Shown piece by piece: positions 1 through 41,462 of a DNA stretch of 41,462 nt. Below the pieces are notes generated by a model. The model was given only the letters and a program-made list of their open reading frames with translations, did not search any database and was not told the origin of the DNA. Location of the stretch: contig JAJRSX010000036.1 in NCBI GenBank assembly GCA_024278555.1, positions 1-41,462 of the forward strand. The letters run 5' to 3'. The stretch's first letter is position 1, and every line of letters begins with the position of its first letter. This stretch comes from a bacterium (GTDB lineage Bacteria; CG2-30-53-67; CG2-30-70-394). The position numbers and the translations under genes were made by a program.

Positions 1-234
1 GGGGGGGGGGAGCGGGGGAGGGGGCGGGGGGGGAGACGGCGTCGCAGCCTCAGTAGGGTGCGCCAAGCGAAGCGCGGCGCACCGAGCCGGACGCGGGCCT
101 GGAGGGCGGGGGTCACCACAGAGACCCGCAGGGCAGAGGAGGGGGGCACGGGGGGGCGCCGGTTGTGACACGACTCCCGGAGACGCGAAGATGGATCCTC
201 CCCACCTCCATCACCTCCATCCCCGTGCCTTCCG
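1..234. other. GC-rich spacer at the window edge, no gene seen
   Basis: The first 35 bases are almost pure G. A hairpin with 8-bp arms (GGTGCGCC at 57-64 and GGCGCACC at 76-83) resembles the short GC hairpins in other spacers of this window (for example near 32605). I see no convincing coding sequence, and no good Shine-Dalgarno site ahead of the next gene. Confidence 0.5.
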
Positions 235-1614
235 ATGGCCCCACCGATCCGCCTCCTCATCGTCGACGACGAGCCGCTCTTTCTCGAAACCCTGGAGCGG
301 ATTTTTTCGCGCGAGGGGATGGAGGTGGCCACCGCCACCCGCGGCGAGACCGGCCTCGACCTTTTGGAGGAGCGCCCCTTCGACGTGGTCCTCTCGGACA
401 TCGTCATGCCGGGGATGGATGGTCTCACCTTTCTGGCGCGGGTACGGGAGCGCGACGAGCCCCCCGAGGTGGTGATGGTCACCGCCCACGCCACCGTGGA
501 GACCGCCCTGGAGGCGATGAAGCAGGGCGCCTACGACTACCTGCAAAAACCCGCGGAGGTGGTGGAGGTGGAGGCGGTGGTGCGCAAGGCGTGTGAGCAC
601 CGCGCCCTGGCCCGGGACAACGAGCGGCTCCGGCGCCTCCTGCGCCGCCGCGAGCCGCACCAGGAGATCGTCGGCGACTCACCGGCGATGGCCGAGGTGC
701 GCCGCCTCATCGAACGGGTGGCACCCACCGACTCCACCGTCCTCATCCTCGGGGAGAGCGGCACCGGCAAGGAGCTCATCGCCCACGACATCCACCGCCT
801 CAGTGGCCGTGGTGCGGCGCCCATGCTGACGGTGAACTGCGGCGCCCTGCAGGCGACCCTGCTCTCCAACGAGCTCTTCGGCCACGCCAAGGGCGCCTTC
901 ACCGGCGCCGACGCGGCGGCCCCCGGCCTCTTCGAGGAGGCGGACGGCTCGACCCTCTTCATCGACGAGGTGGGGGAGATGGAGCTGGAGGTGCAGAAGG
1001 CCTTCCTCCGCACCCTGGAGAGCGGCGAGGTGAAGCGCCTCGGCGAGGCGCGCTCGCGGCAGCTCGACGTGCGGGTGGTCGCCGCCACCAACCGCGATCT
1101 CGCCAGTGATGTGGAGAGCGGCCACTTCCGCGGCGACCTCTACTATCGCCTCAACGTCTTCACCATCGAGGTGCCGCCCCTGCGCGACCGGCGTGAGGAC
1201 ATCCCGGAGCTGGTGGCGAGCTACCTCGCCCAACGGGCGGCCGGGACCGAGGTGGAGGAGGGGGCGATGGCGGCCCTGCGGGCGCACCACTGGCCGGGCA
1301 ACGTGCGCGAGCTCTTCAACGCCCTGGAGCGCGGCCTGATCATGGCGAGCGGCGGGGTCATCCGCCTCGCCGACCTGCCCCCCCTGGGCGGCGGTCCCGC
1401 CCTGCCGCCGCGATCCGTTGCCGCCCCCACACCGGCGGCGCCCCAGGCGCCGGAGAGCCCCTCCTCGTTCGTCCCCCTCGCCGATCTCGAACGGCGCCAC
1501 CTGGAGGAGGCCCTGGCCCTGGCCGACGGCAACAAGACCAAGGCGGCCAAGCTCCTCGGGGTGAGCCTGCGGTCGCTCTATACCAAGCTCAATCGCCACA
1601 ACATCGCCGGCTGA
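235..1614 (+). CDS. Sigma-54-dependent response regulator, NtrC family
   Basis: A 459-residue transcriptional activator with the standard three-part layout. Residues 1-120 are a receiver domain (LLIVDDEP at the start, phospho-acceptor Asp in VVLSDIVMPG, conserved Lys in YLQKPA). Residues about 140-375 are the AAA+ sigma-54 activation domain, with Walker A GESGTGKE, the sigma-54 contact loop GAFTGA and Walker B TLFIDEVGEM. The C-terminus is a Fis-type helix-turn-helix (NKTKAAKLLGVSLRSLY). It should be phosphorylated by a histidine kinase and open sigma-54 promoters; two such promoters lie in this window (14508 and 23777), but nothing shows that this protein binds them. Its own kinase is not adjacent downstream and may lie left of the window. 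The ATG at 235 is chosen because the receiver domain begins right after it; the ribosome-binding site is weak. Family assignment is firm, targets unknown. Confidence 0.95.
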   Translation: MAPPIRLLIVDDEPLFLETLERIFSREGMEVATATRGETGLDLLEERPFDVVLSDIVMPGMDGLTFLARVRERDEPPEVVMVTAHATVETALEAMKQGAYDYLQKPAEVVEVEAVVRKACEHRALARDNERLRRLLRRREPHQEIVGDSPAMAEVRRLIERVAPTDSTVLILGESGTGKELIAHDIHRLSGRGAAPMLTVNCGALQATLLSNELFGHAKGAFTGADAAAPGLFEEADGSTLFIDEVGEMELEVQKAFLRTLESGEVKRLGEARSRQLDVRVVAATNRDLASDVESGHFRGDLYYRLNVFTIEVPPLRDRREDIPELVASYLAQRAAGTEVEEGAMAALRAHHWPGNVRELFNALERGLIMASGGVIRLADLPPLGGGPALPPRSVAAPTPAAPQAPESPSSFVPLADLERRHLEEALALADGNKTKAAKLLGVSLRSLYTKLNRHNIAG

Positions 1615-2062
1615 CGGGTGGGGGCATCTCCCTTGCTTCGATGGCGTGATGCGGGGGACGCGGGTATCGGGGGTGGGCCGCGGCGTTCGGGTATCGGGTA
1701 GGAGGGGGTTGAACCCCCAATCCGCACCGTTGGTGGGGCAGCCTCTACGGGCCTGGTTCGCGGGCGCAACCGCTCCTACCCACCACCTTTCAGGTGGCTC
1801 ACGATCCTGGTCTTATCACCGACGACACCGGTGACATCGACCGGAAAATGTTGAAGCGACAATTATGGATCCAATGGTCTCCCTCGTCGTCTTGGTCGAC
1901 AACCGGTGGCGCGATTCGGTCGACCGGGGTGGGGGAGGGGAGCGGCGCCGATCGGGCGGCTTGCGGGCAAGTGGTTGGTATCTCTGGCTTCGTCCCCGAT
2001 GCGCCGGGTTGGCACACCGGTTGCTTTAGGGAGCGCAGAGGGTGCAACCACGAGAGACCGCC
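1615..2062. other. 448-bp spacer with a palindromic repeat and no gene
   Basis: This holds the 1696-1781 inverted repeat described separately and otherwise unremarkable sequence with a somewhat lower GC content. Open frames crossing it on either strand do not resemble proteins. A promoter for the next gene would have to lie in its right half, but I see no clear -35/-10 or -24/-12 pair. Confidence 0.5.
1696..1781. repeat. 86-bp palindromic dispersed repeat (GTAGGAG family)
   Basis: The left arm GGGTAGGAGGGGGTTG pairs with the right arm around CAACCGCTCCTACCC, and the left arm carries its own small hairpin GGGGGTTGAACCCCC. Related half-copies occur at 3221-3246 and, inverted, at 28728-28768. 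The shape is like REP-type extragenic palindromes built on GTAGGAGCGGGCTT in other bacteria. Confidence 0.7.
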
Positions 2063-3127
2063 ATGAAGCCCACCGCTAACACCGCCGCTGCCTTGCCGTG
2101 TCCCGGTTCCAGTGGGACCGCGTCGACACTGGCGGACCTGCTCTCCACCTTCGAGAGCGAGGCGCCGTCGCCGGCGGACGTGGCGTGGGTAAGCGAGCTC
2201 CGTGCCCGCCTCGCCCGCGACCCGAACGATGAAGAGGCGGTCGCGGCGCTGGCCGGCCCGCGGTTTCTCGCTCTGTGCGACAGCCTCCACATCTCCCCTG
2301 AGGCGGGACGGGAGCGGCTCTTTGCCTCTCTCCCCGCCGACCCCTCCCCCTCCCCTCCTGGCGAGGACGACCCGTCCTCCCCTCCTCCTGCGGCCGTCCC
2401 CCGGGGGGGGTCGGGGTTCCAGCGCGGTGGTCGCCTCGTGGTCGCCGTGGTCGCGGTGGCGGTGATCGGCGCCGCCCTCTATCTCTTGCCGGTGCGCGAG
2501 TGGCTCCTCGCCTTTTTGTCGTGGAGCCGTGGCGTCGGCGTCTGGGGGCCTCTCTCCCTCGCCGCGGTCTACGTGGTGGCGTGTGTCCTGCTGCTCCCCG
2601 GCTCCATCCTCACCCTCGGCGCCGGCTTCGCCTTCGGGCTGCTCCCGGGGATCGCGGCGGTGATGGCCGGCTCGGTGGCCGGCGCCGCCGCCGCCTTCCT
2701 CCTTGGCCGCACCGTGGCGCGCGGCTGGGTGGGGCCGCGGATCGCCGCCCACCCGCGCTTCGCCGCCATCGACAAGGCGGTGGCAAACCACGGCTTCAAG
2801 ATCGTCCTGCTCCTGCGTCTCTCCCCGATCTTTCCCTTCAACCTCCTCAACTACGCCCTTGGGGTGACCCGCGTCTCCCTGCGGGACTACGTCCTGGCAT
2901 CGTGGATCGGCATGGCGCCGGCGACGGTGATGTACGTCTACCTCGGCACCGCCGCCGGTTCCCTGGCGGAGATCGCCGCGGGTGGCGGTGGCGGCGGCGG
3001 GGCCAAGCTCGCCATGCTCCTCGTGGGGCTGGCCGCGACCGTGGCGGTGACCGTGGTGATCACCCGGATTGCCAGGCGTGCCTTGGCGGAGGCGGTCGAG
3101 GAGCAGGGGGTGGGGGATGAGGGATGA
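2063..3127 (+). CDS. TVP38/TMEM64 (VTT/DedA-like) inner-membrane protein
   Basis: A 354-residue membrane protein. The first 120 residues are soluble and proline-rich near residues 95-125. A transmembrane segment follows (VVAVVAVAVIGAALYLL), then the VTT domain with LPGSILTLGAGFAFG, a Gly/Ala-rich re-entrant stretch and the diagnostic LLLRLSPIFPFNLLNYALG, ending in two more hydrophobic segments and a poly-Gly turn. VTT proteins are lipid scramblases or transporters in the membrane; a specific substrate cannot be read from sequence. It stands directly before a mercuric-reductase-like flavoprotein and an arsenosugar gene set, a neighbourhood TVP38 genes often occupy. I chose ATG 2063 over an in-frame GTG at 2042 because it is an ATG with a purine-rich stretch before it. 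The N-terminal extension is long for the family. Confidence 0.88.
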   Translation: MKPTANTAAALPCPGSSGTASTLADLLSTFESEAPSPADVAWVSELRARLARDPNDEEAVAALAGPRFLALCDSLHISPEAGRERLFASLPADPSPSPPGEDDPSSPPPAAVPRGGSGFQRGGRLVVAVVAVAVIGAALYLLPVREWLLAFLSWSRGVGVWGPLSLAAVYVVACVLLLPGSILTLGAGFAFGLLPGIAAVMAGSVAGAAAAFLLGRTVARGWVGPRIAAHPRFAAIDKAVANHGFKIVLLLRLSPIFPFNLLNYALGVTRVSLRDYVLASWIGMAPATVMYVYLGTAAGSLAEIAAGGGGGGGAKLAMLLVGLAATVAVTVVITRIARRALAEAVEEQGVGDEG

Positions 3128-3350
3128 GGGATGGGGGGAAGGACAGCCCTTCGGGCTGAATGGGATGTCGGTGGAAACCACCACGAAACGATCTTCTGGC
3201 CGCGCAGCGGCCAACCCCACGGGTAGGAGGGGGTTGCACCCCCGATCGACGCGACGGTCCCATGAGCACGCCAAACAACCGTCCGGCCGCGCCAGCGGCC
3301 AACCGTCCCCCCACCCCTCACCCCCCACCCCTCACCCCCGCGAGCGAAGC
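3107..3350. repeat. Spacer repeat with GGGTGAGGG-type inverted ends and GGCCGCGC direct repeats
   Basis: The left side (3107-3141) is GGGGGATGAGGGATG-like and the right side (3308-3341) is its inverted counterpart, CCCCACCCCTCACCCC-like. Inside are two direct copies of a GGCCGCGC(C)AGCGGCCAAC unit (3198-3216 and 3284-3303) and a GTAGGAG half-repeat at 3221-3246. The left edge overlaps the end of the TVP38 gene. The same composition recurs at 30390-30545 and 32590-32765. Confidence 0.65.
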
Positions 3351-3355
3351 GAGCC

Positions 3356-4888
3356 ATGATCCCCCCGACCATTGTCACCCCTGAGCCGCCCATCATCGAC
3401 GCCCATGACCAGGAGCTGGTGGCCAACGTCCACCCGCCGGAGTGGGACAACCCGAGCCCGGCACCGCGCTACAACCTGGTGGTGGTGGGGGGCGGTACCG
3501 CCGGCCTGGTGGCGGCGGCGGGCGCCGCCGGTCTCGGGGCGCGGGTCGCCCTGATCGAGCGTGGTCGCATGGGCGGTGACTGTCTCAACTACGGCTGCGT
3601 CCCCTCCAAGGGGATCATCCGCGCCGCCCGTGCCGCCGCCGATGTGCGCGACGCCGCCACCTTCGGGGTCGAGATCGACGGCCAGGTGCGGGTCGACTTC
3701 GCCGCCGCCATGGAGCGGATGCGTCGCCTGCGCGCCGGGATCAGCCACCACGACTCGGCGCGTCGCTTTCGCGAGCTCGGCATCGACGTCTTCCTCGGCC
3801 AGGCGCGCTTCACCGGCGCCGACACGGTCGAGGTAGGCGGCTCCACCCTGCGCTTTGCCAAGGGGTGCATCGCCGCCGGCGCCCGCGCCGTGGCCCTGCC
3901 GATCCCGGGGCTCGCCGAGGTCGGCTTCCTCACCAACGAGTCGGTCTTCTCCCTCACCGAGCTGCCGCCGCGGCTGGCGGTGATCGGCGGCGGGCCGATC
4001 GGCTGTGAGCTCGCCCAGTCCTTCGCCCGCTTCGGCGCTCGCGTCACCCTCCTGGAGGTGGGCGAGCGGATCCTGCCGCGTGGGGAGGCGGACGCCGGGG
4101 CACTGCTCCACGAGTCGATGACCAACGACGGGGTGCGGATCCTCACCGGGGTGCGGATCGACGCGGTGGCCGCCGTCGACGGTGCCAAGGAGGTCCGGAT
4201 CGCCGTCGACGGTACGGCTGAGACGGTGGCGGTGGACGACATCCTCGTCGGCGTCGGCCGGGCCCCGAACGTCGAGGGGCTCGACCTGGAGGCGGCCGGG
4301 GTGGAGTACGACACCCGCCGCGGGGTCCACGTCGACGACCACCTGCGCACCACCAACCGCCGCATCTTCGCCGCCGGTGACATCTGCTCCGCGTTCAAGT
4401 TCACCCACACCGCCGACGCCCAGGCGCGCATCGTCCTCCAGAACGCCCTGTTCAAGGGGCGGGCGAAGAACAGCGCCCTGGTGGTGCCGTGGTCGATCTA
4501 CACCGACCCGGAGATCGCCCACGTGGGGCTCGACGAGGCCGAGGCGCAGGCGCGCGGCCACAAGACCACCACCTTCACCCAGCCCCTGGAGGAGGTGGAT
4601 CGCGCCATCCTTGATGGGGAGGCGAGGGGCTACGCGCGCATCGTGGTGGAGCAGGGGACGGACCGTATCCTCGGCGCCACCGTGGTGGCGCGCCACGCCG
4701 GCGAGATGATCAGCGAGGTGACCGCCTTGATGGTCGCTGGCAAGGGGCTCGCCACCCTGGCCAAGGTGATCCACCCGTACCCAACCCAGGCCGAGGCCCT
4801 CAAGCGCCTCGGCGACGCCTACAGCCGCACCCGCCTCACCCCCCGCGTCGCCCGCTGGATGGCGCGTTGGCTGGCGTGGACGCGGTAG
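3356..4888 (+). CDS. FAD-dependent pyridine nucleotide-disulfide oxidoreductase (mercuric-reductase-like)
   Basis: A 510-residue class I flavin disulfide reductase. The FAD-binding Rossmann motif is GGGTAG near residue 45, and the redox-active pair is C76/C81 in GGDCLNYGCVPSKG. A second NAD(P)-binding fold has VIGGGPIGCELAQ, the second FAD motif is IFAAGDIC, and the dimerisation domain ends in the HPYPTQAEALK signature. It lacks the N-terminal HMA domain and the C-terminal Cys pair of true MerA, so 'mercuric reductase' is only a database habit; the electron acceptor is unknown. The 40-residue leader with NVHPPEWDNP before the FAD fold is typical of the subgroup that travels with TVP38 genes. 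The start is ATG 3356, with no clear ribosome-binding site; repeat sequence lies immediately upstream. A role in thiol or metalloid redox for the downstream arsenosugar-type genes is inference. Confidence 0.93.
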   Translation: MIPPTIVTPEPPIIDAHDQELVANVHPPEWDNPSPAPRYNLVVVGGGTAGLVAAAGAAGLGARVALIERGRMGGDCLNYGCVPSKGIIRAARAAADVRDAATFGVEIDGQVRVDFAAAMERMRRLRAGISHHDSARRFRELGIDVFLGQARFTGADTVEVGGSTLRFAKGCIAAGARAVALPIPGLAEVGFLTNESVFSLTELPPRLAVIGGGPIGCELAQSFARFGARVTLLEVGERILPRGEADAGALLHESMTNDGVRILTGVRIDAVAAVDGAKEVRIAVDGTAETVAVDDILVGVGRAPNVEGLDLEAAGVEYDTRRGVHVDDHLRTTNRRIFAAGDICSAFKFTHTADAQARIVLQNALFKGRAKNSALVVPWSIYTDPEIAHVGLDEAEAQARGHKTTTFTQPLEEVDRAILDGEARGYARIVVEQGTDRILGATVVARHAGEMISEVTALMVAGKGLATLAKVIHPYPTQAEALKRLGDAYSRTRLTPRVARWMARWLAWTR

Positions 4889-4905
4889 AACTAGGAGAAG
4901 GTGCG

Positions 4906-6018
4906 ATGTCGTTTTTCAACGCAAAGACGCAAAGGCACGAAGGCGCAAAGGGGTGGAGCGCCCACACGGTGGAGTCCCCGGTGGCATGGAGGGGGTTCCG
5001 GCGTGGTCTGGAAGGCGGTTCACCACGGGGGGGGTGGGGGCAGATGGGTCCGGCTGCCTTCCTCCACTTCATCGCAAACGAGCCACCTTCGCGGAGACGA
5101 CGGACGTCGCCGATGGTCGAGACGTCCGCAAGCCCCTTCGCGCCTTCGTGCCCTTGCGCCTTTGCGTTGAAGACGGCCAGCCACCTTGCCCCAGCCGAGC
5201 CACATCGACGCCGTGCGCTCGGCGCCCATTTGCGTGCATTCGCGGCCCTGCTCTTCTTGCTCTTCGCCTCCGTCGCCGAGGCGGCGTCGACCTGTGACCG
5301 GCCGCTCTTGGAGCCGGCGGCGGGCTCCGGGATCCACGCGCCGTGGGACGGGCTGGTGCGCTCCTTCGTCCACGACGGGGTGGTGGACTACGGCTGTTTG
5401 CAGGCGCACGAGGGCCAGCTCGACCGCTATCTGGCGCTGCTGGCCGCGATCAAACCCGAGCGGCTGTCGCGCGACGCGCAGCTCGCGGTATGGATCAACG
5501 GCTACAACGCCTTCACCGCGAAGCTGATCCTCCGCCGCTACCCGCGGATCCGCTCGATCAAGGAGATCCCCCGGCGGTGGAAGCTGCGCGACTGGACCGT
5601 GGGGGGCAGGCGGTACTCCCTGGACGAGATCGAGAACAAGGTCCTGCGGGCCAAGTTTCACGAGCCGCGCATCCACTTCGCGATCAACTGCGCCTCCAAG
5701 TCGTGTCCCGACCTCGCGAGCGCGGCGTACGTCGCCCCCCGTCTCGACGCCCAGCTCGACGAGGCCGCCCGCCGCTTCCTGCGCCACCCGGGCAAGGGGT
5801 GCCGCCTGGCGCACGAGAGGGGTCTCTTCGGTGCGCGAGAGAAGCTGTATCTTTCGCCGATCTTCAAGTGGTTCCGTCCCGACTTCGAGGGCAACCAGAC
5901 CCTCATGGCCTTCCTCGGACCCTACCTGCCGGAGGCGGTACGCACCGAGGTGGCGGCCCTGGGCTCGGACGTGGCCATCGACTACCTCAAGTACGACTGG
6001 AGCCTGAATGGAGGGTGA
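4906..6018 (+). CDS. DUF547 domain exported protein; 5' end built from a repeat element
   Basis: From about residue 127 this is a normal DUF547 protein: VWINGYNAFTAKLIL, then FAINCASKSCP with the presumed catalytic Cys, and a C-terminal YDWSLN. The fold is related to papain-like enzymes; no substrate is established. A signal peptide (RAFAALLFLLFASVAEAA) is encoded at about 5233-5286, so the mature protein begins near 5287. The start is the odd point. ATG 4906 has a strong AGGAG at 4893-4897, but the next 110 codons are translated inverted-repeat DNA (4917-5253). A TTG at 5230 would give 262 residues, the usual family size, but has no ribosome-binding site. I annotate from 4906, as the only start with good signals. 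The next gene starts 10 bases after the stop, so the two are probably cotranscribed. Confidence 0.82.
   Translation: MSFFNAKTQRHEGAKGWSAHTVESPVAWRGFRRGLEGGSPRGGWGQMGPAAFLHFIANEPPSRRRRTSPMVETSASPFAPSCPCAFALKTASHLAPAEPHRRRALGAHLRAFAALLFLLFASVAEAASTCDRPLLEPAAGSGIHAPWDGLVRSFVHDGVVDYGCLQAHEGQLDRYLALLAAIKPERLSRDAQLAVWINGYNAFTAKLILRRYPRIRSIKEIPRRWKLRDWTVGGRRYSLDEIENKVLRAKFHEPRIHFAINCASKSCPDLASAAYVAPRLDAQLDEAARRFLRHPGKGCRLAHERGLFGAREKLYLSPIFKWFRPDFEGNQTLMAFLGPYLPEAVRTEVAALGSDVAIDYLKYDWSLNGG
4917..5253. repeat. MITE-like inverted-repeat element, copy A
   Basis: The left arm (4917-4951, CAACGCAAAGACGCAAAGG and onward) and the right arm (5134-5171) are near-perfect reverse complements over about 37 bases. 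Outside the right arm lies a second module (about 5200-5253, CATTTGCGTGCATTCGCGG) shared with copies B and C. The internal stretch TCTGGAAGGCGGTTCACCACGG matches the internal hairpin of copy C. It overlaps the annotated 5' end of the DUF547 gene. Confidence 0.85.
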
Positions 6019-6028
6019 GGCAGCACCT

Positions 6029-6850
6029 ATGCGCATCGCGGTGGTCATCCCGACCCTCAACGAGGAGGGGCGGCTTCCGGCCTGCCTCGCCGCCCTCGCC
6101 CGCCAGCCCGGACCGATCGAGGTGGTGGTCGCCGACGGCGGCTCCACCGACCGGACCCGCGAGGTCGCGGCGCGTTTCCCGGGCGTGCGGGTGGTGGTGT
6201 CGGAGGCGGGGCGCGGCCGGCAGATGAACGCCGGCGCCCGCGCCACCACCGGTGCCTACCTCTGGTTCCTCCACGCCGACTGCCTGGCGGCCGCCGGGGC
6301 GGCCTCGATGGTCCGCCGCTGCCTCGCCGACGAGGCGACCACCCTCGGTGCCTTCCGCTTCGCCCTGGATAGCCGCCGGTGGCGCTACCGGATCGTCGAG
6401 GCGGGGGTCCGCCTGCGCTGCCGACTCTTTTCTCTGCCGTACGGTGATCAGGGGCTCTTCCTCCGCCGCGCCGCCTTCGAGGCCCTCGGCGGCTATCGCG
6501 AGGAGCCCCTCTTTGAGGACCTCCACCTGGTGCGCGCGGCGCGCGCCGCCGGCCGGGTCGTCTGTTTGCCGCACCCGCTACCCACCTCGGTGCGCCGCTG
6601 CCGCCGCGACGGCGTGGTGCGGACCACCGTGCGCAACCAGCTCCTCCTGCTCGGTGAGCGGCTCGGCGTGGCCCCGGCGGTGCTCGTGCGTCTACGTGAG
6701 CCCGGTATGCCCGCGGCAGAGATGTCGCCGGCGGTACACGGTGGCTACGGTGGCGACCTAGATGGTCAATCCACCACAGAGATGGGATATGGAAGGGCAC
6801 AGAGGACTGCATCGGAAGGACTCTCTCTCCCTAGCAGTGGCTCAGATTGA
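6029..6850 (+). CDS. Family 2 glycosyltransferase, arsenosugar type (TIGR04283)
   Basis: A GT-A fold glycosyltransferase of about 273 residues. It opens with RIAVVIPTLNEEGRL, has the nucleotide-binding VVVADGGSTDRT, and then the subfamily signature GRGRQMNAGA followed by LWFLHADC. FFDQG-like YGDQGLFLRR and the acceptor loop EEPLFEDLHLVRAAR are also present. Proteins of this type are called 'rSAM/selenodomain-associated transferase 2' or arsenosugar glycosyltransferases and travel with the DUF2064 partner found here at 9725. ATG 6029 is preferred over an in-frame ATG at 6008 because GAGG at 6017-6020 is well placed and homology begins at once. The last 30 or so residues look like translated repeat DNA (CACAGAG repeat at 6771-6814), so the original C-terminus was probably shorter. 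Confidence 0.92.
   Translation: MRIAVVIPTLNEEGRLPACLAALARQPGPIEVVVADGGSTDRTREVAARFPGVRVVVSEAGRGRQMNAGARATTGAYLWFLHADCLAAAGAASMVRRCLADEATTLGAFRFALDSRRWRYRIVEAGVRLRCRLFSLPYGDQGLFLRRAAFEALGGYREEPLFEDLHLVRAARAAGRVVCLPHPLPTSVRRCRRDGVVRTTVRNQLLLLGERLGVAPAVLVRLREPGMPAAEMSPAVHGGYGGDLDGQSTTEMGYGRAQRTASEGLSLPSSGSD
6771..6814. repeat. Half-copy of the CACAGAG dispersed repeat
   Basis: CCACCACAGAGATGGGATAT and the following GGGCACAGAGGACTGCAT match the inner arm of the 25807-28133 repeat element (25971-26004) in order and spacing. It overlaps the 3' end of the glycosyltransferase frame and has no inverted partner nearby. Confidence 0.6.
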
Positions 6851-6965
6851 TGACGGCGCCGTAGTGGTTGGAGATTCGCATACCTGTATTTGGAGACCCC
6901 ATCTTTTTGTTTTTCCACCGAAGACAACTTGTCATTGCTGGTTCGACAACCTTCAGGAGTCGTTG

Positions 6966-9416
6966 ATGAAGCTTGATGCCACCACCCCCCTCCACGCCCC
7001 CACCCTGCACGTGGAGCAGCGCGGCGATGCCTTTGTGGTCATCGACCCGGCAGGACCGAACTGGGCCGCCACCGACCGGCGCGGCGCGGAGCTCCTCACC
7101 TCCCTGAACGGCGGCACGCCGTTCGGGGCGTTGGTGGATCGGTACCGGACCGCCCACGACGTGGATCCGGTGAAGGCGTACCACCACGTCGCCACCCTGG
7201 TGGGCGACGGTCTCCGTCACGGCCTGCTGGCCACCGAGTCGGTGGCGGCGGAGATGTACGCCGGTCGCGCCGCCCACCTCGTCGATGCACCCCTGGAGGA
7301 GGTGTGGCTGCACACGAACAACTCCTGCAACCTCGCCTGTAGCCATTGCCTCGTCTCCTCCGGCCCGGATGGCGATTTCGGCCTGCCCACGGTCCAGTGG
7401 CTGTCGGTGATCGCCCAGGCGCGGGTCCTGGGGGCGCACCGCTTCTACCTCACCGGCGGCGAGCCCCTCATCCGCCCGGACGCGGTGGAGCTGGCGCAAG
7501 CGATCCTCGGCGACCCGGAGGCGGAGCTCGCCATCCTCACCAACGGCATCCCCCTGGTCGGCAAGCGCCTCGCCGCCCTCGCCTCCCTCGACACCGCCCG
7601 CCTCCGACTCCAGGTCTCCGTCGACGGCGCCACCGCCGCCACCAACGACATGGTGCGCGGCAAGGGCGCCTTCGACGCGGCGGTGGCGGGGATCCGCAAC
7701 GCGGTCGAGGCGGGGCTCGCGGTGACCCTCACCACCGTGGTGACCGCCGGTAACGCGGACGAGGTGGCGGCGGTTACCCGCCTCGCCGGTGAGCTTGGCG
7801 TGCGCCACCACCACCTCTTGTGGATGCACCGCCGCGGCCGCGCCCTGGTGGACGCCGCGCCGCCGGTGGCCAGGGTGATCGAGGTCGCCCGCGAGGCGGT
7901 GGCCGCGGGCCGTGAGAAGGGGGTGACGGTGGACAACCTGGAGGCGGTGAAGCAGCGCCTCAACTATCCGGCCGGTGTCCGGCGCGACCTCTCCAACGCC
8001 TGCGTCACCTCCCTGTGCGTCGCCTGGGACGGCCGCTGCTTCCCCTCCGCCTCTACCGCCGGCGAGGAGGCCCTCTGCCTCGGCTCGATCGCCGACACCC
8101 CGCTCGCCGAGCTGTGGCGCGACAGCGCGGTGGCCAAGCGGTTCCGCGGGGCCACGGTGGAGGACAAGCCCCAGTGTGTCGGCTGCCCCTTCAAGTACCT
8201 GTGCGGCGGCGGCGACGTGGAGCACAGCTACTTCTGGGGCGGCGACCTGCTCGCCGACGACCCGTACTGCGAGCTCCACCAGGCCCTCATCCGCGACGCC
8301 CTCTTCGACCGCGCGGCCGAGCGCAAGGTGCTGCACACCAACGGCCGCTCCGGCTTTGACGCGCCCCTGCTCTACACCGCCATGGGCGAGGGCTCCATCC
8401 ACTGCGCCACCGCCGAGGCGATCCCGGAGGTCGCCGTCTCCCACTCGGAGTGCGTCGTCTCCTTTGACCTCGACGCGCCGCGGGAGAGGGTGCGCGAGTT
8501 CTACGGCGAGGCAGCCGAGGCGCCCCAGGAGGATCTCTGCTGCCCGGTCCGGCCGGATCCCGCCGACATCGACCACATCCCGCGGGAGGTAATCGACCGC
8601 TTCTACGGCTGCGGCTCACCCATCGGCGCCGCCGCGGTGCAGCCGGGGGAGACGACCCTGGATCTCGGCTCGGGCGCCGGCATCGACGTCTTCACCGCCG
8701 CCAAGAAGGTGGGGGCTGAGGGCAGGGCGATCGGCGTCGACATGACCGACTCGATGCTCGCGGTGGCGCGCGAGTACCAGCCGCAGGTGGCGGCCAACCT
8801 CGGCTTCGACGTGGTCGACTTCCGCAAGGGGTACCTGGAGGAGATCCCGGTGGAGGCGCGCTCCGTGGACCTGGTCACCTCCAACTGCGTGATCAACCTG
8901 TCGCCGGACAAGAAGCGGGTCCTGGCGGAGATCTGGCGGGTCTTGAAGGACCACGGCCGGATGGTGATCTCCGACATCGTCGCCGAGGAGGCGGTGCCGC
9001 CGGAGCAGCGCCGGGACCCGCGCCTCTGGGGCGAGTGCATCTCCGGCGCCCTCACCGAAGATGAGCTCCTCGCGTTTTTGGAGCGGGCCGGCTTCTACGG
9101 CATCGAGTGTCTGTCGCGCAGCTTCTGGAAGGAGGTGGATGGGTACCGCTTCTTTTCGGTGACCGTGCGCGCCTACAAGTACGAGAAGCGCGAGGGGTGC
9201 GTCTTCATCGGCCAGTGGGCCACCTACGTGGGGCCGTACAAGGGGGTCTCCGACGAGGAGGGCCACTTCTTCCCCCGCGGCACGGCGGTGGAGGTGTGCA
9301 CCGACACCGCCGCCAAGCTTTGCCACCCCCCCTACGTCGGCCAGTTCGTCGTCACCGACCCCGACGGCGAGACCATCGGCACCCCATGCTGCGGGCCTGG
9401 GGGGAGCTGTTGCTGA
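6966..9416 (+). CDS. PqqD-like / radical SAM / SPASM / ArsM-like methyltransferase fusion
   Basis: An 816-residue multidomain enzyme. Residues 12-90 resemble a PqqD-type peptide-binding domain. The radical SAM core follows with C121/C125/C128 (CNLACSHC) binding the catalytic 4Fe-4S cluster and GGEP at 164-167 for AdoMet. Residues 346-435 hold the auxiliary-cluster cysteines of a SPASM-like region (C346, C351, C358, C371, C404, C407, C413, C435). Residues 500-737 are an arsenite-methyltransferase-like domain: DLCC at 523-526, FYGCGSP, LDLGSGAG, VDMT, and the two ArsM cysteines in SNCVINLSPDKK (C641) and ECISGAL (C691). A Cys-rich tail ends in CCGPGGSCC. The start at ATG 6966 has AGGAG at 6955-6959; upstream codons are not protein-like. 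Flanking TIGR04283 and TIGR04282 genes point to arsenosugar-type chemistry, with As(III) as the likely but unproven substrate. Confidence 0.9.
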   Translation: MKLDATTPLHAPTLHVEQRGDAFVVIDPAGPNWAATDRRGAELLTSLNGGTPFGALVDRYRTAHDVDPVKAYHHVATLVGDGLRHGLLATESVAAEMYAGRAAHLVDAPLEEVWLHTNNSCNLACSHCLVSSGPDGDFGLPTVQWLSVIAQARVLGAHRFYLTGGEPLIRPDAVELAQAILGDPEAELAILTNGIPLVGKRLAALASLDTARLRLQVSVDGATAATNDMVRGKGAFDAAVAGIRNAVEAGLAVTLTTVVTAGNADEVAAVTRLAGELGVRHHHLLWMHRRGRALVDAAPPVARVIEVAREAVAAGREKGVTVDNLEAVKQRLNYPAGVRRDLSNACVTSLCVAWDGRCFPSASTAGEEALCLGSIADTPLAELWRDSAVAKRFRGATVEDKPQCVGCPFKYLCGGGDVEHSYFWGGDLLADDPYCELHQALIRDALFDRAAERKVLHTNGRSGFDAPLLYTAMGEGSIHCATAEAIPEVAVSHSECVVSFDLDAPRERVREFYGEAAEAPQEDLCCPVRPDPADIDHIPREVIDRFYGCGSPIGAAAVQPGETTLDLGSGAGIDVFTAAKKVGAEGRAIGVDMTDSMLAVAREYQPQVAANLGFDVVDFRKGYLEEIPVEARSVDLVTSNCVINLSPDKKRVLAEIWRVLKDHGRMVISDIVAEEAVPPEQRRDPRLWGECISGALTEDELLAFLERAGFYGIECLSRSFWKEVDGYRFFSVTVRAYKYEKREGCVFIGQWATYVGPYKGVSDEEGHFFPRGTAVEVCTDTAAKLCHPPYVGQFVVTDPDGETIGTPCCGPGGSCC

Positions 9417-9431
9417 ACCAGTTGATAGACG

Positions 9432-9705
9432 GAGCCGCGAATGGACGCACATGGTCTGGCGTCGAACGGGCTGACAGCAGGGCGGCCTTTAACGCAAAGG
9501 CGCAAAGGCACAAAGACGCAAAGAAAAAAGGAGAGAGACGAGGGCTGGGGTGTCTCGGTGGTCGGATCGGAAACAACCATCCATCGCACCCCCGATCGTC
9601 CCTGCTGTTCCTTTGCGCCTTTGCGTTGAAATCGGTTTATCGCGCGGTCTCCCTCAACCACGTTTGATGCCGTGTGATTTGCGTCTATTTGCGGCTAAAT
9701 CCTAA
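9432..9705. repeat. MITE-like inverted-repeat element, copy B (most complete)
   Basis: Nested inverted repeats. The outer left arm GCCGCGAATGGACGCACATG (about 9433-9452) plus CGTCGAACG pairs with the outer right arm ending TTTGCGTCTATTTGCGGCTA (about 9679-9698). The inner left arm at 9488-9524 (AACGCAAAGGCGCAAAGGCA) pairs with the inner right arm at 9610-9630 (CTTTGCGCCTTTGCGTTGAA). It begins 16 bases after the stop of the radical SAM fusion gene. No transposase is encoded. Confidence 0.88.
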
Positions 9706-9724
9706 AGAACACCATTGCATCGCT

Positions 9725-10471
9725 ATGACGGACGAGGCACTCCTCCTCTTTGTCCGATTCCCCGAACCGGGGCGGGCGAAGACGCGGCTGATCCCGGCGC
9801 TCGGTGCCGAGGGGGCGGCGGCTCTCTATCGGCGGATGGCCACCGAGGTGGCGGCGGAGGCGGGGCGGCTGGTGCGGACCGGGCTCGGCCATGTGGCGTT
9901 GGTGGAGCCTCCCGAGCGGGTGGCGGCGGCGGGGCGGTGGCTTGGGTCGCCGTGGCAGACCCGAGCGCAGGCGGCCGGTGACCTCGGCGCGCGCCTCGCC
10001 GCCGCCTTCGACGATGCCTTTGCGGCCGGTGCCGAGCGTGTCGTGGCGATCGGCACCGACTGTCTCGACCTCGACGCCGACCTCCTTGGCCTGGCCCTTG
10101 ACCGCCTCGCCGACCACGACGCGGTCGTGGGGCCGGCCACGGATGGCGGCTACTACCTCCTCGGCCTGAGCCGACCGGTGGCCTCCTGCTTCGAACAGAT
10201 CCCGTGGTCCACGTCCGAGACCCTAAGGGTGACCCGCGCCCGCCTCGCCGCCGCCGGCTGCACCGTGGCGGAGCTTCTAGAGCTTCGCGACCTCGACACC
10301 CCGGACGACCTCGCCGCCCTCGCCCCGCAGTGGGGCAGGCGGCTGGGGATTCAACGCAAAGGCGCAAAGAGGCAAAGGCGCAAAGAGGGTGGGCAGGGGC
10401 GAGGGGAGGTGTCATCGGCGGCTGGAACGGAGCCACCTGTCGGCCTGGAAGGCCTTTCACCCCTGTGGTGA
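9725..10471 (+). CDS. DUF2064 nucleotidyl/glycosyl-transferase-like protein, arsenosugar type (TIGR04282)
   Basis: A 248-residue protein with a GT-A-like nucleotide-binding fold. The N-terminus has LLFVRFPEPGRAKTRLIPALG, the middle has the metal-binding VVAIGTDCLDLDADLLGLAL, then DAVVGPATDGGYYLLGL and IPWSTSETLRVTRARL, all hallmarks of the 'rSAM/selenodomain-associated transferase 1' family. With the 6029 glycosyltransferase and the radical SAM fusion it completes the arsenosugar-type gene set; its reaction is not established. ATG 9725 is the start because homology begins there; sequence upstream is the right end of repeat copy B. Residues from about 209 to the end are encoded by repeat copy C, which appears to have inserted at the 3' end and replaced the native C-terminus. 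All recognisable family motifs precede that point, so the enzyme may be intact. Confidence 0.92.
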   Translation: MTDEALLLFVRFPEPGRAKTRLIPALGAEGAAALYRRMATEVAAEAGRLVRTGLGHVALVEPPERVAAAGRWLGSPWQTRAQAAGDLGARLAAAFDDAFAAGAERVVAIGTDCLDLDADLLGLALDRLADHDAVVGPATDGGYYLLGLSRPVASCFEQIPWSTSETLRVTRARLAAAGCTVAELLELRDLDTPDDLAALAPQWGRRLGIQRKGAKRQRRKEGGQGRGEVSSAAGTEPPVGLEGLSPLW

Positions 10472-10670
10472 AACGCCTTCCAGGCTAAGCCCCGCCTCTC
10501 TCTTCCCTCCGATGACACCTCCCCCCCCTTCTCGTTTCCCTTCGCGTCTTGGCGTCCTTGCGCCTTTGCGTTGAAAGCGGTCTGTCGCGTTGGCTCCTAC
10601 GGCCACCTTCGACGCCGTGTGGTGCGCGCCCATTCGCGTTGATTTGCGGCGAATACCCACATCAATCCGC
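10349..10670. repeat. MITE-like inverted-repeat element, copy C
   Basis: The left arm (10349-10388, TTCAACGCAAAGGCGCAAAG) and the right arm (10538-10576, ending GCGCCTTTGCGTTGAA) are reverse complements. A second internal pair is GGAGGTGTCATCGG / CCGATGACACCTCC, and the centre is the hairpin at 10444-10484. The outer right module (CCATTCGCGTTGATTTGCGG) is present at about 10630-10652; the outer left module is missing where the element meets the DUF2064 gene. Confidence 0.85.
10444..10484. other. Central perfect hairpin of repeat copy C
   Basis: CCTGGAAGGCCTTTCAC and GTGAAACGCCTTCCAGG pair around a 7-base loop with one mismatch. No T-tract follows, so it is more likely part of the repeat than a classical terminator, though it could slow transcription after the DUF2064 gene. 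Confidence 0.7.
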
Positions 10671-10700
10671 GGCCGCAGGCCGCCCCTCTTGGAGATCGAA

Positions 10701-10784
10701 ATGACCATCGCCCTCGCCTGGGTCGCCATCCTGCCGATCGTCGCGGCCCTTGCCGCTATTACCTTCCACCTCCTGAGCCGGTAA
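10701..10784 (+). CDS. Possible 27-residue single-span membrane peptide
   Basis: The ATG at 10701 is preceded by GGAG at 10691-10694 with good spacing and is followed by 27 codons. The product is almost entirely one hydrophobic helix (ALAWVAILPIVAALAAITFHLL) with a short SR end before TAA. It lies between repeat copy C and ileS, just after the arsenosugar-type cluster. I do not recognise a family. Such a short frame in GC-rich DNA can arise by chance, but hydrophobic content, ribosome-binding site and start agree. It could be a small accessory subunit of a membrane complex; no function is claimed. Confidence 0.35.
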   Translation: MTIALAWVAILPIVAALAAITFHLLSR

Positions 10785-11036
10785 CTGGGGGAACACGGAG
10801 TATTCCCGAGGCGACAAAACCACGAGGGAGACGAAGGTCACAGAGGGAGCGTTCCGGAGAGGGCCTGTCTCTGGAGGATGAACGGCGCACCGCGGGGGCC
10901 GGGGGGAGGGGGGCTTTGTCCGGAGGGCGGCAGATGGGGCCAACGATGATGGTGGCTGCGGTTCCCCTTGCGGCGCCCCGCCGGTTGCAGGAACCTTCGC
11001 GGCTCCGCGCCATCCCCCTCGCCCCGATCTCCCGCC

Positions 11037-13853
11037 ATGTCCGAACCGAACTACAAGGCCACCCTCAACCTCCCAAAGACCGCCTTCCCGATGAAGGGGA
11101 ACCTGGCGCAGCGGGAGCCGGAGCGGCTGAAGCGGTGGGCGGAGATGGACCTCACCGGGCAGATCGACCGGGCGCGTGCCGGCGGCGACCCCTTCACCCT
11201 CCACGACGGCCCGCCGTACGCCAACGGCCACCTGCACATGGGCCACGCCCTCAACAAGGTGCTCAAGGACATCATCCTCAAGGTGCGGACGATGGAGGGG
11301 CGGCGGGCGGTCTACGTCCCCGGCTGGGACTGCCACGGCCTGCCCATCGAGCGGCAGGTGGACAAGAAGCTCGGCTCGCGCAAGCGGGAGATGGACGTCC
11401 TCGCCTTCCGCCAGGCGTGTCGCGACTACGCCACCCGTTTCGTGGCGATCCAGCGCGAGGAGTTCCGCCGCCTCGGGGTCCTCGGCCGGTGGGACCACCC
11501 CTACCTGACGATGGACCCCCACTACGAGGCGACCATCATCCGCGAGCTTGGCCGGATCATCCGCAACGGCCACCTCTACCACGGCCGCAAGCCGGTCCAC
11601 TGGTGCGCCACCTGCGTCACCGCCCTGGCCGAGGCGGAGGTGGAGTACGCGGACCACACCTCGCCGTCGATCCACGTCGCCTTTCCGGTGGAGGGCGGGG
11701 TGCGGGCGCTCGACGCCGCCCTTCCGGGGCTGCCCCTGTCGCTGGTGATCTGGACCACCACCCCGTGGACGATCCCGGCGAACCGTGCGGTCTGCGTCCA
11801 CCCGGAGATCGAGTACGTGGTGGTGCGCGCGGGCGATGCGGCCTTCGTGGTGGCCGAGGCCCTCCTCCCCGGGGTGGCCGAGGCGGCCGGGTTGGGCGAC
11901 ACCGAGCTCCTCACCCGCCTCCGCGGCCGCGACCTCACCGACCTCACCTACACCCACCCCCTCACCGGCCGGGTGAGCCCGGTGATCACCGGCGACCACG
12001 TCACCCTCGACGCCGGCACCGGCCTGGTCCACACCGCTCCCGGCCACGGCCAGGAGGACTACGAGGCGGGCCAGGCCCACGGCCTGGAGGTCTACGCGCC
12101 GGTGGACGACCGCGGCCGCTTCACCGCCGAGGTGGGGGCGCCGCTGGCCGGGGAGGCGGTCTTCGCGGCCAACCCGACGGTGATGGAGCTCCTCGACCAG
12201 GCCGGGGCGTTGCTGGCGCAAGGCGAGATCGCCCACAGCTACCCCCACTGCTGGCGGTGCAAGCGGCCGGTGATCTTTCGCGCCACCCCCCAGTGGTTTG
12301 TCTCCATGGAGGCGGGGGGGCTGCGGGAGCGGGCGCTCAGCGCGATCGATGCGGTGCAGTGGATCCCGGGGTGGGGGCGCAACCGGATCTACGCGATGGT
12401 GGAGAACCGTCCCGACTGGTGCATCTCCCGCCAGCGCCAGTGGGGGGTGCCGGTGGTCGCCTTCCACTGCCGGAGCTGCGGCGAGCCGTTTTCCAACGCG
12501 GATGCGGCCGAGCGGGTCGCTGACGCGGCAGAGCAAGAGGGGGCGGACTGCTGGTACCGCCACCCGATCACCGACTGGCTCGGTGATGGCGCGGCGTGCC
12601 CCGCCTGCGGCAGCGCCGACCTGGCGCCGGAGCCGGACATCCTCGACGTCTGGTTCGACTCCGGGGTGAGCCACGCGGCGGTCCTGCTGGCCACCGAGGG
12701 GCTCACCCACCCGGCCGACTTGTATTTGGAGGGGAGCGACCAGCACCGCGGCTGGTTCCACTCGTCGCTCTTGGCGGCCCTGGCGGCCGGGCGCGAGGCG
12801 CCGTACCGAGCGGTCCTCACCCACGGCTTCGTGGTCGACGGCGACGGGCGGAAGATGTCGAAGTCCGACGGCAACGTCATCGCCCCCGAGGAGATCATCA
12901 AGCACAACGGCGCCGACCTTCTCCGCCTCTGGGTCGCCTCCGAGGACTTCTCCGACGACCTGCGCCTCTCCCCGGGGATCATCCGACAGCTCGGCGACGG
13001 CTACCGGCGGATCCGCAACACCCTGCGCTTCCTCCTCGGCAACCTCGCCGACTTCAACCCGGCGACCGACGCGGTGGAGCCGGAGGCGATGGAGGAGCTC
13101 GACCGCTACGCCCTCCACCAGCTCGCGGAGGTGAGCGAGCGGGTCCGGCGGGCCTACGATGGCTACGAGCTCCACGCCGTCTATCACACGCTCCACGCCT
13201 ACTGCATCAGTGATCTGTCAGGGTTTTACCTCGATGTCCTCAAGGATCGCCTGTATACGGAGGCGGCCGGTTCGCCGCTTCGCCGCTCCGCCCAGACGGC
13301 GGTGTGGGAGATCGCCGAGGGGCTCATCCGCCTGCTCGCCCCGGTCCTCTGCTTCACCGCCGATGAGGCGTGGGAGCACCTGCCGCCCGTGGCCGAGCGC
13401 GAGGCGAGCGTCCACCTCGCCCGCTTCGCCCACGGCGGCCGTCCCGACCCGGAGCTCGCGGCGCGCTGGGAGGGGCTGCGGGCGGTGCGCGGGCAGGTCC
13501 TCGTGGCCCTGGAGCGGGCGCGGGGGGCGAAGGCGATCGGCGGTGGGCTCGATGCGGCGATCACCCTCTACGCCGACGGCGACACCCTGGAGCTCCTGCG
13601 CGCCTACGACGGCAGCCTCGCCAACCTCTGCATCGTCTCCCAGGCGAAGGTGGCCGACCTCGCCGACGCGCCCGCCGGCCTGGAGGTCGAGGAGGGGGCG
13701 TGGCGCGTCGCGGTGGCGGTCACCCCGGCGGCGGGCACCAAGTGCGGCCGCTGCTGGCAGATCCTCCCCGACGTGGGGCGCCACGCCGGCCACCCGACCC
13801 TGTGCGGCCGGTGCGCGGCGGTGGTGGGTGACCATCCGGCGATGGAGGCGTGA
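11037..13853 (+). CDS. ileS: Isoleucyl-tRNA synthetase
   Basis: This 938-residue class Ia synthetase charges tRNA-Ile with isoleucine in the cytoplasm. The signature PPYANGHLHMGHALNK lies near residues 59-74 and KMSKSDGN near residue 605. The connective editing domain lies between them (WTTTPWTIPANRA and the GTGLVHTAPGHGQEDY pocket), then DVWFDSGVSH, the anticodon-binding domain, and a C-terminal zinc knuckle (CGRCW ... CGRC) at about residues 903-926. Its length matches the bacterial zinc-containing type. ATG 11037 is chosen because MSEPNYKATLNLPKT is the usual start; in-frame codons further upstream are not conserved. lspA starts 4 bases after the stop, the common ileS-lspA pairing. I see no T-box-like leader in the 250 bases upstream, which carry only repeat-like ACGGAG/CACAGAG fragments. 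Confidence 0.98.
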   Translation: MSEPNYKATLNLPKTAFPMKGNLAQREPERLKRWAEMDLTGQIDRARAGGDPFTLHDGPPYANGHLHMGHALNKVLKDIILKVRTMEGRRAVYVPGWDCHGLPIERQVDKKLGSRKREMDVLAFRQACRDYATRFVAIQREEFRRLGVLGRWDHPYLTMDPHYEATIIRELGRIIRNGHLYHGRKPVHWCATCVTALAEAEVEYADHTSPSIHVAFPVEGGVRALDAALPGLPLSLVIWTTTPWTIPANRAVCVHPEIEYVVVRAGDAAFVVAEALLPGVAEAAGLGDTELLTRLRGRDLTDLTYTHPLTGRVSPVITGDHVTLDAGTGLVHTAPGHGQEDYEAGQAHGLEVYAPVDDRGRFTAEVGAPLAGEAVFAANPTVMELLDQAGALLAQGEIAHSYPHCWRCKRPVIFRATPQWFVSMEAGGLRERALSAIDAVQWIPGWGRNRIYAMVENRPDWCISRQRQWGVPVVAFHCRSCGEPFSNADAAERVADAAEQEGADCWYRHPITDWLGDGAACPACGSADLAPEPDILDVWFDSGVSHAAVLLATEGLTHPADLYLEGSDQHRGWFHSSLLAALAAGREAPYRAVLTHGFVVDGDGRKMSKSDGNVIAPEEIIKHNGADLLRLWVASEDFSDDLRLSPGIIRQLGDGYRRIRNTLRFLLGNLADFNPATDAVEPEAMEELDRYALHQLAEVSERVRRAYDGYELHAVYHTLHAYCISDLSGFYLDVLKDRLYTEAAGSPLRRSAQTAVWEIAEGLIRLLAPVLCFTADEAWEHLPPVAEREASVHLARFAHGGRPDPELAARWEGLRAVRGQVLVALERARGAKAIGGGLDAAITLYADGDTLELLRAYDGSLANLCIVSQAKVADLADAPAGLEVEEGAWRVAVAVTPAAGTKCGRCWQILPDVGRHAGHPTLCGRCAAVVGDHPAMEA

Positions 13854-13857
13854 GGTG

Positions 13858-14343
13858 ATGGGTCGCTACGCGCCCCTGCTGGCCCTCTCGCCCCTGGTGG
13901 TCCTCCTCGACCAGTGGACCAAGTGGCTGGTGGTCCACCGGATGGTCCTCTACCAGTCGCACGAGGTCGTCCCCGGCTGGTTCGCCCTCACCTACATCCA
14001 GAACCGCGGCGCCGTCTTCGGCTTTCTCGCCAGCCAGAACCACTGGTGGCGGCTGCCCCTCTTTCTGGGGCTGGCGGCGGTGGCGGTCCTCCTCCTCGCC
14101 CTCTACTACGCCCGCTCGCGGCCGGAGCAGACCCTCCTGCGCAACGCCCTCGCCCTGGTCCTCGGCGGCGCGATCGGCAACGTGATCGATCGGATTCGCC
14201 TCGGCTACGTGGTCGATTTTCTCGACTGCTACGTCCACGGCCACCACTGGCCCGCCTTCAACCTCGCCGATGCGGCGATCACCGCCGGCATCGGCCTCAT
14301 GCTCCTCGACGGCCTCCTCGAAGGCCGCCGGCGCGCACCCTGA
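13858..14343 (+). CDS. lspA: Lipoprotein signal peptidase (signal peptidase II)
   Basis: A 161-residue inner-membrane aspartic protease that cleaves the signal peptide of prolipoproteins after lipid attachment. Four hydrophobic segments are visible. The family motifs are LLDQWTKWLV near residue 17, the NRGAVFGFL box, GAIGNVIDRIRLGYVVDF (first catalytic Asp) and FNLADAAI (second catalytic Asp). The start is ATG 13858, overlapping the GAGGTG ribosome-binding region at the end of ileS; the two genes are 4 bases apart and surely cotranscribed. Length and motifs are normal. Confidence 0.98.
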   Translation: MGRYAPLLALSPLVVLLDQWTKWLVVHRMVLYQSHEVVPGWFALTYIQNRGAVFGFLASQNHWWRLPLFLGLAAVAVLLLALYYARSRPEQTLLRNALALVLGGAIGNVIDRIRLGYVVDFLDCYVHGHHWPAFNLADAAITAGIGLMLLDGLLEGRRRAP

Positions 14344-14351
14344 GCCGGGTA

Positions 14352-14365
14352 GCGCCATATGGCGC
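14352..14365. promoter_or_regulatory. 14-bp perfect palindrome upstream of the sigma-54 operon
   Basis: GCGCCATATGGCGC is a perfect palindrome just after lspA and about 145 bases upstream of the -24/-12 promoter at 14508. A dimeric regulator site is possible, as enhancer sites usually lie 80-200 bases upstream, but the palindrome could also be a chance hairpin in the lspA 3' region. Confidence 0.3.
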
Positions 14366-14507
14366 ACCTCTTGGGTGAAATGGCGCAGTGTGTGCCGGGG
14401 GTGGTGACGGCGGTCTCCCCGGTCGCCGCCCCCGTGGCCGCGGCAGGCCCTGTCTCGGCGGCGGGTTACCCTGCCGCGCGCCACCCTGTTCAGGTCAAAC
14501 GAGTATA

Positions 14508-14524
14508 TGGCATGAATATTGCTA
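14508..14524 (+). promoter_or_regulatory. Sigma-54-type promoter of the kinase/Wzz-recombinase operon
   Basis: TGGCAT-GAATA-TTGCTA matches the -24/-12 consensus TGGCAC-N5-TTGCW with the invariant GG and GC 12 bases apart. It sits in an AT-rich island about 115 bases before the first gene of the operon at 14638. Transcription should start near 14535. Confidence 0.75.
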
Positions 14525-14637
14525 TAAAATATTTTCACATCCGCATGGGTCTATCGGTGCGGATCGGTTCGTGAGCCAGGGGGGCGTGCTGCGCCACAGT
14601 CGTCCCGAGGTTACATCCAGGGCGAGGTGCGAAAAAA

Positions 14638-16236
14638 ATGGGAGGAGGTGTGCCACAGGAGTTTCACGACTCACACCACGGCCTCGGCTTTCTGGCCGCG
14701 GTCCTCGACAGCATCGACGACGCGATCGTCGTCATCGACCGGCAGTTCACCATCCGCTGGTCCAACCGCGCCTTCCGGCTGGAGACCGGGAGGGGCAGGG
14801 GGGAGGTGGTGGGGAGCCGGTGTCACGAGGTCTCCCACCACCTGGACAGACCGTGTGACGAGCATGGCTCCTCCGGTGCCGGGGGACACGCCGGCGACTG
14901 TCCCATCAAGGAGGTCTTCGCCACCGGTCTGTCGCAGGAGGTGATGCACACCCACTACGACGGCGACAACAAGCCGCGCTACGTGGAGATCAAGGCGTAC
15001 CCGGTGCGGGGCGGCAGCGGTGAGGTCGACTACGCCATCGAGGTGATCAAGGACGTGACCCAGCGGGTCCACCTGGAGGAGGAGCTGCGCCACGCCCAGA
15101 AGATGGAGGCGGTGGGCCTCCTGGTGGGCGGCGTGGCCCACGATTTCAACAACATGCTCACGGCCATCACCGGCTACGGGGAGCTGCTGCAGATCGACGT
15201 GGAGGAGGGGAGCACGGTCCACCTGGCGGTGGAGGAGATCCTCTCGGCGGCCGAGCGGGCCACCCGTCTGACCCGCAGCCTCCTCGCCTTCAGCCACAAG
15301 GTGCGGACCGAGGTCGGGGTCGTCAATCTGAACGAGATCCTTCGCTCCATCGACAAGCTCCTGCGTCGCATCCTGGGGGAGGACGTGGTGTTCGACGTCT
15401 CTCTGCAGGAGGGGGAGATCCCCATCCTCGCGGATCGCTACCAGATCGAGCAGGTGGTGATGAACCTCGCCGCCAATGCGCGCGATGCCATGGCCGCCGG
15501 CGACCGCTTCGCGGTGGCCACCGAGGTGGCAATGTTCACACGGGAGGAGGCGTACGTGTGCGGCCTCACCGACAGCGGGAGCTACGGCATCCTCTCGGTG
15601 AGCGACACGGGCACGGGGATCGATGAGGAGACCCGCGCGCGCATCTTCGAGCCCTTTTTCACCACCAAACCACGGGACAAGGGGACCGGTCTCGGCCTCT
15701 CCATGGTCTCCCGGATCGTCGCCAACCACGGCGGTCAGGTCTCGGTGGAGAGCCGCCAGGGGCTCGGGACGACCTTTCGTATCATCCTGCCCCTGTGGCA
15801 GGGAGATCCGGTGGAGCTGTCCCGGCCGGAGGTCGACGAGGAGGCCCTGCCCGTGGGGGCGGGCGAGACCATCCTGGTGGGCGAGGACGATGTCGCCGTG
15901 CGCCGGCTGCTGGTACAGATCCTGGAGGCGTACGGGTACCAGGTGGTGGTCGCCCGCAACGGTGCGGATGTGCTGGCAAATTGCCGTGAGCGGGGGGACG
16001 GGATCGACCTCTACATCCTCGACGTGGTGATGCCGGGCAAGGGGGGGGAGGCGATCCTTCGCGACATTCGCCTGATGCAGCCGGCGGCGCGGGTGCTCTT
16101 CGTCAGCGGCTACCCCGAGGAGGTCCTCTTCCAACGCGGTTTCCCGACCGCCGAGAACGCCTTGCTGGTAAAGCCCGTTTCGCGTGCCGTCCTGCTGCGC
16201 AAGGTGCGGGAGATGCTCGGTGCCCGTGTCGGGTAG
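14638..16236 (+). CDS. Hybrid histidine kinase, PAS-HisKA-HATPase-receiver
   Basis: A 532-residue soluble hybrid sensor kinase with no transmembrane segment. Residues 15-140 are a PAS domain with an unusual Cys/His cluster (C62, H66, C73, C88 within CHEV, RPCDE and DCPIKEV), a variant that recurs in deltaproteobacterial kinases. The dimerisation/phosphoacceptor box GGVAHDFNN has H168, and the ATPase domain has [26 protein letters not shown] and GTGLGLS. The C-terminal receiver (about 410-530) has GEDD, D462 in LDVVMPG and the Lys in LVKPVS. There is no output domain, so signal must pass to another phosphotransfer or regulator protein. ATG 14638 is the first start in frame. The next gene overlaps the stop by 17 bases, implying translational coupling within an operon driven from 14508. 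Confidence 0.93.
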
Positions 16237-17863
16237 CGGTGCGGAAGGCCTGCCCGGTGAGGGCGCCGTGGGGGCGGCGGAGCGCCCGCCGGCCCGGCGT
16301 GGCGGCGGGGCGTTCATCTCTCTCCTGGCCCTGGCCGGCCTCCTGCTGGTGCCGTGGCTCTACCGCTGCTTCGCTCCGCCCCGCTATCGATCCACGGTGC
16401 GCCTGCGGGTCGAGCCCCTCGGCCCGGAGCCGCGGGAGGCGGTCGCGGGGGAGGGCGATTTTCTCACCCAGTGTCAGCTCCTCACCACCCGGCAGTTTCT
16501 TCAACGGGTCGTCGATCGCCTCGGCTACTACGGAGAGGCGGAGCTGGCCGAGGAGGACCCTGTCGCCGAGCTGGCGCGGCGGCTCTCGGTCCGGCCGGTG
16601 CCCCGCACCCGTGTCGTGTTGGTGGCCGCCGAGGGGCGCGACCGCCTCTTCTGCGTGCGCCTCCTCGAAGAGCTGGTGAGGGCCTTTCCCGAGGCCATCC
16701 GTCTGGCGGAGCAACGACGGGCGGCGGGGCTGGAGGCGCGACTGGCCAGGGAGATTCATCTCCTGGAGGCGGCGGGGAGGTCGCCGGGTGGGGCGAGGGA
16801 AGCGGCAGCCGGCGCCTCGCCGACGGCGGGGGCGGGCAGATCGTTGCGGGAGTCGGCGCCGGCCGCCGTTCGCACCCTCCTGGAGGCGCGCCGGCGGGCG
16901 CGGGCGGAGGCCCTCCTGCGGGAGGTGGTCCCGGCGACCGAGGTTACCCTTCTCGATGGGCCGTCACCCGCGCGCGCCGTTCGTGCCGGCGTGTCGTGGG
17001 CGGGGATGGCCGCGGTGGCGGGGGGTGTCGCGGTGGCGGCGGCGCTCGTCGTGTTCTTCGCCGGCCGCCGCGGCGGCGCGGCCGGCGGCGGGGTCGGGCT
17101 GGAGGTCGCCGCCCTCGCCCGTGCCGTCGAGGGGCTGGCCCGGTCGACGCGCGCGCCGCCCCCGCCGGTGCGCGAGGGGGTCGCCCTGCCGGCCGTCCTC
17201 ACCGGCGATGAGATCGCCTCCCTCCTGGCGGCCACCGCCGGCCCCCTGGACCGCACCCTCTTCGAGCGCGCCCTGATGGGGGTGCCGACCCTCCTGGTCA
17301 ACAGCGCCGGGCCGCTCGATGTGGCCATCGGTGGACTGCTCAGCGGGTTGACGCCGGAGGAGGTGGTGGGGTTGCGCTGGTCCCAGGTCCACCTGGAGGA
17401 GGGGGTGGTCCACGTGGCCGGCTCACCGCCGCGCCTCGTCGACCTCAGCCCACCGGTCCTGCTCCTCTTCCGTCAGGCGCAGAAGGAGGGGCGCGACGGG
17501 GGCGAGTTGGTGGTGACCCAGGGCGGCGGCAGGGGGATCGGTGTCGCGGAGCTCGACGCCCTGCTGCTGTGCACCGCCCACGACGCGGGGCTCGACCGCC
17601 CCGAGCGGGTCACCGCCGGGGCGATCCGCCACACCTTCCTCGCCCACCTCGTGCGCCAGGGGTTGCGCCTCGCCGACCTGCCGCGTGTCGCCGGGCTCCT
17701 GGCCCCGGCGGTCCTCGCTTCGTATGGTCGCATGGCGCCGCCCGGCCCCGGTCTGGCGTTGGAGAGGGTCGACTTGACCCCACCGGGCTTTCAGCCCGTG
17801 AAGCCGCACGCCGGCGGACCGCCCTCCGGGGAGTGGACCGTGGGTGCGAGGTGGGAGGGGTAG
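16220..17863 (+). CDS. Wzz-like membrane protein fused to a degenerate tyrosine-recombinase domain
   Basis: A 547-residue protein. Residues 31-47 form TM1, followed by a Wzz/chain-length-determinant-like start (PPRYRSTVRLRV and FLTQCQLLTTRQFLQRVVDRL), a helical Ala/Arg-rich periplasmic stretch with probable coiled coil, then TM2 near 256-281. After a linker, residues 322-510 resemble a tyrosine recombinase catalytic domain: LLSGLTPEEVVGLRWSQVHL, then GAIRHTFLAHLVRQGLRLADL and VLASYGRM. The box II Arg (R470) and Tyr (Y502) remain, but the box I Arg is Thr378, the HxxR His is Gly467 and the LGH His is Leu, so DNA cleavage is unlikely. The start is GTG 16220 with GGAG at 16209-16212. The downstream kinase begins at the base after the stop. 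I know no named family with this layout; the domain calls come from motif reading alone. Confidence 0.75.
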   Translation: MPVSGSGAEGLPGEGAVGAAERPPARRGGGAFISLLALAGLLLVPWLYRCFAPPRYRSTVRLRVEPLGPEPREAVAGEGDFLTQCQLLTTRQFLQRVVDRLGYYGEAELAEEDPVAELARRLSVRPVPRTRVVLVAAEGRDRLFCVRLLEELVRAFPEAIRLAEQRRAAGLEARLAREIHLLEAAGRSPGGAREAAAGASPTAGAGRSLRESAPAAVRTLLEARRRARAEALLREVVPATEVTLLDGPSPARAVRAGVSWAGMAAVAGGVAVAAALVVFFAGRRGGAAGGGVGLEVAALARAVEGLARSTRAPPPPVREGVALPAVLTGDEIASLLAATAGPLDRTLFERALMGVPTLLVNSAGPLDVAIGGLLSGLTPEEVVGLRWSQVHLEEGVVHVAGSPPRLVDLSPPVLLLFRQAQKEGRDGGELVVTQGGGRGIGVAELDALLLCTAHDAGLDRPERVTAGAIRHTFLAHLVRQGLRLADLPRVAGLLAPAVLASYGRMAPPGPGLALERVDLTPPGFQPVKPHAGGPPSGEWTVGARWEG

Positions 17864-19801
<1,938 letters not shown>

Positions 19802-19805
19802 CGCA

Positions 19806-19838
19806 AAAAGGCCCCACCGCTTTCGCGGTGGGGCCTTC
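19806..19838. terminator. Bidirectional intrinsic terminator
   Basis: A perfect 13-bp stem (AAGGCCCCACCGC / GCGGTGGGGCCTT) with a TTTC loop lies between convergent genes. The AAAAA before the left arm gives a T-tract on the minus strand, so it is canonical for the 19873-20661 gene; in the plus direction it ends the kinase operon with only a short T stretch. Confidence 0.88.
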
Positions 19839-19872
19839 CCCGTCGCCCGCCCGCAGGGCGGGGCACTGAAAA

Positions 19873-20661
19873 CTAGAAGCGGATGAAGGCCTCGATGAAG
19901 GGGCCGTCGAAGGTGGCGTTGAGGACCACGTCCGACTCGTCGATGGCGACGTCCATGATCCGGTAGCCGCCGCTGATCCCCACGAAGGGGATCGGGGAGA
20001 GCTCGACCCGCGCCTCCGCGTCGTAGATGTGGTTGCCGCTGTAGGCGAGGCCCGCCCCCCGGACGTCGACGGCGAGGAAGTCGGCGAGGCCGAGCTTCAC
20101 GCGGCCGCCGACCATCGGGATCGGCACGGTGAAGTCCTGCGACTCGGTGGTTTGGGTACCGGTGATCTTCTCCGTGCCGGTCACCTCGACCTTGCCGTCG
20201 AGGAGCTTTACCTGGGCCAGGAGCCCGACCTGGACGCGCACCGGGAGGTCGTCGAGGTTGAGGACGTTGAGTCCGAGGCCGGCGTCGTACATGTCGAACT
20301 GGAGGGTGGAGTCGAGGGTGCCGTTGAGGTCGAAGGTGACATCACCGAAGGCGATCTCCTGGGTGGTGGTGCCGCTGCCGGCGATGTCGATCGGGGTGTA
20401 GCGGCCGAAGATGAAGAAGGGGCCGAGGTTGGCCCACGCGGAGGCGCCCACCGGGCTCTCGTTGTCGAGGCCGAGGCCGTCCTCCGTCCCTTCGAGAGAG
20501 AGGGTGTCGGTGCCGAGGGTGGTGGAGGCGGAGCCGCTCACCGCGATGTCGCCGGTGAGGTCCATCGACCAGTACTCGACACGTGCCCCAACCATTTCAT
20601 CGGCGGTGGCGAGGCCGGGGACGGCGAGGCACAAGAGGGCGGCGAGCAGAGAGCGAAGCAT
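19873..20661 (-). CDS. Exported beta-barrel-like outer-membrane protein, unknown function
   Basis: A 262-residue protein with a clear signal peptide (MLRSLLAALLCLAVPGLATA) and a mature part that starts DEMVGARVEYWSM. The rest is rich in alternating beta-strand patterns with Gly, Thr and Asp turns, for example FIFGRYTPID and DAGLGLNVLNLDDLPVRVQVGLL, and the chain ends in Phe (FIEAFIRF), as outer-membrane barrels do. It resembles small 8-strand barrel families; I cannot name the subfamily with confidence. It is downstream of the ArnT-like gene on the same strand with an 81-base gap, and the 19806-19838 hairpin terminates it. Transport, lipid modification or a structural role are all possible. 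Confidence 0.75.
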   Translation of the reverse strand: MLRSLLAALLCLAVPGLATADEMVGARVEYWSMDLTGDIAVSGSASTTLGTDTLSLEGTEDGLGLDNESPVGASAWANLGPFFIFGRYTPIDIAGSGTTTQEIAFGDVTFDLNGTLDSTLQFDMYDAGLGLNVLNLDDLPVRVQVGLLAQVKLLDGKVEVTGTEKITGTQTTESQDFTVPIPMVGGRVKLGLADFLAVDVRGAGLAYSGNHIYDAEARVELSPIPFVGISGGYRIMDVAIDESDVVLNATFDGPFIEAFIRF

Positions 20662-20742
20662 GAGATCCTCCTCCGTAAGGGGTGGGGTGGCGGGGTCGCC
20701 AACCTATCGGCGCGGGACCGCGCAGAGACGAGGGGGACCGTT

Positions 20743-22335
20743 TTAGTGGACCGGCGGGGTGGCTGGCAACCGTCCCACCACCACCCAGTCGCGCCAGTGG
20801 CCGCGGGCGACGTTGAAGCCGCGGAAGGCGGCGAGGACCGCCGGCGGCGGATCGAGGGTGGGGGCGACCTCGTGCCAGACCGCCTGGGGAAGGACGCAGG
20901 CGAAGGGAGGGGGGGAGGCGAGGAGGGCGGCGAGCGCCTCGCGGTCGCCGAGTTCCTGCACCGTGTCGTGGCCGGCGAAGACCAGCGACGGCTCGAAGTA
21001 GCCGAAGGCGTAGCGGGCGGTGGGTGGCGCTGCCGCGAGGGCGGCGACCATCGGCGGCGACGGCTTGAGGGGCTCCAGCGACGGCAGGGCGGCGCCGCCG
21101 AGCCAGGCGAGGACGACGGCGGCGGTCACCGCCACGGCCGCAAGGTGGCCGCGCCAGCGAAAGGCGAGGTGGGCGATCCCCACGAAACAGAGCAGCAGCG
21201 CCTCCACCTCCACCGCCGCCGGGGCGCCGCCGGGCAGCTTACGCTGCGCCCCCACCACCAGACCGACGCCGATGCCGAGGGCGAGCAGGCCGCTCGCCGC
21301 CGACGCCCACCCCCACCATCGCGGCCGCCGGGGTTCGGCGACGATCCGGCCCAGCGCCAGGGCCAGGGCCGGGTAGGCGGGGAGGGTGTAGTGGGGGAGC
21401 TTGGTGGCGGCGGCGGTGAAGAGGGCGAAGGGGAGGAGGAGCCAGAGAAAGAGGGGCCGGCTCCCCCTGTCGCGCAGGCGGCGCAGGAGATCGAAGATGG
21501 CGCCGAAGCCGAGGAGCGCCCACGGGAAGAAGCTCGCCGGCAGGGTGGCGAGGTAGTACCAGATCGGGCCGCGGTGGCCCTCCAACGGGTGGGCGGCGCG
21601 GTCGATCACGTGGTGGCCGATGGCGACACGCAAGAAATCGCCGTGGGTCCTGAGCTGCACCGCCACCACCCACGGCAGGCAGATCGCCAGGAGGAGGAGC
21701 AGGCCAGCGAGGAGGCGGCGGCCGGGCCACGGCCACGGTTGTCCACCGGCGAGCTTCAGACCGAGGGCGGTCCCTCCCACCACCAGGGGCGCGATCGGCC
21801 CCTTGGTCATGATCCCCAGGGCGACCGCCCCCCAGCCGAGGAGCAGGTTCGGCCAGCCGCCCGCCCCCTGCCAGCTCCGCACCACCGCGAGCTGCCCGGC
21901 ACAGATGGTGGCCAGGAGGGTCGCGTCCACCGTGGCGACCTTCGCCTCGATCCCGAGCTGCAGGGTGAGGCAGAGGATCAGCGCCCCCCACAGGGCCGCC
22001 GTCTGTCCCAGGAGGCGGCAGCCGATGAGGCCGGTGAGCAGCACCGCCAGACCGCCGGCCAGCGCCGACGGCAGCCTCGCCCCGAAGGGGGTGGGGCCGG
22101 TGGCGCGGTAGGCGGCCGCCATCAGCCAGTAGATGAGCGGCGGCTTGTCGTAGCGGACGACCCCGTGGAAGTGGGGGACGACGTAGTCGCCGGTGGCGAC
22201 CATCTCCCGTGCCGCCTCGGCAAAGCGCGGCTCGTCCCGGTCCCACAGGGAGGTGGCGTGGTTGCCGACGAGGTAGATCGCCACCCCGAGGCAGGCGATC
22301 AGGGCGAGGCGGAGGTGAAAGGAGGAGGTCGCCAT
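20743..22335 (-). CDS. ArnT-type family 39 glycosyltransferase, integral membrane
   Basis: A 530-residue polytopic protein with about 10-12 hydrophobic segments. The first periplasmic loop has the GT39/ArnT signature LWDRDEPRFAEAAREMVATGDYVVPHF, split here as WDRDEPRFAEAAREM and DYVVPHFHG, followed by YDKPPLIYWLMAAAYRATG, the loop that holds the catalytic acidic residue. KLPHYTLPAYPALAL later in the chain is another family marker. Such enzymes move a sugar from a polyprenyl-phosphate donor to lipid A or another envelope acceptor on the periplasmic side; the actual donor and acceptor are unknown. The start is the ATG ending at 22335. A long open frame on the opposite strand (20029-22347) is a GC-skew shadow. 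Confidence 0.92.
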   Translation of the reverse strand: MATSSFHLRLALIACLGVAIYLVGNHATSLWDRDEPRFAEAAREMVATGDYVVPHFHGVVRYDKPPLIYWLMAAAYRATGPTPFGARLPSALAGGLAVLLTGLIGCRLLGQTAALWGALILCLTLQLGIEAKVATVDATLLATICAGQLAVVRSWQGAGGWPNLLLGWGAVALGIMTKGPIAPLVVGGTALGLKLAGGQPWPWPGRRLLAGLLLLLAICLPWVVAVQLRTHGDFLRVAIGHHVIDRAAHPLEGHRGPIWYYLATLPASFFPWALLGFGAIFDLLRRLRDRGSRPLFLWLLLPFALFTAAATKLPHYTLPAYPALALALGRIVAEPRRPRWWGWASAASGLLALGIGVGLVVGAQRKLPGGAPAAVEVEALLLCFVGIAHLAFRWRGHLAAVAVTAAVVLAWLGGAALPSLEPLKPSPPMVAALAAAPPTARYAFGYFEPSLVFAGHDTVQELGDREALAALLASPPPFACVLPQAVWHEVAPTLDPPPAVLAAFRGFNVARGHWRDWVVVGRLPATPPVH

Positions 22336-22528
22336 GGCGCGCCGTGAGTCTGGCGAACTTCGGAGGCGGTGGCGAGGGCCATTAACTTGTCCTCCGCACA
22401 GCGGAGTCTAATCGGCCCCTCCCTCCAACCCCCCCCCCCGGAGGGGGGCGTGGTCCCTCCTTTCGCAATCGACAAAATAAGAATAGGAGAAGGCATCCAT
22501 TTTCCCGTGCCTGTCTCTACCAGAGCTC

Positions 22529-23584
22529 ATGAGCCGTCTGCGCCGCAGCCAGCCGCGCGCCCTCTACTGGCGTCGTGGGGTCCAAACCCTCTTTGTCGCG
22601 ATCATCCTCTGGATCGGGGTGCACTTTGCCCTCTTTGTGGAGGCGGCGCGGCGCGGCGAGGCGGTGGGCTTCCCGCGACCGCCGGGGGTGGAGTCGTTCC
22701 TGCCGATCTCCGGGATGCTCGGCCTGCGCCACTGGCTGACCTCGGGCCACCTCAACACCATCCACCCGGCGGCGGTGGTCCTCTTTCTCGTGGCGGTGGC
22801 CACGGCGGTGGTGGCGCGGCGCGCCTTCTGCGCCTGGGTCTGTCCGGTGGGCTCCCTCTCCGAGGGGCTGGCGCTGCTCGGCAAGCGGCTCTTCGGCCGT
22901 AACCTGGTCCCGCCGCGCTGGCTCGATGTTCCCCTGCGGGGCTTCAAGTACCTCTTTCTCGCCTTTTTCCTGTGGATCGTCTTCGTGGTCCCCACGCGGG
23001 GGCTCGCCGCCTTCCTCTACGGCGACTACAACCGGGTCGCCGACGTGAAGATGTACCTCTTCTTCCGCGAGATCGGCCCCGGCGCCCTGGCGGTGGTCGT
23101 GGGGCTGGTGGGCGGCTCGCTCCTGGTGCGCCACCTCTGGTGTCGCTATCTCTGCCCATACGGGGCGCTCCTGGGGCTCGTCGCCCTGGTGAGCCCGAAC
23201 CGGATCCGCCGTGACCCGGACCAATGCGCCGGCTGCCGCGCCTGCACCGAGGCGTGCCCGCAGCTCCTGCCGGTCCACGACCGGCTGGCGATCCGCTCCG
23301 TCGAGTGCACCGCCTGCCAGTCGTGCGTCGATGCCTGTCCCACCCCCACCACCCTCACCTTCGGCCTCCGGCGGAGTCGCGGCCTGCCGCCGTGGGCGGT
23401 GGCGGCGGCGGTGGTGGTCTGCTTTGTGGTGGGGATCGGCGTTGCCCGGCTCACCGGCCACTGGCGCAGCGCGGTGACCACCGGCGAGTACGTGGCGCGC
23501 ATGCCGTGGATCGATCAGATCGACCATGTAGGGGCCGCCATGGGTGGTGAGACAGTGGGTGTAAAGCAGGTGAACACGCCCTAA
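22529..23584 (+). CDS. Membrane polyferredoxin (NapH/NosR/CcoG-like 4Fe-4S protein)
   Basis: A 351-residue inner-membrane electron-transfer protein. It has about five or six hydrophobic segments, two CxxxCP boxes at membrane edges (CAWVCPVG and CRYLCPYG), and two classical 4Fe-4S ferredoxin motifs near residues 233-275 (CAGCRACTEACP and CTACQSCVDACP). This is the layout of NapH and the C-terminal half of NosR, which pass quinol electrons to periplasmic reductases. No partner reductase is in the window, so the pathway is unknown. ATG 22529 is the annotated start; an AGGAG near 22484 is too far upstream to serve it. The last 40 residues lie after a final membrane helix and look poorly conserved. 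Confidence 0.88.
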   Translation: MSRLRRSQPRALYWRRGVQTLFVAIILWIGVHFALFVEAARRGEAVGFPRPPGVESFLPISGMLGLRHWLTSGHLNTIHPAAVVLFLVAVATAVVARRAFCAWVCPVGSLSEGLALLGKRLFGRNLVPPRWLDVPLRGFKYLFLAFFLWIVFVVPTRGLAAFLYGDYNRVADVKMYLFFREIGPGALAVVVGLVGGSLLVRHLWCRYLCPYGALLGLVALVSPNRIRRDPDQCAGCRACTEACPQLLPVHDRLAIRSVECTACQSCVDACPTPTTLTFGLRRSRGLPPWAVAAAVVVCFVVGIGVARLTGHWRSAVTTGEYVARMPWIDQIDHVGAAMGGETVGVKQVNTP

Positions 23585-23663
23585 CTGTCTGAAAACACAG
23601 GCCTATCCCCGGTGTTGGCGGGGAGGGGTGTCGGAAATCGAGACGGTTTCCCCGCCTTGAGCG

Positions 23664-23676
23664 TCTCAAAATGAGA
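23664..23676. promoter_or_regulatory. Candidate enhancer palindrome upstream of the PEP-CTERM gene
   Basis: TCTCAAAATGAGA is a perfect 5-3-5 inverted repeat 100 bases upstream of the -24 element at 23777, the distance expected for an NtrC-type activator site. A nearby GGAAATCGAGACGG may hold a related half-site. Confidence 0.4.
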
Positions 23677-23776
23677 TGGCCGTCCCCGGCGGCGCTTCTC
23701 GAGGTGTCTGCGTAAGGGCAACAAAAGCAAATAAAATCAATGAGTTGTTTATCGTGTTTGGTGTTCTGCATGAAGA

Positions 23777-23793
23777 TGGCATGGCGATTGCTT
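23777..23793 (+). promoter_or_regulatory. Sigma-54-type promoter of the PEP-CTERM gene
   Basis: TGGCAT-GGCGA-TTGCTT fits the -24/-12 consensus, with GG and GC 12 bases apart, in an AT-rich island 55 bases before the ATG at 23848. Apart from the N5 spacer and the last base it is the same as the promoter at 14508. Confidence 0.78.
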
Positions 23794-23847
23794 TAAGTTT
23801 GGGGGAGGAGCCAAACACACACCCACCGTCCAAGGAGCTCCCCTCCG

Positions 23848-24822
23848 ATGAAACTGCCCATCGCTATTGCCCTCGCCGCCGCCGTGGGGCTCACGCCGGC
23901 CGCCGCGCGGGCGAACTACTACCACTATCACGAGATCGTCCTCGACAACGACTTCGTTGCCGGGACCCCCTCGGGCGGTTCGACCCACCAGTTTCAGTAC
24001 GCCGGCGAGGATGGCGGGCGGCTGATCCAGGCCGGCAACACCTACCAGGCGACCTTCTGGACGCCGACCGGTGGCCTGCCGCAGCCCACCGACTCCACTG
24101 ATCCGTTCCACTACGTGGCCGACCCGGGCGCGCCGACGAGCAATGCCCCGTATATCGCCAACCGGCAGGGTGATCTCTCCGCCGCCGGGCAGAGCGACTG
24201 GTGGATGCAGTGGAATCCGGAGGGCGCCACAGCCAAGGGCAACCTCAACTGGATCAAGCTCTATGTGTACGGTCAGAACATCGACCAGATGACGCTCCTC
24301 TCCGCCGACGGCCAATCGCTGTCCGGTGGAAAAACCACCACGAACAAGCCGTACGCCTCTACCGGCAAGGACTTCTACAACGGCCAGTGGCGGGACCCGT
24401 CGGATTCGAGCAAGGATCTGACCTGGTACGAGTTCAAGCTCTTCAAGGACCCGAGCCCTGACGGCTACCTCGCCGACTGGGACGACGCCGACTACGCCGA
24501 TCCCAACGCGGCTCCCGGCTACTTCTCTACCGATCGCACCGGTGGCGTGGGCTATGGTGGGGCCGGGTCCAACCTCCCCGGCGGGTATGACGCGGCGACC
24601 GGTAACGCCAACTACGACGAGTGGATCCACTTCGTGGCCGGGAACACCGGCAACTGGGACATCTACGCGGTCGCCCTGGAGGTGGACTACCTCGGCCTTG
24701 CCCCGACCAACCTGCCGAACAACCCGCCACCGAACAACGCGGTGCCTGAGCCCGCCACCCTCCTGCTCATGGGGATGGGGCTCGCGGGGGTGGTGCTGCT
24801 TCGCCGCCTGCGGCTCGCCTAA
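23848..24822 (+). CDS. PEP-CTERM sorting domain exported protein
   Basis: A 324-residue secreted protein with an N-terminal signal peptide (MKLPIAIALAAAVGLTPAAARA) and a C-terminal sorting signal: AVPEPATLLLMG, a hydrophobic helix (MGLAGVVLLRR) and a basic end (RRLRLA). Exosortase would cut at the PEP box and the protein is expected in the envelope or an exopolysaccharide matrix; no exosortase gene is in the window. The mature part is rich in Tyr, Asp, Asn and Gly with repeated NYYHYHE, DDADYADP and GYGGAGSNLPGG-like stretches and only aromatic, low-Cys content, as in beta-sandwich surface proteins. The ATG at 23848 has AAGGAG near 23834. A sigma-54 promoter precedes it and a strong terminator follows, so it is a single-gene unit. 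Function beyond sorting is unknown. Confidence 0.93.
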   Translation: MKLPIAIALAAAVGLTPAAARANYYHYHEIVLDNDFVAGTPSGGSTHQFQYAGEDGGRLIQAGNTYQATFWTPTGGLPQPTDSTDPFHYVADPGAPTSNAPYIANRQGDLSAAGQSDWWMQWNPEGATAKGNLNWIKLYVYGQNIDQMTLLSADGQSLSGGKTTTNKPYASTGKDFYNGQWRDPSDSSKDLTWYEFKLFKDPSPDGYLADWDDADYADPNAAPGYFSTDRTGGVGYGGAGSNLPGGYDAATGNANYDEWIHFVAGNTGNWDIYAVALEVDYLGLAPTNLPNNPPPNNAVPEPATLLLMGMGLAGVVLLRRLRLA

Positions 24823-24843
24823 GGGCTGGAGCCGCGGCGTCTT

Positions 24844-24880
24844 GGGGCCGTGACCGGGAGGGGTCACGGCCCCTTTTTTT
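24844..24880 (+). terminator. Intrinsic terminator of the PEP-CTERM gene
   Basis: A perfect 12-bp stem (GGGGCCGTGACC / GGTCACGGCCCC), a 6-base loop and seven T's. It is 22 bases after the stop, ahead of the convergent tatD-like gene. Confidence 0.95.
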
Positions 24881-24888
24881 CTTTACTG

Positions 24889-25686
24889 TTACACACCGAT
24901 CTTGAAGGTGCGACGGAAGTTTGCCTCCAGGGTCGTTTCCACCTCGGCGACCTCCATCCCGCGGAGCTCGGCGATGGTGGCGACGGTGGCGGCGACGTTC
25001 GCCGGCTCGTTGCGCTCACCCCTGACCGGCGCCAGGTAGGGGGCGTCGGTCTCGGTGAGGAGGCGCTCCAGGGGGAGCTCGCGCGCCATCTTCAGGAAGA
25101 GCTCGTTTTTCGCGAGGTTGGCGGGAATGGAGCAGTAGAGGCCCGCCTCGCACGCCCGTCGGGCGAGCTTGAAGCGGCCGCTGAAGCAGTGGAGGTCGAC
25201 GCGGGTGGCGCCATGGTCGAGGAGCATCTCGATCGCCTCGGCCTCGGCGCGGCGCGAGTGGACGATGAGCGGCAGGTCGTGGCGGAGGGCGAGGTCGATG
25301 AGGGCGGCGAAGACCTCCCGCTGACGGCCCATGTGGGCGGCGACCCAGTGGCCGTCGAGGCCGCACTCGCCGATCGCCACCGCCTCGGGCGCGTGGGCGT
25401 CGATGAAGGCGAGTTCCGCCTCGACATCGCACGGCGCCTGCGCCCACGGCAGCTCCGGACCGCTGGCGAGGAGCTCGTTCGCCACCGCGTCCACCGGGTA
25501 GATGCCGAGCGCCGGGAGGACCTCCGGGTAGGCCTCGGCGAGGGCCAGGGCGGCGCGGTTGGTGGGGCCGTCGGTGCCGTTGGTCACCATCCACCGGACG
25601 CCGGCGGCGCGGGCGCGGGCGACGACCTCCGGCAGGTCGTCGGCAAAGGCCGGGTCGGTGAGGTGGGTGTGGCTGTCGGCGTGCAT
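24889..25686 (-). CDS. TatD family metal-dependent hydrolase/DNase
   Basis: A 265-residue TIM-barrel metallohydrolase. Metal ligands are visible as DSHTHL near residue 4, GECGLD near residue 110, the PLIVHSRR histidine, LHCFSG and TETDAPYLAPVRG. TatD-type proteins are 3'-5' exonucleases or related phosphodiesterases in the cytoplasm; the family has several paralogues per genome, so the precise substrate is unknown. It runs convergent with the PEP-CTERM gene and starts at the ATG whose first base is 25686. In other genomes the gene often follows metG or holB; here it is alone. Confidence 0.95.
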   Translation of the reverse strand: MHADSHTHLTDPAFADDLPEVVARARAAGVRWMVTNGTDGPTNRAALALAEAYPEVLPALGIYPVDAVANELLASGPELPWAQAPCDVEAELAFIDAHAPEAVAIGECGLDGHWVAAHMGRQREVFAALIDLALRHDLPLIVHSRRAEAEAIEMLLDHGATRVDLHCFSGRFKLARRACEAGLYCSIPANLAKNELFLKMARELPLERLLTETDAPYLAPVRGERNEPANVAATVATIAELRGMEVAEVETTLEANFRRTFKIGV

Positions 25687-26042
25687 GGGGAGGACTCGCT
25701 GCGCTCGCCAGTAGGCAGAGAGAGGAAAGTCGGGAGGATTGCGGGTTTAATTTCTCTCGGAAGGGGGACGCCCGCTGTCAGAGGGATTCGTGGATTCGAG
25801 ACAACTGCCTATCCCCTTAGCTCATGACGGACGGCGTACTTCATTCTGAAAACGCCAGGTTGAGCATGGCGAGTGACATGGCATCCAACCGCGTAGGGGG
25901 GAGCCGTTTTCAAGTACGACATCTCACTCTTCCTCAATCGGGAAATGGACAACCCCTCGAAGGGGAAATTCACCACGGAGACACGGAGGGCACAGAGAAC
26001 TACATCAGAAAACAGCATGATGTTTACAGCGTCCGCGGTTGT
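25687..26042. other. Spacer holding the left half of an interrupted repeat element
   Basis: This includes the 21-bp left inverted repeat at 25807-25827 and the CACGGAGACACGGAGG arm at 25971-26004, and ends with the target-site copy GTTGT (26038-26042). No gene is seen. Confidence 0.6.
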
Positions 26043-26177
26043 CCATGATCGTCGGCTCCCCTTCCCCCATTGGTGGAAGGGAGCCTGAAGATGCAAAGGG
26101 ATGGGACGATCCAGGCTGCGCGGCGTCTTCACCCAGCGGGTGAAGGTACGAAGCCGGCCTCTCGGAATGGAGGATCG

Positions 26178-26204
26178 GTGCCCCGCCGGCCTGCGGCGGG
26201 GCAC
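26178..26204 (+). other. Leader hairpin upstream of the transposase
   Basis: GTGCCCCGCCG and CGGCGGGGCAC form a perfect stem around GCCTG, 88 bases before the transposase ATG. Many insertion sequences use such a structure to block read-through transcription or translation from outside; that role is inference. Confidence 0.5.
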
Positions 26205-26291
26205 GAAAGAGGCACTCCTGCTCCCCCGCGAGCGGGGGATGTGGTAGGGAGAAAGCGACGAAACCAACCCCAATCCACCAGGAGTGCCCCG

Positions 26292-27714
26292 ATGGTTTTG
26301 ACGCAAGGCGTGCTGTCTTTCAAGGTCGAGTTGGTTGCTGAGGAGAAGGAGTGGGTCACCGCCCGTGCCGCCTTACCGCTGGTGATCGAGGCAATGCGGA
26401 AGGTGATCCCGCGGACCACGTACCCACGGCTGGCGAAGGCACTGAGGTACGCCAGCGTGAGCCCGGTGCGGCGGGCGATCGAGAGTCTCGTGGCTCTGGT
26501 GGTGGCCGGCGGCGAGCATCTGAGTGATCTGGAGATCCTGCGCACCGAGACGGGGCTGACGGCGCTGCTGGGCTTTCGGATCATCAGCCCCAGTCAGGCG
26601 AAGAGCTTCCTCTACCGTTTCCACCAGAATGCAGAGGGGGGAGCGGCTGAGCGACCTGGAGGACGCCGCCTTGTCGCAGGCCGGCAAGGCGACGATTCGC
26701 CCGGAGGGGCCCGGGCTGAAGACGTTGGCCGAGCTGGTGAGCCAAGTGGTCACCGCCGTCCAACGGGTCACGCCGCAAACCCACGCCACGTTGGACGTGG
26801 ATGCCACGATCGTCGAGGCGCACAAGAAAAGGGCGTTGAAGGCGTACGAGGGGACGGTGGGGTATCAGCCGCAGATGGCCTACTGGGCCGAGACGCGGGT
26901 GTGGGTGGCCGACGAGTTTCGAGACGGCAATGTCCCGGCGGCCTACAAGGCCAAGGACCTCCTCCAGCGGGCGTTCGGGGCCCTGCCCGCGGGGGTGTCT
27001 ATGCGCTACCTGCGTGCGGACTCGGCCTTCTACGACGAGGCGGCGCTCACCCGGGCGGATGCGGCGGGGCTCCAGTTTGCCGTCTCCGCGGACATGAGCC
27101 CGGCGTTGTCGGCCGCCATCGCGGCGCTCCCGGAGACGGCGTGGCACCCCTACGCCGGTCGCGATGGCCGGTCCTCCGAGAGGGAGGAGCGCGAGTGGGC
27201 CGAGGTCGTCTTCGTCCCGAGCTGGGCGCGGAACTTCAAGAAGGAGGGCGTGGCCTTTCGCTACTTGGCCATTCGGGTCCGGCCGCGCCAGGGCGAGCTG
27301 TTTGATGCGGAGCCCTCGTGGCGCCACTTCGCGGTGGTGAGCAACCGGACCGGGGACGGGGAGACCCTCTTGCGGTGGCAGCGGGGCAAGCAGGGGACGG
27401 TGGAGCATGGCCATGGGGAGATGAAGAACGACCTGGGGGCGGGGGTGCTGCCGTGTGGTCGGTTTGGCGCCAACGCAGCGTGGTGGCGGCTCAACGTGGT
27501 GGCCTCCAACCTCTTGGCCTACCTGCAAGCGGGTGCGTTGCCGAAGGCGCTTGCCAAGGCACGCCCGAAGACCCTGCGGTTCTGCTTTTTCAACCTCGCC
27601 GGCCGGGTGATCCGTCACGCGCATGCCGTAGTGCTCAAGCTCTCGGCGGCCTTCCCCTATGCCCAGGACTACCTCCGCGCCCGCGCCTGGCTCGCCCGAG
27701 AAGCCGTGACCTAG
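26292..27714 (+). pseudogene. IS1380-family transposase, frameshifted
   Basis: The first part (ATG 26292, AGGAG at 26280-26284) encodes the N-terminal domain up to about 26637, including GLTALLGFRIISPSQAKSFLY. The catalytic part continues in another frame to 27714 with the DDE features LDVDATIVEAHKK, LRADSAFYD and HGHGEMKNDLGAG. The frames meet at a run of six G's (26636-26641); one G fewer would give a single frame of about 473 codons, the normal size for IS1380 transposases. A -1 slip would not join them, so classical programmed -1 frameshifting is excluded; a one-base insertion, transcriptional slippage or a sequencing error could each explain it. A downstream ATG at 26629 opens the second frame but lacks the N-terminal domain. 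Confidence 0.88.
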
Positions 27715-28188
27715 CGGCCACGCGGGAGCGGCCTCGACGGAGGGGGCATGCGGCTTCTCGCCGCCACGGCGACGTGCGCCTGAAATCCGCCGTTTCGCCC
27801 GCCTCAGCGACCGGAGTCCCCTCTCGAGTGCCCCGATGCCTCCCGTCGGCCCTCGATAACCCTGCCCCAGCGAGAACAAGACCGCTGAGCCCCCCCCACC
27901 AACTCGATCCCAGGCCTCTCTGGGGAGCGAGCCGACGATTATGGGTTGTCGTCCCTTCTTGACGATCCCTTGCAGTTCTCTGTGCCCTCTGTGTCTTCCA
28001 TGAGGAGGCCTTCAGGGCTGACACCGTGACCACATGGTGATTCCTTCGATCCTGATGGGTGGATCCACTTCCCCCCTTGAGCCTTTGCTGTCTTCCGATT
28101 GCCCTTCTCCGATCATGAGCTAAGGGGATAGGCGTATCGAGGCAAGGTTGGCCTTCAGGGTCAGAGCTGCCTACTGCCTACTGCTGTT
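27715..28188. other. 474-bp spacer: IS right end, repeat right half, no gene
   Basis: This contains the IS right inverted repeat (27927-27944), the target copy GTTGT, the CTCTGTGCCCTCTGTGTC arm at 27972-28001 and the right 21-bp repeat at 28113-28133. No further coding sequence is evident. Confidence 0.6.
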
Positions 28189-28644
28189 TCAGATCGCCGG
28201 TCCTGCCGGGGTGGAGAGCTCGACGCCGGCGCCGAGGTCGAAGACCAGGATGCCGCCGCGGCGGGCGGTGAGGACGAGGAGGGAGATGGTGAGCAGGCCG
28301 ACGGCGAGGTAGGCGAGGAGCGGCACGGTTTTGCGGCGGAAGCGGACCATCATGCGCAGGGCGAGCATGCCGGTGCCGAGGAAGTTGATCACCCCGGCGA
28401 ACTCGTGGTGGGTCTCCAGGGCCGCCTTGAGGGGCGGCGCCAGGGGCTCAAGGGCGTGGGCCGCTGCCTGGCCGGTGAGGCCGGCAACGAAGGAGGCCAC
28501 CACCCCTACCCCGACGAGGAGGAAGGTGACGTCCGCCCAGGCGGTGCGCTGGAGGAGGAGAAAGATGCCGTCGAGGAGAAACCCCACCAGGAGGAGGACG
28601 ATGGGGAAGTGGACCACCACCGGGTGGATCTGCTCGATGGGCAT
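28189..28644 (-). CDS. DUF2231 family membrane protein
   Basis: A 151-residue protein with four hydrophobic segments. It begins MPIEQIHPVVVHFPIVLL, where the HP...VHFPI box with two His is the hallmark of DUF2231 membrane domains, and a third His pair lies at ALETHHEFAG. The His arrangement suggests haem or metal binding within the membrane, but the family has no settled function. It is the last gene of a minus-strand run; mtnA ends 125 bases upstream, with a GTAGGAG-type repeat between them, so cotranscription is doubtful. Length and start are normal for the family. Confidence 0.85.
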   Translation of the reverse strand: MPIEQIHPVVVHFPIVLLLVGFLLDGIFLLLQRTAWADVTFLLVGVGVVASFVAGLTGQAAAHALEPLAPPLKAALETHHEFAGVINFLGTGMLALRMMVRFRRKTVPLLAYLAVGLLTISLLVLTARRGGILVFDLGAGVELSTPAGPAI

Positions 28645-28727
28645 GGAGGACGCTCGCGGTATTCGCGTGGGTAGAAGCGGCAGGCCGCCGACTCTTTCGT
28701 CGGCGATTCATGCCATGGGGCTTGTGT

Positions 28728-28768
28728 GGCCCTCGGGGTATCGATCGCGGGAAAAAGCCCGCTCCTAC
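28728..28768 (-). repeat. GTAGGAG-type palindromic repeat at the mtnA 3' end
   Basis: On the minus strand this reads GGTAGGAGCGGGCTTTTTCC and then CGCGATCGATACC, with a GCGGG/CCCGC stem around a T-rich loop, starting at the base after the mtnA stop. It may act as a weak terminator. Confidence 0.6.
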
Positions 28769-30304
28769 CTATTTCTTGCCCTTCTTCGCGCTCTTCTTTG
28801 CGGCGGGAGCCTTCTTCACTGGAGCCTTCTTCACTGGGGCCTTCTTCACTGGGGCCTTCTTGGCGGTCGCCGGTTTTGCCGGGGCCTTCTTCGCGACCGC
28901 CTTCTTCTTGGGCGCGGCGCCCTTTTTCTTTGCCGGGGTGGGCTTCTCCGCCCCCTTCTTGGGCGCTGCCTTTTTCGCCTCGGCCTCCGACGGTGCTGCC
29001 GCGGCCTTGGTCTCCTCCCCCTCCTGCGCCCCGAGGCGCTTCAGCGCCTTTTGGCGCCGGCGGTCGAGAACTCGCTCCATCGCCTCGCCGGCGGCGACCT
29101 GCGCCGCCTTCTTGGCCGGGGTAAGGTGGCCCGCCTTGGCCGCCGCCTCGGCCGCGGTTCGGCGGATGAGCTGGATGGTGGCCGCGGCCTCGCGGTTAAA
29201 CGGCGTGGCCTGGGCCTGCCCCTTCTTGCGCAGGTCGACCGGCGAGAGCTTGTGCGGCTTGAGCTTGGCGTCGGTGGCGAACAGGTGCCGCACCCCCTTC
29301 GGGGCGATGATCCCGCGCTCGGTGACGTAGGCGGTGACCAGGGAGGCGGGGGTGACGTCGAAGGCGGGATTCCAGACCCGGGCCCGCTCCGGGGCGATCA
29401 TCGCCCGGCCCATGACCAGGGTGATCTCCTCTCCCTCGCGCTCTTCGATCGGAATGTCCATTCCGGTCTTGGCGTCGAGGTCGACGGTGGCGCAGGGGGC
29501 GGCGACGTAGAAGGGAATCTTGTGCGCCTTGGCGAGGGTCGCCAGGGCGTAGGTGCCGATCTTGTTGGCGAAGTCGCCGTTGGCGGCGATCCGGTCGGCA
29601 CCCACAAGGACCGCGTTGATCCGCCCGACCTTCATGAAGTGAGCCGCCATGGAGTCGGTGATCAGGGTGTAGGGGATGAACGCCTCTTCGCACTCCCACG
29701 CCGTGAGGCGTGCACCTTGGAACATCGGGCGGGTCTCGCAGATGACCATGGAGATCCGCCGTCCGGCGGCGATCGCCGTCTTTACCGCGGCGAGGGCGGT
29801 CCCTTCGCCGCCGGTCGCCAGCGCCCCGGCGTTGCAGTGGGTGAGGATGTAGTCACCAGAGGCAAGCAGCCCTGCACCCGCCTTGCCGATGGCCTGGTCA
29901 ATTGCGAGTTGCTCATCGCGTAGCTTGTTGGTGGCGGCGACCAGAAACTTGACGCGCTCGGCACCGTTCTTGGGGGCGCACTCCTCGATCGACGGCAGCA
30001 TCCGGTCGATCGCCCAGACGAGGTGGATCGCCGTGGGACGGCAGGCGCGCAGCTCCTCGGCGGCGGTGTAGAGGGCGTCGACGAACCCCTCGGCGTTGGT
30101 CTCGGTCTGCTGCTGTGCCGCGAGGGCGAGGCCGCACGCCCCGGCGAGGCCGATGAGCGGGGCGCCCCGGATGACCAGCGCCTGGATCGCGTCGATGACC
30201 TGGTGGTAGTCGGTGAACTCGCGGTAGGTCGTCTCGCGTGGCAACAGGCGCTGGTCGAGGACCCGCAGGCGGTTATTTTGCCACTCGATAATTTTGTAGT
30301 TCAT
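28769..30304 (-). CDS. mtnA: Methylthioribose-1-phosphate isomerase with a histone-H1-like tail
   Basis: Residues 1-345 are a complete MtnA/eIF2B-like isomerase that converts 5-methylthioribose-1-phosphate to the ribulose form in methionine salvage. Markers are RGAPLIGLAGA, the catalytic Cys157 in THCNAG, TRPMFQGARL, and the catalytic Asp237 in VGADRIAANGD, ending in WNPAFDVTPA and ITERG-like VTERGIIAP. The remaining 165 residues are not part of the family. They comprise a helical linker with ATPFNREAAATIQLIRRTAAEA and AMERVLDRRRQKALKR, and then a Lys/Ala/Pro tail with three KKAPV units and the end KKSAKKGKK. Such tails resemble histone H1 and bind nucleic acid or other polyanions. The frame is continuous with no internal start signal for the tail. 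No other salvage gene is adjacent. Confidence 0.94.
   Translation of the reverse strand: MNYKIIEWQNNRLRVLDQRLLPRETTYREFTDYHQVIDAIQALVIRGAPLIGLAGACGLALAAQQQTETNAEGFVDALYTAAEELRACRPTAIHLVWAIDRMLPSIEECAPKNGAERVKFLVAATNKLRDEQLAIDQAIGKAGAGLLASGDYILTHCNAGALATGGEGTALAAVKTAIAAGRRISMVICETRPMFQGARLTAWECEEAFIPYTLITDSMAAHFMKVGRINAVLVGADRIAANGDFANKIGTYALATLAKAHKIPFYVAAPCATVDLDAKTGMDIPIEEREGEEITLVMGRAMIAPERARVWNPAFDVTPASLVTAYVTERGIIAPKGVRHLFATDAKLKPHKLSPVDLRKKGQAQATPFNREAAATIQLIRRTAAEAAAKAGHLTPAKKAAQVAAGEAMERVLDRRRQKALKRLGAQEGEETKAAAAPSEAEAKKAAPKKGAEKPTPAKKKGAAPKKKAVAKKAPAKPATAKKAPVKKAPVKKAPVKKAPAAKKSAKKGKK
28809..28853. repeat. Three 15-bp tandem repeats in the mtnA tail
   Basis: GCCTTCTTCACTGGR is repeated three times head to tail, with a diverged fourth unit after it, encoding the KKAPV units of the C-terminal tail. 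Repeat number is likely to vary between strains. Confidence 0.85.
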
Positions 30305-30389
30305 CGAACTTCCTCATGGAAGGTGGAGATGGGCGGTTTCCCCCGAAAGGGGGCGCCATGGTAACAGCCCGGCCGGGGCGCGGGGAGGA

Positions 30390-34013
<3,624 letters not shown>

Positions 34014-34135
34014 GTTTCTGTCTTAACTCGTCCGGTTCGGGGGGCTCTGGATAATTTCGGTGGCTTGGGCCTCCGGCTTGATCGCTGCACGGGGGTGGCG
34101 GACCCTCACCCGCGGGGTAGGGGTGAGGCGGAGTC

Positions 34136-35446
34136 ATGGCGGGCGTTGCAATCACTACAGTCGAGCCGGGATCGGTGGCGGAGCAACTCGGCCTGCGCCC
34201 GGGGGATCGGTTGCTTGCGATCAACGGCCACCCCCTGCGCGACGCCCTCGATGTCTCCTACTACGGTGCCCTTGAGGAGCTGGACCTGGTGGTGCGTCGC
34301 GACGGCGCGGAGAGCTCCCTCTTGCTGGAGAAGGATCCGGGGGCGGCGCTCGGGGTGGAGGTGGAGACGATGGAGGTGCGGACGTGCAAGAACGACTGCC
34401 TCTTCTGCTTCGTCTACCAGAACCGTCCCCACCAGCGCCGTTCCCTCTATGTGAAGGACGAGGACTACCGCTTCTCCTTCCTCCACGGCCACTACATCAC
34501 CTTGTCGAACCTCTCGGAGGAGGACTGGGCGCGGATCTTCGAGCAGCGCCTCTCCCCCCTCTATATCTCGGTGCACGCGACGGATCCGGCGCTCCGCGAT
34601 CGCCTCCTGCGCAACCGTGTTCCGCAGCCGGTGCTGCCGCAGCTCCGGCGGCTGGTGGACGGCGGGATTCGGCTCCACACCCAGGTGGTGGTCTGTCCCG
34701 GCCTTAACGACGGGGCACAGCTCAGCCGTACCCTCCTCGACCTCGCCGCCCTGTATCCCGGGGTGCGATCGGTGGCGGTGGTGCCGGTGGGGCTCACCGA
34801 CCACCGGCGTAAGCTGCCCAACCTGCGGTCGGCCGACGGCGATGACGCACGCTCGCTCCTGGACCGGGTGGGCGGGCTCCAGCGGTGGTGCAGAGCGCGG
34901 CTTGGAACGCGTTTTTGCTTTGCCGCGGACGAGTGGTACCTCCTCGCCGGGCGGCAGGTCCCCGGCGCGAACCACTACGAGGGATATCCGCAGATTGCCG
35001 ATGGGGTCGGCGGCATGGCGCGCTTTGAGGCGGAGCTCAACGACCTGATCGAGGGGGAGGAGTCGCCCCCGCCCGCGGGAGAATACTGCTTTTTTACCGG
35101 CAAGCTCTTTGCCCCGGCGCTCACCCGCCACGTCGCCGAGCTGCGCCGCCGCTACCCGGACTGGCGCGGGCGGGTGGTCGCCCTGGAGAACCGGTATCTC
35201 GGCAGCGGCATCACCGTGGCCGGCCTTCTTGCCGGTGACGATGTGCGCCGCGGCCTGGCCCAATGTAGTGCGGACGAGGTGCCGGTCATTCCGCGGGTGA
35301 TGCTGGAGGAGGGGGGTGATACCTTCCTCGACGGCGTGACCGTGGAGCAGCTGCGGGCGGAGTGCCACTCGGGGCTGCGGGTGGTCGCCGCCGATGCCCA
35401 CGGGCTGCTGATGTCGGGGTTACGGTCAACGGTTGATCCATTGTAG
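34136..35446 (+). CDS. PDZ-radical SAM-DUF512 protein
   Basis: A 436-residue protein. Residues 1-65 form a PDZ-like domain (VEPGSVAEQLGLRPGDRLLAING). The radical SAM cluster motif CKNDCLFC (C84, C88, C91) is in RTCKNDCLFCF, with RYSFL-like YRFSFLHGHYITLSNL beyond it. The C-terminal part is DUF512, with VVCPGLNDG, VPVGLT, FFADEWYLLAG-like CFAADEWYLLAG and a final TV.GLL region. This family is widespread in anaerobes and cyanobacteria, commonly beside the GTPase gene der; its chemistry has not been established. ATG 34136 follows a GAGGCGGAG ribosome-binding stretch. A hairpin made of CCCTCACCC and GGGGTGAGG lies just before it. No der gene is visible here. Confidence 0.93.
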   Translation: MAGVAITTVEPGSVAEQLGLRPGDRLLAINGHPLRDALDVSYYGALEELDLVVRRDGAESSLLLEKDPGAALGVEVETMEVRTCKNDCLFCFVYQNRPHQRRSLYVKDEDYRFSFLHGHYITLSNLSEEDWARIFEQRLSPLYISVHATDPALRDRLLRNRVPQPVLPQLRRLVDGGIRLHTQVVVCPGLNDGAQLSRTLLDLAALYPGVRSVAVVPVGLTDHRRKLPNLRSADGDDARSLLDRVGGLQRWCRARLGTRFCFAADEWYLLAGRQVPGANHYEGYPQIADGVGGMARFEAELNDLIEGEESPPPAGEYCFFTGKLFAPALTRHVAELRRRYPDWRGRVVALENRYLGSGITVAGLLAGDDVRRGLAQCSADEVPVIPRVMLEEGGDTFLDGVTVEQLRAECHSGLRVVAADAHGLLMSGLRSTVDPL

Positions 35447-35590
35447 CCGAAGAGTTGCCATGCGGAATGGTAGCCTCGACGATCTGCGTGGTGGTGGAGC
35501 TACGGTCTTCTGGCTGCCCGGGGGGGCATCCCTCTTTGTGGGCAAGCCGTTGTTGTCTTCGGTAGCGTAGACCTCGAAGGGAGAGACAGG

Positions 35591-37309
35591 TTGGCCAAGA
35601 AGCTCGGTACCATGCTGGTTGAGGAGGCGCTGATCACCGAGGAGCAGCTTCAGCACGCCTTGGAGCAGCAGCTTTCTCATGGCGGGCGTCTCGGCTCAAA
35701 TCTCATTCAGCTCGGGATGGTGGAGGAGGGGGAGCTGCGCAACTTCCTCGCCCGGCAGCACGGGGTTGCGACCATCGATCTGGACACGGCGGAGCTGGCC
35801 CCCGCGGTGGTCAACCTGATCACCCCGTCGGTGGCCAAGCAGCACCACATCATCCCGGTCTCCAAGGCCGGCAACGTCCTCACCATCGCCATGGCGGACC
35901 CCCTCGATATCTTTGCCATCGAGGATGTGAAGTTCATGACCGGCCTCAACGTCGTCCCCATGGTGACGACGGAGAGCCAGATCAACCGCACACTGGAGCG
36001 GGTGTACGGGGTCAATGATGCCGCCGCGGAGGGCGGCCTCGCGATGGTGCTCCAGGACATGGAGCAAGAGGACGAGGTGGCCGTCCTCGCCGAAGAGGAG
36101 GAAGAGCTCAATATCGGGGACATCAAGAAGGCGATGGAGGATGCCCCGGTCGTCAAGCTGGTCAACTTTCTCCTCATTGACGCCATCGAGAAGCACGTCA
36201 GTGATATCCACATCGAGCCGTACGAGAAGATGTTGCGGGTGCGATATCGGATCGACGGGGTTCTTCAAGAGGTGATGAAGCCGCCGTACTCCCTCAAGGA
36301 CGCCATCACCTCCCGTATCAAGATCATGGCGGAGCTCGATATCGCCGAGCGGCGGTTGCCGCAGGATGGGCGGATCAAGCTGCGGACCAAGGGCAAGGAG
36401 GTCGACATCCGTGTCTCCATCATGCCCACCATCTTCGGGGAGAAGACGGTCATGCGTCTCCTCGATAAGTCCAACCTGATGGTGGACATGGGGAAGCTCG
36501 GTTTCGACCAGCAGGAGATGGATCTCCTCCAGGAGGCGATCCACGCCCCCTTCGGGATGATCCTGGTGACCGGCCCCACCGGGAGTGGTAAGTCGACCAC
36601 CCTCTATTCGGCGATCACCCAGATCAACAAGGTGAGCGACAACATCATGACCGCGGAGGACCCCGTTGAGTACAACTTGACGGGGATCAACCAGTGTCAG
36701 ATGAAGGAGAAGATCGGCTACACCTTCGCCGCCGCCTTGCGCTCCTTCCTGCGCCAGGATCCCGACGTCATCATGGTGGGGGAGATTCGCGACCTGGAGA
36801 CGGCGGAGATCTCCATTAAGGCGGCACTCACCGGCCACCTCGTCCTCTCCACCCTGCATACCAACGACGCCCCGAGTACGGTCAACCGGATGCTCAACAT
36901 GGGGGTTGAGCCCTTTTTGGTGACCTCCTCGGTGAACATGATCCTCGCTCAGCGGCTGGCTCGGCGGATCTGCACCCACTGCAAGGTCGAGGTGCCGACG
37001 CCGCCGGAGGTGCTGCAGCAGATCGGCTTTACGCCGGAGCAGGTCGAGGGTGCGGTGATCTACCAGGGGAGCGGTTGCGACCAGTGTGGGGACACCGGCT
37101 ACAAGGGCAGGGTAGGGCTCTACGAGATCATGAAGATGACCGATACGATCCGCGAGATCATTCTGAGAGGTGGATCCGGAATCGCGATCAAGGCGGCGGC
37201 GGTCGAGGGTGGTATGCGTACCCTCCGAATGGCCGGGATTCGCAAGATCCTTGAAGGCATGACCACCATCGAAGAGGTCCTTCGGGTGTCGGTTTCCGAC
37301 GACCAATAG
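35591..37309 (+). CDS. pilB: Type IV pilus extension ATPase
   Basis: A 572-residue hexameric ATPase that powers pilus extension from the cytoplasmic face. Residues 1-150 are the MshEN/T2SSE N-domain (LGTMLVEEALITEEQLQHAL). The ATPase core has the DIHIEPYEKMLRVRYRIDG Asp-box region, Walker A GPTGSGKST, EDPVEYNL, Walker B-like DPDVIMVGEIRD and the His-box LSTLHTNDA. The four-Cys zinc site CTHC ... CDQC near residue 460-500 is typical of PilB and GspE and absent from PilT. The start is TTG 35591, since conserved sequence begins there and GGGAGAG lies about 10 bases upstream; no ATG fits. Following genes pilT, pilC and pilS share the strand, an order known from Geobacter and Myxococcus. The residues 165-195 linker is very acidic. 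Confidence 0.97.
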   Translation: MAKKLGTMLVEEALITEEQLQHALEQQLSHGGRLGSNLIQLGMVEEGELRNFLARQHGVATIDLDTAELAPAVVNLITPSVAKQHHIIPVSKAGNVLTIAMADPLDIFAIEDVKFMTGLNVVPMVTTESQINRTLERVYGVNDAAAEGGLAMVLQDMEQEDEVAVLAEEEEELNIGDIKKAMEDAPVVKLVNFLLIDAIEKHVSDIHIEPYEKMLRVRYRIDGVLQEVMKPPYSLKDAITSRIKIMAELDIAERRLPQDGRIKLRTKGKEVDIRVSIMPTIFGEKTVMRLLDKSNLMVDMGKLGFDQQEMDLLQEAIHAPFGMILVTGPTGSGKSTTLYSAITQINKVSDNIMTAEDPVEYNLTGINQCQMKEKIGYTFAAALRSFLRQDPDVIMVGEIRDLETAEISIKAALTGHLVLSTLHTNDAPSTVNRMLNMGVEPFLVTSSVNMILAQRLARRICTHCKVEVPTPPEVLQQIGFTPEQVEGAVIYQGSGCDQCGDTGYKGRVGLYEIMKMTDTIREIILRGGSGIAIKAAAVEGGMRTLRMAGIRKILEGMTTIEEVLRVSVSDDQ

Positions 37310-37474
37310 GAGATAACGACTTAGCCACCCCGTCCTCTGTCCCATGGCGGTGTAGCGGCGGTGCTCGAACCCTCACCAACACCCGCACTGGGATGCGCTT
37401 CTATGCTTCTCGCGCCTCACTAAGTAGCAAGATCCATTTCATCTGAGTCACTACGACAGGAGAATATAGAAATC

Positions 37475-38596
37475 ATGGCCATTACCATGGATCAGCTCCT
37501 TCGAACCCTGGTGGAGAAGGGTGGGTCCGATCTTCACATCACCGCCGGTTCGCCGCCGGTGATTCGTCTCGACGGAGAGCTCGTGCCGATGGAGGTCCCG
37601 GCTCTGACGGGGTCCGATGTCAAGCAAATCGCCTACTCCATCCTCACCGAGGCCCAGAAGAAGCGATTCGAGGAGCAGAACGAGCTTGACGTCTCCTTCG
37701 GGATCAAGGGGTTGAGTCGATTCCGAACCAACGTCTTTGTCCAGCGTGGGGCGGTGAGCGCGGCGATCCGGGTCATCCCCCACGAGATTCTCACCTTTGA
37801 GGAGTTGGGTCTCCCACCGGTGATCAAGAAGCTGGCGGAAAAGCCGCGTGGACTCGTCCTCGTGACCGGCCCCACCGGCAGCGGTAAATCGACAACGCTC
37901 GCGTCGATCATCGACAAGATCAACGGAGAACGGCATGAGCACATCGTCACTGTGGAGGACCCGATCGAGTTCGTCCACCGCCACAAGAACTGCATTGTCA
38001 ATCAGCGGGAGGTTGGAACCGACACCAACAGCTTCGCCACTGCTCTTAAGTATGCCCTGCGGCAGGACCCCGATGTGGTTCTGATCGGCGAGATGCGTGA
38101 TTTGGAGACCATCGAAGCGGCGCTGACGATCTCAGAGACCGGCCACCTCGCATTTGCCACCCTGCACACCAACTCGGCGGTGCAGTCGATCAACCGTATT
38201 ATCGACGTCTTTCCGGCACACCAGCAGCCCCAGGTCCGGGCGCAACTCTCCTTTGTGTTGGAGGGGGTGTTGTCGCAGCAGCTCTTGCCCAAGGCATCGG
38301 GAGGGGGACGCTGTATGGCGGTGGAGGTGATGGTGCCAAACGATGCAATTCGGAATCTCATTCGGGAAGACAAGATTCATCAGATCTACTCGATGATGCA
38401 GACAGGTCAGGCAAAATTCGGTATGCAGACAATGAATCAATCGCTGCTTGACCTCTATCGGAGACGGTTTATTACCTACGAGCAGGCGGTACGGCGGTCC
38501 GGTATTCCGGAAGAGATGCGGGAGATGTTGGCTCGTGAGGAGGCGGGGATGAACCAGCCGGAGCGTCGTTCCCCCTTCTCCAAGGTGCGTGGGTAA
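37475..38596 (+). CDS. pilT: Type IV pilus retraction ATPase
   Basis: A 373-residue hexameric ATPase that drives pilus retraction and twitching. The short N-domain has GGSDLHITAGSPPVIRLDGEL, the core has Walker A GPTGSGKST, the Asp box VTVEDPIEFVH, Walker B DPDVVLIGEMRDLET and the His box FATLHTNSA. The PilT-specific AIRNLIRE motif occurs near residue 290, and the four-Cys zinc site of PilB is absent. ATG 37475 has AGGAG near 37459. A 165-base gap separates it from pilB, enough for a separate promoter, although none is clear. Codon use is slightly less GC-extreme than that of the arsenosugar-type cluster. Confidence 0.97.
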   Translation: MAITMDQLLRTLVEKGGSDLHITAGSPPVIRLDGELVPMEVPALTGSDVKQIAYSILTEAQKKRFEEQNELDVSFGIKGLSRFRTNVFVQRGAVSAAIRVIPHEILTFEELGLPPVIKKLAEKPRGLVLVTGPTGSGKSTTLASIIDKINGERHEHIVTVEDPIEFVHRHKNCIVNQREVGTDTNSFATALKYALRQDPDVVLIGEMRDLETIEAALTISETGHLAFATLHTNSAVQSINRIIDVFPAHQQPQVRAQLSFVLEGVLSQQLLPKASGGGRCMAVEVMVPNDAIRNLIREDKIHQIYSMMQTGQAKFGMQTMNQSLLDLYRRRFITYEQAVRRSGIPEEMREMLAREEAGMNQPERRSPFSKVRG

Positions 38597-38633
38597 ACCA
38601 ATGGGGGGTTGAACATCACGGAGTAGCGAGACC

Positions 38634-39848
38634 ATGGCCACATTTACTTGGGAAGGCGTGAGCCGCAACGGGACCTCTCAGCGGGGAACAACACGTTCTT
38701 CGAGTCGTGAATCCCTGGCGACATCACTGCGAAAAAAGGGGATTCGCCTTACCGATGCGACCGAGGCAAAGGAGGAGAAAAAGGGTTTCTCCCTGCCCGG
38801 CCTCGGGCCTGGGAAGGTGCCTGAAAAGGACATCGTCATCTTTACGCGTCAGTTCGCGACGATGATCGATGCAGGTCTACCCCTTGTGCAGTGTCTGGAG
38901 ATTCTGGCCAGCCAGGCAGAGAATCCTGCCTTCGGGAAGGTGTTGCAGCAGGTGAAGGCCGATGTAGAGGAGGGGGCGACGTACGCCGACGCACTGGCAA
39001 AACACCCAAAGATCTTTAACAACCTGTACGTCAATATGGTGGCCGCAGGAGAGGCCGGTGGCATCCTCGATGTCATCCTTAATCGCCTTGCCGCTTATAT
39101 TGAAAAGGCGATGGCCTTGAAGCGGCAGGTGAAGTCGGCGATGACCTATCCGGCGGTGGTGGTGACGATTGCCATCGCGATCATCGGTGTGATCATGGTC
39201 TTCGTGATCCCGTCGTTTGCGAAGATGTTCGGCAGCTTTGGCGCGACTCTGCCGCTGCCGACCCGGATGGTGATCGCCATGAGTAACTTCATGACGCACA
39301 ACATCCTCTACATCATCGCGGGGATCGCGGGCTTCATCTGGGCGTTCAAGATGTGGTACGCGACGCCGGTGGGGAGGAAGGTCGTTCATAGGACACTGCT
39401 CCGTGCGCCCATCTTCGGCATCCTCATCCGCAAGGTGGCGGTCTCCAAGTTCACCCGCACCATGTCGACCCTGATGAGCTCCGGTGTGCCGATCATCACC
39501 GGTCTCGATATCGTCGCCAAGACCTCCGGCAATGCGGTGGTCGAGGAGGCCATTGGTGCGGTAGCGGTGAGCCTGAAAGAGGGCAAGACGATGGCGGAGC
39601 CGCTCGCCGAGACGAACGTCTTTCCGCCGATGGTGGTGCAGATGATCGGGGTCGGCGAAAAGACCGGCGCGCTGGATGCCATGCTGTCGAAGATCGCCGA
39701 TTTCTACGATGAGGAGGTGGACACGGCGGTGAGCGCCTTGACCGCGATGCTCGAGCCGCTCCTCATGCTCTTTTTGGGCACCTCGATCGGCTTCATCATC
39801 GTCGCCATGTACCTGCCGATCTTCAAGGTGGCGTCGGTCGTGGGGTGA
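38634..39848 (+). CDS. pilC: Type IV pilus inner-membrane platform protein
   Basis: A 404-residue inner-membrane protein that links the PilB and PilT motors to pilin assembly. It has the usual two T2SSF domains: the first (about 67-190) has FTRQFATMIDAGLPLVQCL and AGEAGGILDVILNRLA, the second (about 270-395) has FTRTMSTLMSSGVPIITGL and GVGEKTGALDAMLSKIADFYDEEV, with three hydrophobic segments (about 170-190, 222-240 and 370-395). The split between two homologous halves and the GEKTG/GEAGG loops are diagnostic. ATG 38634 has GGAG near 38620. It follows pilT by 37 bases and its stop overlaps the GTG start of the pilS-like gene (GTGA), so the last two genes are coupled. Confidence 0.97.
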   Translation: MATFTWEGVSRNGTSQRGTTRSSSRESLATSLRKKGIRLTDATEAKEEKKGFSLPGLGPGKVPEKDIVIFTRQFATMIDAGLPLVQCLEILASQAENPAFGKVLQQVKADVEEGATYADALAKHPKIFNNLYVNMVAAGEAGGILDVILNRLAAYIEKAMALKRQVKSAMTYPAVVVTIAIAIIGVIMVFVIPSFAKMFGSFGATLPLPTRMVIAMSNFMTHNILYIIAGIAGFIWAFKMWYATPVGRKVVHRTLLRAPIFGILIRKVAVSKFTRTMSTLMSSGVPIITGLDIVAKTSGNAVVEEAIGAVAVSLKEGKTMAEPLAETNVFPPMVVQMIGVGEKTGALDAMLSKIADFYDEEVDTAVSALTAMLEPLLMLFLGTSIGFIIVAMYLPIFKVASVVG

Positions 39849-41462
39849 GCCGGCCGCCCAGGGTCGTTGCGGGGGAGCCGCCGAGGACGGAGGCGTGGGG
39901 GCTGTTGGTCGGCCGTCTCGGCCTCCACACCCTGCTCTTCGTCCTCCTGCTCACCCCGTACGTGGCGGGGGGCGGTTGGGTACCGGCGCCGCCGGTAGGG
40001 CAGCTTGTGCCCCTGGTGGCGGTTGCCTTCCTCTCTACCGCCGGTTTTGCCGTCGCCCTCTGGCGCGGCGCGCGTGGCCGATGGCTGGTCGACCTACAGC
40101 TCGCGTGTGACCTCTTGTTGGCCGGTTGGCTCGTCGGTCTGACCGGCGGGGCGGCGTCTCCATTTTGCTTCCTGTTTCTGCTCATCCTGTGCGCCGCGGT
40201 GGTCTCCTTGCCGCTGACCAACGGGGTGGCATGGACCGGAGCGGTGGTGGTGACGTACGGCGTGGTGGTTTGGCTGGTGCCGGGGACAGTACCGGCAGCT
40301 CGCGCGCAGATCGGCGTTACCCTGTTGGCCCTGGTTGCGACCGCAGGGTTGGCCCATCGCCTTGCGCGGACTCAACGGCGAGAGCATGCCCATCTCCACT
40401 CCCAGGTGGAGCAGTACCACGAGCTCCAGGCGCTCTATGGCTGCGTAGTACGCTCGATCCACAGCGGCCTCTTGACCCTCGATACGGCGCGCCGGGTCAC
40501 CGGCGCGAACCCGAGCGCGGAGCGTCTCCTGGTCGCGGATGGGCGGCTGTTGGGACTCGACGTGGGCAGCCTCTTCCGCCTCGGTGAGGAGCAGACGTGG
40601 GATGCGGTGTTGTCGGCCGGGGGGCGGATCGAGTGCGGCATTGTCGGTGACCGTGGGGGGGAACGCACTGTCGGGTTGTCCGCCTCCCCCCTGCGTGATG
40701 ACGAGGGCAGGGAGATCGGTTGGGTGGTGAGTTTTCAGGACCTCACCGAGGTGAAGCGGCTGGAGCGGCGGGCCAACGCCCAGGAGCGGCTCGCGGCGAT
40801 CGGCGAGCTCTCCGCCCGCCTCGCCCACGAGGTGCGCAACCCCCTCGGGGCGATCAGTGGTGCCGCCCAGGTCCTGGCGGTCGAGGCGGGGGGGGAGGCA
40901 GATGGGGCGGGGGCGGACCGGCGGCTCCTGGAGATCGTCGTTCGGGAGTCGTCTCGCCTCAGTCGCCTGGTGGAGGATTTTCTCTCCTTCGCCCGTCCCC
41001 GGACGGGGCGCCTGTCGACGGTGGATCTGCGGCGGGTCGCGGAGGAGGTGGTGGAGACGGTCCGGATGGCCTCGCAGGCAACCAACGACGCGGTCGAGTT
41101 GGGGGTCGAGGGCGAGGCCGTCGAGGCGGTGCTGGACGGCGATGCCTTTCGACAGTGTCTCCTGAACCTGGTGCAAAACGGTGTTGACAGCCTCCACGGC
41201 GCCGGACGTGTGGAGGTTACGGTCGGCCGCGCCGTCGACGGCAAAGGGGCGGTGGTGGAGGTGTCCGATACCGGCTGCGGCATCCCGGAGGAGGCCATCG
41301 AGCAGATCTTCTTTCCCTTCGTCACCCACCGCGAGGGGGGTACCGGACTGGGCCTGTCGGTGGTCAAGGGGCTGGCGGAGGCGCACGGCGCCAGCGTCGA
41401 GGTCACCTCTCGGGTGGGGGAGGGGAGCCGCTTCATCCTGACCTGGCCCTCGGCGGTCCCCA
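39845..41462 (+). CDS. pilS: PilS-type sensor histidine kinase, truncated by the window end
   Basis: The frame opens at GTG 39845, overlapping the pilC stop by 4 bases, and is still open at the end of the window (539 codons). About six hydrophobic segments fill residues 18-180 (TLLFVLLLTPYVAGG, LVPLVAVAFLSTAGF, CDLLLAGWLVGL, FLFLLILCAAVVSLPL, GAVVVTYGVVVWLV, VTLLALVATAGLA). A PAS-like domain follows (VRSIHSGLLTLDTARRVTG), then HisKA with LAHEVRNPLGAI, and an ATPase domain with LLNLVQNGVDSL, DTGCGIPEE, FFPFVTHREGGTGLGLS and VGEGSRF. That plan and its position after pilBTC match PilS, which senses pilin in the membrane and phosphorylates the sigma-54 regulator PilR. A pilR gene would be expected just beyond the window. 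Only the last few codons appear to be missing. Confidence 0.93.
   Translation, partial: MSRPPRVVAGEPPRTEAWGLLVGRLGLHTLLFVLLLTPYVAGGGWVPAPPVGQLVPLVAVAFLSTAGFAVALWRGARGRWLVDLQLACDLLLAGWLVGLTGGAASPFCFLFLLILCAAVVSLPLTNGVAWTGAVVVTYGVVVWLVPGTVPAARAQIGVTLLALVATAGLAHRLARTQRREHAHLHSQVEQYHELQALYGCVVRSIHSGLLTLDTARRVTGANPSAERLLVADGRLLGLDVGSLFRLGEEQTWDAVLSAGGRIECGIVGDRGGERTVGLSASPLRDDEGREIGWVVSFQDLTEVKRLERRANAQERLAAIGELSARLAHEVRNPLGAISGAAQVLAVEAGGEADGAGADRRLLEIVVRESSRLSRLVEDFLSFARPRTGRLSTVDLRRVAEEVVETVRMASQATNDAVELGVEGEAVEAVLDGDAFRQCLLNLVQNGVDSLHGAGRVEVTVGRAVDGKGAVVEVSDTGCGIPEEAIEQIFFPFVTHREGGTGLGLSVVKGLAEAHGASVEVTSRVGEGSRFILTWPSAVP

Follow-up and report, generated by a model that had tools for sequence, protein, structure and literature searches.

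A conserved protein that joins a radical SAM half to ArsM and appears to take the place of a separate arsenosugar enzyme

The locus and its joined reading frame

The window is the whole stretch of DNA that was analysed, at a length of 41,462 nucleotides, and comes from an uncultured bacterium. It carries a gene in which a radical SAM protein and an arsenite methyltransferase (ArsM) are joined in one chain, and the order of this gene and its neighbours is as follows.

2042-3127, forward strand: VTT-domain (TVP38-like) membrane protein (Pfam VTT_dom, 98.3 bits)
3356-4888, forward strand: MerA/lipoamide dehydrogenase-like FAD oxidoreductase (NF004991, 786.9 bits)
4867-6018, forward strand: DUF547 protein (Pfam, 96.7 bits)
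6008-6850, forward strand: glycosyltransferase of the TIGR04283 family, whose NCBI name refers to arsenosugar biosynthesis (224.9 bits, cut-off 182)
6966-9416, forward strand: fusion gene of 816 residues with RRE/PqqD-like, radical SAM, SPASM-like, linker and ArsM parts (sequence, Pfam, homologue alignment)
9674-10471, forward strand: protein of the TIGR04282 family, whose NCBI name refers to arsenosugar biosynthesis (197.1 bits, cut-off 134); an in-frame ATG at 9725 is possibly its true start

The open frame of the fusion extends over 6762-9416, and from the ATG at 6966 it encodes 816 residues that end in CCGPGGSCC. An extended form starting at 6762 was rejected, since it overlaps the upstream gene while the ATG at 6966 is preceded by an AGGAG ribosome site at a fitting distance. 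The starts of homologues with 46-84% identity to the window protein also align at or near the column of this ATG. An assembly or frame artefact was likewise rejected because the joined frame is kept in 16 distinct homologues; the 816-residue joined protein is real and conserved. A promoter scan found none, and terminator-like sites occurred at chance level.

Several additional features of the window were noted. Beside the fusion, at 9488-9630 and 10350-10386, a GCAAAGGC-type repeat recurs in copies that are partly inverted, and the exact 15-mer of this type occurs 31 times in the genome compared to 0 times in a reversed control. Two PAS histidine kinases that also carry receiver domains are encoded near each other (14638-16236 and 17864-19801), followed by a PEP-CTERM-bearing protein at 23848-24822 and a DDE transposase at 26629-27714.

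We identified five full-length fusions in a scan of species genomes, from Nitrospirae CG2_30_70_394, Planctomycetota, Troglogloeales, Eisenbacteria and Nitrospirales. The genome that holds the window belongs to the same genus as Nitrospirae CG2_30_70_394. We also searched 386 genomes with a profile; these are sampled relatives with phyla unevenly represented, and 13 of them, from 9 families, carry the fusion. Two fusions were common to both searches, giving the 16 distinct ones. Two of these, on the stretches L119 and L120, bear an extra C-terminal domain.

L119, 7303-10365: fusion with DUF5714, without the SPASM cysteines and the first ArsM cysteine pair
L120, 15-3110: fusion with DUF5714, without the SPASM cysteines and the first ArsM cysteine pair

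A search of the 386 genomes for a split PqqD-radical SAM protein returned 25 matches at E ≤ 1e-38, and 13 of these were fused. The other 12, seven of which had their neighbourhoods inspected, sit in frames of merely 273-481 residues with far lower scores, and a stand-alone version was rejected on these grounds. A published description of the fusion was not found in the open-licence literature, and its absence in print is thus not established.

Domains and conserved motifs of the fusion protein

The full-chain predicted structure has a pLDDT of 82. The following parts were delineated in the window protein, all on the forward strand.

6966-7238, residues 1-91: PqqD/RRE-fold domain (model pLDDT 89, structure matches)
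7278-7955, residues 105-330: radical SAM core (Pfam, structure comparison, alignment)
7326-7349, residues 121-128: CX3CX2C of the radical SAM core
Residues 164-167: GGEP of the radical SAM core (alignment)
7998-8333, residues 345-456: SPASM-like domain with Cys 351, 404, 407, 413 and 435 and GGGD at 414-417 (Pfam, structure comparison, alignment)
8334-8480, residues 457-505: inter-domain linker with Cys480 and Cys496 (alignment; mostly low pLDDT)
8481-9371, residues 506-802: ArsM domain including its normal C-terminal part, with Cys 525, 549, 641 and 691 (Pfam, structure comparison, alignment)
9372-9413, residues 803-816: Cys-rich end, ...CCGPGGSCC (sequence, comparison with unfused ArsMs)

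The initial annotation had read the chain as PqqD, radical SAM, SPASM and ArsM in that order, and Pfam together with predicted-structure matches bears this order out. In Pfam, Radical_SAM (69.9 bits, cut-off 29.5), SPASM (24.4 bits, cut-off 21.5) and Methyltransf_31 (107.1 bits, cut-off 27) passed, while PqqD (PF05402) scored 16.6 bits in the window protein, under its cut-off of 23.4, and passed in the homologue L118 with 27.5 bits. The PqqD-like assignment of the N-terminus had been left open to refutation by modelling. Modelled alone, this domain shows strands followed by three helices, which is the RRE fold, and its best structure matches were TbiB1 (Foldseek E 9.8e-4), PqqD 5sxy, TigE and lasso B1. 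The Z scores were 9.7 for TigE, 8.6 for TbiB1 and 8.5 for PqqD 5sxy, with the unrelated 8hkr also reaching 8.3.

Both CX3CX2C and GGEP are present in 16 of 16 aligned fusions. A SPASM domain with two auxiliary clusters uses seven cysteines as ligands. The SPASM-like part of the fusion holds five conserved cysteines, so it would accommodate one auxiliary cluster at most, and the plural clusters of the initial annotation are not borne out. Cys 404, 407, 413 and 435 are complete in 11 of the 16 fusions; L040, L114, L119 and L120 have none of them and L115 has one. Because the set is incomplete in five fusions, the auxiliary cluster seems to be dispensable.

The N-terminal 450 residues or so resemble CteB, TigE, SuiB and SkfB in predicted structure, all of them peptide maturases of the radical SAM/SPASM type with an RRE. 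CteB matches residues 12-453 (Z 30.4, rmsd 4.5, 414 aligned), and TigE matches residues 6-455 (Z 26.4, rmsd 3.2, 403 aligned). However, the fusion is 13-22% identical to these four proteins, is joined to ArsM, has fewer auxiliary-cluster cysteines and was found without a precursor peptide.

ArsM methylates As(III) with SAM. The top PDB matches of the C-terminal half were ArsMs, including 4fr0 and 5evj, and the ArsM structure 6cx6 matches predicted residues 522-802 with a Z score of 29.0. The curated NCBIfam cut-offs for ArsM were not reached (PRK11873, 229.2 versus 263; arsenosugar ArsM, 156.8 versus 400). ArsM membership has been described by at least three of four conserved cysteines, at 44, 72, 174 and 224 of CmArsM (available text of PMC5552862). 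All four are found in the window protein as C525, C549, C641 and C691, with the correspondence to CmArsM numbering carried over via CrArsM and family motifs. Retention of "both key cysteines" was therefore correctly noted in the initial annotation but counted too low. Across the fusions, Cys549, 641 and 691 occur in 16 of 16, and Cys525/526 in 14 of 16. The fusion thus has the fold, the four catalytic cysteine positions and the C-terminal domain in common with CmArsM and CrArsM. Unlike unfused ArsMs, its ArsM makes up the C-terminal part of a radical SAM protein and is preceded by linker cysteines. By alignment, Cys496 is present in 16 of 16 fusions and Cys480 in 14 of 16, and neither the Cys496 motif nor Cys480 was seen in the unfused ArsMs examined. 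The motif pattern misses six of the 16 fusions (L114-L118 and L120) owing to differing flanking residues, and the alignment is the better evidence.

What had been described as an 80-residue Cys-rich tail proved to be mostly the ordinary ArsM C-terminal domain with a short Cys-rich end. Residues of the window protein to approximately 800 align with CmArsM, and similar endings are found in unfused ArsMs adjacent to ArsS (CGPEGCC in L068, CCGPDGCC in L070). The tail is for these reasons an ArsM feature, and it was rejected as one specific to the fusion. The fusion L118 is without the ArsM tail.

Gene neighbourhood, co-occurrence and relation to ArsS

We compared the genes around the 16 fusions with those around ArsS and around control ArsMs. 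The VTT protein was found at 7 fusion loci, the DUF547 protein at 7, the FAD oxidoreductase at 6, TIGR04282 at 6 (with a weak match of 73 bits at L039) and TIGR04283 at 4, and some neighbours vary from one fusion locus to another. At least one of the five neighbour types lies beside 11 of the 16 fusions, a count that is partly by construction since the profiles were derived from fusion loci, with blastp clusters as the independent basis. The remaining five have none nearby, including L038 on a 6.1 kb contig. Ten hand-picked ArsS loci, each 6 kb or longer, showed the VTT protein in 6, the FAD oxidoreductase in 5, TIGR04283 in 5, the DUF547 protein in 3 and TIGR04282 in 3; at least one was present in 8, and none in L042, at a contig end, and L156. 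Among 16 control loci, whose stretches show an ArsM but lack both ArsS and the fusion, one had a neighbour (VTT, L051). These controls include the near copies L043 and L044 and some from genomes with ArsS elsewhere (L067), and they exclude L061, in which ArsM adjoins a TIGR04282 gene and a radical SAM protein of a third type. The neighbour gene set is common to fusion and ArsS loci. The arsenosugar names of TIGR04283 and TIGR04282 are themselves inferences.

Across the 386 genomes, ArsS was counted in 68 (E ≤ 1e-60), TIGR04283 in 109 (E ≤ 1e-30) and the fusion in 13. It was noted that TIGR04283 is present in 12 of the 13 fusion genomes compared to 97 of the 373 others (p = 1.6e-6), and in 58 of the 68 ArsS genomes. 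TIGR04283 and the fusion are on different contigs in 8 of the 12 genomes that carry both, and the sole fusion genome without TIGR04283 (G295) is 84% complete. Among TIGR04283 genomes, ArsS was found in 0 of the 12 with the fusion and 58 of the 97 without it (p = 5e-5). The same exclusion was obtained after collapsing to families (0/9 versus 45/68, p = 1.7e-4), which corrects for kinship in part, and with only TIGR04283 matches above the curated cut-off (p = 7.6e-5). When the whole sample of 386 genomes is considered, the lack of ArsS in the 13 genomes carrying the fusion does not reach significance (p = 0.14). TIGR04283 is not a strict marker, because 39 of its 109 carriers have neither ArsS nor fusion.

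A third, short radical SAM type (L061, 7363-8376; L160-L168; also L063) has relatives in 9 of the 386 genomes. Seven of these 9 genomes carry TIGR04283 and none carries ArsS or the fusion, a pattern which suggests that several solutions exist for the same pathway step. Removing this type leaves 32 of the 39 TIGR04283 carriers noted above. In G090 the third type adjoins ArsM and a TIGR04282 gene, and the G160 copy contains a TGA in frame.

ArsS (TIGR04167) resembles the fusion in having a radical SAM protein beside or joined to ArsM, similar neighbours and the same apparent slot in the pathway. The fusion differs in carrying GGEP where ArsS has GGAPE, in its RRE and SPASM-like domains and in lying outside the ArsS clade. 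Against the ArsS model, it scores 40.3 bits, under the cut-off of 300. In the radical SAM tree, 19 ArsS rows, comprising one in four of 39 ArsS proteins, with repeats dropped, and 10 from ArsS loci, fall on one side of a branch (100/100) with no fusion among them, and the fusions group with three small radical SAM proteins to make up a set of 19 (92/96). One common clade of fusion radical SAM proteins and ArsS as sister groups was not rejected (p = 0.54). A single origin of all fusions was also not rejected (p = 0.14), with L119 and L120 apart in both trees. In the ArsM tree, 14 fusion ArsM parts group (92/81) beside a lone Aquabacterium ArsM and apart from two groups holding ArsS-linked ArsMs, in a labelling that marks L043 as 'withArsS' where its stretch itself shows no ArsS. 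Because the trees place both halves outside the ArsS and ArsS-linked ArsM groups, the fused pair appears to form a separate lineage, as opposed to a standard ArsS that was recently fused to its partner ArsM.

The initial annotation regarded radical SAM proteins and ArsM as normally separate in arsenosugar pathways, in the form of ArsS and ArsM. This is not always the case, and ArsS-ArsM fusions were found in both orders.

L124, 9012-11000: true ArsS-ArsM fusion, ArsS first
L155, 5511-7472: true ArsS-ArsM fusion, ArsS first
L154, 5474-7303: true ArsS-ArsM fusion, ArsM first

These are single chains like the window protein, but they contain true ArsS and are separate from it in the radical SAM tree. 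Since they also exist, the joining of ArsM to a radical SAM protein recurs.

Proposed function and alternative readings

According to Cheng 2021, as cited in the available part of PMC12159101, ArsS adenosylates arsenic by radical chemistry, and the available part of PMC8552651 describes SsArsS and SsArsM as working together in arsenosugar synthesis. We consider it fairly probable that the window protein combines ArsM with a distinct ArsS-like enzyme and makes an adenosylated dimethylarsenical. The fusion, its domain identities and intact motifs, its ArsS-type neighbourhood, its co-occurrence with TIGR04283 and the absence of ArsS from genomes that carry it were all shown here by computation. 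The earlier proposal of ArsM and a radical step in one chain of an arsenosugar-type pathway is supported by the co-occurrence and neighbourhood, with the amendment that the radical SAM domain is not ArsS.

We infer the chemistry, the order of its steps and the passage of arsenic as follows. The ArsM half would bind As(III) via the family cysteines and methylate it, probably to dimethylarsenite. The radical SAM half, replacing ArsS, would reductively cleave a second SAM, and the 5'-deoxyadenosyl radical would go to arsenic to give a dimethylarsinoyl-5'-deoxyadenosine-type product. The TIGR04283 and TIGR04282 proteins, the DUF547 protein and the FAD oxidoreductase may then act on this product or support it. 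Direct passage of arsenic between the sites, via the invariant Cys496, is plausible, and this linker residue may act as the relay.

A different carbon-arsenic bond was also considered, in which the radical SAM half would perform, for example, a 3-amino-3-carboxypropyl transfer like that of ArsL in arsinothricin synthesis, yielding another organoarsenical. ArsL, paired with ArsM on one arsenic atom, transfers a different part of SAM (available part of PMC8552651). The radical SAM part of the fusion not being ArsS, and the differences between neighbours of individual fusion loci, also speak for such a reaction. The ArsL/ArsM system consists of two proteins in another operon and was likened here by description, not by ArsL sequence. 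We regard this chemistry as unlikely, as the neighbours and the ArsS exclusion indicate the same pathway slot as ArsS. That the protein carries out arsenic methylation only, with its radical SAM half serving an unrelated step or another metalloid within a general metal-stress cluster, appears highly improbable. The FAD oxidoreductase, VTT and DUF547 proteins are generic families as this would expect, but CX3CX2C is invariant, the halves stay joined in 9 families, the fusion is statistically associated with TIGR04283, and ArsS is excluded from it among TIGR04283 genomes.

The adenosyl-transfer reading leaves the RRE domain unexplained. In a RiPP-type enzyme, this domain would bind either a precursor peptide or part of its own chain, such as the linker or tail, which the radical SAM half would modify, for example into an arsenic-binding peptide served by ArsM. 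The resemblance to CteB, TigE, SuiB and SkfB and the conserved Cys480 and Cys496 speak for such an enzyme. However, in L037, L113 and L116 the frames on either side abut or overlap the fusion, so that a precursor gene would not fit there, the Cys-rich end is also found in unfused ArsMs, the surrounding genes match those at ArsS loci, and four of the 16 fusions (L040, L114, L119 and L120) retain 0-1 of the five SPASM cysteines. We judge this reading very unlikely; a peptide substrate is possible, and the gene context lends it no support. The initial annotation's alternative of a peptide or own-tail substrate is weakly supported, given the shared tail and these three loci.

It is also possible that the RRE domain binds an internal segment of its own chain. 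A self-loading assembly, in which it grips the linker and presents methylated arsenic on Cys496 to the radical SAM site, seems quite unlikely. If true, arsenic would stay on the chain between methylation and adenosylation, the RRE fold would deliver a metalloid and not a peptide, and there would be a radical SAM lineage forming carbon-arsenic bonds separate from ArsS.

On the preferred reading of an ArsS-like adenosylating enzyme, the fusion seems to substitute for the stand-alone enzyme with which other bacteria build arsenic-containing sugars. Genomes with the TIGR04283 glycosyltransferase and no ArsS look incomplete in annotation; the fusion would fill this gap in 12 of the 51 sampled genomes of this sort, and for another 7 the third radical SAM type may do so. 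If confirmed, organoarsenical synthesis would be wider than an ArsS search shows, extending, as far as records with named organisms go, into Nitrospirota, Planctomycetota and Eisenbacteria, and a single-chain enzyme would make the methyl-to-adenosyl hand-over directly testable.

Two further ArsM-like genes were noted in the window genome, at 540-1217 on the reverse strand of L002 and 1363-2040 on the forward strand of L003. Both have an in-frame TGA at the arsenic-binding cysteine (GECISGA site), and the genome holds a tRNA-Sec above cut-off (77 bits). These genes are probably selenoprotein methyltransferases of the UxxG kind described in the available text of PMC13188914.

Follow-up and report, generated by a model that had tools for sequence, protein, structure and literature searches.

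The window analyzed here, a stretch of 41,462 nucleotides from a draft bacterial genome (3.06 Mb in 211 contigs), carries at positions 16220..17863 a gene for a 547-residue protein, P0001, which joins a polysaccharide co-polymerase (PCP) to a predicted pseudo-recombinase domain. Positions given below are those of the window, and the features named all lie on the + strand. The frame (16220-17860, followed by TAG) contains no internal stop codon, while its start is uncertain, with GTG codons at 16220 and 16226 and a further in-frame GTG upstream at 16184. Pfam assignments place the gene between two hybrid signaling kinases: a PAS - histidine kinase - receiver protein upstream (14638..16236) and a membrane PAS - histidine kinase - receiver protein downstream (17864..19801). 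Up to 17 nt at the start of the fusion gene are shared with the upstream kinase gene, and the ATG of the downstream kinase gene comes immediately after the TAG that closes the fusion frame. Based on this arrangement, the three genes are probably cotranscribed.

A homologue with the same architecture, P0002, was found in a metagenome-assembled genome that is the one known relative within the genus (G001, 'Nitrospirae bacterium CG2_30_70_394'), where a single intact open reading frame of 630 residues encodes it (contig C77:3770-5659). This second member bears directly on whether an error of sequencing or assembly created the fusion from two genes, a concern raised by the fragmented state of the window genome. 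The same junction, running from the PCP through the second helix and a short linker into the recombinase fold, recurs in this independent assembly within one frame and at about 40% identity, which refutes an artefact of this kind and reduces its probability to a negligible level. The neighbors of the P0002 gene are different (RND efflux genes and a cytochrome c), and a conserved signaling operon with the two flanking kinases was rejected on this basis. PCP genes usually lie within polysaccharide clusters, although this is not essential for the family. Inspection of both neighborhoods identified no polysaccharide (Wzx/Wzy) genes beside either copy.

The N-terminal half of P0001 is a polysaccharide co-polymerase of the Wzz/GumC type at the inner membrane, with an XrtA/GumC/Wzc-like periplasmic part. 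A first transmembrane helix at about residues 29-50 (16304..16369; about 28-50 by hydropathy, 30-50 in the model) and a second at residues 259-283 (16994..17068; about 258-283 by hydropathy, 260-283 in the model) enclose a periplasmic PCP domain of residues 51-258 (16370..16993), defined by the secondary structure of the model, Foldseek and homology to P0002. The half thus has the PCP feature of two membrane helices around a periplasmic alpha/beta domain with a long helix, and the order of elements in the predicted model (beta-alpha-alpha-beta-beta-long helix-beta) is the one expected for a PCP. The model of this half is of low confidence (pLDDT 57.9); its top PDB matches in Foldseek are all co-polymerases (KpsE, Wzc and WzzE). 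P0001 by itself matches the Wzz family (PF02706) below the Pfam cut-off (E 0.34), and its identity as a PCP follows from its homologue, as residues 15-415 of P0002 match the XrtA-system chain length determinant family TIGR03007 over 400 residues (E 4.4e-17). The score of this match, 61.5, is far under the equivalog cut-off of 278.85, and P0001 differs from TIGR03007 proteins in lying outside an XrtA cluster and in its added C-terminal domain. Some 20 relatives of P0002 were found among 386 genomes, and a profile of these relatives matched octameric Wzc (1e-46) and PslE (1e-38) in the PDB. The N-terminal halves of P0001 and P0002 share 36% identity over a 141-column BLAST alignment (E 7e-14), and about 208 periplasmic residues in P0001 compare with about 358 in P0002, so that P0001 is without most of the coiled coil. 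Hydropathy, the model and the TIGR03007 match therefore bear out the two helices and the PCP-type N-terminal half that a first-pass annotation of the sequence had proposed.

Beyond the second helix, a linker of about 36 residues (17069..17176, from direct reading and from low pLDDT at the start of the model) leads into a cytoplasmic domain of residues 320-525 (17177..17794). Profile matches of the C-terminal half of P0001 are sub-threshold, both to Pfam PF00589 (Phage_integrase, E 2.4e-4) and to NCBIfam XerA (E 2.3e-5), and a domain profile built from the two sequences P0001 and P0002 recovers ordinary integrases at E about 1e-8. These matches, and the recurrence of the fusion in G001, exceed what chance would produce. 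AlphaFold2 modeling of the domain from a 12-sequence input gave a pLDDT of 81.7 and a pTM of 0.78, with most of the core at 90 or above. When this model was compared with the PDB using Foldseek, XerA, XerD, lambda Int and Tn1549 Int were returned at probability 1.00. The predicted fold of the C-terminal half is thus that of a tyrosine recombinase, as the first-pass annotation had read it. No kinase profile in Pfam or NCBIfam matched P0001, and the fold of the domain differs from that of a Walker-type kinase. Only about 36-40 residues separate the second membrane helix from the catalytic fold in P0001 and P0002, leaving no room for a core-binding domain. According to the model, then, the C-terminal half is a tyrosine-recombinase catalytic fold without its core-binding domain. 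Relative to P0002, the domain of P0001 also contains an insert of about 22 residues (window 17190-17350) that is modeled with low confidence, and this inserted stretch weakly repeats the stretch that follows it (a local match of 31 bp).

The state of the active site was assessed by aligning both fusion proteins with 26 integrase domains. All 26 integrases carry Arg-I, the LGH His, Arg-II and Tyr, and 25 of them have the HxxR His (the other has Gln). In P0001 the Arg-I position is occupied by Thr378 (17351..17353; Thr in P0002 too), the HxxR His position by Gly467 (17618..17620; Ser in P0002) and the LGH His position by Leu493 (17696..17698; Pro in P0002). Arg470 at the Arg-II position (17627..17629) and Tyr502 at the nucleophile position (17723..17725) are kept in both proteins. 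The alignment therefore reproduces each of the substitutions and retentions first read from the sequence, and the catalytic degeneration that they imply is common to both known members. Three features go beyond that earlier reading: P0001 and P0002 lack the Lys of the beta2-beta3 hairpin, they have no core-binding domain and their recombinase-like domain is acidic. Both fusion proteins retain Glu, the KxR Arg, Arg-II and Tyr; of the full catalytic set (R, K, H, R, H/W, Y), only Arg-II and Tyr are left, along with the Glu.

The retained Arg-II, Glu and nucleophile Tyr, set in the correct fold, could be taken to indicate a working, if unusual, membrane-tethered site-specific recombinase. This is highly improbable, as Arg-I, Lys, His and the LGH His are gone in both members, the domain is acidic and has no core-binding domain, and the genome already holds two complete XerC/D-like genes. 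These same two genes led us to reject the domain as a stand-in for the cell's own XerC/D. The fusion protein therefore resembles XerA, XerC, XerD and phage integrases (PF00589) in its fold and in its Glu, Arg-II, KxR Arg and Tyr positions, but departs from them in lacking Arg-I, Lys, both His and the core-binding domain, in its acidity and in its tether to the membrane. From these losses we infer that the C-terminal domain no longer cuts DNA.

Whether a domain of this kind might still bind DNA is a separate matter. The C-terminal domains of P0001 and P0002 are acidic (pI 5.5 and 5.1, net charge -5 and -7) and contain 1 and 0 Lys, respectively, whereas all 26 compared integrase domains are basic (pI 8.2-11.2, net charge +1 to +18). 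The closest precedent for DNA binding is MrpR (YopR), the master repressor of the SPbeta prophage, which has a tyrosine-recombinase fold lacking the catalytic set and an active site, and whose retained Tyr matters for DNA binding (PMC10516654). Its structure (8bj6) is also among the fold matches of the C-terminal domain. By extension, P0001 could be a membrane-tethered regulator whose dead domain binds a DNA site and couples the state of the envelope or polysaccharide to transcription or to chromosome anchoring; the retention of Arg-II and Tyr in both members and the position of the gene between two signaling kinases would fit such a role. MrpR, however, is a soluble protein with a core-binding domain and an intact hairpin Lys (PMC10516654), while the fusion proteins have neither the hairpin Lys nor Arg-I, the absence of a core-binding domain leaves no DNA clamp, the domain is acidic with 0-1 Lys, and no conserved neighbor or site is known. 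We consider a DNA-binding regulator improbable. The domain probably no longer binds DNA, and because it is acidic and lacks the core-binding domain, protein binding is favored over DNA binding. The first-pass annotation had suggested reuse as a DNA- or protein-binding module; this is supported, and the charge and missing domain narrow it towards the second of these.

Comparison of the two members shows that constraint on the domain is strongest towards its C-terminus. BLAST aligned their C-terminal halves with E 6e-37, and identity across the domain rises from 29% (residues 355-439) to 69% (440-523), reaching 76% over the 58 residues 466-523. This best-conserved part of the domain comprises Arg-II, the Tyr helix and the tail, the latter being a conserved Pro-rich segment after the Tyr helix (MAPPGPGLALERVDLTPPG, residues 505-523; 17732..17788). 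Four-fold degenerate sites between the two genes are saturated (27/58 differ), and the residual similarity is therefore due to selection on the protein. The N-terminal half is far less constrained: its identity is about 36-40%, while ordinary PCP orthologues from the two genomes reach 81%, indicating that the fusion protein is fast-evolving except at its C-terminal end. In these ordinary orthologues (L083, G000:C38, and L087, G001:C136) the second membrane helix is followed by a further hydrophobic one, and there is no kinase.

Such divergence raises the possibility of a drifting chance fusion, in which the remnant of a recombinase became attached to a PCP copy and the resulting protein now does little or nothing. 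The fast divergence of the N-terminal half and of the first half of the C-terminal domain, the loss of the coiled coil in P0001, the lack of polysaccharide genes nearby and the very narrow distribution are all compatible with this. Against it, the frame is intact in both genomes despite the saturated synonymous sites, identity over the last 58 residues of the domain is 76%, the two members have lost and kept the same residues, and the gene is packed tightly between two coding genes. Drift therefore appears unlikely to us, while keeping a small but real share of the probability.

The reading towards which we lean, with somewhat better than even confidence, is that the C-terminal domain is a pseudo-enzyme scaffold at the position of the kinase in PCP-2a proteins, contacting neighboring subunits or a partner and setting the assembly or disassembly of the PCP ring without phosphorylation. 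Tyrosine recombinases hand a C-terminal segment to the next protomer of their ring. A ring-assembly or partner-docking scaffold is favored because the equivalent of this donated segment is the best-conserved part of the domain, while the DNA-facing charge and the catalytic residues are gone. In such a mechanism, the dead recombinase fold would take the place of the tyrosine kinase after the second helix, the conserved Tyr helix and C-terminal tail would touch neighboring subunits or a partner protein, and those contacts would set the assembly or disassembly of the ring with no need for phosphorylation. Donation of the tail between neighbors in the fusion protein is suggested by analogy only. 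Several observations count against the scaffold: no polysaccharide genes are adjacent, the neighborhood differs between the two genomes, only two members are known, the PCP half diverges fast (about 36-40% versus 81%) and most of the coiled coil is lost in P0001.

The proposed arrangement has parallels among known co-polymerases. Like the PCP-2a protein with a tyrosine kinase, Wzc (PDB 7nhr), P0001 has two membrane helices, a periplasmic PCP domain and a C-terminal cytoplasmic globular domain; unlike Wzc, this last domain has a tyrosine-recombinase fold rather than that of a Walker-type BY-kinase, and there is no Tyr-rich tail. In Wzc the tail reaches into the neighboring subunit and controls ring stability (PMC11986026). 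For the PCP-2 systems with a BY pseudokinase, EcpK/EpsV and HfsB/HfsA, the catalytically dead kinase has been proposed as a scaffold for the PCP (PMC12004946). By analogy, a dead enzyme fold probably serves as the cytoplasmic PCP scaffold here too, but the fold is unrelated, it is covalently fused in P0001 and its role there is one that we infer. In the current view, Wzc-type co-polymerases act through ring assembly and disassembly driven by phosphorylation, and the recent EcpK study suggests that some lineages can do without kinase activity. A naturally occurring PCP that carries an entirely unrelated dead-enzyme fold at this position could be used to ask whether self-association is all that is required of the cytoplasmic module. 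A more far-reaching proposal, which we regard as possible but tentative, is that the two proteins represent a new PCP subfamily in which the tyrosine kinase gave way to a dead tyrosine-recombinase fold as the cytoplasmic module for ring assembly, with the contacts that a recombinase makes between neighbors controlling the ring without phosphorylation.

The fusion is present in both genomes of the family (2/2) and in none of the six others of the phylum (8 phylum genomes in the collection). Profile searches of 386, 399 and 195 genomes from other groups (about 980, with the best few candidates per genome considered) revealed no further fusion and gave only ordinary integrases; two long-frame candidates from these groups, L111 and L113, proved on reading to be complete, soluble integrases. 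A collection-wide contig scan with weak patterns returned the known homologue P0002 alone, viral contigs searched with the full protein held no relatives, and plasmid and phage records gave integrase-like, ordinary matches alone, at 20-31% identity. Literature searches on Wzz or PCP combined with recombinase or integrase found no description of such a fusion. A PCP with a tyrosine-recombinase fold thus seems to be an undescribed architecture, and the initial statement that no described system has this combination stands as far as the literature was searched. It would also be the first example known to us in which the fold of a tyrosine recombinase has been relocated to the membrane and away from DNA.

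Other parts of the window contain features of separate interest. A PEP-CTERM protein (PF07589, Pfam) is encoded at 23848-24822 (+), with no polysaccharide cluster near it within the window, and its presence makes an exosortase system probable in this genome. At 26629-27714 (+) lies a DDE transposase gene that is possibly truncated at its N-terminus, as the PF13701 match begins only at profile position 113. Finally, a single open reading frame at 6762-9416 (+) encodes a radical SAM/SPASM protein together with a methyltransferase domain (Pfam), which suggests that two enzymes normally specified by separate genes have been fused.
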